Positions 1 through 64,000 of a DNA stretch of 64,000 nt are shown in pieces. The notes below the pieces were generated by a model, which had not been told where the DNA came from, did not search any database, and was given only the letters and a program-made list of their open reading frames with translations. Source of the DNA: Thiothrix fructosivorans (lineage in GTDB: Bacteria > Pseudomonadota > Gammaproteobacteria > Thiotrichales > Thiotrichaceae). Location: assembly GCF_017349355.1 (NCBI RefSeq), contig NZ_JAFMPM010000006.1:620001-684000 (forward strand), given 5' to 3'. The position numbers were made by a program, and so were the translations under genes. Numbering within the stretch: the first letter of the stretch is position 1; each line of letters begins with the position of its first letter.

Positions 1-204
1 ATCGTCACGGTAAAAGGTGCTGCTGAGTTCGCCGAGTTCCTCGGCAAGCTGTAAGCGTTGATGCAGGGCTTGTGCAACCCACACGCCAGCGGTGTGCATT
101 CCCACCATCACAGGGTTGCTGATGTTTTTGTCCTGCATCCACTGGCGCACTTGCTGTTCGAGGCTGTCGAGTAACACATTGATATTATAGTTTTTGTTGT
201 CCAT
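1..204 (-). CDS. pyrR: PyrR, pyrimidine regulator / uracil phosphoribosyltransferase (5' part only)
   Basis: The first 68 codons of a gene that leaves the window at base 1. It starts at an ATG at 204, and the opening residues (MDNKNYNINVLL) followed by a VMVGMHTAGVWVA segment resemble PyrR N-termini. Known family role: a phosphoribosyltransferase-fold protein that makes UMP from uracil and PRPP and often regulates pyr genes. It overlaps the end of ruvX by 20 bp, in the tonB-yqgE-ruvX-pyrR order known from other gammaproteobacteria, where pyrB normally follows. The PRPP-binding motif lies outside the window, so the call rests on the N-terminus plus gene order. Confidence 0.75.
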   Translation of the reverse strand, partial: MDNKNYNINVLLDSLEQQVRQWMQDKNISNPVMVGMHTAGVWVAQALHQRLQLAEELGELSSTFYRDD

Positions 205-631
205 GGCTATACTCCTGAATCCAGCTTTCCAAAATAATAGTGGCGGCTATTTGGTCAATTTCTTCTTTACGCACTTTGCGTTTGCGTCCCGCTTGCCGTG
301 TCTGTTTGAGACGTTGCTCGGCTTCGAGGGACGACAGTTGTTCACTCACCACGTCAACAGGTAGGTGATAACGCCCTTCCAGTTGGCGGATAAAGCGTAA
401 AATCGGTTCTTGCATGGCGCTATCTGAGCCATCCAGCTTGCGCGGCATTCCGACCACCAAGCGTTTCGGTTGCCATTCTTGCAGACAACGGGTAACTGCA
501 TTCCAGTCGGGTGTGCCGTCGTGCGCTTGAATGGTCGATTGCGGTGTAGCAATACCGGTGAGGGTATTGGTAATCGCCACGCCAATGCGTGCTTTCCCGT
601 AATCAAAGCCTAGCACGGTTATGTGACTCAT
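185..631 (-). CDS. ruvX: RuvX/YqgF, RNase H-fold putative Holliday junction resolvase / rRNA processing nuclease
   Basis: A 148-residue protein of normal family length. Residues 8-19 carry the first RNase H-like strand (GFDYGKARIGVA, acidic D10), followed by the LVVGMPRKLDGS signature. The C-terminus has IDQIAATIILESW, the family's last conserved block. The usual DERLTT block is here SEQLSS: the glutamate is kept but the leading aspartate is serine. YqgF proteins are tied to 16S rRNA 5' end processing and proposed junction resolution. The start ATG overlaps the yqgE stop by 4 bp (ATGA), which implies coupled translation in the yqgE-ruvX-pyrR run. Confidence 0.92.
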   Translation of the reverse strand: MSHITVLGFDYGKARIGVAITNTLTGIATPQSTIQAHDGTPDWNAVTRCLQEWQPKRLVVGMPRKLDGSDSAMQEPILRFIRQLEGRYHLPVDVVSEQLSSLEAEQRLKQTRQAGRKRKVRKEEIDQIAATIILESWIQEYSHGQQKL

Positions 632-1194
632 GCGTGACCTACGGCAATGCCGAGTAAATTCAGGTCAATACCCAAGGTACGTGCCGCACCGCGCCAGCGT
701 TCCTGAAAGGCCATCTCAAACAGAATGGGCGCGGTAGAGGCGCAGGTCAGCCACGCATTTTCTTTGATTTCGTGCTCCAATTGCCCCGGACTCCAGCCTG
801 CACACCCCAGCAATAGCAAAAAGTGTGCGGGACCATTGCCGTGCGCAATGTCTTGCAAAATATCGCGGGAAGAGGTCAGTGCCAGATTATCCGACACGCG
901 CAACGTGCTTTCCCAATTGCGTTCGCCGTCGTGCAGCACAAAGCCTTGTTCGGCTTGCACAGGGCCGCCACTGAGCGCGAATTGCCCCGCAATATGCGGA
1001 TCGTCAATGGTAATGTCGAGTTGCTCGAACAATTCTCCGACGGTCATGCCTAGCGGACGATTGATGGTCACGCCAAAGGCGCCGAATTCATCGTGCTGGC
1101 AGATCAAGCTGACTGTGTGATCAAAATTCGGGTCGCCCATGCTGGGCATGGCGATCAGTAGATGGTTACGCAGGTTGAGAATGTCTTGAGTCAC
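628..1194 (-). CDS. yqgE: YqgE/AlgH family protein
   Basis: The real start is probably the GTG at 1194, giving 188 residues that open with MTQDILNLRNHLLIAMPSM, as family members do. The same frame is open up to 1422, but that stretch lies inside the tonB gene and is not protein-like. Conserved YqgE features visible are FGVTINRPLG, LSGGPV and LLLGCAGWSPGQLE. The molecular function of YqgE is not established; it is called AlgH in Pseudomonas. It lies 22 bp after the TonB gene and overlaps ruvX by 4 bp. Confidence 0.9.
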   Translation of the reverse strand: MTQDILNLRNHLLIAMPSMGDPNFDHTVSLICQHDEFGAFGVTINRPLGMTVGELFEQLDITIDDPHIAGQFALSGGPVQAEQGFVLHDGERNWESTLRVSDNLALTSSRDILQDIAHGNGPAHFLLLLGCAGWSPGQLEHEIKENAWLTCASTAPILFEMAFQERWRGAARTLGIDLNLLGIAVGHA

Positions 1195-1216
1195 GGTGAT
1201 TCCGGTGTTTGCTGGG

Positions 1217-2089
1217 CTATTGGGTGTTGAGCGTACCGCTGTGGAAAATCCAAGTGCGGGTAATGTTGAGCTGATCCCACTTGCGGCGAATTTCTTCGGG
1301 GAGTGTGGGATAAGGACCTGCGAGTTTAATAATGCGCAGTGCGGCTTTGTCCAACACATCGTACCCTGATGATAGACTAATTTGTGCATCCACGACACGT
1401 CCCTCGTGATCCAGTGTGGCATTGAGGATCAGTTTGCCGCTGAGATTGCGAGCAATCGCTTCTTCAGGGAAGTTGATATTGCCGATGCGCTCAATTTTTT
1501 TGATCCATGTGTCGATGTACTCGGCTTCTACCGCACTTTTCGCGCTGACGGCATCAATGAAATGGATGCGCGGGCGACGCGCATACTTGGCTTCCTCCTC
1601 ATCCATTTCCGCGAGTAATTGGGCAATTTCTTCGGTGGCATCGCTGCGTTCTTCCGCCACGGGTACGTTTTCGCTGTCTTCGGGTTGTTCCGGCGCTTTT
1701 TCAACGTGCTTGAAGGTTTCACCCTTGGTGGTCATGATTTGCGGGGTCATTTTGAGCGGTGTATCGGGCGAACTGGCTTCGGATTGCAACGGCGATTCGC
1801 CGTCAGTTTCAATCGGCATTAACGATGATAACGGGCTGGTCGGACGATTTTTTTCGTCGCTGCTGCCACTGGCTTGCTGATTGGCTTGCGCAATAAAATC
1901 CACCAGATCGGGCGCTTCCTCGGAATGCGTTTGCACGAGAGTAATGTCGAGTACCGGCGCGTACTTGGTGTTTTGCTGAAGTTCGGGTACAAAACCCACG
2001 CCAAAAATCAGCGCAAGGTGGAGCACAGCCGCGATGGGAAAGGTTTTAGCGAGCGGTTCATCCGCAAAGTTCATTGGCAATACATGCAT
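1217..2089 (-). CDS. TonB family energy-transducing protein
   Basis: A 290-residue protein with one N-terminal membrane anchor (about 15-35), then a long acidic, proline-containing periplasmic linker. The C-terminal TonB-like domain (about 205-285) contains NFPEEAIARNLSGKLILNATLDHEGRV and SSGYDVLDKAALRII. TonB proteins carry proton-motive energy from ExbB/ExbD to outer-membrane receptors. No exbBD genes lie nearby. The ATG at 2074 (residue 6) is an alternative start; neither start has a strong ribosome site. A TATTAT lies just upstream on the minus strand. First gene of the yqgE-ruvX-pyrR run. Confidence 0.85.
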   Translation of the reverse strand: MHVLPMNFADEPLAKTFPIAAVLHLALIFGVGFVPELQQNTKYAPVLDITLVQTHSEEAPDLVDFIAQANQQASGSSDEKNRPTSPLSSLMPIETDGESPLQSEASSPDTPLKMTPQIMTTKGETFKHVEKAPEQPEDSENVPVAEERSDATEEIAQLLAEMDEEEAKYARRPRIHFIDAVSAKSAVEAEYIDTWIKKIERIGNINFPEEAIARNLSGKLILNATLDHEGRVVDAQISLSSGYDVLDKAALRIIKLAGPYPTLPEEIRRKWDQLNITRTWIFHSGTLNTQ

Positions 2090-2256
2090 TGTTATAATAC
2101 GCAGATAACGTTTTTCACGGACAGGATGTTATTTTTACTATTATCCTGCTTGCTTTTTTTCAAGGTAAGCCCCTTTGATGGAGATTATCTTAACACCTTA
2201 ATAGGTCAATTGAGTAGAGCATTGTGTTAAAACAACGGAAGGGATGAGCGGAAGTG

Positions 2257-3030
2257 CTAGGTTTTACGGCAGAGCATGTGTTGGTAACGTGCTAACGAAC
2301 GCCACGGTTCTAGGCGCGAATAGGTGCGTTCTAGCGGCAAGACTTCCGCGATATTGACGGTTTTGCGCACGTCGCGGTACATGTAATCGTAGAAACTACG
2401 CACGCCGGACCACGTATCCAGTGCCAACCCCAGCGGTGCAAGCCAACTGAGCACTTCATCCGGTTTCAGGGGAGAAATCGGCGCAAGCCCCTTTTTGCCA
2501 TCGCTAGCAATGTTGCCTCGGCGCACCGTGTCCAAATCCCCCGCAATCAAGCGGCGCATCACGGTGGAATGGTGATTGAAAAACATCAGCGACAGCCAGC
2601 CCCCCGGTTTTAGGCAATGCAGCAAATGTTCCAGCCCCGCACGCGGTTCAGCCAGCCATTCCAATACGGCGTGGAAGATAATGAGGTCAAATGTGCCGTA
2701 TTCGTTGGGATTAAGATCCTGCACGCTGCTTTGGTGCAATTGAATCGCATCCTGCATTCCTGCTGCGGCAATATTCACTTCAGCACGTTGCAACATATCG
2801 CTGGACGGTTCTGCTAACACCACCTGGTGCCCTTGCTGTGCTAACCAAATCGCCATTTGCCCTAAGCCGCCACCAGCATCCAAAATCCGCAAGGGGCGTG
2901 TTGCCGCATCACCTACCAAGGCTTGCAAATCGTCTTGCAAAATCGCCAGCCGGATCATGCCGCGTGGGTCATCGTAAATGCTGCGTTGGAAGCGTTGGGC
3001 TAATCCGTCGAAGATACGGTCTTTTCGCAT
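2257..3030 (-). CDS. cmoM: tRNA 5-carboxymethoxyuridine methyltransferase CmoM
   Basis: A 257-residue class I SAM-dependent methyltransferase. It matches CmoM (formerly SmtA) throughout: the N-terminus RIFDGLAQRFQRSIY, motif I LRILDAGGGLGQMAIWLA (about 47-64), FHAVLEWLAEPR, LKPGGWLSLMFFNHH and a C-terminal YSRLEPWRSLARYQHML. Known role: methylates cmo5U34 in certain tRNAs to mcmo5U, tuning wobble decoding. It stands alone on the minus strand, with an intergenic region of 230 bp on its 5' side that holds a probable plus-strand RNA. Confidence 0.9.
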   Translation of the reverse strand: MRKDRIFDGLAQRFQRSIYDDPRGMIRLAILQDDLQALVGDAATRPLRILDAGGGLGQMAIWLAQQGHQVVLAEPSSDMLQRAEVNIAAAGMQDAIQLHQSSVQDLNPNEYGTFDLIIFHAVLEWLAEPRAGLEHLLHCLKPGGWLSLMFFNHHSTVMRRLIAGDLDTVRRGNIASDGKKGLAPISPLKPDEVLSWLAPLGLALDTWSGVRSFYDYMYRDVRKTVNIAEVLPLERTYSRLEPWRSLARYQHMLCRKT

Positions 3031-3143
3031 ATCAGAAACCTATGGTGATAGCTAGGTTGTTTTTTGTGTTTTTTTGATAAAAATCATAAAAAAATCCTTG
3101 TCGTGTAAACCGCTGTTTACTTCTTATTGGTTATACTGGGGGT

Positions 3144-3258
3144 AAGTTGTAAGTCTAAACAGGTTTGCAGCTTCCTGTGTCAGGAGACCCCTCAACTGAC
3201 CACATCAACTGACACAGTGTTTCAAACCGGCTGCCCTAAAGGTAAGCCGGTTTTTTTT
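3144..3258 (+). ncRNA. Candidate small RNA between cmoM and uup
   Basis: No plus-strand gene lies upstream of the intrinsic terminator at 3224-3258, yet a good -10 hexamer (TATACT, 3132-3137) sits about 90 bp before it. The predicted transcript of about 115 nt folds well: CTGTGTCAG (3175-3183) pairs perfectly with CTGACACAG (3209-3217), TCCTG can pair with CAGGA in a small alternative hairpin, and a CAACTGAC motif occurs twice. No convincing -35 was found. I do not recognise it as a known RNA family. The flanking genes are both on the other strand. Confidence 0.5.
3224..3258 (+). terminator. Intrinsic terminator of the candidate small RNA
   Basis: AAACCGGCT (3224-3232) pairs with AGCCGGTTT (3245-3253), and T residues run to 3258. 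The T run is on the plus strand. On the minus strand the hairpin is followed only by TTTG, so it serves uup poorly. Confidence 0.75.
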
Positions 3259-3260
3259 GC

Positions 3261-5063
3261 TCACTGTTCCAGTGCTTCCCAGCGAGCGAAGGCAGTGAGC
3301 AGGTCACTTTCCAATTGCTGTAACTCATCCTGACGAGCATTCACTTGTGCTGTACCTTGCTGGTAAAAGTCCGGCTGGCTCATGATCTCATGCAGGGCGG
3401 CAATCGCACGTTCCAATTGCTCAATCCGCGCAGGTAACAATTCCAACTCGCGCTGATCTTTGAAACTGAGCTTTTTGGCTTTGGGGACGGGTGCGGGTGC
3501 TACGACAGCGGCAGGCTTTTCGGCGGCTTTTTCCGGTTTGGCGGCAGGCTTGTCTTTCTCGGACACGGGCGCGGGGCGTTGCAGCAACCAGTCATCGTAA
3601 CCGCCTGCGTATTCGCCAATCGTATCATTTTCAAACACGATGCTGCGTGTCACCACCGAGTTGAGGAAACTCCGGTCATGCGAGATCAGCAACAAAGTGC
3701 CTTGGTAGTCGATCAGCAATTCTTCCAGCAATTCGAGTGTTTCGGCATCGAGGTCGTTGGTCGGTTCGTCGAGTACCAGCAAATTGGAGGGCTGCGAGAA
3801 TAAGCGTGCCAGCAATAAACGGTTACGTTCGCCGCCAGACAGTACTTTCACTGGCTTTTGGATTTGCAGCGGGGTGAACAAGAAATCCTGCAAATAGCTG
3901 ATAATGTGGCGGCGTTGCCCGTTGATTTCAACGAAATCTGAGCCGGACGCAATGTTGTCGCGCAGGTTTTTCTCGCCATCAAATTGCGAGCGGTGTTGGT
4001 CGAAATACGCCACTTGCAAGCGTGTGCCGAGCTTCACTGTACCGGCTGTGGGCTGCAATTGCTCCAGCAACAGCTTGATCAGGGTGGTTTTGCCAACACC
4101 GTTGGGACCAATAATACCGATCTTGTCGCCGCGCAAGATGGTGGTATTGAAGTCGCGAATCAGCAGATTGCCATCCCAGCCGTAATCGAGATGTTCGGCT
4201 TCGACCACCACTTTGCCGGAACTGTCGCCTTGCCCGATTTGCGCGGTGACTTTGCCTTGTACATTGCGGCGTTGTTTGAATTCTTCGCGCATCGCTTCGA
4301 GGCGACGCACGCGCCCTTCGTTACGGGTGCGGCGAGCTTTGACACCTTGGCGAATCCACACTTCTTCGTCGGCTAAACGCTTGTCGAACAGCGCGGCTTG
4401 CTGGGCTTCGGCATCCAAAGCGGCTTGTTTGTTTTCCTGATATTTTTGGAAATTGCCCGGCCAACTGGTGAGTTTGCCTCGGTCAAGTTCGATAATACGC
4501 GTCGCCAGTTTTTGCACGAAGGAACGGTCATGGCTGACAAAGAGCAGCGTGCTTTTGAAGCCCATTAGGAAGTTTTCCAGCCACTCAATCGCGGGGATGT
4601 CGAGGTGGTTGGTCGGTTCATCCAGTAACAGCAAATCGGGGTCGGCAACGAGGGCGCGTGCCAGCAAGGCGCGGCGTTTCCAGCCACCGGAGAGGCTTTC
4701 AAACAGCGTATCGGGGTCAAGCTGAATACGTGACAGTATTGTTTCGACTTTCCACTGAATTTGCCATTCGTCTTCTGGCTGCACTTCGCCCAAGCCTTCC
4801 GCTACGATGTCGAAAATGCGTGCTGAAAGGTCGTGCGGCACGTCTTGTTGCAAGCGGGCAATCTTGAGTTCGGGCTGGTGGATCATTTCACCCTCGTCCG
4901 GCAGGATGTCGCGGCACAATAGCTTCATCAGGGTGGATTTGCCCGTGCCGTTGCGCCCTAGCAAACATAAGCGTTCGCCCGGTTCTATGGTGAGGTCGAT
5001 GCCGTCAAACAGGCGATTGTCGCCGTTTTCCAGATGGATATTGCGTAAATGAAGTAAAGCCAT
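3261..5063 (-). CDS. uup: ABC-F ATPase Uup
   Basis: A 600-residue soluble protein with two ABC domains. Domain 1 has Walker A GRNGTGKS (36-43), signature LSGGW (124-128) and Walker B LLLLDEP (144-150). Domain 2 has GPNGVGKT (319-326), LSGGE (408-412) and LVLDEP (around 431). The linker EVWIRQGVKARRTRNEGRVR and a C-terminal coiled coil (about 545-600) after an Ala/Pro/Lys spacer are typical of Uup rather than EttA or YbiT. Uup acts on ribosomes and DNA and limits precise excision of transposons in E. coli. The strand and the 24-bp gap to the STAND gene at 5088 make no clear operon, because uup is downstream of it. Confidence 0.9.
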   Translation of the reverse strand: MALLHLRNIHLENGDNRLFDGIDLTIEPGERLCLLGRNGTGKSTLMKLLCRDILPDEGEMIHQPELKIARLQQDVPHDLSARIFDIVAEGLGEVQPEDEWQIQWKVETILSRIQLDPDTLFESLSGGWKRRALLARALVADPDLLLLDEPTNHLDIPAIEWLENFLMGFKSTLLFVSHDRSFVQKLATRIIELDRGKLTSWPGNFQKYQENKQAALDAEAQQAALFDKRLADEEVWIRQGVKARRTRNEGRVRRLEAMREEFKQRRNVQGKVTAQIGQGDSSGKVVVEAEHLDYGWDGNLLIRDFNTTILRGDKIGIIGPNGVGKTTLIKLLLEQLQPTAGTVKLGTRLQVAYFDQHRSQFDGEKNLRDNIASGSDFVEINGQRRHIISYLQDFLFTPLQIQKPVKVLSGGERNRLLLARLFSQPSNLLVLDEPTNDLDAETLELLEELLIDYQGTLLLISHDRSFLNSVVTRSIVFENDTIGEYAGGYDDWLLQRPAPVSEKDKPAAKPEKAAEKPAAVVAPAPVPKAKKLSFKDQRELELLPARIEQLERAIAALHEIMSQPDFYQQGTAQVNARQDELQQLESDLLTAFARWEALEQ

Positions 5064-5087
5064 AACACCTGTCGAAATAGTAAGCGG

Positions 5088-6764
5088 CTAGCGGGACGCT
5101 GTGCCTGTCCTTGCGGGTGGATAGTGCATGGATTGTACGTCTTTATCCAGTTGCCTGACGTGTTTTTGGTATTTTTTGGTGCGGATGTCGAGCATTTGCA
5201 AGGAATTTTGGTATTGCTTTAGCTTCGTGCTTAGGTCGATGAGGTTGTCGAGATCAGCACGGGTGACGGTGTGACGTGGCGGCAATGCTGTTACTGGCGT
5301 GACCGGGCTGAGCGCTGGCAATTCGACAATAGGTTGTTCTTCCTGAGTATCAGGTTCTGGAAGTAAGGTAAGAGCAAGGTTGATCAGTGATTCGGGAATA
5401 GGTTCAGCACGAATCTCGGTGATGATGTCGGGAATAATCGCTTCTACTGTCTCCGGTACAGTCGGTGTGATGATGCGACCAAACGGTGCGTTGATTTTCA
5501 CCGAAGGCTGGGTTTCACTGAGCGGCGCGATGCTGCTGAGATCCGCGTCCACTTTGGGCAAGTTGGCGTGGTACTGCATGAGGCGCTGGGTGGTTTCTTT
5601 CCACGCCTGCGGCCAGTCGAAACGGAGTTGGCGTTGATACGCTTCGCGTACCCATTGTGGCAACCAGAAGTAGCGCCCCGATAATTCCAGCAAGCCCAAT
5701 TCGCGCAATTGCAGAATCGCCAAGTAGCGTTTCTTTTGATTTAAACGTGCAAATGAACTGATTAAGCTGGCGTAGTTATCTTGCTGTTTTTTGTGGAATA
5801 GCCCCCAGCCTTGTGCTTTACCCAGCAGCGTTTCCAGCGCATCCCAGTGAATCGGGCGGTACAGCATACTGAGTAAATACAGGATGGCTTCGCTGGGCTG
5901 GTGCTGAAGTTCGGCGCTATTGGCGACCAGAATGCGGCGGGCTTGCCGCCCATCCGCTTGCTGATCCATCAACACCGGGATTTTTTCCATTTGCTTCCAA
6001 TCGCCGTTGTGCCAGACATTTAAATAGCCGCCCAGCAAGCCGAGTGTGAGGGGATTTTGTCCGTAATCGACTGCGATTTGACGTAATTTGTCCGCCTCCG
6101 CTTGCACGCCTTTGTAGCTTAAATACTCGGCAGATGCGTCTACCGATAATTTATCCAGTGCGTGGCGCTGCGTTTGCGTCTCATCGAAACGCCCTTGCAA
6201 GGGTTCACGACTCAAGGCGATGCACAAGCCTGTTTTACCCGCGGATAAACGTTCGATCAGTACATTCAGGCGTGGGTCGCCGAGTTGATGGAGATTGCTG
6301 CCCGTTTTGAATTGTAGGATGTCTAAGCCATCTAAAATCAACAAGGTATGGTGTGCTTGCATGAGACGAGCAAGGTGTTCGCCTTGCAAGAGATTAGGGC
6401 AACGGCTGGCGGTTTCGCCCCCAAACCAGTACAGGGCATGGCGGAAAAATTCTTCTACAGGGTCTTGGGGGATATGGGCTAAATCGGGCGGGTAGAATGA
6501 CCAAAGAAAAACTGCTTCGGCATCGTGCCAGTGCTTTTTTTGCAGGTGATGCAGCCATTTGTGGATTAAAGCCGTTTTGCCGCCGCCTGTTTCACCGTGC
6601 AAAAGGAACAGGCGTGCTTGGGGATTTGTCCACGCTTGATTCAGTAGACCGATTTCGTGGGTACGACCGAACAACCGTGGTGCTTCAAATTGGTTCACGT
6701 AGTCTTCTGCAGAAATGTCGTGCTGCCCACAATGGTATTCGTCCCGGATAAAGATCCTAGTCAT
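5088..6764 (-). CDS. STAND-type P-loop ATPase, first of a tandem pair
   Basis: A 558-residue protein. The P-loop GETGGGKT (57-64) and Walker B LLILDGLD (141-148) follow an FGR box (LFGRTHEIGLL, 31-41), the layout of AP-ATPase/NACHT-like STAND proteins. A winged-helix-like region (about 300-385) follows. The last 150 residues are a Pro/Glu-rich linker and a short coiled coil (about 510-545) instead of a repeat solenoid. STAND proteins generally act as ATP-dependent signalling switches. No sensor or effector domain is recognisable, so the role is unknown. A related but divergent ATPase lies upstream at 6917 on the same strand. Confidence 0.75.
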   Translation of the reverse strand: MTRIFIRDEYHCGQHDISAEDYVNQFEAPRLFGRTHEIGLLNQAWTNPQARLFLLHGETGGGKTALIHKWLHHLQKKHWHDAEAVFLWSFYPPDLAHIPQDPVEEFFRHALYWFGGETASRCPNLLQGEHLARLMQAHHTLLILDGLDILQFKTGSNLHQLGDPRLNVLIERLSAGKTGLCIALSREPLQGRFDETQTQRHALDKLSVDASAEYLSYKGVQAEADKLRQIAVDYGQNPLTLGLLGGYLNVWHNGDWKQMEKIPVLMDQQADGRQARRILVANSAELQHQPSEAILYLLSMLYRPIHWDALETLLGKAQGWGLFHKKQQDNYASLISSFARLNQKKRYLAILQLRELGLLELSGRYFWLPQWVREAYQRQLRFDWPQAWKETTQRLMQYHANLPKVDADLSSIAPLSETQPSVKINAPFGRIITPTVPETVEAIIPDIITEIRAEPIPESLINLALTLLPEPDTQEEQPIVELPALSPVTPVTALPPRHTVTRADLDNLIDLSTKLKQYQNSLQMLDIRTKKYQKHVRQLDKDVQSMHYPPARTGTASR

Positions 6765-6916
6765 TTATTCTGCCCCAATGCCCGTAAAATATTTTTATCG
6801 CCTACAAGGTAGCAAATCACCTGCACTTGTCAAGCAAGCAATACTGGCACGCCGTGTGAACGGCGAGCCTGATGCGATTAAGGCTGTCTTTTTCGGGGAA
6901 AGTTCAGTGACTTGTG

Positions 6917-8521
6917 TTAAGCACGCAAGCGTTTCACCGTTGGCGGCACGCCACATTTATCCCTCACCCGCTCTAATAAGCGTGATGCTTCCCGTGTTCC
7001 GCCGGTAATACGCAATAAGCGCGTCAGTAAGTTCATGTTTTGCAGGAGGCTGGGTTGATCGTGGCTCAATTCCGCATAAGCAACACCGCGTCTGGCGCAA
7101 TACATCGCCGCTGACATATTCCCTAAAATCAAATGGTGTTCGCACAAATGATTGGCAATGATGGAGGCGCGATACCAATGCTTTTGCATTGCCGACTTTT
7201 CCAGTTTGACACCCAGTGAACGCGTGGCAGTGACGGTGGAATGCAAATCCGCATGACCAAGGCTCAGGTAACGCTGATCCATACCGGGCAAGCGCTGCAA
7301 GGTCGGCGGCAAGACGGTGGCGAGGGTTTGCGTGCATTTTTCCAATAGCCCTTGCAGGCGATTGGGGATGTCGGGGAAGCGGGCGCGTACCCGTTCACGG
7401 AAATACACGCGCAACAGGCTGTGCACATCCAATGCGCCGGTATCGGGGGCGGACGAAATCAGGTGCATTTGGTACAAACGGCGTTGCACTTTGGAAAATT
7501 CACGGATGTTGAGTTTACTAAGCGGTTCGAGCGCTTGGAGGGTTTCATCCGGTTTTAACCAGCGTTTAAACCATGCTTGGCGTTGGCTGCGTAACAGCAA
7601 AAACAATTCTTTTTGCGTCGTCGGGCGATCTAACAAGGCAATCAAGTAGAGCAATAACAGTTCAGGTGTTTTCCACAACCATTGTTCGACGAGAGCGAGT
7701 ACGCGTCGCGTTTGCAAGCCTTCGCGCTCTTTATCACGCCACGCGAGGATATGGCTGACCTCTTCGGGGCGACCGCCATTGGCTAAATGTGAGCCGATTA
7801 AATCCAGCGTGAGGGCATGACCGCAAAAATCGTGCGAGAGTTTCTGCAAAGTGTCGGGCAGCAACATCACGCCACGCTGTTGCAGCAAAGCAGCGCCTTC
7901 GCTGTCGGTGAGTTCCGGCAGAGTGTAATGAACGATATTTTGCTGGAATAATTCGCACGCGGGAATGATTTGCCGTGTGGCAATCACGCACAGACCGGGG
8001 TTATACGCGGCGAGTGCATTGATCAGAATGCCTAGCGTGGGCGACATGGCGGTGGTGTGTTCGGCATCGACTTCAAACATCAGCGTCGGGAAATTATCCA
8101 ATACCAGTAAGGTTTGCTGCCGTTGGATGAGTTTCGCCAAGAGGTTGACCCGTTCAAGCGGGTGCGTCGGCAACGTCAGGTGATAACCGAACCATTGCAA
8201 AGCACTGTCGATAAATTCGTCGGCTAGTGTGTGCAGGTCGGCATCATCGCTGATGTCGGGGAATGACCATGCATATACGTGGTCTGCACCCAGCCAATTG
8301 ACGTGTTCTAATTTGCTGAGCCATGCTTGTAGCAAGGCTGTTTTGCCGGTGCCGCCGAGCGCGTTTAAGAGGAAAACGCCGGTTGACTCGTCGTACCATG
8401 CTTGATCCAGTGCGAGTAATTCGCGCTTGCGTCCAATGAATCCCTGCGCACTCTGTGGCAGACAGGCAAGGTTATCCCGTGCCTGTTGCTGCCGCCAAAA
8501 GGTGACAAATACCCCAATCAT
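6917..8521 (-). CDS. STAND-type P-loop ATPase, second of a tandem pair
   Basis: A 534-residue protein with an FIGRKREL box (28-35), Walker A ALGGTGKT (54-61), Walker B LLVLDNF (138-144) and helical regions behind. The C-terminus (about 440-534) contains TPR-like helices (CARRGVAYAELSHD, LLTRLLRITGGTREASRLLE). It shares the domain order of the neighbour at 5088, including an xxWSF motif after the P-loop, which suggests an old duplication. An unresolved 152-bp gap separates the two. Its 5' region (8522-8631) is AT-rich, consistent with a promoter. Function unknown. Confidence 0.75.
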   Translation of the reverse strand: MIGVFVTFWRQQQARDNLACLPQSAQGFIGRKRELLALDQAWYDESTGVFLLNALGGTGKTALLQAWLSKLEHVNWLGADHVYAWSFPDISDDADLHTLADEFIDSALQWFGYHLTLPTHPLERVNLLAKLIQRQQTLLVLDNFPTLMFEVDAEHTTAMSPTLGILINALAAYNPGLCVIATRQIIPACELFQQNIVHYTLPELTDSEGAALLQQRGVMLLPDTLQKLSHDFCGHALTLDLIGSHLANGGRPEEVSHILAWRDKEREGLQTRRVLALVEQWLWKTPELLLLYLIALLDRPTTQKELFLLLRSQRQAWFKRWLKPDETLQALEPLSKLNIREFSKVQRRLYQMHLISSAPDTGALDVHSLLRVYFRERVRARFPDIPNRLQGLLEKCTQTLATVLPPTLQRLPGMDQRYLSLGHADLHSTVTATRSLGVKLEKSAMQKHWYRASIIANHLCEHHLILGNMSAAMYCARRGVAYAELSHDQPSLLQNMNLLTRLLRITGGTREASRLLERVRDKCGVPPTVKRLRA

Positions 8522-8631
8522 GTTGTATGCCCGCCCGATAAATAGATCGAATGTTGTTATTTATTAGCTAATCGCGTTATCAAGTAAAATAGAATTTATT
8601 AATTACATTTTATTTATTGGCTATAAGCGTA
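8522..8631 (-). promoter_or_regulatory. AT-rich promoter region before the STAND gene
   Basis: 110 bp of very AT-rich DNA between the secreted-protein gene and the STAND ATPase start at 8521. A TTGATA hexamer followed 17 bases later by ATAACA on the minus strand is the best sigma-70-like pair. Confidence 0.35.
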
Positions 8632-9000
8632 TTATTTCCCAGCACTTAATTGTTCAGCGGCGGGGTCTGGCGTTTCGACCAGTTCGTTTTGTACTAAGGT
8701 TTCTGGACTGTGGTTGGTTTTTTCCGCTGTTGGCGTTGTCAGTGCTTCGCTACTGTTGTCGGCGGTCACGGGTAAACCTTCCTGCACGTTTTCACTCAGG
8801 TCAGTCATATTGCTCAGGCAGTCTTTCAGATAAGCGGCTTTTTCGTTAGCAGCAATGCCGTCTTCAACCGCATATGTTTCACACAATGCTGACAAGGCAG
8901 TGTTGTTATTTTCTTCACTGACAGCGACTTCATCGGCGGCAAATGACACCGCGCTGGCGGTTAAGCTGGCAACCACCAGCAAGGCGGACAGGTATTTCAT
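8632..9000 (-). CDS. Small secreted acidic protein
   Basis: 122 residues with a clear Sec signal peptide (MKYLSALLVVASLTASAVSFA, probable cleavage after AFA at 21). The mature part is acidic, Glu/Thr-rich and low in complexity at the C-terminus. It contains two cysteines in a short helical segment (CETYAVEDGIAANEKAAYLKDC) that could form a disulfide. No family recognised. It begins 5 bp after the metal-binding-domain gene, so the two are probably cotranscribed. Confidence 0.7.
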   Translation of the reverse strand: MKYLSALLVVASLTASAVSFAADEVAVSEENNNTALSALCETYAVEDGIAANEKAAYLKDCLSNMTDLSENVQEGLPVTADNSSEALTTPTAEKTNHSPETLVQNELVETPDPAAEQLSAGK

Positions 9001-9005
9001 GACGG

Positions 9006-9293
9006 TTAACCTTTCTTGGGCATATCAATACGCCCGATCGCACAACTCACGACCGATCGGGCTTTTTCTTTCAGGGATTGCATACCTGCTACTGAGCCAC
9101 GTTCGGGGTAGCCGAGGCTGAACAGGGTTTGTACGGCTGTGTCATGCACGTCGCTGGCACTGTGTAAGGTAATGACCTGATGCTCAATATCGACATCAAC
9201 CGACTGAATTTGTTCATTTTCCAGTAGTTTTTTTGTGATGGTATTGGCACAACCTCCACAGCGGATATTTTCCACTTCAATACGGGTTTCCAT
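9006..9293 (-). CDS. Heavy-metal-associated (HMA) domain protein, CopZ/MerP-like
   Basis: Starts at the ATG at 9293, which has a good ribosome site (AGAGGTG) a few bases upstream; the longer open frame to 9362 is not needed. 95 residues. The HMA fold is recognisable from METRIEVENIRCGGCAN with the metal-binding pair C12/C15, then ITKKL and the second-strand VDVDIEHQVITLHS. Such domains bind Cu(I), Zn or similar ions. The 25-residue C-terminal tail adds one cysteine. No metal ATPase or metalloregulator lies nearby. Confidence 0.85.
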   Translation of the reverse strand: METRIEVENIRCGGCANTITKKLLENEQIQSVDVDIEHQVITLHSASDVHDTAVQTLFSLGYPERGSVAGMQSLKEKARSVVSCAIGRIDMPKKG

Positions 9294-9365
9294 CGTGACA
9301 CCTCTTAACTGACTATCAATAAGTACAGTTGCTAATATGGAGGCAACTTCACAGAAACACAAGTA

Positions 9366-9713
9366 TTAGCCGATCTTCAGTCCGACAAAGAAACCACCGA
9401 CACCACTAATGCCCTTGCTGGTGATGTGTGACAAGCGTTCTACCAGAAAACCGCCGGATTGTTTTGCCATACCGGTAGCGGCATTGGCGGCACTTTGTAG
9501 CTTTTCATCGGTCATTTCGGTGATGCCGTAATACTCGCTGACGAATAGCAGGACGATCGCCGCACCGCCCAAAAACAAAGCAAAGCGTAGCATTTTTTTC
9601 GCGAAGTAGCCGACGGCTAAACCGATGATAAACGGTGCGCCGACATTGCCCATCAGGAATGTGGAAGACAGAAAATCAGTGCCGGGAGCACTGTTAACAG
9701 GATAATCGTTCAT
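9366..9713 (-). CDS. FUN14 family membrane protein
   Basis: 115 residues. The GxxxGxxxKK pattern APFIIGLAVGYFAKKMLRFALF is followed by a second hydrophobic helix (ALFLGGAAIVLLFVSEYYGI). A C-terminal helix pair ends in a glycine-rich GISGVGGFFVGLKIG. This is the FUN14 layout. Bacterial members are uncharacterised inner-membrane proteins. A ribosome site AAAGGGC precedes the ATG. It is the first gene of a likely FUN14/HMA/secreted-protein run on the minus strand. Confidence 0.8.
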   Translation of the reverse strand: MNDYPVNSAPGTDFLSSTFLMGNVGAPFIIGLAVGYFAKKMLRFALFLGGAAIVLLFVSEYYGITEMTDEKLQSAANAATGMAKQSGGFLVERLSHITSKGISGVGGFFVGLKIG

Positions 9714-9820
9714 TGTTTGCCCTTTAAGATACCGTTGAGTTCATTAGCGTTTTATTTAGACAGCGCATTCTGCTAAATTTATTACTCATTATAAAAAATA
9801 ATAGGAATAGCCGTAAAGCC

Positions 9821-11098
9821 ATGAAGCAATCCCTTAGCTTGGCGACCGCTGTATTGTCTCTGGCAACTTCTGTTAATGCCACACAAATTATTACCCCGAC
9901 GGCCGCCAGTACCGAGGTGAGTGCGGGGAGCAATGTGGTGTTCGCGCCGCGTTACAGTGTGACTGCCCCCGACAATGGTGCGGAAACAGGGCTAGGTCTG
10001 CGCGTGCATTTTAATGCGAATGCCGTGGATTTTAAAGGCGTTACCAGCCCGTTTGCGTATGGGTTGCAACCTATCGGCGAGGTGACGGCAGATACCGACG
10101 ATTTCGATGCTGACCCGACCACGGATCGCTATGTGATCCTTGCGTGGGTAGACCTGACGGCGCAATGGCCGGGGGCGGATGAATTGCCGTTAGCCTTGGG
10201 CAATGTGTTGTTTCAGGTAAAAAGCGGCTTTAGCGGGACGACGCACATTCGTACTAGCGCCAGTGATACCGCCAATGGCACGGCATTGCAAAGTACCCCG
10301 ATGACGCTGACTAGCGTGGCGGCTGCCCCGCCTGCGGTGCTGTTGCGTGGCTTATTGCAAGGTGCGTACAACAACAGCACGGGGTTGATGCGCGACGGTT
10401 TACGCGCCAGTGCTTTGATTTCCAGCGCCCAGCCCTACGCGTCTTTGGGGTATAGCGGCGGTGAAACCACCATGCTGCCGCTGTTGAATACGACGGGTGC
10501 GGATGCGCCAGTGGATTGGGTGTTGGTGGAGTTGCGTGATAAAACCACACCGCAAACACGCCTTGCCAGCAAAGCTGCGCTGGTGCAAGCCGACGGTGAT
10601 GTGATGGATGCGGCGACAGGCAGTACCACCTTGAGCTTTGCCAGTGTTAGCGCTGGAGCTTATTACCTTGCGTTGCGTCACCGCAATCACCTTGGGGTGA
10701 TGAGTGCCGCACCGCTCAACCTGTCTGCCACACCCACAGTGGTGGATTTCAGTCAAGCCAGCACGGCGGTGTACGGTGCGGATGTGCGCATTACGCAAGG
10801 TATGGTGCTGCTGTTGCCGACGGGGGATGTGAATCACGATAACAAGCTGATTGCAGATGGCCCTGACAATGACCGCAATACGGTACTGGGCACGGTGCTG
10901 TCTAACGCGAGCAATCCGGGGGCGCACACCAATTTCCAGTTACACGGTTATTACCCATCCGATTTGAATCTGGATGGCAAAACCCTGTATGTCGGCCCCG
11001 ATAATGACGTGAATACGTTGCTGGCGAATATTCTCTTGTCGCCGCAAAACAGCACGTCGAGCACCAATTACATCCTGCCCGGCAGTTTGCCTCAATAA
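9821..11098 (+). CDS. Secreted protein with cohesin-like N-terminus and dockerin-like calcium repeats
   Basis: 425 residues with a signal peptide (about 1-20, cleavage near VNA). Residues about 25-165 look like a beta-sandwich of the cohesin/carbohydrate-binding superfamily (VFAPRYSVTAPDN, GLGLRVHFNANAVDFKGV, GNVLFQVKSGFSGTTHI). A second beta domain spans about 175-310. The C-terminus carries two Ca-loop repeats: GDVNHDNKLIADGPDND (from about 334) and SDLNLDGKTLYVGPDND (from about 380). The protease gene follows 11 bp later, so the two are very probably cotranscribed and may interact outside the cell. Both statements about folds are by eye. Confidence 0.6.
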   Translation: MKQSLSLATAVLSLATSVNATQIITPTAASTEVSAGSNVVFAPRYSVTAPDNGAETGLGLRVHFNANAVDFKGVTSPFAYGLQPIGEVTADTDDFDADPTTDRYVILAWVDLTAQWPGADELPLALGNVLFQVKSGFSGTTHIRTSASDTANGTALQSTPMTLTSVAAAPPAVLLRGLLQGAYNNSTGLMRDGLRASALISSAQPYASLGYSGGETTMLPLLNTTGADAPVDWVLVELRDKTTPQTRLASKAALVQADGDVMDAATGSTTLSFASVSAGAYYLALRHRNHLGVMSAAPLNLSATPTVVDFSQASTAVYGADVRITQGMVLLLPTGDVNHDNKLIADGPDNDRNTVLGTVLSNASNPGAHTNFQLHGYYPSDLNLDGKTLYVGPDNDVNTLLANILLSPQNSTSSTNYILPGSLPQ

Positions 11099-11109
11099 GG
11101 TCACGCATC

Positions 11110-12864
11110 ATGAAACACTTAACTTTGGCGGGTTGGCTGTTGTTGCTGCCCTTTGCGGTGCAAGCGAATCCGAGCAGTGCGCTACAAGCTGAACCTGAAA
11201 CGTTTCGGGGTGAGGCAACGCTCAAGGCTGCGCCAGCGGTGACGTTACGTTTACCAGTGGCAGCGCAACGGGCGGCGCGGGCGCAAAGCACGGCGAATAC
11301 CCGCAATGCGCTTACCTTGCCTGCATTAACTGCCAGCGAAATGCAAGCCTTACAAAATGTGGGCGCGGATAAGGCGTTTCGGGTTGGTGTGGGGCGGAAT
11401 TTGCCTGCCAGCGTTGGTGAACCGATGGATTTGAATGCGTGGCAATGGACGGCGGTTAGCGGTGGCAAGGCGGCGCATTTTACCTTGACCTCCAGCGGCG
11501 CATTGCGGGTGCGGGCGCAAGTGCAGTTGGGGCAAATACCTGCGGGGGTGGAATTGCGTTTCTATGCGGTGCGTGACCCTTCCATGGTATTCGACGTTGC
11601 CACCGCTGCCAATAGCGTCGTGTGGTCGCCTACGTTGGTAGGCGATAGTGTGGGGCTGGAAGTGTTTTTGCCTACGGGTGTCGCGGCTGCACAGGTGGAA
11701 CTGGCGATTCCTCAGCTCTCGCATCTGGTGATTGACCCCGCCAGCAGCACGTTAAAAAGCAGTATCTTCAAAGAAGACTACGCCAGTTGTCAGCAAGATG
11801 TCGCTTGTGCCGACCCTGCGTGGCAGGAAACTGGCAAGTCGGTGGCGCGTTATGTGTTCACGGATACCAATGGGTTGAGCTATATGTGTTCGGGAACGGT
11901 GTTGACGGATAAAGATACGTCTACCCAGATTCCGTATTTCTTTACCGCTGCGCATTGCGTCAATAATGCGCAAGCGGCGAGTACGATGGATTTTTTCTGG
12001 ATGTATGCCAATACCACTTGTGGTGGTACGACCAATAGCTTTACGCACACGACTGGCGGGGCGCAATTGTTGGCATCTAAGCCGGAGCTGGATACAACAT
12101 TGGTGCGCTTAAACAAAAATCCGCCCACGGGTGTGACCTTATCGGGGTGGACGACGATCCCTTTAAGCAGCAATCAAGCGGTGACGGGGATTCACCATGC
12201 GCTGGGACAACCCAAAAAGTATGCGCAGGGCACTTTTCAGACCCATGTAAGCATGGCAACCTCCAGCGGTGGTTACACGATCACCCCGAACCCGAACGGT
12301 GACTTTTCGCAAGTGGTGTGGCACACGGGTATTACTGCCCCCGGCAGCAGCGGTTCTGGGATCTGGCTTGAGCAGGGCGGTGTGCATTACTTAAATGGCA
12401 CATTATTAGGCGGTTCGTCGTCGTGTACCAGCACAGACGCGCCGGATGAATATAGCCGCTTTGAAAGCACTTGGCCGTTTATCAGTACGTGGTTGAATGC
12501 GACCGGTACGTCGCCGTCGTTACGGTTGCGCAGTACTACGCAACCGGCTACAGCGTTGGTGGAAGGCGTGATTATTGCGCGTTACTTACAGGGTTTGCGC
12601 GGCGCGGCATTGCTGGATGGCGTGACGACGCAAGCCTTGAATACCCCCACACTGGAAACCCAGCTTGCCGCCGTGCAACAGGTGATGGATGTGGATAACG
12701 ACGGTAAAGCCGCTGCGCCTAAAGATGCTGCATTGCTGATGCGCTACTTATTAGGGTTGCGCAATGCGCCGTTAATTCAAGGGCTGGATTTGAGTACGTC
12801 GGGGCGCAAAACAGCGAGTGAGATTACTACCTATATTGCGTCGATTTTGAAAGTCACGGGCTAA
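11110..12864 (+). CDS. Secreted trypsin-like serine protease with C-terminal dockerin-like repeats
   Basis: 584 residues. Signal peptide 1-19 (AVQA). A beta-rich pro-region of about 200 residues is followed by a trypsin-fold domain with catalytic H282 (TAAHC), D328 (ELDTTLVRL) and S414 in PGSSGSG, plus paired cysteines (C227/C233, C260/C283). The C-terminus repeats a helix RYLQGLRGAALLDGV (491-505) and RYLLGLRNAPLIQGL (545-559), with a DVDNDGK calcium loop at 527, the layout of a dockerin-like module. The serine motif GSSGSG replaces the usual GDSGGP, as in lysyl-endopeptidase/V8-like relatives. Substrate unknown; probably extracellular. Confidence 0.85.
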   Translation: MKHLTLAGWLLLLPFAVQANPSSALQAEPETFRGEATLKAAPAVTLRLPVAAQRAARAQSTANTRNALTLPALTASEMQALQNVGADKAFRVGVGRNLPASVGEPMDLNAWQWTAVSGGKAAHFTLTSSGALRVRAQVQLGQIPAGVELRFYAVRDPSMVFDVATAANSVVWSPTLVGDSVGLEVFLPTGVAAAQVELAIPQLSHLVIDPASSTLKSSIFKEDYASCQQDVACADPAWQETGKSVARYVFTDTNGLSYMCSGTVLTDKDTSTQIPYFFTAAHCVNNAQAASTMDFFWMYANTTCGGTTNSFTHTTGGAQLLASKPELDTTLVRLNKNPPTGVTLSGWTTIPLSSNQAVTGIHHALGQPKKYAQGTFQTHVSMATSSGGYTITPNPNGDFSQVVWHTGITAPGSSGSGIWLEQGGVHYLNGTLLGGSSSCTSTDAPDEYSRFESTWPFISTWLNATGTSPSLRLRSTTQPATALVEGVIIARYLQGLRGAALLDGVTTQALNTPTLETQLAAVQQVMDVDNDGKAAAPKDAALLMRYLLGLRNAPLIQGLDLSTSGRKTASEITTYIASILKVTG

Positions 12865-12874
12865 CTTGTCGGCA

Positions 12875-12959
12875 TAAAAAAAGCCCGATCTATTCAATCG
12901 GGCTTACCGCTCAGACCTTGTACAACCTAGCAATACTGCACAAGGTAACTACCCTCACT
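12875..12959 (-). ncRNA. Candidate FNR-activated small RNA
   Basis: A minus-strand transcript of about 85 nt predicted from four aligned signals. There is a perfect FNR box centred at 12999.5. An extended -10 (TG-T-TTTAAA, -10 at 12966-12971) puts the start near 12959, so the box is at about -41. A 10-bp stem is formed by 12937-12946 and 12915-12924 (one G-U). A canonical terminator with seven Us ends it. There is no open frame. Anaerobically induced sRNAs under FNR/Anr are known (FnrS, PhrS, AniS); this one shows no sequence match I recognise. Confidence 0.62.
12876..12905 (-). terminator. Intrinsic terminator on the minus strand
   Basis: AAGCCCGAT (12881-12889) and ATCGGGCTT (12897-12905) form a 9-bp stem. 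Seven A residues at 12876-12882 give the U tract only on the minus strand. It therefore does not serve the plus-strand protease gene ending at 12864, although the hairpin could slow that transcript. Confidence 0.8.
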
Positions 12960-12992
12960 AGCGGTTTTAAAACATGATAGCTTATAGTCGCT

Positions 12993-13006
12993 TTGATATT
13001 TATCAA
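12993..13006 (-). promoter_or_regulatory. Perfect FNR/Anr box (TTGAT-N4-ATCAA)
   Basis: TTGATATTTATCAA is an exact match to the FNR consensus. Distance to the extended -10 on the minus strand (21 bases) is that of a class II FNR promoter. In the plus direction no -10 sits at the matching distance before rnd. Confidence 0.75.
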
Positions 13007-13154
13007 TGTGCAGAAAAATCGAAACGATGTCAACAAGCAGTTGATTGTGCAAATATTCTTAAACACTAACGTTGCAGCGCACAAAGCATGGGTCAGCGTG
13101 ATTTATGGGTAGGGCGACGTGCCATTTTACCGTACAATCGAGAGCGTTCTATTC

Positions 13155-14312
13155 ATGCGCACCACACTTATGTTTGATTATATTGACACTGCTGACAAAC
13201 TTACTGATTTATTGATTCGCCTCGATAAGGCGGAGTGGATTACCCTCGATACCGAATTCATCCGCGAAAAAACTTATTACCCACGTTTGTGTTTGATTCA
13301 AATTGCTAGTACGGATGTGCTGGCTTGCATTGACCCGCTGGCGATTGCGGATATGCAGCCGTTTTTGACGTGGTTGCAAGACCCGAAGCGTTTGAAAGTG
13401 CTGCACGCGGCTTGGCAGGATATGGAAATTTTCCACCACCTCGGTGCTGGTAATATTCCCGCGCCGTTGTTTGATACACAAGTTGCGGCGGCAGTGCTGG
13501 GGTTGGGCGATCAAATGGGCTATGCCCGTTTGGTGGAGGCCTTGCTGGGCGTGCTGCTGGATAAATCGCAATCCCGCACCGATTGGTCGCGTCGCCCGTT
13601 GAGCAGGGCGCAATTGGAATACGCGATTGATGACGTGCGCCATTTGCGTGATGTGTTTTTGTCCTTGCGCGAGCAATTGGATAAGCTGGGGCGTACTAAG
13701 TGGTTGGAAAAGCCGTTTCAGAAATTGGCTGATCCGGCGACGTACACGGTTGACCCGCAAACGGTGTGGGAACGCGTGAAAGGCTTGCAAATCCTCAAGC
13801 CGCAGCAATTGGCGATTTTACGTGAATTGGCGGCATGGCGTGAACAGCGTGCCTTGCTGAAAGATATTCCACGCCGCTGGATTTTGTCCGATGAAATCTT
13901 GCTGGATATGGCGCGAATGCAGCCGGATAGCCCGGCGGGCTTGCGCCAAATCCGTGGGTTAAGCGACGAGCAAATCGAACGCGGTGCGGCGGAATGGCTG
14001 GCATGTGTGGCGCGGGGACTGGCTGTGCCGAAGGATGCTTGCCCGCAGTTGCCACGTCGCCGCAAGCTGGATGCGAGCATGAGCATTGTGGCGGATTTGC
14101 TGACGGCAGTGCTGAATCAGGTTGCCAATGAAAACGGCATTTCCGCGCAGATGATTGCGACGCGCCAGCAGCTTGAAAAGATGTTGGAAGAGGGGCGTAC
14201 TACGCTGTCGGATGATTGGCGCGGGGCGTTGGTGAACGATGTCTTTACCGATGTGTTGACGGGCAAAGTCAGCGTGCGCGTGCGGAATCAGCAGGTCGTG
14301 TTGGAACGGTGA
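13155..14312 (+). CDS. rnd: Ribonuclease D
   Basis: About 385 residues from the ATG at 13155 (13170 is an alternative; a TACAAT -10-like hexamer at 13133 makes the 13119 ATG unlikely). The DnaQ-type 3'-5' exonuclease domain shows the DEDD residues: LDTEFIRE, LHAAWQDMEIF and the C-terminal YAIDDVRHLRDVF. An HRDC domain follows (LAILRELAAWREQRALLKDIPRRWILSDE). RNase D trims tRNA and other RNA 3' ends. Its last 25 bp overlap the convergent ATPase-nuclease gene. Confidence 0.92.
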   Translation: MRTTLMFDYIDTADKLTDLLIRLDKAEWITLDTEFIREKTYYPRLCLIQIASTDVLACIDPLAIADMQPFLTWLQDPKRLKVLHAAWQDMEIFHHLGAGNIPAPLFDTQVAAAVLGLGDQMGYARLVEALLGVLLDKSQSRTDWSRRPLSRAQLEYAIDDVRHLRDVFLSLREQLDKLGRTKWLEKPFQKLADPATYTVDPQTVWERVKGLQILKPQQLAILRELAAWREQRALLKDIPRRWILSDEILLDMARMQPDSPAGLRQIRGLSDEQIERGAAEWLACVARGLAVPKDACPQLPRRRKLDASMSIVADLLTAVLNQVANENGISAQMIATRQQLEKMLEEGRTTLSDDWRGALVNDVFTDVLTGKVSVRVRNQQVVLER

Positions 14313-16099
14313 GGTAGCTGTTGCCATACTACCCGCTCAAATCCCAACGCAACCACCGCAAGGCAATACAACCGCTCAGGCTGCTGGTACTTCGCTGCCA
14401 GCACCGGCTGATAAGCGCGTAATTGCGCTAACGCATTCTGCAATGCCTGCTGTACCTGCGGCATGGCTTCCAGTTCCATCACGCTTTTCTCGCGCAATTG
14501 CTCGCCCGTCAGTTTCAAATCATCCAGCTTCAGGTATTTGAATTCAAAGATAAAATCTTTCAGGGTGGCGTAATGGCGCATACTGGGGCGGATAATCATC
14601 ACCAGATCGGAATAACGCCGTTGCAGTGCGGTTTCCGAATCCATGATGTACCAAGTGTCGTTGAACAGCAGGGTTAGGAAAGCCGTTTTTACCGTCAGTT
14701 CATTGCTCCAGCAGTAATCACGGTTGCTGAACACGGCAAAGTATTTGCTCTCCATGAAATCTGCCAGCGGCTGCAAATTGGCGGTCTGGTAAAACTTTTC
14801 CGCTAGGCTTTCTGCTAACTGGTCATCCTGCGGGCGCGGCAAAGCATGGCGTTTCAAGCGTTCCACATACAAACCACGGATGACCAAATTCGGTACGCCC
14901 AGTACTAGCTTGCCTAATTCGCCAATGTCGCGGATGGTCAGTACGCCGAAAAAGTACAGTAATGAAAGCATATAGCGGCTGTCTTGTTGCACTTCCCGCA
15001 GTTTTTCTACACCAAACTGGTTTTCCAGTTCCTGCAACATGACAGGGTGTTCGTCATTCATAATCTGGTCAATGATGCTATGCCCGTTGGGTAATGCCGC
15101 CATGTAGCGGATACGCCCCGCATCCATTGCCAGATTGCCATCCAGAATCTTGCGGGGTGGTTCACATTCCTGTTGGTAGTGGCGCAGAAAATAGAAACAC
15201 AGCGTTGGGTTATACATCAACGGGCGTTCGGTACGGTGGCAAAAGCGGTAGCCATTGTAAAACTGCCGCAGGGTTTCTAACACGCTAGCTTGTTCGGTTT
15301 GATCCTGCCCACATTCCGTCAATACTTGTGCGACCAAGGGGGTCAGTTCTTCCTGTGTCAAGCCGCACAATTCATTGAAGCGTGGTTCAAGGTAAATGCT
15401 GGTGGCGACGTTATAACCGCTGGTCATGTCACTCAATACCACCGGAGATACGCCGGTAATGAACACGCGGGAAATCTTCCCTTCGGAGGCGCTGGCTTTG
15501 ATGATCTTGAACAGTGTTTTGAGAATGCCTTCGCCTTCCAATAAATCGAGGTAACGCTGTTTGTTGGCGGCATTTTGCATCAGCACGTCATTGGCGAAAT
15601 TGTCGTATTCGTCGATCAGTAGGTACAGGCTGTGACCGCTGTTTTGTACTGCATTGCACAGCGATTCAAACGAAGCAATCGCGTTATCCGCATAAAGCTG
15701 TGGCGTTGCCGTGAGGTATGCTTGGTAATACGTCAGAAAGCCTTGGATAGCGATATTGACATGCGCAAATAGGTTACGTTTGATCTGCTCAATATCCCCT
15801 TGCGCCGACACTTTGGAAAAATCCCAACGCAGGATCAGGTATTGGTTGTGTTCTGGCGTAGGCTGTTGCCCAATCGCTAAATCCCCAAACAGGGTGGCGA
15901 ATTCCCCCGCTGTTTTGACATCGTAATAATTTGCCAGCATCGACAACAGTAGCGATTTACCAAAACGGCGTGGACGCAGGAAAATGAGTTGCTCTCCTGC
16001 TTTTTCTATTGAGGGAATACTAGCGGTACGGTCAATGTACAGCATGTTTTGGATGCGGATACGCTGAAAGTCGCTGATGCCGTAGGGGAATTGAATCAT
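14288..16099 (-). CDS. AAA-ATPase-like / PD-(D/E)XK nuclease fusion (PF09820 + PF08011 type)
   Basis: 603 residues. The N-terminal ATPase has the unusual P-loop RPRRFGKS (42-49), the family hallmark, with Walker B LLIDEYDN (160-167) and the sensor FITGVSPV (213-220). The C-terminus holds a PD-(D/E)XK fold: D498 in RRYSDLVM, E519 and K521 in FEFKYLK. The family is often present in many divergent copies per genome in Bacteroidetes and filamentous sulfur bacteria; its function is unproven. The gene is single here and converges on rnd. Complete, with no obvious defect. Confidence 0.85.
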   Translation of the reverse strand: MIQFPYGISDFQRIRIQNMLYIDRTASIPSIEKAGEQLIFLRPRRFGKSLLLSMLANYYDVKTAGEFATLFGDLAIGQQPTPEHNQYLILRWDFSKVSAQGDIEQIKRNLFAHVNIAIQGFLTYYQAYLTATPQLYADNAIASFESLCNAVQNSGHSLYLLIDEYDNFANDVLMQNAANKQRYLDLLEGEGILKTLFKIIKASASEGKISRVFITGVSPVVLSDMTSGYNVATSIYLEPRFNELCGLTQEELTPLVAQVLTECGQDQTEQASVLETLRQFYNGYRFCHRTERPLMYNPTLCFYFLRHYQQECEPPRKILDGNLAMDAGRIRYMAALPNGHSIIDQIMNDEHPVMLQELENQFGVEKLREVQQDSRYMLSLLYFFGVLTIRDIGELGKLVLGVPNLVIRGLYVERLKRHALPRPQDDQLAESLAEKFYQTANLQPLADFMESKYFAVFSNRDYCWSNELTVKTAFLTLLFNDTWYIMDSETALQRRYSDLVMIIRPSMRHYATLKDFIFEFKYLKLDDLKLTGEQLREKSVMELEAMPQVQQALQNALAQLRAYQPVLAAKYQQPERLYCLAVVALGFERVVWQQLPHRSNTTC

Positions 16100-16166
16100 A
16101 CGTTCGTACTGCTGCTTGCCAAGAGTCGATGCTTCAAGTGTAGCATAGAGGCTGTCCCATCCCTTG

Positions 16167-16175
16167 TGTTAGAAT
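16167..16175 (+). promoter_or_regulatory. Extended -10 promoter candidate for hisB
   Basis: TG-T-TAGAAT (TG at 16167-16168, -10 at 16170-16175), 42 bp before the hisB ATG. No good -35 hexamer, as is usual for extended -10 promoters. Confidence 0.4.
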
Positions 16176-16217
16176 CTTGGCAAACTCACGCGTAGATCAA
16201 CGAACACAGGTTTAACT

Positions 16218-16811
16218 ATGACCGAACGCACCGCCAGTGTGGCACGCAACACGCTCGAAACCCAAATCCGCATCACCATTAACCTTGATGGCACGGGCAA
16301 AGCCCGTTTCGATACGGGCATTCCTTTCCTCGAACACATGCTCGATCAAGTGGCACGCCACGGCATGATCGACCTCGACATCGAATGCAAGGGCGACCGC
16401 CACATCGACGACCACCACAGTGTCGAAGACATCGGCATTACCTTGGGGCAAGCCTTTGCGCAAGCTGTGGGCGACAAAAAAGGCATCCGCCGTTACGGGC
16501 ACGCTTACGTGCCGTTGGACGAGGCATTGTCTCGCGTGGTCATCGATTTTTCCGGCAGACCGGGGCTGGAACATCAGGTGGAATACCCGCGCACCAACAT
16601 TGGCGCGTTTGAAACGGATCTGTTTTACGAATTCTTTCAAGGCTTTGTGAATCACGCGCTGGTCTCGCTGCACGTCGATAACCTCAAAGGGCGCAATTCG
16701 CACCACATTGCTGAAACCGTTTTCAAAGCCTTCGGGCGGGCGCTGCGCATGGCGTTGGAACTCGACCCACGCATGGCGGGGATTATGCCATCCACCAAGG
16801 GGAGTTTGTAA
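16218..16811 (+). CDS. hisB: Imidazoleglycerol-phosphate dehydratase (monofunctional HisB)
   Basis: 197 residues covering only the dehydratase, without the histidinol-phosphatase domain fused to it in enterics. Metal-binding histidine motifs are clear: [26 protein letters not shown] and the second repeat [14 protein letters not shown]...RNSHHIAE. It catalyses step six of histidine synthesis, using Mn2+. HisH, its usual next neighbour, is 2 kb downstream with two unrelated genes in between. Confidence 0.97.
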
Positions 16812-16863
16812 TGATTGGTAAATTTTATTAGTTATTTTCCACATAACGAAAAAAATAGTGCTA

Positions 16864-16876
16864 TTATTCCGAATAA
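16864..16876. promoter_or_regulatory. Palindromic operator candidate before the HTH-ImmA/IrrE pair
   Basis: TTATTC-C-GAATAA is a perfect inverted repeat that overlaps a TATTAT -10-like hexamer (16862-16867), 26 bp upstream of the ATG at 16902. Position and AT-richness suit an autorepressor site for the XRE-type protein encoded second in the pair; this is inference. Confidence 0.45.
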
Positions 16877-16901
16877 GAAACAAATTTGCGGAAATTTTTG
16901 C

Positions 16902-17552
16902 ATGAAAAATATTAAAGATACTCTGATTCAACGTATGGCTGTCGAGTTTGGCAGTCCTTTCCTGAATGCGCTAGAGGATCGTGTTACTGCTAAATTTCAG
17001 GCATCGCTGAATTATGCCAATAGTCACTATTCACCAGAAATGCGTCCTTACGTGGTGGGCAATATGCAACATGCGCATATCGTGGATGAAGTTGTCGGAG
17101 CAGCGGTAGCTTGTGGGTTGAATGCCTTTCTTGCACCCACAAATCCGAAGGGACATCACTATGCCAAAGTAACTTCAGATAGCTTCATTTTAGGTTGTAT
17201 GCGTGAACGTTCAAAAAACTGGAATACAGCTAAGCACAAGCAAGAATTGGGGAAACTGAATGAAGCGGTAGAGCCCTTCACTCTGGATATGTTTGAAGTC
17301 TCCCAGATTGGAGTAGACCCCAATAGAATTTTTGTAGTGGCAACGGTTGCCGTCAATCCGCAGCAACCTACTTTACCCTATGTTATGTTTGCAGTACCTT
17401 TTTCTGATTTGAAGAATTTTCACATGCGGGCAAGTTTGGATGAAATACGGGTTGCCTGTCATGGCAATACGTTGTCACCAGCAGATTTAGAGCCCTTACC
17501 ATTCCTGAAAAAGCGTCTTGGTGACATTGAGGGTGGCAACACTGCCGGGTAA
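16902..17552 (+). CDS. Uncharacterised protein paired with an HTH-ImmA/IrrE protein
   Basis: 216 residues from the ATG at 16902; the frame is open back to 16815 but the upstream part is an AT-rich leader. I recognise no family. The protein is soluble and mixed alpha/beta, with segments such as HAHIVDEVVGAAVACGLNAFLAPTNPKGHHYAKVTSDSF (split over residues 55-95) and LPYVMFAVPFSDL. Only 20 bp separate it from the HTH-ImmA/IrrE gene, so the two form an operon. The surrounding DNA is richer in A/T than hisB and hisH, suggesting acquisition. It may be the target or partner of the protease-like regulator. Confidence 0.7.
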   Translation: MKNIKDTLIQRMAVEFGSPFLNALEDRVTAKFQASLNYANSHYSPEMRPYVVGNMQHAHIVDEVVGAAVACGLNAFLAPTNPKGHHYAKVTSDSFILGCMRERSKNWNTAKHKQELGKLNEAVEPFTLDMFEVSQIGVDPNRIFVVATVAVNPQQPTLPYVMFAVPFSDLKNFHMRASLDEIRVACHGNTLSPADLEPLPFLKKRLGDIEGGNTAG

Positions 17553-17572
17553 GCTGTGGGAGGAATGATGAT

Positions 17573-18793
17573 ATGCGTATCGGTGTAGCAGGTTTTCAAA
17601 GCCAGCGGTTAGTACAGGCACGTACTGTGAGGGGTTTAACCCAAACTGCTCTCAGTGCCATTAGTGGCTGTTCCAATGCGTCCCTGTCCAAGTGGGAAAG
17701 GGGGGAGCAACTTCCAGAGCTTGCTGCACTGGAAAAGGTGGCGGCTGCGTTGGGAATGCCGACGGCGTGGTTTCTTAAACCCCTGCCTGACTATGGGGAT
17801 ACCAGCTATTTCTTCCGCTCTAGCATTGCGCTGACCAAAGAAGCCAGAAATGTTGCTGAAGGTCGTTTGAAATGGGCATACGAACTCTCACAGGTAATAC
17901 AAGAATGGGTGGGCTGGCCTACGCTCAATTTGCCCGATTCTTTGTCCCGCAAGGAAGCACTTTCCCTGACAGATGAGGAAATCGAAGCACTTGCCGTTAC
18001 TTGTCGCCAGCACTGGCATTTGGGTTTGGGGCCAATTGACGATGTTATCCGTATTGTTGAAGGTTCGGGCGTTCTGACTGTGCGTGAGCCATTAGGGTAT
18101 ATCAAAATGGATGGTGTATCCCATTGGTTTGAACCAGAAGGTCGCCCTTACATTTTCATTGCGGCAGATAAGGCAAGTGCCGTGCGCAATCGCTTTGATG
18201 TCGCTCATGAATTGGGACATCTCATTATGCACCATTATTTGACCCCAGCCGATAACACCCGTTTGTATCACGAGTTGGAGCGCCAAGCTCACTTGTTCGC
18301 TAGCGCGTTCCTGATGCCAGCCGACAGTATTTCGGTAGAATTGGCTTGCCCTACATTGGATACCTTGCTGGTGCTGAAACGGCGTTGGAAAACGTCTATT
18401 GCAGCTATGATCATGCGGGCAAAATCCCTCAATTTGTTGGATGATGCTTATACTACCCGCCTGTGGAAAAACTACAGTGCCAGAGGTTGGAAACGTAGTG
18501 AGCCATTGGATGATGAACTGCAACCAGAATTACCACGCCTGCTGCCACGCGCCATTAAACTGCTGCTGGAAGAAGGTGGATTTAGCAAGGCGCAACTATT
18601 AAGTACCATTGGTTTGCCTGCGTCTGATGTGGAAGCCTTATGCCAGTTGTCGGAAGGTTATCTGCGTGAGAATTTTGGCGCGATTATCCAGCTCAATATA
18701 CCAACATTGCGTAAGCGAGATCATCTGTCTGGCAATCGCAGTACAAGTACTCGCAGTGATACGTCAAATGTTATTTCGATGCCTGTCCGATAA
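17573..18793 (+). CDS. XRE-family HTH / ImmA-IrrE metallopeptidase
   Basis: 406 residues. A lambda-repressor-like HTH (about 12-62, with the recognition segment CSNASLSKWERG) is followed by an ImmA/IrrE zincin domain with the HEXXH motif at 212-216 (FDVAHELGHLIMHH). A C-terminal helical region spans about 310-385. ImmA in ICEBs1 cleaves a repressor, and IrrE in Deinococcus cleaves DdrO; fusions of HTH and protease (COG2856) occur in stress and mobile-element switches. A strong ribosome site (GGGAGGAA) precedes the ATG. Sits between hisB and hisH with no integrase or repeats. Confidence 0.85.
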   Translation: MRIGVAGFQSQRLVQARTVRGLTQTALSAISGCSNASLSKWERGEQLPELAALEKVAAALGMPTAWFLKPLPDYGDTSYFFRSSIALTKEARNVAEGRLKWAYELSQVIQEWVGWPTLNLPDSLSRKEALSLTDEEIEALAVTCRQHWHLGLGPIDDVIRIVEGSGVLTVREPLGYIKMDGVSHWFEPEGRPYIFIAADKASAVRNRFDVAHELGHLIMHHYLTPADNTRLYHELERQAHLFASAFLMPADSISVELACPTLDTLLVLKRRWKTSIAAMIMRAKSLNLLDDAYTTRLWKNYSARGWKRSEPLDDELQPELPRLLPRAIKLLLEEGGFSKAQLLSTIGLPASDVEALCQLSEGYLRENFGAIIQLNIPTLRKRDHLSGNRSTSTRSDTSNVISMPVR

Positions 18794-18834
18794 AGGTATA
18801 TTTATGGCTAAATCATGCTTGAAGAGAATAGTTA

Positions 18835-19473
18835 ATGCAAACCATCACGATTATTGACTACAACATGGGCAATTTGCACTCGGTGGAACGTGCCGTTGCC
18901 CACGCCGCAGGCACTAATGCTAACGTCGTCATCAGCGCTGACCCCGATGTGATCGTCAAAGCTGACCGCGTGGTATTTCCGGGGCAAGGCGCGGCGCGTG
19001 ACTGTATGCGCGAACTCGAAACCCGTGGCATGGCGGAAGTGGTGCGCGAAGTCATCCGCACCAAACCGTTCCTCGGTATTTGCATGGGAATGCAGGTATT
19101 GATGCAACATTCTGAAGAAAACGGTGGGATCGAATGCCTCGGTTTGTACGAAGGCAATGTGCGCTATTTCGGTACAGTACATCAGGAAATCGGCGTGCGC
19201 TTGAAGATTCCGCAAATGGGGTGGAATCAAATTTGGCAGCAGGTAGAACACCCGCTGTGGAAGGGCATTGCCGACGGTTCTCGCTTCTATTTCGTGCACA
19301 GCTATTACGTTGAACCCGTCACCCCCGATTTGATTGCGGGGGCGACGGAATACGGTATCAGCTACGCCTCGGCGCTGGCTAAGGACAATGTGTTTGCGAT
19401 TCAGGCACACCCGGAAAAATCGGCGGACGATGGCCTGAAGTTGCTGGAAAACTTTGTCAATTGGCAGGTTTAG
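18835..19473 (+). CDS. hisH: Imidazole glycerol phosphate synthase glutaminase subunit HisH
   Basis: 212 residues, a triad glutamine amidotransferase: nucleophile C83 in LGICMGMQ, H192 and E194 in QAHPEKS. It starts with ITIIDYNMGNLHSVERA and contains PGQGA. It supplies ammonia to HisF in the fifth step of histidine synthesis. The gene is followed by a convergent, slightly overlapping gene, so hisA and hisF are not adjacent here. It may depend on read-through of the inserted pair or on its own promoter. Confidence 0.96.
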   Translation: MQTITIIDYNMGNLHSVERAVAHAAGTNANVVISADPDVIVKADRVVFPGQGAARDCMRELETRGMAEVVREVIRTKPFLGICMGMQVLMQHSEENGGIECLGLYEGNVRYFGTVHQEIGVRLKIPQMGWNQIWQQVEHPLWKGIADGSRFYFVHSYYVEPVTPDLIAGATEYGISYASALAKDNVFAIQAHPEKSADDGLKLLENFVNWQV

Positions 19474-19981
19474 GGCTTGCCGCTTGCTGTTCTTGCTGCA
19501 ATTGTAACTGCCACTGCTGGGCAGATTCGCGGATAGCGTTTTCCTCCGTGGTGGCGGCTCTGCCGTAGTACGCGGCGGCTTCGGCAAGATCTTTTTCGAT
19601 ACCCCAGCCGTTATGGTATGCCCGCCCTAGCCACAATTCTGCACCCTTATCGCCTGCCTTGCTTTCGGCTTGCAGAAACTCAACACAACTTTTTTGCCGT
19701 GCTAAGTCATTGCTGCTCAAACTGGCGCTGATGCTGTCAAGCGAGGGGATTTCACCCACGGTACTGCAAGTGGGGGCAGCGGCTGGCGCTGGTATGGGCG
19801 GTGCTAACGGTTGCGGTGTTGCCTGTGCAATGGGGGCGACTGCTGCCGTTGGTGTGGCAGGTTTAACAACCGTGGTTTTTTGGGCAAACCAGCCAAACGA
19901 AAATAAGTAGCTGCCGATGAGAATGGCAAACAGTGCGGCAATAATTAGGATTTGGGTGATCCAGAAACGGTCGAGTTTCAC
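19457..19981 (-). CDS. Membrane-anchored Sel1-repeat protein
   Basis: 174 residues starting from GTG, which overlaps the stop of the upstream gene (GTGA). One N-terminal membrane helix (about 9-30), then a Pro/Ala-rich linker (40-70), then a helical domain with one clear Sel1 repeat (GAELWLGRAYHNGWGIEKDLAEAAAYYGRAA, positions about 114-144). Sel1 repeats mediate protein contacts. Probably periplasmic and working with the binding/LysM protein. The 3' end overlaps hisH by 17 bp in opposite orientation. Confidence 0.75.
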   Translation of the reverse strand: MKLDRFWITQILIIAALFAILIGSYLFSFGWFAQKTTVVKPATPTAAVAPIAQATPQPLAPPIPAPAAAPTCSTVGEIPSLDSISASLSSNDLARQKSCVEFLQAESKAGDKGAELWLGRAYHNGWGIEKDLAEAAAYYGRAATTEENAIRESAQQWQLQLQQEQQAASPKPAN

Positions 19982-20994
19982 GGCGTCTCCTTGGCTTTGG
20001 GCATGATCAGGACATCACCCATTTCTAGCAAGTTGGGGTTGGGGATGCGGTGTTTATTGAGTTCCCACAGGGTTTTCCAAGCGGTCGCTGTGCTCAGTTT
20101 CGCGGCAGCAATTTTGCCGAGCGTATCACCGGATTGGATGGTGTAGGTATTGCTACCTTCCGGTACTTCCTTGGATATTTTGAAGGGTAAATAGTGTTTG
20201 ATCAATTCTGCATACTCACTGGATTCCTTGATTTTCAGGAGTGCTGTGTTGACAGCAGTACGCATGTCATCGTTACCTTGTTTTATACCAATGGCGTAGG
20301 TGCTGTCATTCAGGTTGAAGGCGGCAATTTGCAAACTACTGCTAAATGGCTTGATTTCTTCAACTGTAAAGGGGTAATCGTAAATAATGGCATCGACATC
20401 CCGTTTTTCCAAATGATGAAACCAGCCGACACCTTCGTAAGTCACGAGGGCTTTTTTGTCGGGAATATTGTCGTTGATCCACTTAATAACAGCAGGGTCT
20501 TCGTAAGCGCCGATGGTCTTACCGCGTAGCTGTTTGATGTTTTTGATCCGGCTACCACGCGGCACAATCAGGCATTGCCCGAAATCCAGATAGCTCGCTG
20601 ACCATGCGATCCCCTCAATGGAATCATCAGGGATGTAGCCGCCCATCACCATGTCAGCCTTACCTTCAACGGCTAAACTAGGCAGCTTAGAATAATCATC
20701 TTCAACCGCTTTCACGGTTGGAATGCCTAGCTCTTTGGCAACTAGTAGCGCCAAATGGTAATCGAAGCCGTCTTCTTTGCCTTCCTCATTGACCCAATAC
20801 ATAGGCGGAAAATCCGGTTCTACCGCTACACGTAGCACACCTGCTTTTTTTGCAGCCGCCAATACGTTGCCGGATTCGGTGGACTGGGCGGTTGCAGTAG
20901 GGGAGGTTGGTGGCAGTGGCGGTGGTACAGCAGCCGTTAATTCGGTGGCAAAACACAATAGTGCGACACTGCAAGACCAGATAACTTTCCGCAT
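19978..20994 (-). CDS. Periplasmic solute-binding protein (SBP_bac_3) with C-terminal LysM domain
   Basis: 338 residues from the ATG at 20994, chosen because GGGAG lies 8 bases upstream and a signal peptide (MRKVIWSCSVALLCFATELTAA) follows at once. Residues about 50-270 are an amino-acid-binding-protein fold (LRVAVEPDFPPMYWVNEEGKEDGFDYHLALLVAKELG). The end is a LysM peptidoglycan-binding module (YTIQSGDTLGKIAAAKL...NPNLLEMGDVLIMPK). No transporter permease lies nearby, so it may sense or enzymatically act on cell-wall compounds rather than feed an ABC importer. A TATAAT lies upstream on the minus strand. Confidence 0.82.
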   Translation of the reverse strand: MRKVIWSCSVALLCFATELTAAVPPPLPPTSPTATAQSTESGNVLAAAKKAGVLRVAVEPDFPPMYWVNEEGKEDGFDYHLALLVAKELGIPTVKAVEDDYSKLPSLAVEGKADMVMGGYIPDDSIEGIAWSASYLDFGQCLIVPRGSRIKNIKQLRGKTIGAYEDPAVIKWINDNIPDKKALVTYEGVGWFHHLEKRDVDAIIYDYPFTVEEIKPFSSSLQIAAFNLNDSTYAIGIKQGNDDMRTAVNTALLKIKESSEYAELIKHYLPFKISKEVPEGSNTYTIQSGDTLGKIAAAKLSTATAWKTLWELNKHRIPNPNLLEMGDVLIMPKAKETP

Positions 20995-21210
20995 ACCGAA
21001 CTCCCGTTTGTTATTACTCGTTGACACGTTGAGATTATAAGGTGAATGCTCGTCGGCTCGGTGTTGACAAGATAAAAGGTCGATTTATCGGGGTGAGGTG
21101 ATGGCGTTCACTATACTCAAAGGAACAGCGCGTTTTAGCGGAGGTTTCGGGCGGGCAGATTGCGGCATATTCAGAACAACACCTTCTTGCCCAATGGGAG
21201 ACCCATCAGG

Positions 21211-21291
21211 TTAGATACAATCCAGAATGGTATCAGGGTCATTCATTAACTCTTCTTGAATTAAATACTCCCCTAACAGGTCTGGCTGAAG
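21211..21291 (-). pseudogene. Severed 3' end of the STAND ATPase gene
   Basis: The 23 C-terminal codons (DLLGEYLIQEELMNDPDTILDCI) plus the TAA at 21211. They continue in frame from the gene at 22928-24238 when the IS66 copy and one 8-bp GGCTGAAG duplicate are removed; the rebuilt gene has 460 codons. Ordinary intergenic DNA with a promoter for the binding-protein gene lies between here and 20994. Confidence 0.9.
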
Positions 21292-22931
21292 GTAACTGAA
21301 CAGTCCCCCCTTACCCAAACGCACTAAATTTGCGACACTCCCCCGATGACCCAACAACTGAAAGACCACAGCCTCAAACAGCTTAACAGCCAGTACCTTG
21401 CCAAGCTCACGCCGGAGGAACTGCTGCACCTGTCGACCAAGTTGTTGCATGACCTGAAAGAAGCGCGGGAACAGATCAACCAAAACTCCAACAACTCCTC
21501 CAAACCACCCAGCAGCGGTTTCCCGTGGGAAACGTCACCCAAAACGGTGGCTTTGCCCGAAACAGAAGGGGTGGGTGCAGCCAGAGGAAAGCCAACCCCG
21601 GAACCAGAAGCTGTGGCGGGCACAAAGCCAGCCCAACCAGCCAAACGCAAAGCGGGTAAACAACCCGGCGCACCGGGTTATGGTCGGGTATGGCATCCGC
21701 CCATCAATGCAGACGAACACCATTACCCCAGCCGATGTGAAGCCTGTGGCAGGTCCCTGGATGCGGCTGTCTCCCGTATTTATACCGCCTATGACAGTGT
21801 GGACATCCAGTTTGGCACGGATGGGAACCCCGGACTGACCGTCATCACCACCCGCCACCACCTTCACGATAGCGTATGCACCTGCGGTCATGTGAGCCGC
21901 CATATCCCGCATCGCCAAGCTCCCGACCCGTTATACCCGGAGGTTGATGTGGGCGAGTGGCGGCTGATTGGGGGCAATCTGGCGGCACTTATTGTCCACC
22001 TACGGCTGCGCTCACGCTTGTCACTGCGTGGCACACAAGAACTGTTGCGGGAGGTGTTGGGCATTCCCCTAAGTGTCGGGGTGTTGCAGCAATGTTTTGA
22101 GGAAGCAGCCGCGAGTGCTTCTCCATTGGAAGATGCCTTGGTGGAAGGGCTGTTGGCAGAAGCCACCGCTGACGGCGGGGTGCTGTATATTGATGAAACC
22201 TCTTGGAAAGAGCGTGGCGAAGCCCTGTGGCTATGGACATTCGTCACCACCCTCAGCGTTTGTTTCTACGTAGGGCAGCGCACCATTGAAATGCTCGACA
22301 ACGTGATTAGCCCCCACTTTGGGGGCTGGCTGATGAGTGATGGCTATGCCGCTTACCGCCACCACCCCAAACGCTTGCGTTGCTGGGCGCACCTGATCCG
22401 CAAAGCCCGTGGGCTGGCAGAATCACTGGACAAAGACGGGCGGACGTTTGGCAACTTCACCCTCGCTTGGCTGAGGGTATTACAGGACGACATTTACGCT
22501 TGGCGGGCAGCAGGCGGCACGGTGGGGACGCAAACCGACGTGATCCGTCAACGCCATCAGGCAAAACTCCTGGAATTCAGGGCATTATGCTTGATCCATG
22601 CCGTATCTGCCCATGACAAGACGGCGGCACTGGCGAAAGAGTTCATCAATGATTGGGATGCCATTTTCCGAATCCTTGACCACCCGTGGCTTCCCTTGAC
22701 CAATAATGAGGCTGAGCGGGCGTTGCGCCATTGGGTGATCCTGCGCAAAACCAACCATGGCACAAAGAGTGCTACGGGGAGCCGTGCGTTTGCCATGCTG
22801 GCCAGCATCATCGGTACTTGCCGCAAACGTGGACAGTCTGCCTTGGCTTATCTTGCCAGTGTTATTACCGCTGCCCGCGCTGGCTTTGCCCTGCCCGCTT
22901 TACCGCAAGGGGTGGGGATGTGATCAATTAC
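21292..22931 (+). mobile_element. IS66-family insertion sequence, copy A
   Basis: 1640 bp with terminal repeats GTAACTGAAC / GTAATTGATC (8 of 10 matching), flanked by a perfect 8-bp duplication GGCTGAAG (21284-21291 and 22932-22939), the size made by IS66 elements. It carries only the DDE transposase and no tnpA/tnpB accessory genes, as in the ISBst12-like subgroup. Boundaries were set by comparing three copies in this window. It truncates the STAND gene on the minus strand. Confidence 0.95.
21346..22923 (+). CDS. IS66-family transposase (copy A)
   Basis: 525 residues. An N-terminal leucine-rich helix with NSNNSSKPPSS is followed by a Lys/Pro linker with KQPGAPG and a zinc-ribbon-like CEACG...CTCGH region. 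The DDE catalytic domain has YIDETSW, LMSDGYAAY and the NNEAERALR block at about 450, as in DDE_Tnp_IS66. The translated protein is the same as those of the other two copies, so transposition is recent. Intact and presumably active. Confidence 0.95.
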   Translation: MTQQLKDHSLKQLNSQYLAKLTPEELLHLSTKLLHDLKEAREQINQNSNNSSKPPSSGFPWETSPKTVALPETEGVGAARGKPTPEPEAVAGTKPAQPAKRKAGKQPGAPGYGRVWHPPINADEHHYPSRCEACGRSLDAAVSRIYTAYDSVDIQFGTDGNPGLTVITTRHHLHDSVCTCGHVSRHIPHRQAPDPLYPEVDVGEWRLIGGNLAALIVHLRLRSRLSLRGTQELLREVLGIPLSVGVLQQCFEEAAASASPLEDALVEGLLAEATADGGVLYIDETSWKERGEALWLWTFVTTLSVCFYVGQRTIEMLDNVISPHFGGWLMSDGYAAYRHHPKRLRCWAHLIRKARGLAESLDKDGRTFGNFTLAWLRVLQDDIYAWRAAGGTVGTQTDVIRQRHQAKLLEFRALCLIHAVSAHDKTAALAKEFINDWDAIFRILDHPWLPLTNNEAERALRHWVILRKTNHGTKSATGSRAFAMLASIIGTCRKRGQSALAYLASVITAARAGFALPALPQGVGM

Positions 22932-24238
22932 GGCTGAAGAGGCTCAATATAATTACAGGGCTGATTTTCATCGACAGCAGTAGCCTGATGGCAGGGGTAG
23001 ATACCGTGTAGCAAATCTATGATTGCCCGTCGTTCGTGGTATTTGCTTTCCATTAAAAGCGGGATATTACTCAAAATTCGTTCGGCACTTTGTTTGTCGG
23101 GTACGCCACCGATCAGTGTTATTTTCGCCATCGCTGTCCCAATGGCTTTGTGGAGACTTTTGGGCAGCATCTGCTCGTAAGCCTGTCTCTCCCAAAAGTG
23201 CCGTTCACGGTTTAGGATGACCTCTAAAATGCTTTGGAGTCCTTGACTGGCTTGCTTACCATCAACATTGATCAATGCCTGCATATGCAATAATAAGACA
23301 CGCTCAAAATGTTCGGCTTGAATATCCGCAGGCATGTCTAGTGCAGGATCACATTGCAAACGTTGGGCAAAGTGTTTTGATGCAAGCAGGAAGGATTCCT
23401 CCCGATCCCTCAGCCTCAAAAATAATGGGCGCAACACGATCCAAGAGGTCGCTTGCCCCATCAGTAAGTCACCGACACTTTGCCCCGCTTGTTTGAGGAT
23501 ACTCCACCAGTCTGCTGCTGCTCTTGCCAACAAGACCACCCGAACCTTGGTGTTTACCCGTAATGCGGCGGCGAGCAACATCAACACTTCATTTCGACGG
23601 GTTTCAGCATAGTCGATTACAATGAATGCTGGTGTTTCCAGCATTGCCAGCCAATCAAAACGTTTCTGTCCCTCTCCTTCTGTTGTGCCATGGCGTAGAA
23701 AACCGGTTGCCCAGTGGTACTGTTTTTTTAGTTGTTGGCACTGTTCACTCGCCAAGCGGGTTTTACCCATGCCGCCGGCACCCGTATAAAGTCGTACTGC
23801 CACTGGGTTATCATCCAGACACCATGTCATCAAGTCATTCAGTTCCTGTTCCCGCTGGTGGAAGGGCACAATAGCGTATTCGGCTTTTAGCAATGCGCCC
23901 GGTGGTGAATAGTGAGCATTCCATTGCAATGGAGTGGGATAGATGAGTTCCGGGAAGATGGGAGGCAGTAACGCTTCATAATTACTCAAACCTAAAAATT
24001 CTGCCAATGTCATGGCCTTGTTTTTATCCAGTTTGATGCCATTCCAAGCATTCTTAGGCGTCGTTGGTTCTGTTGTAATGTCAGAAGGTTGAGCGATATG
24101 ACGTATAAACTCCCTTTCAAACGCAGGCAAGCCCTTCATTCCACGGCTTGCTGCGAGCTGCCTTACTTTCAGAGCATCCAGTGTGACACTGCGTTCACGT
24201 TTACGGACACTTGCCTTAGCCGTTGTATCAGGCATCAT
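22928..24238 (-). CDS. STAND-type ATPase truncated by IS66
   Basis: 436 residues now, 459 before insertion. The N-terminus (about 1-95) is basic and ends with an HTH-like AMTLAEFLGLSNYEALLP. A P-loop GAGGMGKT (153-160) and Walker B FIVIDYAE (205-212) follow. Later blocks (LNRERHFWE, LIGG, LHGIYP, IEPLQP) match a family of STAND proteins that usually continue into TPRs; here the TPRs are on the separate upstream gene, overlapping by 4 bp. The stop is CCG-TAA, where TAA comes from the IS end. Loss of the 23-residue tail may or may not abolish function. Role unknown, conflict or signalling plausible. Confidence 0.8.
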   Translation of the reverse strand: MMPDTTAKASVRKRERSVTLDALKVRQLAASRGMKGLPAFEREFIRHIAQPSDITTEPTTPKNAWNGIKLDKNKAMTLAEFLGLSNYEALLPPIFPELIYPTPLQWNAHYSPPGALLKAEYAIVPFHQREQELNDLMTWCLDDNPVAVRLYTGAGGMGKTRLASEQCQQLKKQYHWATGFLRHGTTEGEGQKRFDWLAMLETPAFIVIDYAETRRNEVLMLLAAALRVNTKVRVVLLARAAADWWSILKQAGQSVGDLLMGQATSWIVLRPLFLRLRDREESFLLASKHFAQRLQCDPALDMPADIQAEHFERVLLLHMQALINVDGKQASQGLQSILEVILNRERHFWERQAYEQMLPKSLHKAIGTAMAKITLIGGVPDKQSAERILSNIPLLMESKYHERRAIIDLLHGIYPCHQATAVDENQPCNYIEPLQP

Positions 24239-26499
24239 CTCTCTCCGGTTCTGTGAACAAAGTTTGATTCCATCACTGCCAACTGTTGAGACAATTCAGC
24301 AATCTCAGCCGTATTATCCATATTACCCAGTACCTCCCTTAATCTTTTTGCCGTTTGCAGAAAATTCGGATCATCCGCCTCAAACTGAGCCTTGCACAAA
24401 GTCTGCAACATCAGCAATAAATCATCATAACCTTCTTCTGTTTCCTCAATAATTTGCCATTGCCATGATAATGCCTGCTGTAAACTGCTGATAGCCAAAT
24501 CGGCTTGCCCACAAGCGTGAGCCATACTCCCCCGGTTAAGCAAAGCCAATGCCTGATTGGTACGCATGTTCAAGGTTAAAGGTTCTGGCAACTCACCATA
24601 GAGTTTGACAGCTTGATTGGCACTATGCAGTGCTTGTGTGGTGGATTCGCTGGCTTGCAAAAATCCCAAATTAGTCCATGCATCAGCAAGATCAATTTTA
24701 TAGGCAGGTACTTCATCAAGCGGTAATGCTTCCAACAGTGCAATGGCTTTTTGTGCTGCTAGGATGGCTTCAGCATTACGTCCGATCCGGTTTAATAGGG
24801 TAGACTGGAGATTAAGCAGATCTGCCATACGTTGCCCGTCAATCTGTGCATATTGCTGGGCATGGGCAATGATTTTATCGGCCCAATTCAAGGCAATATC
24901 GTATTGTTCTGACTCAATCAAGGATGAAAGGCGCACTTTGGCAACTTGGTGGTAGGCTGGTGGGTGTGCTTCTTTCAGATAAGCGGGACTACTATCCCAA
25001 TAAGCAAGTGCTTCATCTGCACTGGCTAACGCTGCCGGATAATTTTCCAGTTGCTCATAAATCGCCGCCAATGTACCTAAAGTAACCGCTAAATCAGTGT
25101 GGAAGACATCATCGTTTATTGTTAGACGGCGGTAGAGGCGAATACAGGTAGTGATACTCCTTTGCGCTCTGAAAATGTCACCACTTTGCATTCTGGCGTT
25201 GCTTAAGGTATTTAATGCCATTGCTACATTGGCAGTATTGCCGGGTAGGTTACGGTAAAGGCATAGTGTGCGGTGGGCATCACGGATTGCTTCATCGTGA
25301 CGGAACAAGGCCAGATAAACTTCGATGCGGTTATTCAAGGTAGCCGCTAGATTTGTGGTGAAACGGGCGGGAAATTGCCTGAAAAGGGGTTCTAGTATGG
25401 CTACGGCTTGATCCATTTTTTGTTGGGCAGCATCTAGCTTCCCAATAGTCAGATCTACAATCCCCATATTACTCAACAAATTACTATAATGGCTGGCAAA
25501 TGCATGGGGGCGATACTGATAAAGCTTGGTGAGTTCATTAAGGGCTTCGGTGGAGGCAGCTTCAGCCGCTTCCTGATTTCCTAAACGGCCTTCCAGCATC
25601 GCGAGGGTTTCCAGTGTATCAATATGTTCAAGTCCATATCTGTCCTTAGCATGGTTTGACAAATCACGGATAATGATCAAGTTATCGCGTAGCAGGTCAG
25701 TAGCTATATCAAGCTGGTCTATCTGCTCATAACACCCAGCCAAATTGTGTAAAATGCGGTGTTGGAGATAGATGTGTTCCATGGATGGGTTAGCAATTTG
25801 CTTGATGAAATAGTCTGCTTTAGCACCTGCATCAATGGCCTCACTGATGCGTTCCTGCATCTTGTAATAAGAGCTCAGCACTAATAAAACGTTGGCATAT
25901 TGAGCAATATGTCCGGCGGGATCAGTTTCGTACAATAATCGGTAGCCTGTGGTCACTTCCTGTTGTACCAACAGGGCATCCTCCATCTGTCCAACGTGCA
26001 TCAGGCATTCTGAAAGGCCGAACAGACTTTGCAAAAATTGGGTATCCAGTACGTCCATACCATTACGTTGGTATAAACAGGCGCTCTCAAACGCGTGGGC
26101 TAAGGCTGTTGAACGTTCGCCTATATCTGCTAAAGCGGCAGCATAAGTGCCAGTTGTTTCCGCGATTAATGCCCAATCATCGGGGTGCTTTGCTTTTGCC
26201 AGTTCCGCCGCCCGTTTGGCAATGACTGTATGAACTTCACGTAGAGAAATCGTATTGGCAGGCAGCGATTCGTAAAGTTCCAATAGCAAATCATCGTTGG
26301 GGGAGTTGGTTAGGTACTCCGCTATGATTTGTCCAATGGGATCGCCTGTTTCCTGAGCGACCGCTAATGCAGGTAACAGGCACGAATCACCGTATTTTCC
26401 AAAGAATAAGCGTAAATAGGCGACATTATCCGAGTTGGTTTCACAAATGCGCGTAAGCCTAGTGAGGGCAGTTGTTAATTCATGGTGCAAGCTTTTCAC
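24235..26499 (-). CDS. Large tetratricopeptide-repeat protein
   Basis: 754 residues, nearly all alpha-helical TPR-like pairs (for example AECLMHVGQMEDALLVQQE-like units and ALASADEALAYWDSSP, AILAAQKAIALLEALP). No signal peptide or membrane segment, so cytosolic. The first 100 residues are not clearly TPR. Translationally coupled (ATGA overlap) to the STAND ATPase gene, suggesting that the two proteins form one split sensor-ATPase unit, with the TPR solenoid as the ligand- or partner-binding part. A strong palindrome lies 45 bp before the start. No effector enzyme is encoded beside them. Confidence 0.75.
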   Translation of the reverse strand: MKSLHHELTTALTRLTRICETNSDNVAYLRLFFGKYGDSCLLPALAVAQETGDPIGQIIAEYLTNSPNDDLLLELYESLPANTISLREVHTVIAKRAAELAKAKHPDDWALIAETTGTYAAALADIGERSTALAHAFESACLYQRNGMDVLDTQFLQSLFGLSECLMHVGQMEDALLVQQEVTTGYRLLYETDPAGHIAQYANVLLVLSSYYKMQERISEAIDAGAKADYFIKQIANPSMEHIYLQHRILHNLAGCYEQIDQLDIATDLLRDNLIIIRDLSNHAKDRYGLEHIDTLETLAMLEGRLGNQEAAEAASTEALNELTKLYQYRPHAFASHYSNLLSNMGIVDLTIGKLDAAQQKMDQAVAILEPLFRQFPARFTTNLAATLNNRIEVYLALFRHDEAIRDAHRTLCLYRNLPGNTANVAMALNTLSNARMQSGDIFRAQRSITTCIRLYRRLTINDDVFHTDLAVTLGTLAAIYEQLENYPAALASADEALAYWDSSPAYLKEAHPPAYHQVAKVRLSSLIESEQYDIALNWADKIIAHAQQYAQIDGQRMADLLNLQSTLLNRIGRNAEAILAAQKAIALLEALPLDEVPAYKIDLADAWTNLGFLQASESTTQALHSANQAVKLYGELPEPLTLNMRTNQALALLNRGSMAHACGQADLAISSLQQALSWQWQIIEETEEGYDDLLLMLQTLCKAQFEADDPNFLQTAKRLREVLGNMDNTAEIAELSQQLAVMESNFVHRTGER

Positions 26500-26543
26500 A
26501 AATATCTAATTAAACCAAATAGTCAAGCTCTCAAGCGAAAGAA

Positions 26544-26576
26544 AAGGTTAATATTATCGAAGATAATATTAACCTT
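26544..26576. repeat. 15-bp perfect inverted repeat upstream of the TPR/STAND operon
   Basis: AAGGTTAATATTATC (26544-26558), a 3-base spacer, then its exact complement (26562-26576). There is no T tract, so it is unlikely to be a terminator. It may be an operator or RNA hairpin controlling the operon; a TTGACT -35-like hexamer lies between it and the start codon. Confidence 0.6.
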
Positions 26577-26677
26577 AATGCATGATCAATGCCTACCACT
26601 ATCGCCTTGGTAAGTATCATGATAAATCATACCTTGTGTGAGTATACAAGTTGTAACCTTAAAATGGTTATCTAGCA

Positions 26678-26803
26678 TTATCTGCATATCGTCGTATTTC
26701 CGTTAGGACTAATGACATCATGGCAATCTTGTTTTCCGATTGATCCACTACATCCTGTAATGAATAAAAAACAATATATTAATAAAATAAATTTAGCTTT
26801 CAT
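26678..26803 (-). CDS. Very small lipoprotein
   Basis: 41 residues from the ATG at 26803, which has a strong ribosome site (GGAGAG) 5 bases away; the longer open frame is spurious. MKAKFILLIYCFLFITGCSG is a lipoprotein signal with lipobox FITGC. The mature peptide is about 24 residues with two more cysteines. No family recognised. Lies 23 bp behind another lipoprotein gene and is probably cotranscribed with it. Confidence 0.6.
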   Translation of the reverse strand: MKAKFILLIYCFLFITGCSGSIGKQDCHDVISPNGNTTICR

Positions 26804-26825
26804 ATTTGCTCTCCAAAAACAATAA

Positions 26826-27059
26826 CTATTTCGATGCAGCATCGGTTGTTGGATTATTCGCGGCACTTATTAACATACCAGCCAGTCCAATCGCCATAAT
26901 AATTCCACCTAGTCCATCCATCATTTTTGAAGGTGGTTCTAGATTAGTCGTAGTGGTACTGCTACCATCTTTCCCTGTTGTTACTACAGCTTGAGTGCTG
27001 CACCCATAATTACAGACCATCATTGAAAGAATGATAGCAGTTGAAATAAATTTTTTCAT
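26826..27059 (-). CDS. Small lipoprotein with a hydrophobic helix
   Basis: 77 residues. Signal peptide with lipobox NYGCS (acylated Cys20). The mature part has a Thr/Ser-rich stretch (TTGKDGSSTTTTN) and a hydrophobic helix (MDGLGGIIMAIGLAGMLISAANN). It resembles small entry-exclusion or lysis-type lipoproteins only in general architecture; no family assigned. Ribosome site GAGATG. The region is notably AT-rich, unlike the housekeeping genes. Confidence 0.6.
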   Translation of the reverse strand: MKKFISTAIILSMMVCNYGCSTQAVVTTGKDGSSTTTTNLEPPSKMMDGLGGIIMAIGLAGMLISAANNPTTDAASK

Positions 27060-27169
27060 AAAACATCTCTATTATAAAAATTCGATGAATTTGTCGTATA
27101 GTATTTCCGACAAATAGCCCTATGGTTTTTTTGTAAAATATAATAAAACGAAGATGAAAGACTTAAAAA

Positions 27170-27580
27170 TTAAGGTTTGTAGTACCCAATAATTTTAAGT
27201 TCTGCGGCTGCCTTCTCTATCGTTGTAGAACTTGCCCGACGTTCAGTCTTTTTGCCTTTAGTAAAATTGGTCTCTGTAATTCTAATTGCACCCGTATCAG
27301 CAGAATGGCATCCTTCTACTACAGCAACATGACCATGGACATCAAAACTAGTGCTATCAATAATAGCTACCGAACCTGCTGAACAGGTCTGGTTATTTAT
27401 AATTTTCTTTTTACTTGCCCAGTCAGTTAATCCAGTAGGCAATGAAGGTACGCGACCTCTTGCATAAGCAACACACTGACTAGCATCATTTCCAAGAACT
27501 TTTGTGGTAATTTCAGCTTCAACAGTTGTTGCAGTAAGCAATGCGGGAATAATAAGATATAGCGATTTCACGAGTTTCAT
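27170..27580 (-). CDS. Secreted CHAP-domain (NlpC/P60-like) hydrolase
   Basis: 136 residues from the ATG at 27580 (27586 also possible), which places a signal peptide first (cleavage after VEA, residue 22). The compact CHAP fold has the nucleophile C36 in QCVAYARGRVPSL and H84 in VHGHVAVVEG, preceded by SAGSVAIID. CHAP enzymes cut peptidoglycan amide or peptide bonds; a single small domain like this could be an amidase or a secreted effector. It lies upstream of two small lipoproteins on the same strand, about 110 bp away. Confidence 0.75.
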   Translation of the reverse strand: MKLVKSLYLIIPALLTATTVEAEITTKVLGNDASQCVAYARGRVPSLPTGLTDWASKKKIINNQTCSAGSVAIIDSTSFDVHGHVAVVEGCHSADTGAIRITETNFTKGKKTERRASSTTIEKAAAELKIIGYYKP

Positions 27581-27646
27581 TATCATCACTTTAAAAATTA
27601 ATTTAGCCAAACAATATTCATTTAAATACTTGATTATTAATAACAT

Positions 27647-27863
27647 TAATAAAGAAAAAATAATATGGAACGTGCTATTTTCAAGTATTTAATGATTAAA
27701 TAACAACTTATTTACCACTTCAATGTGTGATTAATTTATTGTCTGTTGGTTAATATAAACTGAACTGATGAGAAGTCTAGTGTGGAAATTTTCACATAGT
27801 GAGTGACTATAAATTGACCTATAATAAAAGGTATGATGGGATTTGGCTTACGCGAAACGAGAG
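27647..27863. other. AT-rich intergenic stretch without a gene
   Basis: 217 bp between the LuxR-type gene and the CHAP gene, strongly AT-rich. Holds an imperfect palindrome (GTGGAAATTTTCAC), a TATAAT-containing segment on the plus strand near 27820 with no gene behind it, and no recognisable RNA or terminator. Confidence 0.4.
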
Positions 27864-28640
27864 CTACTTTAACTGATCGAGAATATTCAATAACCCAACA
27901 AGGTACAGCAACTTGTCTTTGGTTATTTTGCCCAGTCTGTTACGCATTCCGTCCAGTATGTTGGTGGCGTAGAAGTAGCTGATGTCCGTTGAGTCTTGGA
28001 TATTCTTGAATGGCTTGCCTGAGGCAAGGTAACGGAGCACGACGATCTCTTTAGACTTCAGGCTGGCGAGCAGGGGAAGAATGAATTTGTGCGGGAGACT
28101 GGCATCCGCAAAGTTAATGTCATGGAACAGTTTGGTGCAATGGATCAGTGTATCCAGGCGTTCCTGTTTGAGTACCTGAAAGGCATGATCTTTTTCTGAA
28201 CTGACAATACTCGCTCCGGCTGCACCACGTTCATCGAACATGGTTGGGATGGAGATAGCGTTGATGATGCCGTAATCTTCCCGGGCAAGCTGGATCAGGT
28301 GCTTTTCATCTGGGTTGAGTTGGGCTTGTGTCTCATGCTCTCGCCAGTCCATTGGCTGGATATCGCCTCCCAAAACCTTTCTAACGGTGAAATCCTGTTG
28401 ATCCAGTCGCTCGGCTTCATAATGTTGTAGAAATTCTGTCGAATAAGTCGCCGTATGGAGAAAAATGGCAGGTATATCTGTGAATGCTTCCCACTGAGCG
28501 CGAGCGGCGAAAGTGTAGGTTGCTCCTTCAAACCCCAGCAATTGCAGGTATTTTTCATAAATCTGAAAACGCTCTTCAAGCGTGTTGGTAGCATATAGTT
28601 CTGCGATATAGTTGCCTAAAAGGGCATGATCAACACTCAT
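27864..28640 (-). CDS. LuxR-type regulator with autoinducer-binding-like domain
   Basis: 258 residues from the ATG at 28640, which has GAGAG at the ribosome-site position. Residues about 20-175 look like an autoinducer-binding domain: Y74 and D83 in HYEAERLDQQDF and W99 in PMDWRE match the ligand-contact positions of LuxR/TraR by eye. The C-terminal 60 residues form a LuxR-like HTH (LKSKEIVVLRYLASGKPFKNIQDSTDI), less canonical than usual in the recognition helix. Downstream in one direction of an acyl-synthase-like gene and a methyltransferase gene, suggesting a self-contained signalling circuit. Confidence 0.75.
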   Translation of the reverse strand: MSVDHALLGNYIAELYATNTLEERFQIYEKYLQLLGFEGATYTFAARAQWEAFTDIPAIFLHTATYSTEFLQHYEAERLDQQDFTVRKVLGGDIQPMDWREHETQAQLNPDEKHLIQLAREDYGIINAISIPTMFDERGAAGASIVSSEKDHAFQVLKQERLDTLIHCTKLFHDINFADASLPHKFILPLLASLKSKEIVVLRYLASGKPFKNIQDSTDISYFYATNILDGMRNRLGKITKDKLLYLVGLLNILDQLK

Positions 28641-28662
28641 GAATGACACTCTCGCGTATGGG

Positions 28663-28685
28663 AAAAGGGCGGCAGGATTCCTGCC
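28663..28685 (-). terminator. Terminator-like hairpin between the methyltransferase and LuxR-type genes
   Basis: GGCAGG-ATT-CCTGCC (28671-28685) is followed on the minus strand by GCCCTTTT. A weak intrinsic terminator or attenuator that could lower luxR-type expression relative to the synthase. Confidence 0.35.
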
Positions 28686-28716
28686 TACCGCCACACTACA
28701 TCAAGTTAGGTTGTGG

Positions 28717-29397
28717 TTAACCGTTCTTACGTAACACCAAAAAATTTAGCCCTCCCCGAAAGTGCCGTTGATGACATTCTTCGACGCGAAAGCCTAGCTG
28801 TTGAACTTGACTGACTAGATCACCCATGCTGATGAAGTGGGCTTGGGGGTTTGTTGCCAGTTTCAAGTTATAAGCCTTGTAAGCTTCAAAATCAGGGTGT
28901 GCCAGCAGTTCTTTCCAAGCATCCCGTGCCAGTTCCGCCAGTTCCAATTTCCTGTTGGGGGTAGCCAACACAAAAACTGCGCCGGGGGCTAATATCGTGA
29001 AAACATGTGTCAGCACTGCCACGGGATCAGACCATGAGTAATAGCTTTGAATGGAAACCCCTGAGGTAAATTGTCGGTTATCCACATCCTCTATTTTGCC
29101 ATGGCGAATAGTGAAAGCAGGGCATTGCAGGTTGTTTAGAATCCAACGAGCCATTGATACCATTTCTTCAGCATAATCCACCCCTGTATAAGACACTACC
29201 CGCTCTTCATCTAGTAACAATGGGGCAATCTTTGCACTACCACAACCGCAGTCTATTACATCCCCTGATAAATGCAAACAGGCTTCACGATAGACTTCCA
29301 ATTGCATGGAAGTAGTGACGGATGCAAATAATCGGGCATAGTTATCCCATTCTTGCATGAGATAAGGTGGTTGGTTGGTTAATGTCGGTGTGTTCAT
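28717..29397 (-). CDS. Class I SAM-dependent methyltransferase in the signalling cluster
   Basis: 226 residues from the ATG at 29397, preceded by GGGGGAG. Motif I is DVIDCGCGSAKIAP, followed by YTGVDYAEEMVSMAR (acidic end of strand 2) and an LAPGAVFVLATPN motif, all typical of small-molecule methyltransferases. The substrate cannot be told. It lies 2 bp after the FeeM-like gene, so the two enzymes are tightly coupled, and a natural guess is that it modifies the acylated product. Confidence 0.8.
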   Translation of the reverse strand: MNTPTLTNQPPYLMQEWDNYARLFASVTTSMQLEVYREACLHLSGDVIDCGCGSAKIAPLLLDEERVVSYTGVDYAEEMVSMARWILNNLQCPAFTIRHGKIEDVDNRQFTSGVSIQSYYSWSDPVAVLTHVFTILAPGAVFVLATPNRKLELAELARDAWKELLAHPDFEAYKAYNLKLATNPQAHFISMGDLVSQVQQLGFRVEECHQRHFRGGLNFLVLRKNG

Positions 29398-29399
29398 AT

Positions 29400-29981
29400 T
29401 CAAATCTCCCCCCAAAATTTGAGGAATGTTGGAATAACTTTCTGTACACGGCATTCCAGCAAGGAAAAGCGGTAACCTGTCCCATAGGTGAAGCCAATGT
29501 CATCCAGCAAGATGTTGGCCCCGGCTGTTTTTTGATACAGGCTGACGTTCTTGTCACGGATGATGAAGATCAGCGAATCAATCCCATACCCTGCTGCAAT
29601 CTCATAGTAGGTGTAAAAATAGGCAGGCAAGATGCCGCGAGCCTCACGGGTAATGGTAAACTTGCTGGATTCAGCGACTACCAATCCCTGTTGGCGCAAT
29701 TTGTCGATTGCTGGCTTGACGATCTCATCGGCCGGAAGCCCAAATGGACCATCAAACGCAATCCGCCCGGTGCTGGTCAATTCTCCCGCCTGATTTTGGC
29801 TATACAACACACAAGCTGTGCCATCATAAGCATCATCCTTAAAATGCGTGACACCCGGATAAAGTTTGCTGTACTCCGCTTCTCTGAGTTTCCATACTGC
29901 CTTGAATTCTGCCTCAGTAGTGGCGATTTTCAGGCGTTCTGGCACTTGCGAAAGTGCCAGTTCTGTCATCATTACTTGCAT
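29400..29981 (-). CDS. FeeM/LuxI-like GNAT-fold acyl synthase
   Basis: 193 residues with a strong ribosome site (AAGGAGA). The sequence pattern LKIATTEAEFKAVWKLREAEYSKLYPG...STGRIAFDGPFGLPADEIVKP, followed by VAESSKFTITREARG, resembles N-acyl amino acid synthases of the FeeM type, structural relatives of LuxI autoinducer synthases. These transfer an acyl chain from acyl-ACP to an amine. Assignment is by visual family resemblance and needs profile confirmation. First gene of synthase, methyltransferase, LuxR-type receptor, all on the minus strand. Confidence 0.6.
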   Translation of the reverse strand: MQVMMTELALSQVPERLKIATTEAEFKAVWKLREAEYSKLYPGVTHFKDDAYDGTACVLYSQNQAGELTSTGRIAFDGPFGLPADEIVKPAIDKLRQQGLVVAESSKFTITREARGILPAYFYTYYEIAAGYGIDSLIFIIRDKNVSLYQKTAGANILLDDIGFTYGTGYRFSLLECRVQKVIPTFLKFWGEI

Positions 29982-30009
29982 CTGGATCTCCTTGAACTAG
30001 TAGGTGATC

Positions 30010-30021
30010 CCAAGCGCTTGG
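30010..30021. promoter_or_regulatory. Palindrome CCAAGCGCTTGG upstream of the acyl-synthase operon
   Basis: A perfect 12-bp palindrome 29 bp before the synthase start. A second palindrome, TTTCTAGAAA, lies at 30058-30067, and TGCATA/TATGCA half-sites lie between. One of these could be the binding site of the LuxR-type protein; none matches a canonical lux box closely. Confidence 0.4.
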
Positions 30022-30132
30022 TCTCTGTTTCATTGCATATGCTGGGGTCAGTATGCATTTCTAGAAACGGTCTGTGAGGACAGATAAGCAGTCGTTAAGT
30101 CAGATAAGAAGAAAGATCATAGACATGGTGCA

Positions 30133-30315
30133 TCAGACATAAGGGATAATATGCCTGATGGTAATCGGAATGTTGGTGGGAATTTTATGTAGGAAAATAG
30201 TAATAACTGCCAACACAAGGAGACGGGTTTCCACGGGGTAACGTAATCCACGGGTGGCGGGCTTGCCGTGGCAAATGCTGAGGTCGATGGTGATACGACG
30301 GTTGTGTGCATTCAT
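30133..30315 (-). pseudogene. Truncated DUF433 antitoxin gene
   Basis: The first 30 or so codons (MNAHNRRITIDLSICHGKPATRGLRYPVET) and the upstream sequence to about 30350 closely match the intact DUF433 gene at 32677-32910. After RYPVET the reading frame runs into unrelated sequence and ends early. A decayed partial duplicate. The rest of 29982-30384 holds the promoter region of the acyl-synthase operon and nothing else recognisable. Confidence 0.75.
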
Positions 30316-30384
30316 TCGCAGTCCCTCAGGTACTTTTCAAAAAGCATATCACAATGCCCAGTGGCTCATACGCATAGCACTAAA

Positions 30385-30480
30385 TTGACTTCCTCCCCTC
30401 CCTAAAGGAAGGGGATTCCTAATTCATCGAGAACCGGACGAATACACCGAAATGCACGCGCCACTGACATTCTCTCCAAA
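30385..30480 (-). ncRNA. Candidate omega RNA of the TnpB element
   Basis: TnpB guide RNAs overlap the end of tnpB and run through the right end. Here the 3' scaffold hairpin is at 30395-30414, and the element ends at 30385. The adjacent flank would supply the guide; read on the minus strand it begins TTTAGTGCTATGCGTATGAG. The 5' limit is a guess. Confidence 0.35.
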
Positions 30481-31575
30481 GGCTAACACCGCCAGTCCGG
30501 CGGCTAAAATATTGCGGGCAGCGTTTACGTCACGGTCGTGGATTGCCTTGCATTCAGGGCATTCCCAGACACGTACTGCCAATAGCAAACGATCAACTAC
30601 ACATCCACAACCACTGCACCGCTTACTGGAAGGGAAGAACCTGCCGATTTCGACATATGTTCTTCCCGCCCAGCTTGCTTTGTATGCGAGTTGGCGGGTG
30701 AATTCCCCCCAACTTGCATCGGCAATGTGCTTGGCTAATGTTGGATTCTTAATCATGTTCTTCACGGCGAGGTTTTCGGCGCAAACCACTTGGTTCTCGT
30801 TAATCAGTTTGCGGGACAGCTTGTGCAAGTTGTCCGAACGGCAATCGGCGATTTTCGCGTGAATACGGGCAACCTTGCGTTTGGCTTTCAGCCGGTTCTT
30901 GCTGCCGAGTTTCTTCTTGGCAAGACGACGTTGGTATTTCGCCAGTTTAGCCGCGTATTCTGCGGTATGGCGGGGATTGCCGGATTTAAAACCGTCAGAA
31001 GTGACGAACAAATCCTTAATACCCACATCAATGCCCACCTTTTTATCGGTAACGGGCAACAACGTGGAGTCGAATTCACACAGGCAAGACACGAAGTAGC
31101 GCCCTGCATGATCTTTGGAAACGGTGATGGTGGTTGGGTCAGACGGAAGCGGCTGACTCAATTTAATCGCCAATGGCTGAGCACACTTCGCCAGCTTCAA
31201 TTCACCGTTCTTAAAGGTAAACGCGCGGTAAGTGAATTCGGCTGATTGGCGGTGCTTTTTGGATTTAAAGATGGGATATTTCGCACGACCTTCAAAGAAG
31301 TTTTTGAACGCGGTTTGCTGATTTCGCAAGCATTGTTGCAGCGGGACACTAGAAACATCGTTTAGAAACAGGGACTCAGGCAGTTTTTTGATGGCAGTCA
31401 ATCGAGCGTTTGCGCCCATGTAACCAATTTTTTCTTGAGTCTGATCATAAGCATCCGTGCGGTAACGCAAAATGCTGTTGTACACGTAGCGCACACAACC
31501 AAAGGTTTGTGCCAGCAATTTTTCTTGTTGCTGGTCGGGATAAAACCTGAACTTGTAGGCGCGTTTCGTTTGCAT
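30424..31575 (-). CDS. tnpB: TnpB RNA-guided nuclease (IS605 OrfB)
   Basis: 383 residues, complete. The N-terminal HTH/OrfB domain opens with KRAYKFRFYPDQQQEKLL. The RuvC-like nuclease triad is D183 (VGIDVGIKDL), E267 (VVCAENLAVKNM) and D349 (HDRDVNAARNIL). A zinc ribbon uses C320/C323 and C339/C342. TnpB proteins cut DNA guided by omega RNA next to a TAM and help retain the transposon. The triad is intact, so activity is plausible. Confidence 0.93.
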   Translation of the reverse strand: MQTKRAYKFRFYPDQQQEKLLAQTFGCVRYVYNSILRYRTDAYDQTQEKIGYMGANARLTAIKKLPESLFLNDVSSVPLQQCLRNQQTAFKNFFEGRAKYPIFKSKKHRQSAEFTYRAFTFKNGELKLAKCAQPLAIKLSQPLPSDPTTITVSKDHAGRYFVSCLCEFDSTLLPVTDKKVGIDVGIKDLFVTSDGFKSGNPRHTAEYAAKLAKYQRRLAKKKLGSKNRLKAKRKVARIHAKIADCRSDNLHKLSRKLINENQVVCAENLAVKNMIKNPTLAKHIADASWGEFTRQLAYKASWAGRTYVEIGRFFPSSKRCSGCGCVVDRLLLAVRVWECPECKAIHDRDVNAARNILAAGLAVLAFGENVSGACISVYSSGSR

Positions 31576-31863
31576 GGCTCTCAGTATAGTTGATGCGGTG
31601 AGTTATGCGTGTTTAACCAAGATAGCTTAACGAAAGAGGAGCGAGAAGAGGGTCGGCTACCGCCGACGCACTATCCCTCCCCGACCTAAAGGACGGGGTA
31701 TCTCGCGCAAGATGGATGAAACGCCACGCTGCCAATCCTACGCACTGTCACCAAATCCGTTTGCCCGCAAGTGGGCTATCTGCCACCGACGTAAATATCC
31801 AAGTTTGCGAGTGCGGTTGGAGCGTGCCACAATGATCATGTACCTCGTTAGCGGAGAAATCTC

Positions 31864-32127
31864 ATGCAATTGACGTTCGATATTCCAGAAAAATTCTTTG
31901 CTTATCAAACACCCAAAGAGCTTATACGCCTCCTCAAACTGAATACGGCGATTGATCTTTATCGGCGCGGCAAACTCTCGGCTGGTGCTGCTGCTGAATT
32001 CGTTGGCGACCTTGACCGTTATGAATTCCTCTACGAATGCCGCCAACGTGGGATTGAGCCACAAACCTACGACAATGTTGAAGAACTGCAAGCTGAAATC
32101 GACAACATTCACGCCGCTCGCTGCTGA
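31864..32127 (+). CDS. UPF0175 family antitoxin-like protein
   Basis: 87 residues with a ribosome site GGAG. The family pattern is visible: TAIDLYRRGKLSAGAAAEFVGDLDRYEFLYECRQRGIEP, a small HTH-like domain. UPF0175 genes usually pair with a DUF3368 PIN toxin; none is adjacent, so this looks like an orphan. The 3' end overlaps the opposite-strand HTH gene by 19 bp. Confidence 0.8.
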   Translation: MQLTFDIPEKFFAYQTPKELIRLLKLNTAIDLYRRGKLSAGAAAEFVGDLDRYEFLYECRQRGIEPQTYDNVEELQAEIDNIHAARC

Positions 32128-32312
32128 GGCAAATGCACATCGACCACGATTTCCGAATAAGGCGTAAACACCTTGCCCTGTGCATCGCGCTCAATTGCCA
32201 GCCACTCCATCAAACGTTCCACATCGTTATGCACATTCTTGTAATCGCGCTGCAAGGTGCGGGCAAGTTCGGCAATGCTCATCGCGCAGTGTTCGCGCAA
32301 CGTTGCCAACAT
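32109..32312 (-). CDS. Winged-helix DNA-binding protein, HVO_A0114-like, probably N-terminally short
   Basis: 67 residues: MSIAELARTLQRDYKNVHNDVERLMEWLAIERDAQGKV is the winged helix of a family of putative antitoxins/regulators that normally has 35-50 more residues in front. The gene starts 14 bp after the stop of the DUF5615 toxin gene on the same strand. It may be a remnant or a reduced regulator of the adjoining toxin-antitoxin genes. Confidence 0.6.
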   Translation of the reverse strand: MLATLREHCAMSIAELARTLQRDYKNVHNDVERLMEWLAIERDAQGKVFTPYSEIVVDVHLPQQRAA

Positions 32313-32326
32313 GTGTTTACCCCGCC

Positions 32327-32680
32327 CTACGCATGAACGATCAAGCTATCCCTCGTCAGTTCGATGAAACGCGCGTCCGCAAAAGCCGCCTCGATTTTCC
32401 CCAGGTTGTTCAGGAATAAGGTTTTCAGCTCATCGTTGTGGATGTTGCCTGTTGATACCAACAGCAACTTCCACGGCTGATCTTTTAACCAGAATGAATC
32501 CACGAAATCAGCATCTTTGGTGACAACAATTCGCTCTTCTGCAAGCGAAAGGTCGTTGATGAACTGATCAGTCGTTCGATTTGCTTGCGGTAAGCCCAAG
32601 GTATGGCGCGTATCGTAACCTGCGTCCTTAAGCTGGATTGCCAACTTGCGTGGCAAATGTGCATCGACCAGAAACTTCAT
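32327..32680 (-). CDS. DUF5615 PIN-like toxin
   Basis: 117 residues. The Mut7-C/PIN-like fold shows acidic residues at DAHLPRKLA, TDQFINDLSLAEERIVVTKDADF, the pattern of DUF5615 toxins. The start overlaps the DUF433 stop by 4 bp, the standard antitoxin-toxin arrangement. Predicted RNase activity is from family knowledge. Confidence 0.85.
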   Translation of the reverse strand: MKFLVDAHLPRKLAIQLKDAGYDTRHTLGLPQANRTTDQFINDLSLAEERIVVTKDADFVDSFWLKDQPWKLLLVSTGNIHNDELKTLFLNNLGKIEAAFADARFIELTRDSLIVHA

Positions 32681-32910
32681 GCTGCCAATGCCATTTCAAT
32701 GCGCTTAACTTGGGAAAGACGGGCGGCATACGCCAGCACTGCCAGCAAATCCTCGCGTTCCAAGTCTTCGTAGTCATCCAGAATCTCATCGAGACTCATG
32801 CCCGCGCTGAATAGCTCCAACATGGTTTCCACAGGGTAACGTAACCCACGGATGGTTGGTTTGCCGTGGCAAATGCTGGGGTCTATGGTGATACGGTTGT
32901 GTGCATTCAT
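32677..32910 (-). CDS. DUF433 antitoxin
   Basis: 77 residues, intact: RITIDPSICHGKPTIRGLRYPVETMLELFSAGMSLDEILDDYEDLEREDLLAVLAYAA is the canonical DUF433 sequence (HTH-like), cognate antitoxin of DUF5615. A partial duplicate of its 5' end lies at 30133-30315. Confidence 0.9.
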   Translation of the reverse strand: MNAHNRITIDPSICHGKPTIRGLRYPVETMLELFSAGMSLDEILDDYEDLEREDLLAVLAYAARLSQVKRIEMALAA

Positions 32911-33011
32911 TCGCTGTCCCTCAGGTGCTTTTCAAAAAGCATATCACTTGGATGTGTAACATGATGGATATAAAATACACTAACCCATCCTATCCAAACG
33001 AGTATTGTTGA

Positions 33012-33761
33012 ATGGCTCATTTGTATGAAATGCAAAATATACCTTCTGTCGACCAGTATGTCGTTGGACTCACAAAAATCCAGTCATCAATAACTGACTT
33101 GCACATCAAAGCCTTTCAAGCCCATTACCAAGCACCCAATTATTCAGCAACAGCCAAACAGATTGCGTTTTGGGCTGGCATTTCTGGTGGACACACTCAA
33201 ATCAATTTGCTTTACGGTAAACTGGGACACAAGCTTTGCGACGAATTGGGTATCAAACCTGATCTGCGCCCTGATAGCACTCATCGTTGGTGGTCAGTCT
33301 GGTCATCAGGATGGCAAACACCTAAGGGATTTATCTGGAAACTTCTTCCACCAGCAGCGGAAGCATTTGAACAATTGGGCTGGGTTGAAACGGCAGTCTT
33401 TGCTTCTACGGATGAAGTCATTTCCAATGAAATCTTGCTTGAAGGTGGCTTATACCGCATAGCAGTAAACGCCTATGAACGCAACCCAAAAGCGCGTCGC
33501 CAGTGCATTGCTGCACATGGGACAACTTGCTGTCTTTGTGGCTTTAATTTTGGCAATATCTACGGCAAAGCTGCTGAAGGTTACATTCATGTTCACCATG
33601 TACGCCCACTCTCTGAAATCAAGGCTCAATACACCATCAATCCTGTCAAAGACTTACGACCTGTCTGCCCCAACTGCCATGCCGTTTTGCACATGCGTAG
33701 CCCCGCATATAGCATCAATGAAGTGAAAGTGATGCTAAGTCATTCAGAATCAAAAGGATAG
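33012..33761 (+). CDS. HNH endonuclease
   Basis: 249 residues. The C-terminal HNH domain has C173/C176 and C219/C222 zinc ligands around the motif YIHVHHVRPLSEI (catalytic H195/H196) and PVCPNCHAVLHM. The N-terminal 130 residues have an HTH-like segment (ATAKQIAFWAGISGG) and a conserved Trp-rich strip (HRWWSVWSSGW), a layout seen in McrA-like or defence-associated HNH proteins. No methyltransferase is adjacent, so a modification-dependent or orphan nuclease is the likeliest role. Convergent with the D-lactate dehydrogenase gene. Confidence 0.85.
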   Translation: MAHLYEMQNIPSVDQYVVGLTKIQSSITDLHIKAFQAHYQAPNYSATAKQIAFWAGISGGHTQINLLYGKLGHKLCDELGIKPDLRPDSTHRWWSVWSSGWQTPKGFIWKLLPPAAEAFEQLGWVETAVFASTDEVISNEILLEGGLYRIAVNAYERNPKARRQCIAAHGTTCCLCGFNFGNIYGKAAEGYIHVHHVRPLSEIKAQYTINPVKDLRPVCPNCHAVLHMRSPAYSINEVKVMLSHSESKG

Positions 33762-33783
33762 CAGGAATCCCTGCTCATCCCTC

Positions 33784-35490
33784 TCACCCACAACAACTAC
33801 AATTCCTCTTATACTTCTCCATCTTCCCAATCCCCGGATTAAACGTATTGGTTGGATCGAGCTTTTTGTAAAACTCCCGCAAGCCACTTTCCGCCTCATA
33901 CAAATGCCCGACATTATGCTCCGCCGGATACTTCGCCCCCCGCGCATCCAGCAACGCCAACATCGCCTTTTTCACCGCATGGGCATCCGCACCCTTTTTC
34001 AAAATGTAATCCTGATGGAAAACATGGCACATGAAATGCCCGTAATACAACGTATGTTCAATCTGGCTACTAACATGCTCCGGCAACTGTTCCACCCAAT
34101 CCGCATCATTGCGCCGCAAGGCAATATCCAACGCCAACATCTCGCCAACCCGATCACTGAACAAAGTCTGGTAACGGATCGCAGCACCCGCCGCCGCAAA
34201 CCGCTGCAAGAAAGCCTTACTCGCCTCCTGCGGCGTACACTCAAAATACGCGCCCGCATTGCCCGCATCCGCAAAGAATTCCGGCAAAAACGCCTGCGCC
34301 TCGGCAATCCCGCCCTCACTCATTTTCAGAATCAAGTGATGCTCATAACGGTCACGGAACTCCAGCAAACGATCCGGTAAATGCTGCGGAAACAAACGGC
34401 TTGCCCCCTGCATCACCCGATCACTCAAATATTTCGGCAACAATGGCAGCTTATTTAAGGTCGCATCGGTACGCCCCTTGTACGCAAACAGTTTGGGCAT
34501 CACATCCGTCCCCAACTTCTCAATCGTCAGAAACGTATCCTTGCCGTACTTTTCCGCAATATTGAAAATGTCGCGGTGCATGTATTCGCCCACTTCCGGC
34601 ACATTCGCAAACTGGCTGAGGATGTGCCGACGCAAGCGCGTCAACACCTGCGGGTCATTCGTGCCGATGTAAAACGCTTGTTCCTGCTGCACCATCGGAA
34701 ACGTATCCAACCGCACCGCAAACACCGCCAATTTTCCCGCGCACCCGCTGGCTTCAAACAAACGGCTTTCATCGGCATTGAAACGCGCCGGTGTCGCCGC
34801 ATCCACATCGCGCAACCGCGCCACGTAGTCGCGAGCCGATGCCAGCTTACCGCCGTCATCCACCCCGTCTTTCGCAAAATCGCCAGACTCCAGCCGCGTA
34901 ATCATCTCCTCCGGCGACTCGCCCAACGCAATCCCCAAATGGTTAACCATTTCCAGCTTGCCCTGTTCATTCACCCGCGCAAACAACGCCATTTCGGTGT
35001 AAGCAGGGCCACGCTTGACCAGCGCCCCACCCGAATTATTCGCCACCCCGCCAACAATCGACGCGCCCAGACACGACGAGCCGATCACCGAATGCGGCGC
35101 ACGCTTCAACGGCTTGAGCAACTTTTCCAGCTTGTGCAACGTCGCACCGGGGAAACTCAACACCTGTTCACCGCCATTCAGCAGCACCAGATCGTCCATT
35201 GCCAGCGTATTGATCACCACCACCTCACGGTCGTAATCGTCCCCGCTGGGGGTCGAGCCTTCGGTCAGACCAGTCTTCGCCGCCTGCATAATGATGATGG
35301 TATTTGCCTCGACACAGGTTTGTAACACTTGCCACAAATGCAACAGCGTTTGCGGAAACACCACCGCCAAGGCCGTGCCACAGCCCGACCGGAAGCCGCT
35401 GCGGTAGTACTCGGTTTTACGTGGGTTGGTGGCAATGTTGGCTTCACCAACAATTTCGGCTAATTGCTGCACGAGTGCATGGCTGGGCAT
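33784..35490 (-). CDS. dld: Quinone-dependent D-lactate dehydrogenase
   Basis: 568 residues from the ATG at 35490 (GAGAGGAG ribosome site); the longer frame to 35532 runs into an operator. An FAD-binding PCMH domain (VVFPQTLLHLWQVLQTC, GLTEGSTPSGDDYDREVVVI, IGSSCLGASIVGGVANNSGG) is followed by the Dld-type membrane-binding region and ends in NTFNPGIGKMEKYKRNCSCCG. Oxidises D-lactate to pyruvate and passes electrons to quinone on the inner membrane. Divergent from lldP, so D- and L-lactate use are probably controlled together. Confidence 0.93.
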   Translation of the reverse strand: MPSHALVQQLAEIVGEANIATNPRKTEYYRSGFRSGCGTALAVVFPQTLLHLWQVLQTCVEANTIIIMQAAKTGLTEGSTPSGDDYDREVVVINTLAMDDLVLLNGGEQVLSFPGATLHKLEKLLKPLKRAPHSVIGSSCLGASIVGGVANNSGGALVKRGPAYTEMALFARVNEQGKLEMVNHLGIALGESPEEMITRLESGDFAKDGVDDGGKLASARDYVARLRDVDAATPARFNADESRLFEASGCAGKLAVFAVRLDTFPMVQQEQAFYIGTNDPQVLTRLRRHILSQFANVPEVGEYMHRDIFNIAEKYGKDTFLTIEKLGTDVMPKLFAYKGRTDATLNKLPLLPKYLSDRVMQGASRLFPQHLPDRLLEFRDRYEHHLILKMSEGGIAEAQAFLPEFFADAGNAGAYFECTPQEASKAFLQRFAAAGAAIRYQTLFSDRVGEMLALDIALRRNDADWVEQLPEHVSSQIEHTLYYGHFMCHVFHQDYILKKGADAHAVKKAMLALLDARGAKYPAEHNVGHLYEAESGLREFYKKLDPTNTFNPGIGKMEKYKRNCSCCG

Positions 35491-35519
35491 TAAGTTTCTC
35501 CTCTCGATAATCCTGCTTA

Positions 35520-35532
35520 CTGGTCTTACCAA
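35520..35532. promoter_or_regulatory. LldR operator O1 (dld side)
   Basis: Contains TGGTCTTACCA (35521-35531), matching TGGT-N3-ACCA, the FadR/LldR-type operator. It lies 30 bp upstream of the dld start, just downstream of a GATAAT -10-like hexamer on the minus strand. Confidence 0.65.
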
Positions 35533-35568
35533 ATTATCACGAATTTAGGTGGTAACGCTATAAAATCA

Positions 35569-35598
35569 TTGACAATCCGTCAGTGCTGCCCATAGTAT
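35569..35598 (+). promoter_or_regulatory. Sigma-70 promoter for lldP
   Basis: TTGACA (35569-35574), 18-base spacer, TAGTAT (35593-35598). The predicted start near 35605 falls immediately before operator O2, consistent with repression by roadblock or exclusion. Confidence 0.7.
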
Positions 35599-35613
35599 CG
35601 CAAAACTGGTAAG

Positions 35614-35626
35614 TTGGTAATACCAA
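35614..35626. promoter_or_regulatory. LldR operator O2 (lldP side)
   Basis: TTGGTA-A-TACCAA, a perfect 13-bp palindrome containing TGGT-N3-ACCA, just downstream of the lldP transcription start. Very close to LldR sites described in Pseudomonas. Confidence 0.8.
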
Positions 35627-35685
35627 ATGACCCGTTTCGGAGGAGATTTTACCGCTAAGCTCGTTCTCTATGGAGGAGACCCCCT

Positions 35686-37338
35686 ATGCAAACTTGGGCG
35701 CAAGTCTATGACCCGCTAGGCAATATCTGGCTGTCCAGCCTGATTGCTTTGATTCCTATCGCTTTTTTCTTCATGGCACTCACTGTATTGCGCATGAAAG
35801 GGCATATCGCTGGCACGATTACCGTGGTGCTGGCGTTGGCAGTTGCCATACTGTTCTACCAAATGCCTGTACCGATGGCGTTGGCATCTGCCGGATATGG
35901 CTTCCTGTATGGCTTGTGGCCGATTGCATGGATCATCATTACTGCGGTTTTCCTTTACAAAATCACCGTAAAAACGGGGCAGTTTGATATTGTCCGCAGC
36001 TCGGTGCTATCGGTAACGGAAGACCAACGTCTGCAAATGTTGCTGGTCGGCTTTGCTTTCGGCGCGTTCTTGGAAGGTGCGGCAGGCTTTGGTGCACCCG
36101 TTGCGATTACCGCCGCGTTGCTGGTTGGTTTAGGCTTTAACCCGCTGTATGCCGCCGGTTTGTGTTTGATTGCGAATACCGCTCCGGTAGCATTTGGTGC
36201 AATGGGTATTCCCATCACCGTGGCTGGGCAAGTCACTGGGCTTGATCCATTCCACATTGGGCAAATGGCAGGTCGTCAATTGCCGTTGCTCTCAGTCATC
36301 GTGCCGTTCTGGTTGGTGGCGATTATGGATGGCTGGCGCGGTATCAAAGAAACCTACCCGGCGATTTTGGTGGCAGGCGTTACCTTCGCTGTGACCCAAT
36401 TCCTGACGGCTAATTACATTGGGCCTGAACTGCCGGACATCACCTCTGCGATCGTGAGCTTGATCAGCTTGACCCTGTTCCTGAAAGTGTGGAAGCCGAA
36501 AAACATCTTCCGTTTCCCCGGTCAAGAACGCACCAAAGCGCAACAAAAAGCTGAACCAATCCATTCCGCTGGCGCAATCATCAAAGCGTGGTCGCCGTTC
36601 GTTATCCTCACCGTGATGGTGACGATTTGGAGCTTGAAACCCTTTAAAGCAATGTTCGGTAAAGACGGCATGTTGGAAAGCTGGGTATTCAAATTCTCCA
36701 TTCCTTACCTCGACAAACTCGTCACCAAAATGCCGCCGATTGTTGCCGAAGCCAAGCCCTATGAGGCGATGTACAAGTTTGACTGGTTCTCCGCGACGGG
36801 TACTGCCATCCTGATTGCTGCCATTATTACCCTGTTCGTCTTGCGCATGAAACCGCTGGAAGGGCTGCGTACTTTTGGCGAAACCATCAGCGAATTGAAA
36901 CACCCGATCTACACCATCGGCATGGTATTGGCATTTGCGTTCATTGCTAACTACTCCGGCTTGTCTGCAACCTTGGCGTTGCTGTTGGCGGGTACTGGCG
37001 CAATGTTCACCTTCTTCTCACCGTTCTTGGGCTGGTTGGGTGTGTTCCTGACAGGTTCAGATACGTCATCCAACGCGCTATTCTGTAGTTTGCAGGCGAA
37101 TACCGCGCATCAAATCGGCGTGCAAGACACCTTGCTGGTAGCAGCGAATACCACGGGTGGCGTAACCGGCAAGATGATTTCACCGCAATCCATCGCGGTC
37201 GCGTGCGCAGCAACCGGGTTGGTGGGCAGAGAGTCGGATCTGTTCCGCTTTACGCTCAAACACAGTCTGATGTTTGCAACCATCGTGGGTATTATCACTA
37301 CGCTGCAAGCGTATGTGTTCCCGTGGATGATCCCTTGA
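35686..37338 (+). CDS. lldP: L-lactate permease (LctP family)
   Basis: 550 residues with about 12-14 membrane helices. Family blocks are visible: [39 protein letters not shown] and, near the end, [13 protein letters not shown]...[24 protein letters not shown]. Imports lactate (both isomers in E. coli) and glycolate with protons. GGAGGAG precedes the ATG. First gene of the lldP-lldR-lldE-lldF-lldG run and under operator O2. Confidence 0.95.
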
Positions 37339-37377
37339 TTGGGTGATTAAAACCCCCTACACTCGGTCTTATCAAAA

Positions 37378-37390
37378 TTGGTAAGACCAG
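37378..37390. promoter_or_regulatory. LldR operator O3 (autoregulation)
   Basis: TTGGTAAGACCAG, with TGGT-N3-ACCA at 37379-37389, ends 5 bp before the lldR start codon. GGTCTTA at 37365-37371 provides an extra inverted half-site. Confidence 0.65.
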
Positions 37391-37395
37391 AGTGC

Positions 37396-38145
37396 ATGAA
37401 GAAGACCAGACTTTCCGACCAGATTGCCGAGCAACTCGAAACCATGATTGCTACGCAGGGACTCAAACACGGGGATCGTTTACCCGCCGAACGCCAATTG
37501 GCTGAACAATTGGAGGTATCACGCCCGTCGTTGCGTGAAGCCATCCAGAAATTGATCAGCAAGGGCTTGCTGGTCAGTCGTGCTGGTGGTGGGACGTTTG
37601 TGCAACAAGCTACCCAAAATCATTGCGCCGATCCGTTGGTGGCACTGTTTCGTGATAACCCCGAATACCGTTTCGACGTGCTGGAAATCCGCCACGCGCT
37701 GGAAGGCAATGCCGCGTGGTATGCCGCGTTGCGGGCGACGGATGAGGATAAAGCCAATATCCGCGCCCATTTCGAGCAGATGATTGCGCTGCATGGCAGT
37801 GATGACCCGATGGACGAAGCGCGTGCCGATGCGGCGTTTCACTTATCCATCGTCGAAGCCTCGCACAATCTGGTACTGCTGCACGTCATGCGTGGCTTGT
37901 TTGAACTGCTGCAAAACAGCATTTCGCACAATCTGGATAAGCTCTACACCATTCCACGGGTGTTTGAGCCGCTCAAAGACCAGCACCGTGAACTGATGGA
38001 AGCCGTGGTTGCCAGTGACCCCGAACGCGCCCGTAAAGCTGCGCAAGAACATCTGGCTTTTGTGGAAGATTCCCTCAAAGACATCGACGCTGACGAAGCC
38101 CGCAAGGTGCGTTCGCTGCGTCACCTAACACTCGTTGGAAGGTAG
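37396..38145 (+). CDS. lldR: GntR/FadR-family lactate-responsive regulator LldR
   Basis: 249 residues from the ATG at 37396. An N-terminal winged helix (LSDQIAEQLETMIATQGLKHGDRLPAERQLAEQLEVSRPSLREAI) is followed by an FCD ligand-binding domain with the metal-ligand-like D/H pattern (AAFHLSIVEASHN, QHRELMEAV). LldR proteins repress lactate genes until lactate binds. The operators found at dld, lldP and its own promoter are all of the expected type. The ribosome site is weak and overlaps operator O3. Confidence 0.92.
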   Translation: MKKTRLSDQIAEQLETMIATQGLKHGDRLPAERQLAEQLEVSRPSLREAIQKLISKGLLVSRAGGGTFVQQATQNHCADPLVALFRDNPEYRFDVLEIRHALEGNAAWYAALRATDEDKANIRAHFEQMIALHGSDDPMDEARADAAFHLSIVEASHNLVLLHVMRGLFELLQNSISHNLDKLYTIPRVFEPLKDQHRELMEAVVASDPERARKAAQEHLAFVEDSLKDIDADEARKVRSLRHLTLVGR

Positions 38146-38151
38146 GCTCTA

Positions 38152-38901
38152 ATGGCAACAAAACCCGATACCATCTACTTCTTTGGCACTTGCCTCGTCG
38201 ACCTGATGTACCCGCAAGCGGGTGTGTCGGCGATGCAATTGATCCAACGTGCGGGGGTGAAAGTCATTTTCCCACCCGCACAAACCTGTTGCGGACAACC
38301 CGCCTGGAACTCCGGCTACCGCGACGAAGCGCGTAGCGTGGCACGGGCGCAACTCGCGCTATTCCCCAAACCCATTCCCATCGTGATTCCGTCAGGCTCG
38401 TGTGCGGGCATGATGAAAGTGCATTACCCCGAATTGTTCGCAGGGCAGCCTGACGAAGCGCAAGCGGCGGATGTCGCCAGTCGCGTGTACGAACTCACCG
38501 AATTCCTCGTCGATGTGTTGCACATTGAACTGCACGATTTGGGCGAACCTGTGACAGTGGCGGTACACACCTCCTGTTCTGCCCGCCGTGAAATGGGCGT
38601 TGCCGACAAAATCGAATCCTTGCTGGGGCAACTCAGCAATGTGCAACGGGTAGAACATGCCCGCAAGCTGGAATGCTGCGGTTTCGGTGGCACGTTTGCA
38701 GTGAAAGAACCGGAAATTTCCGCCGCGATGGTGCTGGATAAAGTGACCCACATCCGCAATACCGGCGTGGATCGTTTGATCAGTCAGGAATGCGGTTGCT
38801 TGATGAATATTGGCGGGGCAATGGCAAAGCAGGGGGATGCGATTCCACACCAGCACATTGCCGAATTTTTGTGGGAAAGAACCGGAGGGAACGCAGCATG
38901 A
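38152..38901 (+). CDS. lldE: L-lactate dehydrogenase complex subunit LldE/LutA
   Basis: 249 residues with two CCG domains: FFGTCLVDLMYP...PAQTCCGQP and HTSCSARREMG...LECCGFGGTFAVK. Such cysteine-rich domains bind a non-cubane Fe-S cluster. With LldF and LldG it forms the flavin-independent L-lactate oxidising complex. The stop overlaps the lldF start by 4 bp. Confidence 0.94.
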   Translation: MATKPDTIYFFGTCLVDLMYPQAGVSAMQLIQRAGVKVIFPPAQTCCGQPAWNSGYRDEARSVARAQLALFPKPIPIVIPSGSCAGMMKVHYPELFAGQPDEAQAADVASRVYELTEFLVDVLHIELHDLGEPVTVAVHTSCSARREMGVADKIESLLGQLSNVQRVEHARKLECCGFGGTFAVKEPEISAAMVLDKVTHIRNTGVDRLISQECGCLMNIGGAMAKQGDAIPHQHIAEFLWERTGGNAA

Positions 38902-40313
38902 GCAGCGAATTCCGCAATACTGTCCGCGCTAACCTCGCCAAGCCCGAAGTCCGCGCCAATTTCTACCGCGCGATGGATGGATTGATGACGCGTCGCCTCG
39001 ACCAATTCCCCGACAAAGCCGAACTGGAACGCTTGCGCACCCAAAGCATGGCAATCCGCGCCAATGCCTTGAGCAAATTGCCGGAATTGCTGGAAACCCT
39101 CGAAGCCAACCTGACCCGCAATGGCATTCAGGTGCATTGGGCTGAAACCACTGACCAAGCTAACCAAATCGTGCTGTCGATTTTGCAAAAGCATAACGCC
39201 AAGTCGATTATCAAAGGCAAGTCGATGGTGTCGGAAGAAATGGGCTTAAACCATTTCCTCGAAGCCTTGGGCATTGAAGCCTTGGAATCGGATTTGGGTG
39301 AATTCATTATCCAGCTCGATCACGAAGCGCCATCGCACATTATCATGCCCGCGATTCACAAAAACCGCATACAGATTGCCAAGCTGTTCCACGAAAAATT
39401 CCCCGACATTCCCTACACCGAAGACGTGGATGAGCTGACGCAAACCGCTCGACGTATTTTGCGCGACAAGTTTTATGCCGCACCCGTGGGGCTTTCCGGC
39501 GTGAACTTCATGGTGGCGGAAACCGGCACGTTATGTTTGGTGGAAAACGAAGGCAATGGGCGGATGTCGACCACCGCGCCGTCGGTGCATATCGCGGTCA
39601 CGGGCATTGAAAAAGTCGTGGAAAGCCTGAGCGATGTGCCGCCACTGTTGAGCATTTTGACGCGCTCGGCGACGGGGCAACCGATTACCACTTACTTCAA
39701 TATGATTTCCGGCCCGCGTAAGCCGGGGGAAAAGGATGGTCCCGAAGAGGTGCATCTGGTGTTGCTGGATAATGGGCGTTCCAATATTTACAGTGACCCA
39801 GAATTGCTGGCGACGCTGCGTTGCATTCGGTGCGGGGCGTGTATTAACCATTGCCCAGTGTATGTGCGCATTGGTGGGCATAGTTATGGCACGGTGTATC
39901 CGGGGCCGATTGGTTCGATTTTAGAACCGCAAAAAGCCGGGTTGGATGTGCATGGCGAATTGGCGCAAGCCTCAACCTTGTGCGGCGCGTGTAGCGAAGT
40001 TTGCCCGGTACGCATTCCGATTCCGAGTATTCTCAACCGCTTGCGTTATGACGGGGTGCGCAGGGATACCGCCAATACCAACACCGTGGGTTCGGGTAAA
40101 CGCCGTACTTTGAGTGAAGCAGCGACATGGAAAACCTGGGCGTGGGCAGCAACGCATCCGACGATTTACCACGCCGGTTCGACGCTGGCGACGCGCTTCA
40201 AAGGCATGTTACCGACCAATTTGGGCGCGTGGACGACGGTACGTAGTGCGCCAAAATTGGCAGAATCCACCTTGCACCAACAGGCAAAAAATCTGGGAGT
40301 CGACCATGAGTAA
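38898..40313 (+). CDS. lldF: L-lactate dehydrogenase complex iron-sulfur subunit LldF/LutB
   Basis: 471 residues from the ATG at 38898. An LUD domain is followed by two 4Fe-4S motifs: CIRCGACINHCPVY and CGACSEVCPV. Electron-transfer subunit of the LldEFG complex; a quinone is the likely final acceptor. The C-terminal region (about 395-471) contains WKTWAWAATHP, as in homologues. Overlaps lldG by 8 bp. Confidence 0.95.
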   Translation: MSSEFRNTVRANLAKPEVRANFYRAMDGLMTRRLDQFPDKAELERLRTQSMAIRANALSKLPELLETLEANLTRNGIQVHWAETTDQANQIVLSILQKHNAKSIIKGKSMVSEEMGLNHFLEALGIEALESDLGEFIIQLDHEAPSHIIMPAIHKNRIQIAKLFHEKFPDIPYTEDVDELTQTARRILRDKFYAAPVGLSGVNFMVAETGTLCLVENEGNGRMSTTAPSVHIAVTGIEKVVESLSDVPPLLSILTRSATGQPITTYFNMISGPRKPGEKDGPEEVHLVLLDNGRSNIYSDPELLATLRCIRCGACINHCPVYVRIGGHSYGTVYPGPIGSILEPQKAGLDVHGELAQASTLCGACSEVCPVRIPIPSILNRLRYDGVRRDTANTNTVGSGKRRTLSEAATWKTWAWAATHPTIYHAGSTLATRFKGMLPTNLGAWTTVRSAPKLAESTLHQQAKNLGVDHE

Positions 40314-40956
40314 TACTGCACGCGCCAATATTCTCGCTCGTTTGCGCGAACCGCAACGCCCGGAGTGCGGCTTTAGCGAACGCGATTACCTGAGCCGTTA
40401 CGATTGGGATACGGCGGAACGGGTACGCCGCTTTACCGAACGCATGGTCGCAGTACGCGCCGAAGTGCATCACACCACACCCGAAACGTGGCTGGATGTG
40501 GTCAGTCAGGTGTGTGCAGCCAAGGGTTTGAATAACCTGTTGGTTTCGCCGGAAACCGTGCTGGGTAAACAGCTTCACGCACAAGCCGAACGCTTTCCCA
40601 CCCTCAAAACCTACGACCATCCAATTGAAAGCTGGAAACAGGAGCTGTTTTACGGGATAGATGCGGCGTTTACGGGCACGTATGGCGGGATTGCGGAAAC
40701 GGGAACGCTGATCGTGATGCCGAGTGCGGATGAGCCGCGTTTGATGTCGCTGGTTCCTCCCGTGCATATTGCGGTTCTGGAAGTGGCGAAGCTCTACACC
40801 ACGTTTGCGGAGGCTGTGCAGGCGCAAGGCTGGGTGCAAGCGGGAATGCCAACCAATGCGTTGCTGATTTCGGGGCCGTCGAAGTCGGCGGATATTGAGC
40901 AGACGTTGGCGTATGGTGTGCATGGGCCGAAGGAGCTGGTGGTGATCTTGGTGTGA
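40306..40956 (+). CDS. lldG: L-lactate dehydrogenase complex subunit LldG/LutC
   Basis: 216 residues from the ATG at 40306, the only start consistent with family length; the long open frame behind it is lldF sequence. The LUD domain is seen in AAFTGTYGGIAETGTLIVMPSADEPRLMSLVPPVHIAVLE and ISGPSKSADIEQTLAYGVHGPKELVVILV. Last gene of the lactate operon, with a strong terminator 5 bp on. Confidence 0.94.
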   Translation: MSNTARANILARLREPQRPECGFSERDYLSRYDWDTAERVRRFTERMVAVRAEVHHTTPETWLDVVSQVCAAKGLNNLLVSPETVLGKQLHAQAERFPTLKTYDHPIESWKQELFYGIDAAFTGTYGGIAETGTLIVMPSADEPRLMSLVPPVHIAVLEVAKLYTTFAEAVQAQGWVQAGMPTNALLISGPSKSADIEQTLAYGVHGPKELVVILV

Positions 40957-40961
40957 ATCCT

Positions 40962-41005
40962 GATTCCCCCTTTATCCTAAAAGATTAAAGGGGGAATCAT
41001 TTTTT
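40962..41005 (+). terminator. Intrinsic terminator of the lactate operon
   Basis: A perfect 13-bp stem, GATTCCCCCTTTA (40962-40974) with its complement at 40986-40998, followed by a run of Ts from 41000. It also overlaps the stop of the convergent broken gene; the sequence before the stem on the minus strand is A-rich, so it could act in both directions. Confidence 0.9.
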
Positions 41006-41425
41006 ATTTTTCAATATATTGTTCAAGTTTCTTTGTTACAGTGTTGGCGTCCATGAAAATATCAGCTAAGGGAAAAGTAAATCCCATCCCTTTCAGTCCT
41101 CCTCCTACATCTTCCCATTCGCCAGTATTAATATTTTCATCATCTATCTCTCCAGATGCATCCCATAATGTTTCAAATGACTCTTTCGAAGATTTGATAG
41201 GTTTGAAGGCATAAACACCTACATAAGCATCACCAAACGGCAGAGAAACTGGATCAGGAACTCCTTTTACATTTAATGCTTTTAAATTATCTTTCGAAAA
41301 ATTATCATCTGTAATTAATGCAAAAGATAAACCTAAGTCATGAATGGATGATTTATCTCCAGAGGTTTTCCAATAAATGTGTGACGATGTAAATAGTGGA
41401 ACAAAATCCCAGGCCCACTTACTAC

Positions 41426-43065
41426 GTAATTGATCACATCCCCACCCCTTGCGGTAAAGCGGGCAGGGCAAAGCCAGCGCGGGCAGCGGTAATAACACTG
41501 GCAAGATAAGCCAAGGCAGACTGTCCACGTTTGCGGCAAGTACCGATGATGCTGGCCAGCATGGCAAACGCACGGCTCCCCGTAGCACTCTTTGTGCCAT
41601 GGTTGGTTTTGCGCAGGATCACCCAATGGCGCAACGCCCGCTCAGCCTCATTATTGGTCAAGGGAAGCCACGGGTGGTCAAGGATTCGGAAAATGGCATC
41701 CCAATCATTGATGAACTCTTTCGCCAGTGCCGCCGTCTTGTCATGGGCAGATACGGCATGGATCAAGCATAATGCCCTGAATTCCAGGAGTTTTGCCTGA
41801 TGGCGTTGACGGATCACGTCGGTTTGCGTCCCCACCGTGCCGCCTGCTGCCCGCCAAGCGTAAATGTCGTCCTGTAATACCCTCAGCCAAGCGAGGGTGA
41901 AGTTGCCAAACGTCCGCCCGTCTTTGTCCAGTGATTCTGCCAGCCCACGGGCTTTGCGGATCAGGTGCGCCCAGCAACGCAAGCGTTTGGGGTGGTGGCG
42001 GTAAGCGGCATAGCCATCACTCATCAGCCAGCCCCCAAAGTGGGGGCTAATCACGTTGTCGAGCATTTCAATGGTGCGCTGCCCTACGTAGAAACAAACG
42101 CTGAGGGTGGTGACGAATGTCCATAGCCACAGGGCTTCGCCACGCTCTTTCCAAGAGGTTTCATCAATATACAGCACCCCGCCGTCAGCGGTGGCTTCTG
42201 CCAACAGCCCTTCCACCAAGGCATCTTCCAATGGAGAAGCACTCGCGGCTGCTTCCTCAAAACATTGCTGCAACACCCCGACACTTAGGGGAATGCCCAA
42301 CACCTCCCGCAACAGTTCTTGTGTGCCACGCAGTGACAAGCGTGAGCGCAGCCGTAGGTGGACAATAAGTGCCGCCAGATTGCCCCCAATCAGCCGCCAC
42401 TCGCCCACATCAACCTCCGGGTATAACGGGTCGGGAGCTTGGCGATGCGGGATATGGCGGCTCACATGACCGCAGGTGCATACGCTATCGTGAAGGTGGT
42501 GGCGGGTGGTGATGACGGTCAGTCCGGGGTTCCCATCCGTGCCAAACTGGATGTCCACACTGTCATAGGCGGTATAAATACGGGAGACAGCCGCATCCAG
42601 GGACCTGCCACAGGCTTCACATCGGCTGGGGTAATGGTGTTCGTCTGCATTGATGGGCGGATGCCATACCCGACCATAACCCGGTGCGCCGGGTTGTTTA
42701 CCCGCTTTGCGTTTGGCTGGTTGGGCTGGCTTTGTGCCCGCCACAGCTTCTGGTTCCGGGGTTGGCTTTCCTCTGGCTGCACCCACCCCTTCTGTTTCGG
42801 GCAAAGCCACCGTTTTGGGTGACGTTTCCCACGGGAAACCGCTGCTGGGTGGTTTGGAGGAGTTGTTGGAGTTTTGGTTGATCTGTTCCCGCGCTTCTTT
42901 CAGGTCATGCAACAACTTGGTCGACAGGTGCAGCAGTTCCTCCGGCGTGAGCTTGGCAAGGTACTGGCTGTTAAGCTGTTTGAGGCTGTGGTCTTTCAGT
43001 TGTTGGGTCATCGGGGGAGTGTCGCAAATTTAGTGCGTTTGGGTAAGGGGGGACTGTTCAGTTAC
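41426..43065 (-). mobile_element. IS66-family insertion sequence, copy B
   Basis: 1640 bp, same ends as the other two copies but reversed. Flanked by the perfect 8-bp duplication CTTACTAC (41418-41425 and 43066-43073). It lies inside the partner gene of the PD-(D/E)XK protein. Confidence 0.95.
41434..43011 (-). CDS. IS66-family transposase (copy B)
   Basis: 525 residues, the same protein as copies A (21346-22923) and C (44985-46562), with intact DDE blocks (YIDETSW, LMSDGYAAY, NNEAERALR). The lack of divergence indicates recent spread or gene conversion among the copies. Confidence 0.95.
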   Translation of the reverse strand: MTQQLKDHSLKQLNSQYLAKLTPEELLHLSTKLLHDLKEAREQINQNSNNSSKPPSSGFPWETSPKTVALPETEGVGAARGKPTPEPEAVAGTKPAQPAKRKAGKQPGAPGYGRVWHPPINADEHHYPSRCEACGRSLDAAVSRIYTAYDSVDIQFGTDGNPGLTVITTRHHLHDSVCTCGHVSRHIPHRQAPDPLYPEVDVGEWRLIGGNLAALIVHLRLRSRLSLRGTQELLREVLGIPLSVGVLQQCFEEAAASASPLEDALVEGLLAEATADGGVLYIDETSWKERGEALWLWTFVTTLSVCFYVGQRTIEMLDNVISPHFGGWLMSDGYAAYRHHPKRLRCWAHLIRKARGLAESLDKDGRTFGNFTLAWLRVLQDDIYAWRAAGGTVGTQTDVIRQRHQAKLLEFRALCLIHAVSAHDKTAALAKEFINDWDAIFRILDHPWLPLTNNEAERALRHWVILRKTNHGTKSATGSRAFAMLASIIGTCRKRGQSALAYLASVITAARAGFALPALPQGVGM

Positions 43066-43253
43066 CTTACTACTAGGTCGAGTTTTCTTTGTACATACCC
43101 TATCTGTATTCAATGGCCCCCAATGAATAAAATTACTACAGCCAAAATTATTGGCTACAGAATCAAATATTGGCAAGATTCTTTGGTAAAAAGCTACCGA
43201 AATGCGATGGGCATTTTGTATCTGATTAACGAGTAGTTCAGCATCTTCTTGGG

Positions 43254-44060
43254 TTATTTCCGCCATAAATCAATCCTTAGCTTGCTTTGTATCGCAGCTT
43301 TAAATAAAGGGTAAAAACAATTGTCAACTTGTTTATCTTCAGCTTTTTTTATGCTGAGTGAAGTTGACTGCATTTTTGATATATTTAGTTTGGCTTGTTT
43401 TGCCATCTTCAACATATCGGAGAACGGCCTTGGTCTTTCTGTTAGTCCGAATAATGCAAGTGAGCTTAACCAGTCTATATAAACTCGACTATCCCGACTT
43501 GTTGTATTGTCGTGCAAAATTGCAATTCCATGTTGCAATGTCTCCCAACTCAAACTCTTAAGTGAAATTAAAATCTCTTCGTCTGCATATTCTTGCTCTA
43601 CTTCTTGCAATATGGATTGGTTTATTTTCGAGTTACCACCTAAAGAAATAAAGTATATCTTTTCAGGCTTATCCCACTCGTCATCCTTAAGTAGAGCGGT
43701 AATTTCATTACGCCATTGGTCAGGATTTTGCTGTCCAGCGAAAGGCGGCTTTACTTCAATCAATATTAATGCATTTTCATAACTGATGATTACATCAGGT
43801 TCAACATGTCTACGTTCTTTAATTCCTTTTAACTTTGACCAAAATATGGTTTCTTGGTAATCCCCTAATTCATCCACATGTTCTTTGGGTAAAAATATAT
43901 TGAGAAAGTCTCGTTCCCCTTGTTCTGATAAATAGGGAAAACGCCCAAAAATAGTGGCCGTTAACAAGTCTTCACGTTGACGAAAAACTTCACGCCAACT
44001 TTGATCTTCACCATCAATTGAAATTCGCCCTGCTTTACCATGTAGAACGGCGGCTAACAT
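43254..44060 (-). CDS. PD-(D/E)XK nuclease-like protein
   Basis: 268 residues with a ribosome site AAGGA. The nuclease core is D89 in HVEPDVIISY, then E102 and K104 in ALILIEVKPPF, an exact D-x12-E-x-K. An upstream E30 (RQREDLLTATIFGRFPYLS) could complete the site. The start (MLAAVLHGKAGRI) and the strongly conserved-looking GEDQSWREVFRQREDLLTA resemble a group of restriction-like or defence-associated nucleases, but I cannot name the family. Followed by an overlapping partner gene that IS66 has broken, so the system is probably inactive unless the nuclease works alone. Confidence 0.7.
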   Translation of the reverse strand: MLAAVLHGKAGRISIDGEDQSWREVFRQREDLLTATIFGRFPYLSEQGERDFLNIFLPKEHVDELGDYQETIFWSKLKGIKERRHVEPDVIISYENALILIEVKPPFAGQQNPDQWRNEITALLKDDEWDKPEKIYFISLGGNSKINQSILQEVEQEYADEEILISLKSLSWETLQHGIAILHDNTTSRDSRVYIDWLSSLALFGLTERPRPFSDMLKMAKQAKLNISKMQSTSLSIKKAEDKQVDNCFYPLFKAAIQSKLRIDLWRK

Positions 44061-44157
44061 AATAATTCCTTATGATTTGCCATGAGGTATATTGATTGAT
44101 TTGTGGACAAAAATCAATCTTAAACGAAGCTGGTAGTGAAATGCCTAATCAGAGGTT

Positions 44158-44443
44158 TGATCTAGCCCAGCAAACCCGGACACCCCAAGAAGTGAGTACA
44201 CTATACTCGACACTTGAGGTAAAAGATGAAACCAAGCAAACCAACAACCAAGCCTTACACACGGCGTTCCGCAAGCTACAAAGATGAAGCTCTGAAATTG
44301 GCGGATCGAATCGGTTACGCGGAAGCAGCCCGTCAACTTACAACCGTAACCGCTTACACAGTACCTTGGGCTATCTCAGCCCGTTGGACTTTAAAGCACA
44401 ATTCCTCACAAGTTGAGGTGTCCGGGTTTAATGGGCTAGATCA
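44158..44443 (+). mobile_element. Internally deleted IS3-family element (MITE-like)
   Basis: 286 bp with inverted ends: TGATCTAGCCCA starts it, and the mirror image ends it at 44443. The match extends through AAACCCGGACACC with two mismatches. GTT is duplicated on both sides (44155-44157, 44444-44446). Inside are the start of orfA and the last codons of orfB; about 1 kb between them is gone. Confidence 0.85.
44226..44409 (+). pseudogene. Fused remnants of IS3 orfA (5') and orfB (3')
   Basis: ATG at 44226 opens MKPSKPTTKPYTRRSASYKDEALKLADRIGYAEAARQL, the typical N-terminus of an IS3 OrfA HTH protein. In another frame the following DNA encodes NRLHSTLGYLSPLDFKAQFLTS and a stop, the typical C-terminus of the IS3 integrase. 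The join marks the deletion point. Confidence 0.85.
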
Positions 44444-44930
44444 GTTTCTGACGTATTTGACTTCCTCCCCTCCCTGAAGGAAGGGGATTCCTAATTCATC
44501 GAGAACAGGACGAATACACCGAAATGCACGCGCCACTGACATTCTCTCCAAAGGCTAACACCGCCAGTCCGGCGGCTAAAATATTGCGGGCAGCGTTTAC
44601 GTCACGGTCATGGATTACCTTGCATTCAGGGCATTCCCAGACACGTACTGCCAGCGGCAAGCGATTGACGACGAATCCACAGCCACTGCACTGCTTGGTG
44701 GAAGGAAAGAACCTGCCGATTTCGACATACGTTCTGCCCGCCCAATTGGCTTTGTACGCGAGTTGGCGGGTGAATTCTCCCCAACTTGCATCCGCAATGT
44801 GCTTGGCTAATGTTGGGTTTTTAATCATGTTTTTCACGGCGAGGTTTTCAGCGCAAACCACTTGGTTCTCGTTAATCAGTTTGCGGGACAGCTTGTGCAA
44901 GTTGTCCGAGCGGCAATCGGCGATTTTCGC

Positions 44931-46570
44931 GTAACTGAACAGTCCCCCCTTACCCAAACGCACTAAATTTGCGACACTCCCCCGATGACCCAACAACTGA
45001 AAGACCACAGCCTCAAACAGCTTAACAGCCAGTACCTTGCCAAGCTCACGCCGGAGGAACTGCTGCACCTGTCGACCAAGTTGTTGCATGACCTGAAAGA
45101 AGCGCGGGAACAGATCAACCAAAACTCCAACAACTCCTCCAAACCACCCAGCAGCGGTTTCCCGTGGGAAACGTCACCCAAAACGGTGGCTTTGCCCGAA
45201 ACAGAAGGGGTGGGTGCAGCCAGAGGAAAGCCAACCCCGGAACCAGAAGCTGTGGCGGGCACAAAGCCAGCCCAACCAGCCAAACGCAAAGCGGGTAAAC
45301 AACCCGGCGCACCGGGTTATGGTCGGGTATGGCATCCGCCCATCAATGCAGACGAACACCATTACCCCAGCCGATGTGAAGCCTGTGGCAGGTCCCTGGA
45401 TGCGGCTGTCTCCCGTATTTATACCGCCTATGACAGTGTGGACATCCAGTTTGGCACGGATGGGAACCCCGGACTGACCGTCATCACCACCCGCCACCAC
45501 CTTCACGATAGCGTATGCACCTGCGGTCATGTGAGCCGCCATATCCCGCATCGCCAAGCTCCCGACCCGTTATACCCGGAGGTTGATGTGGGCGAGTGGC
45601 GGCTGATTGGGGGCAATCTGGCGGCACTTATTGTCCACCTACGGCTGCGCTCACGCTTGTCACTGCGTGGCACACAAGAACTGTTGCGGGAGGTGTTGGG
45701 CATTCCCCTAAGTGTCGGGGTGTTGCAGCAATGTTTTGAGGAAGCAGCCGCGAGTGCTTCTCCATTGGAAGATGCCTTGGTGGAAGGGCTGTTGGCAGAA
45801 GCCACCGCTGACGGCGGGGTGCTGTATATTGATGAAACCTCTTGGAAAGAGCGTGGCGAAGCCCTGTGGCTATGGACATTCGTCACCACCCTCAGCGTTT
45901 GTTTCTACGTAGGGCAGCGCACCATTGAAATGCTCGACAACGTGATTAGCCCCCACTTTGGGGGCTGGCTGATGAGTGATGGCTATGCCGCTTACCGCCA
46001 CCACCCCAAACGCTTGCGTTGCTGGGCGCACCTGATCCGCAAAGCCCGTGGGCTGGCAGAATCACTGGACAAAGACGGGCGGACGTTTGGCAACTTCACC
46101 CTCGCTTGGCTGAGGGTATTACAGGACGACATTTACGCTTGGCGGGCAGCAGGCGGCACGGTGGGGACGCAAACCGACGTGATCCGTCAACGCCATCAGG
46201 CAAAACTCCTGGAATTCAGGGCATTATGCTTGATCCATGCCGTATCTGCCCATGACAAGACGGCGGCACTGGCGAAAGAGTTCATCAATGATTGGGATGC
46301 CATTTTCCGAATCCTTGACCACCCGTGGCTTCCCTTGACCAATAATGAGGCTGAGCGGGCGTTGCGCCATTGGGTGATCCTGCGCAAAACCAACCATGGC
46401 ACAAAGAGTGCTACGGGGAGCCGTGCGTTTGCCATGCTGGCCAGCATCATCGGTACTTGCCGCAAACGTGGACAGTCTGCCTTGGCTTATCTTGCCAGTG
46501 TTATTACCGCTGCCCGCGCTGGCTTTGCCCTGCCCGCTTTACCGCAAGGGGTGGGGATGTGATCAATTAC
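44931..46570 (+). mobile_element. IS66-family insertion sequence, copy C
   Basis: 1640 bp, flanked by the 8-bp duplication ATTTTCGC (44923-44930 and 46571-46578). The uninterrupted target exists in tnpB copy 1, confirming the boundaries independently. Confidence 0.96.
44985..46562 (+). CDS. IS66-family transposase (copy C)
   Basis: 525 residues, the same protein as in copies A and B, intact. Same orientation as copy A and opposite to copy B, so recombination between copies could delete or invert the DNA between them. Confidence 0.95.
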   Translation: MTQQLKDHSLKQLNSQYLAKLTPEELLHLSTKLLHDLKEAREQINQNSNNSSKPPSSGFPWETSPKTVALPETEGVGAARGKPTPEPEAVAGTKPAQPAKRKAGKQPGAPGYGRVWHPPINADEHHYPSRCEACGRSLDAAVSRIYTAYDSVDIQFGTDGNPGLTVITTRHHLHDSVCTCGHVSRHIPHRQAPDPLYPEVDVGEWRLIGGNLAALIVHLRLRSRLSLRGTQELLREVLGIPLSVGVLQQCFEEAAASASPLEDALVEGLLAEATADGGVLYIDETSWKERGEALWLWTFVTTLSVCFYVGQRTIEMLDNVISPHFGGWLMSDGYAAYRHHPKRLRCWAHLIRKARGLAESLDKDGRTFGNFTLAWLRVLQDDIYAWRAAGGTVGTQTDVIRQRHQAKLLEFRALCLIHAVSAHDKTAALAKEFINDWDAIFRILDHPWLPLTNNEAERALRHWVILRKTNHGTKSATGSRAFAMLASIIGTCRKRGQSALAYLASVITAARAGFALPALPQGVGM

Positions 46571-46888
46571 ATTTTCGCGTGAATACGGGCAACCTTGCGT
46601 TTGGCTTTCAGCCGATTCTTGCTACCAAGTTTCTTCTTGGCAAGACGACGTTGGTATTTCGCAAGTTTAGCCGCGTATTCTGCGGTATGGCGGGGATTGC
46701 CGGATTTAAAACCGTCAGAGGTGACGAACAAATCCTTGATGCCCACGTCGATACCCACTTTTTTATCGGTGACGGGCAGCAACGTGGCATCACATTCACA
46801 CAGGCAAGACACAAAATAGCGCCCTGCCTGATCTTTGGAAACGGTAATGGTGGTGGGGTCAGCGGGAAGCGGCTGACTCCATTTAATC

Positions 46889-48294
46889 CATCTCCTTATA
46901 CACAAGTTCCCAAGCTGATGTAAGATAAGCAATTTACACCCATGAACTGGTCATCTAGCGAACTCACCGATCTTGATTTGGGAGACAAGCGCCTCGAAAC
47001 ACGCGCAGCCCATATTCTCAACGCCATGCTAAAAGTGCCCCAATCCAGTATCCCCAAGGCTTGCCAGAGTTGGTCAAGCACCTTGGCGACGTACCGTTTC
47101 TTCTGGAATGAAGCGGTGAGCCATGATGCTTTGATGGCATCCCACTTTGAAGCGACAGAGTGCCGAATTCGTCAACAAGACTCGCGGATTATCCTGTGTA
47201 TTCAAGATACGACCGAACTGGACTTCAATGGACAGGAAACCGAGGGCTTGGGGCGGTTATCCTACGATAAGCAACGCGGGATGTACCTGCATCCGACCTT
47301 GTGTATTACCCCAGAACGTTTGCCGTTGGGCATCACCGATACGTGGATGTGGTCACGGGGATTGAGCAAAGCGGCCGACCAAGCCAACCCCAGCATCAAA
47401 GAAAGCCGTCGTTGGATTGAAGGGTATGAACGGGTAGCCGAACTGGCGGCACGCTGCCCTGAACACCGCTTCATCTATGCTGGCGACCGTGAAAGCGACT
47501 TTTACGACTTGCTCCAACGGGCGCAAGCCTTGAATTACCCGGCTGACCTGCTGATACGGGCGCAACATAACCGTGCATTAGGAGATGACCTCAAACTGTG
47601 GGATGCCATTGAGCAACAACAGGCGTTGACCCGTATCACCTTTACCAAACCGCGCAAGCAGGGTGAAAAGCCCCGCAAAGTGGTACAAGAAATCAAGGTG
47701 TTACGTTATACCTTGCGTCCCAAGAGTCAGCATCCGATGCTATTGACCTTGGTTCAAGCCAAAGAAATTAACCCACCCGCCGGAAAATCGCCCCTCATTT
47801 GGCGTTTAGTCACCAACCGTTGTGTGGAAACAGCCGATGCTGCCTGTGAACTTATCGACTGGTATCGAGCGCGTTGGGAAATCGAAATGTTTTTTGATGT
47901 CCTGAAAGTTGGCTGTCGCGTCGAAAAACTGCAACTGGAGACCAAAGAGCGCATCGAAAAAGCCCTCGCGCTCTACATCATGGTGGCTTGGCGGATTATG
48001 TTTCTGATGCGGTTGGGGCGTACCTGCCCAGAACTTCCGGCTGATCTGGTGTTTGACCCGCTGGAATGGAAAGTATCCTTCCGGCTCGGCAAAAAAGCAC
48101 TACCCGATGGCATACCTACCCTCAATCAAGTGATCCGCAATCTGGCAGAACTGGGTGGCTTTTTGGGCAGAAAATCCGATGGCGAACCGGGGGCTAAAAG
48201 TATCTGGTTGGGCTATTCACGAGTGCTGGACTGTATTTATGGTATTCAGATGGCTAGTGAGTTGGGAATGGATTGATTTGTGTATAAGGAGATG
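46889..48294 (+). mobile_element. IS4-family, IS50-like insertion sequence
   Basis: 1406 bp. The terminal repeat CATCTCCTTATACACAA is present at both ends and resembles the IS50/Tn5 outer end (CTGACTCTTATACACAAGT). Flanked by the 9-bp duplication CATTTAATC (46880-46888 and 48295-48303), the size made by IS50. Inserted in the tnpB gene of copy 2. Confidence 0.95.
46942..48276 (+). CDS. IS4-family (Tn5-like) transposase
   Basis: 444 residues. The N-terminal Tn5-type DNA-binding domain (DLDLGDKRLETRAAHIL) is followed by the RNase H-like catalytic core: D89 in CIQDTTELDF, D182 in AGDRESDFYDLL and E315 in RARWEIEMFFDVLKVGC, the Y-(2)-R-(3)-E-(6)-K signature of IS4 elements. The C-terminal part is like the Tn5 dimerisation domain. 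Intact. Confidence 0.94.
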   Translation: MNWSSSELTDLDLGDKRLETRAAHILNAMLKVPQSSIPKACQSWSSTLATYRFFWNEAVSHDALMASHFEATECRIRQQDSRIILCIQDTTELDFNGQETEGLGRLSYDKQRGMYLHPTLCITPERLPLGITDTWMWSRGLSKAADQANPSIKESRRWIEGYERVAELAARCPEHRFIYAGDRESDFYDLLQRAQALNYPADLLIRAQHNRALGDDLKLWDAIEQQQALTRITFTKPRKQGEKPRKVVQEIKVLRYTLRPKSQHPMLLTLVQAKEINPPAGKSPLIWRLVTNRCVETADAACELIDWYRARWEIEMFFDVLKVGCRVEKLQLETKERIEKALALYIMVAWRIMFLMRLGRTCPELPADLVFDPLEWKVSFRLGKKALPDGIPTLNQVIRNLAELGGFLGRKSDGEPGAKSIWLGYSRVLDCIYGIQMASELGMD

Positions 48295-48897
48295 CATTTA
48301 ATCGCCAATGGCTGCTCACACTTTGCCAGCTTCAGTTCATCGTTTTTAAAGGTGAATGCTCGGTAAGTGAATTCAGCCGACTGGTGGTGTTTTTTGGATT
48401 TAAAAACAGGGTATTTCGCCCGACCTTCAAAGAAATTTTTGAACGCGGTTTGCTGGTTTCGCAAACATTGTTGCAGCGGAACACTGGAAACGTCGTTCAG
48501 AAACAGGGACTCAGGCAGTTTTTTGATGGCAGTCAATCGGGCGTTTGCGCCCGTGTAACCAATTTTTTCCTGAGTCTGAGAATAGGCATCGGTGCGGTAA
48601 CGCAAGATGCTGTTGTACACGTAGCGCACACAACCGAAGGTTTGCGCTAGCAGTTTTTCTTGTTGCTGGTCGGGGTAAAACCTGAACTTGTAGGCGCGTT
48701 TCGTTTGCATGGCTCTCAGTATAGTTGATGCGGTGAGTTATGCGTGTTTAACCAAGATAGCTTAACGAAAGAGGAGCGAGAAGAGGGTCGGCTAGCGCCG
48801 ACGCGCTATCCCTCCCCGACCTAAAGGACGGGGTATCTCGCGCAAGATGGATGAAAATACCAAGTGGTGATATTAATCTGAGGGATGCGTTACTATT

Positions 48898-50982
48898 GTG
48901 CGTATGAAACCCTTGCTCCTCATCCTGTTATATGGTCTATTGATCTTTTCAACGGCGAATACTCCGGCTGTTGAGCAAGCCTCGTTCACCACCAGTATTG
49001 TTCTGACCCAATCAGAACAAACATGGCTCGAACAACGCCAAGGCGCCCCCCTACGCTACTGCTTCAGCCCCGTCTGGAAACCCTATGATTTCTTTGAGGA
49101 TGGCAAGCATAAAGGCATTTTTGCCGATTACGTGCACCTTTTTTCCAAACGGTTGAATATCCCTGTGCAGCCAGTGTTGAGCAGCACTTGGGGCGAAGCC
49201 TTGCAGTTTGTTCGCGAAGGCAAGTGCGATTTCCTTTCTGGAGCAGTCAAAACCCCAGAGCGTGAAGATTTTTTGTTCTTCACTATGCCCTATTATCAAA
49301 CGGCGCATGTTTTGCTCGCTAAATCCGGTCGACCGTTTGTCCAGTCGCTGGCGGATATTGCGGATCAAAAAATCGTTATTCCGACCAGAGGGGCAATTGG
49401 GACACAGTTACGCCAAAATTACCCAAATACCACCTTTATTGAAGCGGAAACCCCTGATGAGCTGTTTGCAATGGTTGAAAACGGTAAGGCTTATGCTGGG
49501 GTTGCTTCGTTTGCGCATGGCATCCAGATTATCCAGCAGGGGCTGTATAACTTAAAAATCATCGGCAAACTCGATTACGATTACCCCATTTCGGTTGCGG
49601 TGCGTAAGGATTCCCCGCCATTGCTGGGCATTATGCAAAAAGCCGTCGATTCCCTCACACAAGCCGATCACGATGCTATCAAGCTTAATTGGAATTCGGT
49701 CTATGTGGTTGAAACGACGGATTATTCCTTGCTGTGGAAACTCGTTATCGGCGCAAGCCTGATTTTGCTGGGTAGCATTTACTGGAACCGTAAACTGACC
49801 CGTTTGAATACGGTGCTTCAACAAGCCAAGGAAGCCGCAGAACGCGCCAATCAGATCAAAAGCGAGTTTCTGGCAAATATGAGCCATGAAATTCGCACGC
49901 CCATGAATGCGATGATCGGCTTGGGGTATCTGCTACAACAAACGGATTTGACCGCGCAACAAGACGATTACCTGAACAAAATGCAGTCATCTTCTAAGAT
50001 GTTGCTGGGCATTATCGACGATATTCTGGATGTGGCGAAAATCGAAGTGGGTAAGCTCGAATTGCATTCCACCGCCTTTCGGCTCAGTAATGTGTTGCAA
50101 CAAATGACGTATTTGTTTGAAGAGCAGGCGCGGCAAAAAGGCTTGGAATTTCAGATTCAAGTCGCCGAGGATGTGCCCACCTGCTTGGTTGGCGACCCAC
50201 AACGCCTCGCACAGATTTTGTTGAATCTGGTGAGTAACGCAATCAAATTCACCGAAGCGGGCGAGATTTGTATTAGCATTGCATGCTTAGCGCCTGTTGA
50301 TGGGAAATCCCGCCTGCAATTCAGTGTGGCAGATACCGGTATTGGCATTAGCGTGGCGCAACAGGCAAAGCTATTTCAACCATTTTCACAGGCAGATAGT
50401 TCCTTGTCCCGACGGCACGGTGGGAGCGGTTTGGGGCTGGTGATTAGCCAATCGTTGGCGCGGCTGATGGGCGGCAATATTACGCTGGAAAGCCAAGTGG
50501 GGCAGGGCAGCACGTTTATGTTTACCGTCGCGTTCACTGCTTGCATGGATCACACGCCTGCCAACCCCGCCGCTACGGCAGTTGCGGGCATCTTTAACAC
50601 CGTGCAAGTGTTGCTGGTGGAAGATGACCCGATGAACCAGATGGTGGCGGGTGAATTATTGAAGCGATTAGGCGTGACGGTCACGGTGGCGAATAACGGC
50701 ATCGAAGCCCTTGAAGCCTTGGGGAAAACCGCTTTCCACTTGATATTTATGGATATTCAAATGCCGAAGATGGATGGTTACGAAGCCGTTCGGCTGATTC
50801 GTCAACAGCATGAATGGCATCATTTGCCCATTATTGCCATGACTGCCCACGCCATTTCCACGGAACGGGATAAGTGCCTTGCAGCGGGGATGAATGATTA
50901 CCTGACCAAACCCATTGACCCCGCCGGGTTGGCGGCGATGTTGGCGAAGTGGGTGGTGGTGTTGGGTCTGCCCCATGCTTAA
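48898..50982 (+). CDS. BvgS-like hybrid sensor histidine kinase
   Basis: 694 residues from GTG (ATG at 48904 is equally possible). Signal/anchor 1-22; periplasmic SBP_bac_3 sensor domain about 50-270 ([28 protein letters not shown]); membrane helix 279-296. HisKA has phospho-acceptor H330 in NMSHEIRTP; HATPase_c has N447, DTGIG (479-483) and GGSGLGL (508-514). A C-terminal receiver has D619 in FMDIQMP. No Hpt domain, HTH or partner regulator follows, so the downstream response regulator is elsewhere. Probably senses a small solute in the periplasm. Confidence 0.92.
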
Positions 50983-51008
50983 AACGGGGCAGCCCATTAA
51001 CCTTCGCG

Positions 51009-51242
51009 TTAGCTCTTCGTCCCACCAAACTTCCCAAATATATCCATCCACTGCTTAAACACATCCGCATTTCCTGCCACGCCTGGCTTGAAAAATGCCA
51101 TAGGGTCGAAGCCTTCCACGCCATCCTGCATTTTCTTCAGCATTTGTGCCATGACTTCGCGGTTGAATTCCTGCACATCTGGCAAGCCCATCACGCGGCG
51201 CAGTTCTTCGGGGGTCATCTCGACGTTTACGGTGATATTCAT
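51009..51242 (-). CDS. DUF6489-like small protein
   Basis: 77 residues: MNITVNVEMTPEELRRVMGLPDVQEFNREVMAQMLKKM then a loop and WMDIFGKFGG. This matches my recollection of DUF6489 proteins, which are of unknown function. The MTPEELRR helix and FxxxxMxxM pattern suggest an amphipathic, possibly membrane-associated or phasin-like protein. Single gene, opposite to both neighbours. Confidence 0.65.
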   Translation of the reverse strand: MNITVNVEMTPEELRRVMGLPDVQEFNREVMAQMLKKMQDGVEGFDPMAFFKPGVAGNADVFKQWMDIFGKFGGTKS

Positions 51243-51345
51243 ACGTTACTCCCTTGGTTGCAATGTACTCATTCTGCCATAAATCCGTTAATCGCGTTTA
51301 GATTGCCTATACTCTATAAAACGCTTGCAAAGGAAACGGGCATCC

Positions 51346-53166
51346 ATGACTGATACACCTCCACCGGCGGACGATCCTGCGCCACCTCCACCCTTGAGCA
51401 TCGGTAAACGCTTACAGGCTTGGGTCTTGCATTCCCTCGATTTTATGCGGCTGCTGACTGAGCGCCTGATGGGATTTTTGCGGCTTTTCGCTACGTTGGG
51501 GCTGTTCTTGATGGTGCTTTTTGTCGTCGTTAAAGCGGTGGATAGCGCCAATTTGGTCTTGGTGAAAGCGTTCACCGTGCCACAAAGCATGAGCGCTAGC
51601 CACACTGACGCAGGGCGTATTATCGCCAATGCCCTCAAGCAAGAATTGTTGCTGGCGGAAAACGACATTTACGCCACCGTCAAACGCACCAGCCGCAATG
51701 GCAAAGTCAATATCGAAGCAGTGACCGGCAATAACGAAGACTATTTACTCGGCTCAAGCATTAAACTGCCCGAAACCGGCATTTCCATCAACGACGTGGT
51801 GGAATTCATCGGCAGCATCTTTGGGCGACGCAATATCACCGGCTCGGTCTACCAAGATCAAGGCAAGCTGTTCCTGCAAGTCGAACTTGATGGACGCATT
51901 TTCCACTTCGAGCGCAAGCTGGATGACCACGACCCCAAAGCCCTCAATATGGATTTGATTCGCGATATGCTACGTGAAAGCCGCACGCAATTGCTGAGTG
52001 TTGCTTCCGAAAGTCATAATCTGTACTTTTATTGCACGGGCGAGGCGGCTTCGTTGGAACACCCCGATAGCCAATTGAGCGAATGGTTCGACTACTGTTC
52101 GCGCTTGCAAAGCAGCCAAGTGACCCCCGAAACCCTCGAAACCCTGTTGCGCGACCTGCATTCCGCCCACGCCCGCCAATTGGCGAATGGCAATGACACC
52201 TTGAGGCATATTTTGGCGCAAACCATCGGCAGTGCCTTGGATAAAACCCGCTTGCTCTGCCCCGATTACCCCACCACCAAGGTCTGTAAAGCACCAACGT
52301 TGCCAGAAGTGGCGCAAATGTCGCTGAAATTGCCCGAACCGATGATTGCCGCCGCTGCACCGTCGTTGTACCCCGAATTGCCGGATGCACGGGCGTTTGA
52401 GCCGGAAACGCTGTCAATGCGCAGTATGATTCGGGTTGAACCCATGACTTATGATGTCGTTGAACCATTGGTGGAATTGCCATCGGTCAGGGCGTTGCAA
52501 GCGCAATGTGCTAGTCACGCGGCTGCTAAGCCGCAGGAAATACTGGCATCTAACCGTACTGAAAGCGATGCGACGCTGCTGTTCAACAATAATCGCCCAA
52601 TTCAAGCCGTGGAAAAATACGCGCAAGCCATAGAGCAGAATTGCGGCAATGTGTTTGCGTGGGCCAATTTGGGCGTATTACTGGTATCCACTGAGCCGCC
52701 GTTACGCAGTGTGGATGAGGCGCAATTGGCACTGGAAATGGCTGTCAAATTGAACGATAAAATCGACTGGATTCAAAACAATCTTTGCATTGCCCGCGCA
52801 TGGCTTGCACCCTTGGAATCGGTAGAAAAGATGATCAGCGATGAGGCTTGTACGACTGCACGCGGCTTGAACCCTGCCAATAAAGTCATTCTCGACAAGC
52901 AGTTTTATCTCGCGGTGGCGGATCGTTATCTCGTGGAAGGGCAATACGCGCAGGCGGCGAGTACGTATCAAATCGCCGTCAGTGCGGATCGCAAGCGCGA
53001 TTGCAATACCAGCAAAGTCATCGACAAACTGGCGCTACTGGAAGCCGAGCATGGGGTAGCGGGGGCGAAGGCGGCAGCTTGCACGATTTTGCAAGATGCC
53101 GTGGCGTTGCCGGGAGGGAAAATTAGCGCGTGTGAGGCGAAACTAGCAGCGTTTCAGTGCCCGTGA
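51346..53166 (+). CDS. Membrane-anchored TPR-containing protein
   Basis: 606 residues from the ATG at 51346 (ribosome site AAAGGAAAC). Pro-rich cytosolic N-terminus, one membrane helix (about 40-65), then a large extracytoplasmic region with an alpha/beta domain (about 80-210) and TPR-like repeats (about 405-470 and 530-560, for example NNNRPIQAVEKYAQAIEQNCGNVFAWANLG). No family name recognised. A possible scaffold or sensor in the envelope. Standing alone. Confidence 0.7.
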   Translation: MTDTPPPADDPAPPPPLSIGKRLQAWVLHSLDFMRLLTERLMGFLRLFATLGLFLMVLFVVVKAVDSANLVLVKAFTVPQSMSASHTDAGRIIANALKQELLLAENDIYATVKRTSRNGKVNIEAVTGNNEDYLLGSSIKLPETGISINDVVEFIGSIFGRRNITGSVYQDQGKLFLQVELDGRIFHFERKLDDHDPKALNMDLIRDMLRESRTQLLSVASESHNLYFYCTGEAASLEHPDSQLSEWFDYCSRLQSSQVTPETLETLLRDLHSAHARQLANGNDTLRHILAQTIGSALDKTRLLCPDYPTTKVCKAPTLPEVAQMSLKLPEPMIAAAAPSLYPELPDARAFEPETLSMRSMIRVEPMTYDVVEPLVELPSVRALQAQCASHAAAKPQEILASNRTESDATLLFNNNRPIQAVEKYAQAIEQNCGNVFAWANLGVLLVSTEPPLRSVDEAQLALEMAVKLNDKIDWIQNNLCIARAWLAPLESVEKMISDEACTTARGLNPANKVILDKQFYLAVADRYLVEGQYAQAASTYQIAVSADRKRDCNTSKVIDKLALLEAEHGVAGAKAAACTILQDAVALPGGKISACEAKLAAFQCP

Positions 53167-53194
53167 TCAGCCCTATCCTGTCCTTCTGCATGCC

Positions 53195-54367
53195 TCAGAC
53201 TGGTTGTAACGGAGAACCAACTAATTTCCCTAGTACATCTGCTAAGCGTATGCCTGCCCAATCCCAATGGCGTTGAAAAGTGTATTGGGATTGTCCTTTT
53301 TTGCTCAAATGTTCACCCAGTCGGACAATATGCGGCGGCGGGTCAGTCAGGGTGAATTGTTGAATTTCATCAAAGAGGAGCGCTTCCATCAAAAAATAAT
53401 AAGCAGGTAATAGGCTTTCAATGGGATGGGTGTAATAAAAAGGGCGCACTTGCTCAATGGCATAAATACTCTGGTATTGCTCAGGAAAATATTGTTTAGT
53501 CAGGGCTTGGTAAATATCGGGGGTTTTGCTTATACCGTCTGGTTCAAGACCAAACTGTAGGGCAATTTTTCGGTTAAATTCTTCCGCCGTTTGGTTAATG
53601 ATGTCCATGCGTTCCTTGGCAAGTGAGGAGTTCCTATTGCCAGAGCAAGAAATATACCGTTTATTGACACCTGCTTGTTCAAATAGCAGGTACATGAGAT
53701 CTTCACTCGTCCTACCACAACGTTCATAGAAGGGGTGTAAGAGTGCAAAATAGTATTGTGCAAAGCTAACAAGATTACAGATAGAGCTGTCATCTACGCT
53801 GGATAATAGTTCACTAACTTTGCGGGTATAGGCTGACAGTAACACTTGTAAGTTGCCTGAACGCGGCGCATTGAACCTGAAGTCTCCAAACCCGGCAGGG
53901 ATGTCTCTAATTTCACCGGCAATGCGTGTTACCCGTTCCAACATTAAGCGACGGGTTTGAGAGGGGTAAAGCATGATGGCTTCATTGCCTGCCATCCCCA
54001 AAAAATGAATACAGCGAAGCTGGTCGATAAAAGATTGTGAGTACTGACTCACAATTTGCGGTACGAGTACATGAAAACGGTCAGATAAGTAGTGATCCTG
54101 CTCCGTCACGGATGTATGGGAATAATGGTTTTCTCCCGTGATGTAATCGTTTGACTGGTAAGAAAACTGGCTAGTAAATGCGTAAGTACTTCTGACATCA
54201 CATTGCTGTAACCAAGTGACTGCTGTTTGCTCTGAAAATTGTCCTAACAGTTTGCTAAAGAAACAGTTAGCTGACACTAATACGTCCGTATACGGGCTAG
54301 TGTCTAAGAAGAAATGTGTCCAAAAATCGCGAATAGTTAGCCTATCATCGGCCGTGTTTTGTTCCAT
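53195..54367 (-). CDS. Protein with a degenerate Fic-type (Fido) motif
   Basis: 390 residues. H211-PFYERCGRT-220 matches the Fic active-site motif HPFxxGNGRT except that G and N of GNG are R and C. It is preceded by a helix SFAQYYFALL, like the motif's preceding helix in Fic proteins. The anion-hole/phosphate-binding residues are therefore altered; histidine, phenylalanine and the last arginine are kept. Fic proteins transfer AMP or other phosphates to hydroxyls. It may use a different substrate or be inactive. No antitoxin-like partner precedes it. Confidence 0.55.
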   Translation of the reverse strand: MEQNTADDRLTIRDFWTHFFLDTSPYTDVLVSANCFFSKLLGQFSEQTAVTWLQQCDVRSTYAFTSQFSYQSNDYITGENHYSHTSVTEQDHYLSDRFHVLVPQIVSQYSQSFIDQLRCIHFLGMAGNEAIMLYPSQTRRLMLERVTRIAGEIRDIPAGFGDFRFNAPRSGNLQVLLSAYTRKVSELLSSVDDSSICNLVSFAQYYFALLHPFYERCGRTSEDLMYLLFEQAGVNKRYISCSGNRNSSLAKERMDIINQTAEEFNRKIALQFGLEPDGISKTPDIYQALTKQYFPEQYQSIYAIEQVRPFYYTHPIESLLPAYYFLMEALLFDEIQQFTLTDPPPHIVRLGEHLSKKGQSQYTFQRHWDWAGIRLADVLGKLVGSPLQPV

Positions 54368-54572
54368 GGAGTGATCCCTCTAGTGATGTTCTTTTTGGTA
54401 TTTTGCGCCGCAGTTGATACGCGCATCACGATTATAGAGGGGGTGTTGTTTTTTTTATGCCTTACTTCACTCAAAATGACAAATTTATTACATTTGATTA
54501 AAAATAGCTCAATTAGTCAGCAGTTCTTGTCATTTTCTCGAAATTGTCAACCATGACAGCAGCGAACCATCA

Positions 54573-54584
54573 TGATACGTATCA
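54573..54584. promoter_or_regulatory. Palindrome TGATACGTATCA before the zinc-ribbon membrane protein gene
   Basis: A perfect 12-bp palindrome ending 6 bp before the ATG at 54591. It could be an operator or just overlap the ribosome-binding region. The intergenic DNA 54368-54590 is AT-rich and otherwise shows no clear features. Confidence 0.35.
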
Positions 54585-54590
54585 AAGTTA

Positions 54591-54878
54591 ATGGTTACAT
54601 TTTGCTTGTTTATTCTGCTAATTAGTGGCAAGTTGTTACAATTCCTTCTTGATTTGTCCTTTGGCAACCACAGCTATGCTCTGGTTGCTTTTTTTGTGTT
54701 TTGGTTAATTGTTGGGGATCTGTGTGATTACATGGCAATAACGAATGTTTGTACTTGTCCGCGTTGTGTGTCGGCGGCACGACGTGTCCGTATCGGTTTT
54801 TGGCGGCGTTTGTTTTCAGGGGGAAAAGCGTATTACCGTTGTTATAACTGCGGACATCGCTTTTGGGCAAAAGGTTAA
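54591..54878 (+). CDS. Small membrane protein with C-terminal zinc ribbon
   Basis: 95 residues. Two hydrophobic helices (about 2-20 and 29-49) are followed by a cytoplasmic-looking zinc-ribbon segment with C55/C58 (CTCPRC) and C83/C86 (RCYNCGHRFW). The basic stretch RRVRIGFWRRLF lies between. Ribosome site weak. Not assigned to a family. Two further small genes follow on the same strand with gaps of 29 and 9 bp. Confidence 0.6.
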   Translation: MVTFCLFILLISGKLLQFLLDLSFGNHSYALVAFFVFWLIVGDLCDYMAITNVCTCPRCVSAARRVRIGFWRRLFSGGKAYYRCYNCGHRFWAKG

Positions 54879-54907
54879 CGACGATTGTTCACGGGTAAGA
54901 AGTTTGT

Positions 54908-55183
54908 ATGACGAAACAACGTAAAGAGCGTGGGCAAATGCTTTTTGATGACGACCAACTGGTGCAGATGTCCGAAGAGATCGCGGCATTGCTGGTGAAA
55001 CATTTGCCCGATGGCAAAATGGTAGCGTTAAGTGGCGAAGCGGCACGGATGAAAAGTGAAACTTGTGTGCAGATTTTTGGCTCTAACTCCGAGGGTGAGG
55101 CGGTATTCTCCATCAATGTGGTCTTCCGTCGTCCACCACCCCGCCATTTAAACGTGAAGTGTTTTACGCCTCGTGATGGTTAA
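54908..55183 (+). CDS. Small hypothetical protein
   Basis: 91 residues, soluble. MTKQRKERGQMLFDDDQLVQMSEEIAALLVKHLPDGKMVALSGEAARMKSETCVQ then FSINVVFRRPPPRHLNVKCFTPRDG. The first half is a basic/acidic helix, the second looks like a beta hairpin. No family recognised. AAGAAG at the ribosome-site position. Confidence 0.55.
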   Translation: MTKQRKERGQMLFDDDQLVQMSEEIAALLVKHLPDGKMVALSGEAARMKSETCVQIFGSNSEGEAVFSINVVFRRPPPRHLNVKCFTPRDG

Positions 55184-55192
55184 GCATTAGTC

Positions 55193-55441
55193 ATGTATGT
55201 GCAATACCGTATCTACTTCCAGAATGATTCTGTAATGGTATCTTTGAATAGCACCTTGGTGGAATTATTGGCGTTGCAGCTAGGGAAATATCCGCGTTCT
55301 GCGGAGGCTAAAGTTGCGGTGCAACGTTGGTTAGGGGCGGCGGTGCGGAAGCAGTTTGGGCATCTGGTTAGTAGAGATGATCCGGTTGAGGATTGGGCGC
55401 GGCTATGTCTTTCTGAAGCCGTGTTGGGGAAAAGGTACTAA
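55193..55441 (+). CDS. Small hypothetical protein
   Basis: 82 residues: MYVQYRIYFQNDSVMVSLNSTLVELLALQLGK then a helical region WLGAAVRKQFGHLVSRDDPVEDWARLCLSEAVLG. The N-terminal strand followed by two helices is reminiscent of ribbon-helix-helix proteins, but this is only a shape impression. Starts 9 bp after the previous gene. Confidence 0.5.
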   Translation: MYVQYRIYFQNDSVMVSLNSTLVELLALQLGKYPRSAEAKVAVQRWLGAAVRKQFGHLVSRDDPVEDWARLCLSEAVLGKRY

Positions 55442-55453
55442 CAAGTTGGGTAA

Positions 55454-55478
55454 GAAGGCATCCAGCGTGGATGCCTTC
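55454..55478. terminator. Symmetrical hairpin between convergent genes
   Basis: GAAGGCATCCA (55454-55464), loop GCG, then its complement (55468-55478), an 11-bp stem between the + gene ending at 55441 and the - gene ending at 55490. No U tract; probably a bidirectional block to transcription. Confidence 0.5.
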
Positions 55479-55489
55479 CGTGGTCAATA

Positions 55490-57112
55490 TTAATCCAAGC
55501 CTTGGCTGCTCAAGTAGTCTTCGTAAGTGCCACGGTAATCCACAATCGTGCCGTCGCCTTTCATGTCGAAAATGCGCGTGGCGAGTGAGCCAACGAACAC
55601 CCGGTCATGCGACACGAACATCAGTGTGCCGTCGTAACGATCCAGACCGCCATTGAGGGATTCGATGGATTCCATGTCCAAGTGATTGGTGGGTTCGTCC
55701 ATCAGCATAACGTTGGTGCGGGAAAGCATCATTTTGCCGAAAATCATCCGGCCTTTTTCACCACCGGAAAGTACCCGCACCGGCTTTTTCACGGTGTCAC
55801 CGCCGAACAGCAAACGCCCTAAGGTGCCACGGTTTTGGGTTTCGGCATCTTCGCCTTCGTAGCCGCTTTTGCGCACGAAATCTGCCATCCAATCGGTGAG
55901 GCTGATGTCGCTTTTGAAGTCATCTTCGTGGTCTTGCTCGTAGCTGGAAATACGCACTTTTTCAGCCCACTTAATGCTGCCTTTTTGTGGCTGCAATTTG
56001 CCTTCCAGCAGTTTGAGCAAGGTGGTTTTACCCACGCCGTTTTCACCGATAATACCGACTTTTTCACCCGCTTCAATGGCGAAAGTGAAGTTGTTGATCA
56101 GCGGTTTTTCCATGCCTTCGTAGCCAAAAGTGAGGTTGTTGACCTCGACGGCGAAACGATGCAGGCGTTCTTTTTCGTCATACTCGAAGCGAATCCACGG
56201 GTATTGGCGGCTGGATGGTTTGATGTCTTCCGGCTTGAGTTTGTCGATCAGCTTACGACGACTGGTGGCTTGCTTGGCTTTGGATTTATTCGCAGAGAAG
56301 CGGCGCACAAAGTCTTGCAACTCCAGAATGCGGTCTTTGGCTTTGGCATTGGCATTGGCTTGACGTTCACGCGCTTGGGTAGAGGCTTCCATGAAGTCGT
56401 CGTAGTTGCCGGAGTAAATCTGGATTTTGCCGAAGTCCAAATCCGCTGTATGCGTACACACTTGGTTCAAAAAGTGGCGGTCATGCGAGATGATGATCAT
56501 GGTGGAATTGCGGTTATTGAGCGTTTCTTCCAACCAGCGGATGGTATTGATGTCGAGGTTGTTGGTTGGTTCGTCCAGCAACAAAATGTCGGGGTTGGCG
56601 AACAAGGCTTGGCACAGCAACACCCGCAATTTCCAGCCGGGGGCGACTTGGCTCATCGGACCATTGTGCTGTTCGATGGGTATGCCGACCGCCATCAGCA
56701 ACTCGCCCGCACGCGATTCGGCGGTGTAGCCATCCATTTCCGCGAATTGGCCTTCGAGTTCCGCCGCTTTCATATAATCGTCTTCGGTCGCTTCCATATC
56801 GGCGTAAATCGCGTCCTTGGCGGACATGACTTTCCACATTTCTTCGTGCCCCATCAGCACCACATCCAGCACGCGCACGTCTTCAAAACCGAACTGGTCT
56901 TGACGCAAATAGGCGATGCGTTCGTGCGGGTCTTTGGAAACGTTACCCGCTGTTGGCTCTAATTGCCCGCAGAGAATTTTCATGAAGGTGGATTTGCCGG
57001 AGCCATTTGCCCCGATCAAGCCATAGCGGTTGCCGTCGCCGAATTTGACGGAAACGTTATCGAATAGCGGTTTAGCACCGAACTGAATGGTGACATTGGC
57101 AGCAACTAGCAC
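55490..57112 (-). CDS. ybiT: ABC-F ATPase YbiT
   Basis: 540 residues with two ABC domains: GANGSGKST (about 34-42), degenerate first signature, [11 protein letters not shown]; then [17 protein letters not shown] and [18 protein letters not shown]. The opening [46 protein letters not shown] and the middle [40 protein letters not shown] follow E. coli YbiT closely. A translational ABC-F protein acting on ribosomes. Confidence 0.92.
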
Positions 57113-57223
57113 TGGGAATCCTCTTGAAATCTGATGTGGTGTGATGGGGTGCTACTGTAGCACTTTTGGCGTTCCTAAAACATGTTCAGAGGGGCATTAA
57201 GTATCGACCAAGGCTAAATCGAC

Positions 57224-58030
57224 TCATGCCTGCCGCGCTTTCTTCACCATTCCATGCTGCGGGTCATAGCCCCACACCGCCAGCAGGAAAAACAGGATAA
57301 GAGCGCCCAATACGACCAAGGAAGAGAGGAGGTTAAACTGACCATAAAGGGCGAAACGGATCATTTCCACTGCATGGGTAAACGGGTTGAACTGTGCCAG
57401 CGTATGCACGATGACTGCTCCCGATTCCTGCAATTTCCATAACGGATACAAAGCAGTGGAAAGAAAAAACATCGGGAAAATCACGAAATTCATCGTCCCC
57501 GCAAAATTTTCGAGTTGGCGTACAGAAACCGACAACAGCAGCCCCAACGCGCCCAACATCAACCCCGCTAGAATCAACGTCGGTAGCGCATACAACCATC
57601 CCGACCACGGAATGTCGACCTTGAACACCGCACACAACGCCAAAAACGCATAGGCTTGCAACACCGACAACACCGTTCCCGCCACCAGCTTGCTCAACAG
57701 CAAAAACCAGCGCGGTTGCGGTGCAATCAACAACAGGCGCATCAGCCCCATTTCGCGGTCATACACCATTGCCAGCGACGACTGCATCCCGTTGAACAGC
57801 AGCACCATCCCCAACAAACCGGGCACGACGTACACCTGATACTCGATGTACGTGTCGTAAGGCGGGATAATCGACACGCCGAAAATGTTTTGGAATCCGG
57901 CAGCGAACACCATCAGCCATAAAGCCGGACGCACCAGCGCCGACAGCAAACGTCCGCGTTGATGCCAGAACTTAATCGTTTCGCGCTGACTGATTGCCAG
58001 CATTGCAGGCCAATGCCTTGTGGTTGCCAT
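57224..58030 (-). CDS. ABC-2 type permease, PQQ/alcohol-oxidation-associated type
   Basis: 268 residues from the ATG at 58030 (GGGAGG upstream). Six membrane helices are expected. It contains ALVRPALWLMVFAAGFQNIFGVSIIPPYDTYIEYQVYVVPGLLGMVLLFNGMQSSLAMVYDREMG, a pattern I associate with the permease of transporters found next to PQQ-dependent alcohol dehydrogenase genes. No ATP-binding partner or dehydrogenase gene lies here: pbpC is 90 bp upstream. So substrate and partner are unknown. Confidence 0.8.
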   Translation of the reverse strand: MATTRHWPAMLAISQRETIKFWHQRGRLLSALVRPALWLMVFAAGFQNIFGVSIIPPYDTYIEYQVYVVPGLLGMVLLFNGMQSSLAMVYDREMGLMRLLLIAPQPRWFLLLSKLVAGTVLSVLQAYAFLALCAVFKVDIPWSGWLYALPTLILAGLMLGALGLLLSVSVRQLENFAGTMNFVIFPMFFLSTALYPLWKLQESGAVIVHTLAQFNPFTHAVEMIRFALYGQFNLLSSLVVLGALILFFLLAVWGYDPQHGMVKKARQA

Positions 58031-58119
58031 CACCGCCTCCCGTTGATTTGCTAATCCTTGATACCGCAAACGGGGTGGTTTAGCTACCAACTTTTTACCA
58101 ACCTAACCGGGCGGGGCGC

Positions 58120-60456
58120 TTACTTTTCCACTGCCGTCACCAGCACTTCAAACGCCCGCTCCACCCGATTGCCCGCTTCATCCACCACCACCAAACGGTG
58201 CTTACCTGCCGTGGGTTGCACCGCCTGCTGATGAAACGTTTGGGTCGTGCCCAGAAACTGGTTATCCAAATGCCAATACAGCAAGGTTTCGGGGTGCGCA
58301 GGCACGGCACGAAACACCGTTTCCCCCAACTTGCCATCCAGTTCACGCGGTAAATAAATCTGCGTATTGTCTTGCGGATAAACCACGCTCAGAGCTTCAC
58401 CTTGCCCGCTATCACTGCCCTGACAATCCGCCCGCCACGGCGGTAATGGCTGGTAATCCGCATGAAATTGCTGGTAATAATCCGCCTGATCCGGCGGCAG
58501 CACAAACCAGTTGCGGGTTTGCATAGCCGCCACGGCTTCGCACTCGCTGGTAACGCGCCATTGCCCCGTCGTGTCCAGATGAATGCGTTGGTGGTAAGGT
58601 GTAATCCGTGCAAAGTGGCTACTCAGCGGCACGGATACCGTCTTGGTATCGCACGCACCATTGCTCAAGTAACCATCATCGCGGCACACCTCCACCTGCG
58701 TCATTTGCCAATCCGGGCGTTGAAACCAACCACGATTCGACGGCAACAAACTGAAGGTATTGAACAAAATCGGTGCGGCACTTTGCGTTCCGGTCAAACC
58801 TGCCCGTCCCACCCCATCGGCATTGCCGACCCACACGCCCACGGTGTAATCCGGGGTTGTGCCAATCGCCCACGCATCGCGTTGCCCGTAACTCGTGCCG
58901 GTTTTCCACGCCACTTTGCGGCTGCTGCTGAATTTTTCCCAGTAACCGTCATCGCCGGGGCGAGCGACTTGCAGCAATGAATCCAGTGTCAGCCATGCAG
59001 TAGCCGTGGAAAGCGTGGCAATCCGCGAGCTATTGGCAGGCTGGATTTGCAACATCCGCCCCTGTTGCCAGAAGGTTTGTTGATGTTGCTGATCTTGCGC
59101 CGCACGGTTGGCGAGGTTGGCGTAAGCCACGCTCAAATCCCACAGCGAGGTTTCTGCTCCACCTAGAATCAGGCTTAAGCCGTAATCCCGCGCTGAACGC
59201 TGCACATGGCTAAACCCCAGTTGGCGCAATTGCATCAAAAATGGTTCGACCCCGCGCACACTGAGCATATTTACCAGCGGAATATTCAGCGACCGTGCCA
59301 ACGCTTCCCGCGCACTCACCGCGCCGTGGTAATGGCGGTTGTAATTCTGCGGGGTAAAACCGCTGTAATTGACCGGTACATCCGCCACCAACGAATCCGG
59401 CACGATCAGCCCTTGCTCAACCATGTCCGCAAACAACAACGGTTTCAGGGTGCTGCCGCTACTGCGCGGACGCTGGATCATATCAATCGCATGACCTTGC
59501 TCACGCCGCGTCTCCATCGGGCGATTACCGACATACGCCTTCACCGCAAAGGTACGGTTATCCAGCACCAGAATTGCCAGATTTTGCACACCTTCCAGTG
59601 CCAATTGTTCGCCGCTACGTTGCGCCAGCGTGTTGAGTTGCTGCTGCAATCCTGCATCCAACGTGGTACGGAAACGTTGTCCGTCGGGGTGTTGCGCTGC
59701 CAAGGTATCCAGCAAATGTGGTGCAAGGCGTGGTAACAAATGCGGCGATTCGGGCAAGGGTTCGGCAATGGCGAGGTCGTATTCCAGCTTCGACAGCACG
59801 TTCTGGGCAAACAGCAAACCCAGCAAGCGGTTACGTTTTGCCAGCAAACGTTCGCGGTTGCGTCCGGGGTGAATCAGCGCGGGGTTGTTGGGCAATACTG
59901 CCAGCATCGCGCTTTCCGCCCACGACAACTGTTCAGGGCTACGTGCAAAGTAACGCCAAGCTGCTGCTTCCAAGCCAACCACATTGCCACCGAAAGGGGC
60001 GTGGCTGGCGTAACGTTTGAGGATGTCATCTTTACTGTAACGGGTTTCCAACCGCCATGCCCGCAGCAGTTCTACCGCTTTTTCAGGCAAGGTACGCGGT
60101 GGATTGCCGCGTGAGAGGCGGATGACTTGCATACTCAAGGTGCTTGCGCCGCTGACGACGCGCTGTTCACGCAGGTTGTCGTAAGTGGCACGAGCAAGGG
60201 CGAGGAAGTCCACACCGCTATGGTTGCGGAAACGCTTGTCTTCAAACTGGATCAGGGCGGTGGCGAATTTGTCTGGCACGCTTTCGAGTTCGGGGAAACG
60301 CCATTGCCCATCGGCGGCAATGTGCGCACTGAGCAGCTTGCCGTCACGATCTAGCAGCAAGTGCGAGTGGGTAGTGGTGAAGAGCGTGGGGGGGAGGCTA
60401 AAGAACCACCACCAACCCACGAATGCCAAGCATAGGAGGGGGATGATCCCCCTCAA
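58120..60456 (-). CDS. pbpC: Penicillin-binding protein 1C
   Basis: 778 residues; the only start in range is a TTG at 60456, with a CTG four codons upstream as an alternative. Membrane anchor about 3-22. The glycosyltransferase domain has E72 in FEDKRF; the transpeptidase has S335TLK338 and K518TGTS. The C-terminal BiPBP_C domain (about 690-778) ends in VVDEAGNRVERAFEVLV. Polymerises and cross-links peptidoglycan. Lies 8 bp after the alpha-2-macroglobulin gene, an arrangement conserved in many proteobacteria. Confidence 0.93.
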   Translation of the reverse strand: MRGIIPLLCLAFVGWWWFFSLPPTLFTTTHSHLLLDRDGKLLSAHIAADGQWRFPELESVPDKFATALIQFEDKRFRNHSGVDFLALARATYDNLREQRVVSGASTLSMQVIRLSRGNPPRTLPEKAVELLRAWRLETRYSKDDILKRYASHAPFGGNVVGLEAAAWRYFARSPEQLSWAESAMLAVLPNNPALIHPGRNRERLLAKRNRLLGLLFAQNVLSKLEYDLAIAEPLPESPHLLPRLAPHLLDTLAAQHPDGQRFRTTLDAGLQQQLNTLAQRSGEQLALEGVQNLAILVLDNRTFAVKAYVGNRPMETRREQGHAIDMIQRPRSSGSTLKPLLFADMVEQGLIVPDSLVADVPVNYSGFTPQNYNRHYHGAVSAREALARSLNIPLVNMLSVRGVEPFLMQLRQLGFSHVQRSARDYGLSLILGGAETSLWDLSVAYANLANRAAQDQQHQQTFWQQGRMLQIQPANSSRIATLSTATAWLTLDSLLQVARPGDDGYWEKFSSSRKVAWKTGTSYGQRDAWAIGTTPDYTVGVWVGNADGVGRAGLTGTQSAAPILFNTFSLLPSNRGWFQRPDWQMTQVEVCRDDGYLSNGACDTKTVSVPLSSHFARITPYHQRIHLDTTGQWRVTSECEAVAAMQTRNWFVLPPDQADYYQQFHADYQPLPPWRADCQGSDSGQGEALSVVYPQDNTQIYLPRELDGKLGETVFRAVPAHPETLLYWHLDNQFLGTTQTFHQQAVQPTAGKHRLVVVDEAGNRVERAFEVLVTAVEK

Positions 60457-60464
60457 TACCCATT

Positions 60465-63400
60465 TCAGTTCGTCGCCTCCGGCGCAGCCGCAACCGGCAC
60501 AACCTTCATAATCTTCACCGCCAAACCCGCCGTCCGCGCCCGCACCGCAGGCTGATACATCGCTTCACCGCTAATCGCCGGGAAGTAGAACTCGCCCAAG
60601 AACGCGGCATTGAGTTTGACCTTGACAGTTTTGGTTTCACCCGCTGCCAGATCGAAATAGCTCAATACGCGATCGTCGCGCACGTCCTGATAGCTTAACC
60701 CGGTGGGATTGCTAGCAACAGGTGGTGTGGGAGCAGCCGGTGCAGGTGGTGCGGCTTCTTCACCTTCACCATCCGTAGCCTCCTCTGTTTGGGCAGGAGG
60801 CGTTGGCTCAGGCGCAGTTTCGGTCACGGTTGTGCCGATTTCCACGCCGGATGGCAGCAAGGTGGACAATGCTACATGTTTAAGCGCTGCCGTCCCGCTG
60901 TTGGTGATGTTGACGTTCAGGTCGTAGTCTTGGCCTTGCTGCAACTTCAGTGCTTCTGTCAACGGGGTAGCGCTATCCCACACTCTGTTGCCTTGCTTGT
61001 CGAGCAGTTCGGCTTGCAGGGTCATGCCTTGTGCTTCCGCCTGTTCGTTGCCTGCCGGAGCAGTGCCGCGCTGGGTCACGCTGGCGTAAAGTTTGCGGTC
61101 GCCATCATTGTGCAGGGCAAGCTGGAACGCTGCATCTTGCGCATTCAGCAATTGACTGAGCAACGGTTGGGCGCTGTTCAGCGGTGTCGCTGTGCCTTGG
61201 TCGAGCGTGTATTGCACCGCCAACGGTTGCTGGCTGCTGCTGAGGTAATGCGCTACCGACAGCAATGCCCAACTCAGATCGTGGGTATTGTGGGCAGTGC
61301 CTGTACCCAGTTCAGCGGCGATTTGTTGCACCACCAATTCCGCATCCTGCACTTTTTTCAGTGCCAGCAAGGTTTCCAGTTGCAAACCGAGTTGCCCCAG
61401 TTTTTGGCTGAAGGTTTGCTCGGAAAGCGCGGTGTTCAGCTCAGTCGCGACCAAACCTTGGGTGGTTTGTTGCGCGGCTTCGGCTTGGCCTGCCAGCAAA
61501 TACCCGGCGGCGAGTAACCAGCGGGCTTGCGGATTGGCCTTGCCGGATTCGCGCAACCGGTTCATTGCGCCCAATTGCGGTTTGCCTGCAACTGCCAGCA
61601 CGTACAAGCGGTAGGCTTGGGTGGAACTGGTGTCTTCGCCGCTGCCTGCCGTCCAGTCTTGCGCTTGTTTTGCCTGATACGCTTGCCATGCCGTCAGCAA
61701 ACCGAGTGGCACGCTGTAGCCTTGCTTTTGCGCTTCAATCAGGAAATGCCCGGCGTAAATGCTCGCCCAATCGTTAGCTTCGGTCGAACCCGGCCAGTAC
61801 ATCAAATTGCCATTGCTGCTTTGGAAATCACCCAGTTTGGTGATGGCACGTTTGATGTGGTGTTCCACCTGTTGCTGGCGTTCGGGGTCGAGCTTGAGCA
61901 ACTTGGGTAAATACAACTGCGGGAATACCGCTGAGGTAGTTTGCTCCAAACAGCCGTGCGGGTAGTTCACCAAGTAATCCAGATGTTGCGCCAGATTCAG
62001 GTTGGGTAGGCTCGAAAGCTCCAACGTGCTTTGGTTTGTACCCACCATGCCATGCGGCGTGATGGTTTCTTTCCAGTCGGCTTTCGGTTCGAGCGTGGTA
62101 TTGACCGTGCGCAGGCTTGGCAAGTTCGGGGCTTGTACCGCTAAGTTCACTTCGTGGCTGCTGCTGAGTTTGCCGCTGGTAGCGGTGAATTTCAGCTTGC
62201 CTTGCATTGGCTTGTCGCCTGCTTTGAGGAACAGCGTCACGACTTTTTCGCCGGTTTGCGTGAACGGCACGGTGAGCGCGGGGCCAACGCTAGCAAATGC
62301 GCCATCCGCTTCCAGTTTCACCTCCACTGATTTCACCGCTGGGTCGGACACGAACAGGGTTAACGGCACTTCGATACGCTCACCGACTTTCAAGGTGCGC
62401 GGCAAGGACGACAGCAACATCAACGGTTGGCGCACGAACACGGGCTGTTCCGCCTTGCCGTAAGCCAGACCATCGGAGGCAACCGCCATAATGCGTACCG
62501 CACCAAGGTAAGACGGCAGCTCAACGCTGTGTTCCTTGGTTTGCCCTGCGTCCAGATGGAACGCGCCGAGAAAACGTACCACGGGCGGGAAGCGTTTCGG
62601 CTTGTTGGCGGCATCGTCAATTTGCGCTTCGTCGCCACCACCGATGGCGAGAATGCGTTCCAGATTACCGCTGTATGCACCGATTACGCTGTCGAACAAG
62701 TCCCACGTTTTGATCCCCAACGCTTCCTTGCGGTAGAACGCCTTGTGCAAATCGGGGGCTTCAAAGCGGGTCAATCCCAGCAAGCCTTCATCCACCACGG
62801 CAAGGGTGTAATCCATCGCACGCCCAGATTGCTCAGTGATACTGAAGGTTTGGGTGCTTTCCGGCTGCCATTCTTCCGCCGCTTTCACGACAGGTTGCAA
62901 CTTGGTTGAAGGGTCTTCCACTGTGAGCGGAATAATGCCGTACAAACGGATCGGGCGGTCATTCTGCTTGTTCTGGTGCGCTTGCAACAAAGTTACGCTG
63001 ACGTAGGCGTTCGGTGCCATGTTCGCGGTAATCGGCAGCGGGATTTGGGTACGTTGCCCATTAAAGTCAATCCAGCGTTGTTCCAGAATCTGGCTGCTGG
63101 TTTCAACGGTGAACAAGGCACGTCCGGCTTGTGCTTCCGGCAATTGGATTTGCGCGGTTTCGCCGACCTGATAGCTGGTTTTGTCGCTGCTGAAACGCAA
63201 CATCGCAGCAGCACCGCTGCCATCTTCTTGTGCACGACCAGCCCAACCAGGCCAATCCACATACAAGGTTTTGCCGGTGCAATGTTTGCCCTGCAAGTCG
63301 CAAGCGCGGATCAAATAACGACCCCATTCCGGGTATTTGATCTGGAATTTCCACTCGCCCTTGCCGTTAGTGGTGCTGACGATGGATTGCTGCAATTTGC

Positions 63401-64000
63401 TGCTGTGGCTGGAATCGGCGTATTCAGCCAACGAATCCGGGGTTTTATCCCACCACCATTTCCACTCGATTTTGTAGAGGGTGACTTCGACCTGCGGCAA
63501 AGATACTTCCTGCCCGTCGGCATTGAGGCTACCGATGGAAACGGTGTGTTCGGTGTCGGTCAGCAACATGTCGCGTTCAGCATCACCCTTGGGCAGTTTG
63601 ATACCGACGTAATGTTCAAACGGGTGGTAGTCGATTTCCTGTTTGCTGATGCTGAAACCGCCGCCTTCTTCATGCACTCGGCTGGTAAACCACGCGCTTA
63701 ACATGCCCGATGCAGGTTGTTCCGGTTGGAAGCGCTTGCTGAAACGTAGGTAGCCTTGTTCATCCAGATAGCCTTCCAGCAATTGCTGTTCCGCGCTGTC
63801 GAGTTTGCGGGTTGGGTCATCAAAAGCGTAATCGGCAAAACGGGTAAATTCGGTGGTTTTTTCGCGCAATTTCACACTGACATCCGCTTTCAGCTTGCTG
63901 GCAGTGCCACCGTGTAACCATTGCCCGAACAGGGTGGCTTCGGGTAAATCGCGGTAGCCATGCAATGCGGTGACACCGTAATTCAGATCCACTTTCAAGC
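60465..64000 (-). CDS. yfhM: Alpha-2-macroglobulin family protein (5' part missing)
   Basis: 1178 codons of a longer gene that leaves the window at base 64000. It has MG-type beta domains, a bait region and the thioester motif CLEQ (codons at 61941-61952, in NYPHGCLEQTTSAVFP), followed by the alpha/alpha TED toroid and a receptor-like end. The Pro/Thr/Glu-rich insert before the end (APEPTPPAQTEEATDGEGEEAAPPAPAAPTPP, positions split) looks like a linker. It traps proteases in the periplasm, and with PbpC is thought to guard and repair the envelope. ORF starts near 63998 are internal. Confidence 0.93.
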   Translation of the reverse strand, partial: LKVDLNYGVTALHGYRDLPEATLFGQWLHGGTASKLKADVSVKLREKTTEFTRFADYAFDDPTRKLDSAEQQLLEGYLDEQGYLRFSKRFQPEQPASGMLSAWFTSRVHEEGGGFSISKQEIDYHPFEHYVGIKLPKGDAERDMLLTDTEHTVSIGSLNADGQEVSLPQVEVTLYKIEWKWWWDKTPDSLAEYADSSHSSKLQQSIVSTTNGKGEWKFQIKYPEWGRYLIRACDLQGKHCTGKTLYVDWPGWAGRAQEDGSGAAAMLRFSSDKTSYQVGETAQIQLPEAQAGRALFTVETSSQILEQRWIDFNGQRTQIPLPITANMAPNAYVSVTLLQAHQNKQNDRPIRLYGIIPLTVEDPSTKLQPVVKAAEEWQPESTQTFSITEQSGRAMDYTLAVVDEGLLGLTRFEAPDLHKAFYRKEALGIKTWDLFDSVIGAYSGNLERILAIGGGDEAQIDDAANKPKRFPPVVRFLGAFHLDAGQTKEHSVELPSYLGAVRIMAVASDGLAYGKAEQPVFVRQPLMLLSSLPRTLKVGERIEVPLTLFVSDPAVKSVEVKLEADGAFASVGPALTVPFTQTGEKVVTLFLKAGDKPMQGKLKFTATSGKLSSSHEVNLAVQAPNLPSLRTVNTTLEPKADWKETITPHGMVGTNQSTLELSSLPNLNLAQHLDYLVNYPHGCLEQTTSAVFPQLYLPKLLKLDPERQQQVEHHIKRAITKLGDFQSSNGNLMYWPGSTEANDWASIYAGHFLIEAQKQGYSVPLGLLTAWQAYQAKQAQDWTAGSGEDTSSTQAYRLYVLAVAGKPQLGAMNRLRESGKANPQARWLLAAGYLLAGQAEAAQQTTQGLVATELNTALSEQTFSQKLGQLGLQLETLLALKKVQDAELVVQQIAAELGTGTAHNTHDLSWALLSVAHYLSSSQQPLAVQYTLDQGTATPLNSAQPLLSQLLNAQDAAFQLALHNDGDRKLYASVTQRGTAPAGNEQAEAQGMTLQAELLDKQGNRVWDSATPLTEALKLQQGQDYDLNVNITNSGTAALKHVALSTLLPSGVEIGTTVTETAPEPTPPAQTEEATDGEGEEAAPPAPAAPTPPVASNPTGLSYQDVRDDRVLSYFDLAAGETKTVKVKLNAAFLGEFYFPAISGEAMYQPAVRARTAGLAVKIMKVVPVAAAPEATN

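Follow-up and report, generated by a model that had tools for sequence, protein, structure and literature searches.

To our knowledge, few LuxR-type circuits use signals that are not lactones. In Ralstonia, the methyltransferase PhcB makes the methyl-ester autoinducer 3-OH PAME, which contains no amide and is sensed via a two-component system rather than by a LuxR pocket. The role of 3-OH PAME as a Ralstonia signal has been described (PMC13220807). The Photorhabdus receptors PluR and PauR, which sense photopyrones and dialkylresorcinols, retain the Tyr and Asp of the ligand site, carry Thr at the position of Trp57 and are served by synthases other than LuxI (PMC4414361). The N-acyl amino acid methyl esters of Roseovarius are reportedly outside acyl-homoserine lactone (AHL) signalling and have no known receptor (PMC11580390), and their synthase genes had not been found. 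The locus described here lies in a 64,000-nucleotide stretch of the Thiothrix fructosivorans genome, referred to as the window.

Three minus-strand genes make up the locus. The first (29400-29981) encodes a predicted FeeM-type N-acyl amino acid synthase (NAS), the second (28717-29397) a class I SAM-dependent methyltransferase of 226 amino acids (MT), and the third (27864-28640) a LuxR-type regulator of 258 amino acids with an autoinducer-binding domain and a divergent helix-turn-helix (HTH). The NAS stop and MT start codons form the junction TGA-AT-ATG, a spacing of 2 bp, and a 76 bp gap containing a GC-rich hairpin separates the MT stop from the LuxR-type gene; the gene order, strand and both spacings are as given in a preliminary description of this DNA. 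With LuxI/LuxR quorum sensing the trio shares the fold class of its acyl-transfer enzyme, a receptor of the TraR/RhlR/QscR fold and a dyad before the synthase gene, but its synthase falls outside PF00765, its methyltransferase is an additional component and its receptor motif reads F-Y-D-F-W instead of W-Y-D-P-W. Judged by these signatures, the trio is expected to work like LuxI/LuxR and, on the LuxI side, is not a member of that class. It differs from the Photorhabdus systems in that its synthase is of the FeeM type and is accompanied by a methyltransferase; with the PhcB system it would share a methyltransferase-made methyl ester, and the compound class predicted for it is that found in Roseovarius. 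We consider it probable that the trio is an autoinducer circuit whose signal is a methylated N-acyl amino acid, and the best-supported reading is that FeeM-type acylation followed by methylation takes the place of LuxI.

The synthase matched the FeeM family PF21926 with 59 bits against a gathering score of 27 (E 6.3e-16). A single-sequence search of the PDB with NAS returned noise only and a profile was required; the profile built from 22 NAS homologues and run against the whole PDB gave FeeM (2g0b, E 5.5e-7) as its sole match. The AlphaFold model of NAS (pLDDT 88) likewise found its best fold match in FeeM 2g0b (E 1e-11, TM 0.70-0.80), with LasI next. The earlier suggestion of a FeeM/LuxI-like GNAT acyl synthase, for which a fold comparison had been proposed, is thus borne out, and the order of the two folds places the enzyme nearer to FeeM. 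Because FeeM is the only PDB profile match and the best fold match and PF00765 is not matched, NAS is a FeeM-type enzyme by sequence and predicted fold, and its catalysis is predicted on that basis. It shares with FeeM the Pfam family and the conserved D..GLP.D and R..G..laE motifs at about 20% identity; unlike FeeM, NAS precedes or is fused to a methyltransferase and is paired with an autoinducer-binding regulator. Could the gene instead encode a divergent LuxI that makes an acyl-homoserine lactone beside an incidental methyltransferase? The superfamily fold is common to both enzymes, and LasI follows FeeM among the fold matches. Against this, PF00765 gave no match to NAS at E values up to 10, FeeM was the sole profile match in a PDB library that does contain LuxI enzymes, the receptor lacks the Trp57 and Pro71 of AHL sensors, and the methyltransferase is conserved and fused to NAS, so that we regard a LuxI identity as very improbable. 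A PF00765 search of the host genome found no LuxI, and the same search gave a clear match in another genome of the order, which indicates that the search works. Among 63 Thiotrichaceae-family genomes, the only clear LuxI-type synthase is L132 (G006:C75:1633-2148; PF00765 E 7.9e-32).

The second protein, previously proposed to be a SAM methyltransferase, matched PF13489 (Methyltransf_23) with 51 bits against a cut-off of 27 (E 1.8e-13). Its subfamily contains 43 invariant columns, and its profile matched generic class I relatives only in the PDB. NAS and MT are fused into one protein beside LuxR at four loci of the family (L052, L054, L058 and L059), and a plasmid search located a further NAS-MT fusion in Pseudoalteromonas (L142), where LuxR follows about 10 bp on. 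These natural fusions argue that the two enzymes act together. Long open reading frames at L088 and L090 were also considered as fusions and were rejected, as tblastn places NAS in a separate gene in another frame.

In the proposed pathway, NAS would take a fatty-acyl group from acyl carrier protein or CoA and attach it to an amino acid through the amino group, and MT would methylate either this product or its amino acid, most likely at the free carboxylate. Methylated at this site, the N-acyl amino acid would be a methyl ester that is neutral and able to diffuse, and this step would stand in for the lactonisation of LuxI products. Assignment of the signal specifically to the methyl esters is tentative, and we place it slightly below an even call. 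A somewhat unlikely variant of the same circuit has the methyl group on the amino-acid part (on carbon, nitrogen or a side-chain oxygen), the signal then being an acidic methylated N-acyl amino acid. The planctomycete stieleriacine clusters, in which N-acyl amino acid synthases are paired with a tyrosine C-methyltransferase-like gene (PMC7293339), speak for this variant, and the generic class I structures to which the MT profile is restricted are compatible with it; on the other side, one-to-one fusion with NAS is explained at least equally well if MT acts on the acylated product, and the other genes of the stieleriacine pathway did not appear next to the trio.

To establish how widely the arrangement is kept, 63 genomes of the family were searched for NAS loci, and 19 such loci were found in 16 genomes. 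MT adjoins NAS at 17 of the 19 (L050 and L051 are without it), and a LuxR gene lies within 3 kb of NAS at 16 of the 19, against a chance expectation of about 0.002 per locus; L056 has no adjacent LuxR. Receptors of this LuxR family are present in all 16 NAS-bearing genomes of the family (P 1e-5), and NAS, MT and LuxR co-diverge (r 0.76-0.86; 0 of 5000 Mantel permutations). Synthase and receptor are inherited together, as is expected of autoinducer circuits. The neighbourhood survey that the preliminary description had called for finds the three-gene unit at 16 family loci and beyond the family, fused forms included. A methyltransferase within a LuxI/LuxR-like module had been called unusual: the methyltransferase is indeed there, but within this family it is the rule and not an accident of one genome. 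At L045 (4973-5736), in a Thiothrix relative, the receptor gene is broken into two open reading frames while NAS and MT are intact, and this strain is possibly a signal producer without its adjacent receptor.

Outside the family, the trio occurs in Chromatiaceae, Alteromonadales and Pseudoalteromonas. When the MT profile was scanned over 84,980 species genomes, further loci appeared in Thiorhodococcus, Thiobaca, Imhoffiella, a Nitrosomonas, a betaproteobacterium, an Alteromonadaceae metagenome-assembled genome and a marine gammaproteobacterium, with NAS upstream of MT wherever the contig extends that far. When 369 genomes of the class were sampled evenly, MT was present in only two, both of this family; no relatives were found among viral contigs and phage records. 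L087 and L088 were initially taken as lacking LuxR and were withdrawn as such, as a wider retrieval finds LuxR farther along the contig, at a distance of about 5-7 kb. A search of the open-access literature, with most subscription papers outside its range, found no description of the trio.

The third protein had been described as carrying an autoinducer-binding-like domain and an HTH. It matched PF03472 (Autoind_bind) with 52 bits against a cut-off of 23 (E 5.2e-14). The HTH is divergent and its GerE match falls below the cut-off for the window protein alone (E 0.18), and the family profile matches RhlR and TraR with their HTHs aligned. The model of the protein (pLDDT 92.5) matched the folds of QscR, SdiA and TraR. 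Both the domain and the predicted fold place the protein in the LuxR family. Residues Y74, D83 and W99, reported earlier as being in register, correspond to TraR Y61, D70 and W85.

The binding site departs from that of AHL sensors, whose motif is W57-Y61-D70-P71-W85-G113. The window receptor does not have this motif; it reads F-Y-D-F-W, with Ala at the G113 position. Across 30 homologues the TraR Trp57 position is occupied by Phe in 24, Tyr in 4, Ile in 1 and Cys in 1, with Trp in none, while Tyr61 and Asp70 are invariant, Trp85 is retained in 28 and Pro71 in just 1. Tyr also stands in for Trp57 in the Pseudoalteromonas receptor. All 31 receptors inspected have another residue in place of Trp57 and retain both Tyr61 and Asp70. 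Trp57 contacts the lactone carbonyl and belongs to the lactone-ring region of the pocket. In published structures, W57, Y61, D70 and W85 are placed in the ligand site (PMC3821632), and D70 has been assigned to the amide (PMC4414361). Replacement of Trp57 with retention of Tyr61 and Asp70 fits an N-acyl ligand that has no lactone, and the simplest reading of these residues is that the ligand would be an acyl-amide of this kind. By its motif, the receptor is not an AHL sensor. The LuxR-type protein would accordingly hold the acyl-amide part of the methylated product with Tyr61, Asp70 and Trp85, and the Phe or Tyr at the Trp57 position would take the end occupied by the lactone in AHL sensors. 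LuxR proteins of the family without a nearby synthase also lack Trp57, so its replacement is not confined to the trio. Two further paralogues of the same receptor family (L060 and L061) are encoded in the host genome, and 19 family genomes carry this receptor family without a synthase (L062-L081), resembling solo listeners; these proteins are candidates for solo receptors that sense a signal of this kind.

A different interpretation holds that the product of NAS and MT is a lipid with surface activity or antibiotic action and that the LuxR protein is a pathway regulator responding to another cue, with no cell-cell signal involved. Bioactivity is known for the lipids made by FeeM and for methylated N-acyl amino acids, and the compounds placed outside AHL signalling in Roseovarius include N-acyl alanine methyl esters (PMC11580390). 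The adjacent regulator nevertheless belongs specifically to the autoinducer-binding type. Its residues for amide recognition do not vary, and its divergence runs in parallel with that of the enzymes; moreover, few biosynthetic genes other than its own are found repeatedly next to the trio. On balance we judge this interpretation unlikely and retain the autoinducer circuit.

The region upstream of NAS contains the palindrome CCAAGCGCTTGG (30010-30021), a candidate LuxR operator that forms part of an imperfect 20-bp dyad (30006-30025) and stands 28 bp upstream of the NAS start codon. It occurs once in the 4.36 Mb host genome and is found at the same position in L042, L045-L048, L089 and L091, distant relatives included. 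Ten exact copies are present in nine genomes (33 Mb), nine of them directly before a NAS gene; about two copies would be expected at random, so the evidence resides in their position and not in their count. The tenth, which is the third exact copy in G040, lies inside a TrkA-like open reading frame and was discounted. Symmetric variants of the dyad, produced by paired changes, occur in L044 (CCAGTCGACTGG), L053 (CCAAGTACTTGG) and L055 (CCAAACGCGTTTGG). The symmetry continues through the centre of the palindrome, which argues for a dyad in DNA and against a loop in RNA. The dyad is missing at many trio loci, those of Chromatiaceae and Pseudoalteromonas among them, and hence cannot be a general operator. 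Where it is present, the LuxR-type protein may act at the CCAAGCGCTTGG dyad and thereby close a feedback loop on NAS. As the dyad stands just 28 bp from the ATG, action as a repressor site or roadblock would be equally likely as activation. A sigma-70 scan upstream of NAS gave no convincing promoter. The synthase, the tailoring enzyme, the receptor and the candidate operator all fall within about 2.2 kb.

Directly downstream of the palindrome, a 5' UTR hairpin covers the NAS ribosome-binding site (29984-30010, minus strand), with a GGATC/GATCC stem and an inner CCU/AGG pairing. The stem covaries, being GGAATC/GATTCC in L055 and GGACTTC/GAAGTCC in L091, with differing loop lengths. The hairpin region is more stable than its shuffles over 12 loci (mean z -2.1; z -1.1 for the window alone), and L043 has no stable stem at this position. 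The hairpin could switch translation or act as an RNA thermometer. Just upstream of NAS, positions 30117-30315 hold a truncated copy of a DUF433-like gene at 32677-32910. By eye, the intact copy adjoins a DUF5615/PIN-like gene in an arrangement like a toxin-antitoxin pair (region 32327-32910), and an IS200/IS605-type TnpB-like open reading frame (30424-31575) stands between the NAS promoter region and these genes.

Downstream of the trio and on the same strand are genes for a STAND-like NTPase whose N-terminal domain is HTH-like (22928-24238) and a TPR-repeat protein (24235-26499; PF13424 E 9e-21), which overlap by 4 bp. The NTPase has a Walker A motif and a weak match to nSTAND_NTPase5 below the cut-off. 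NACHT/Avs-type STAND defence proteins join an N-terminal effector to C-terminal sensor repeats, and here the TPR repeats reside on the separate gene; PADLOC gave no match to the pair. Homologues of the STAND protein (E < 1e-10) are present in 5 of the 63 genomes, the host included, and each has a NAS gene no more than 12 kb away, where chance would give about 0.002 each. TPR homologues stand beside STAND and the trio in L134, and the TPR protein is probably linked to the circuit. Between the LuxR gene and this pair are a CHAP-domain protein (27170-27646; PF05257 E 3e-8) and a small lipoprotein-like open reading frame (26826-27059), neither of which has homologues near other trios.

Similar neighbours recur at more distant loci. 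In Chromatiaceae, NAS-MT is followed, in divergent orientation, by a giant NACHT-WD40 protein, an HTH-like protein and LuxR, and the neighbouring NTPase carries NNH6, a phosphorylase domain, WD40 repeats and NACHT. NACHT-type genes adjoin NAS in L087-L089, L091 and L096 and lie near it in L053 and L059, against a background density in the genus of about 1 per 0.7 Mb; relatedness among some of these loci means that not all are independent cases. NACHT and NAS-MT genes form divergent pairs, with the palindrome between NACHT and NAS in the Nitrosomonas and the betaproteobacterium, and a 981-amino-acid P-loop NTPase follows the Pseudoalteromonas trio. The N-terminal domain of the window STAND protein recurs in Chromatiaceae, and this HTH-like domain is often shared by STAND/NACHT neighbours (22928-26499; L134, L137, L138 and L142); searches of Pfam and the PDB gave it no firm relative. 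The neighbours resemble the NTPases of STAND/NACHT conflict systems of multicellular bacteria, in which NACHT, NNH6, phosphorylase and WD40 domains occur (PMC7159879, PMC10907252), and these two reports make no mention of quorum sensing or acyl-signal genes with such systems. The targets of the circuit may include the neighbouring STAND/NACHT genes, and their recurrent link to the trio raises the testable question of whether NLR-like systems in bacteria are licensed by cell density.
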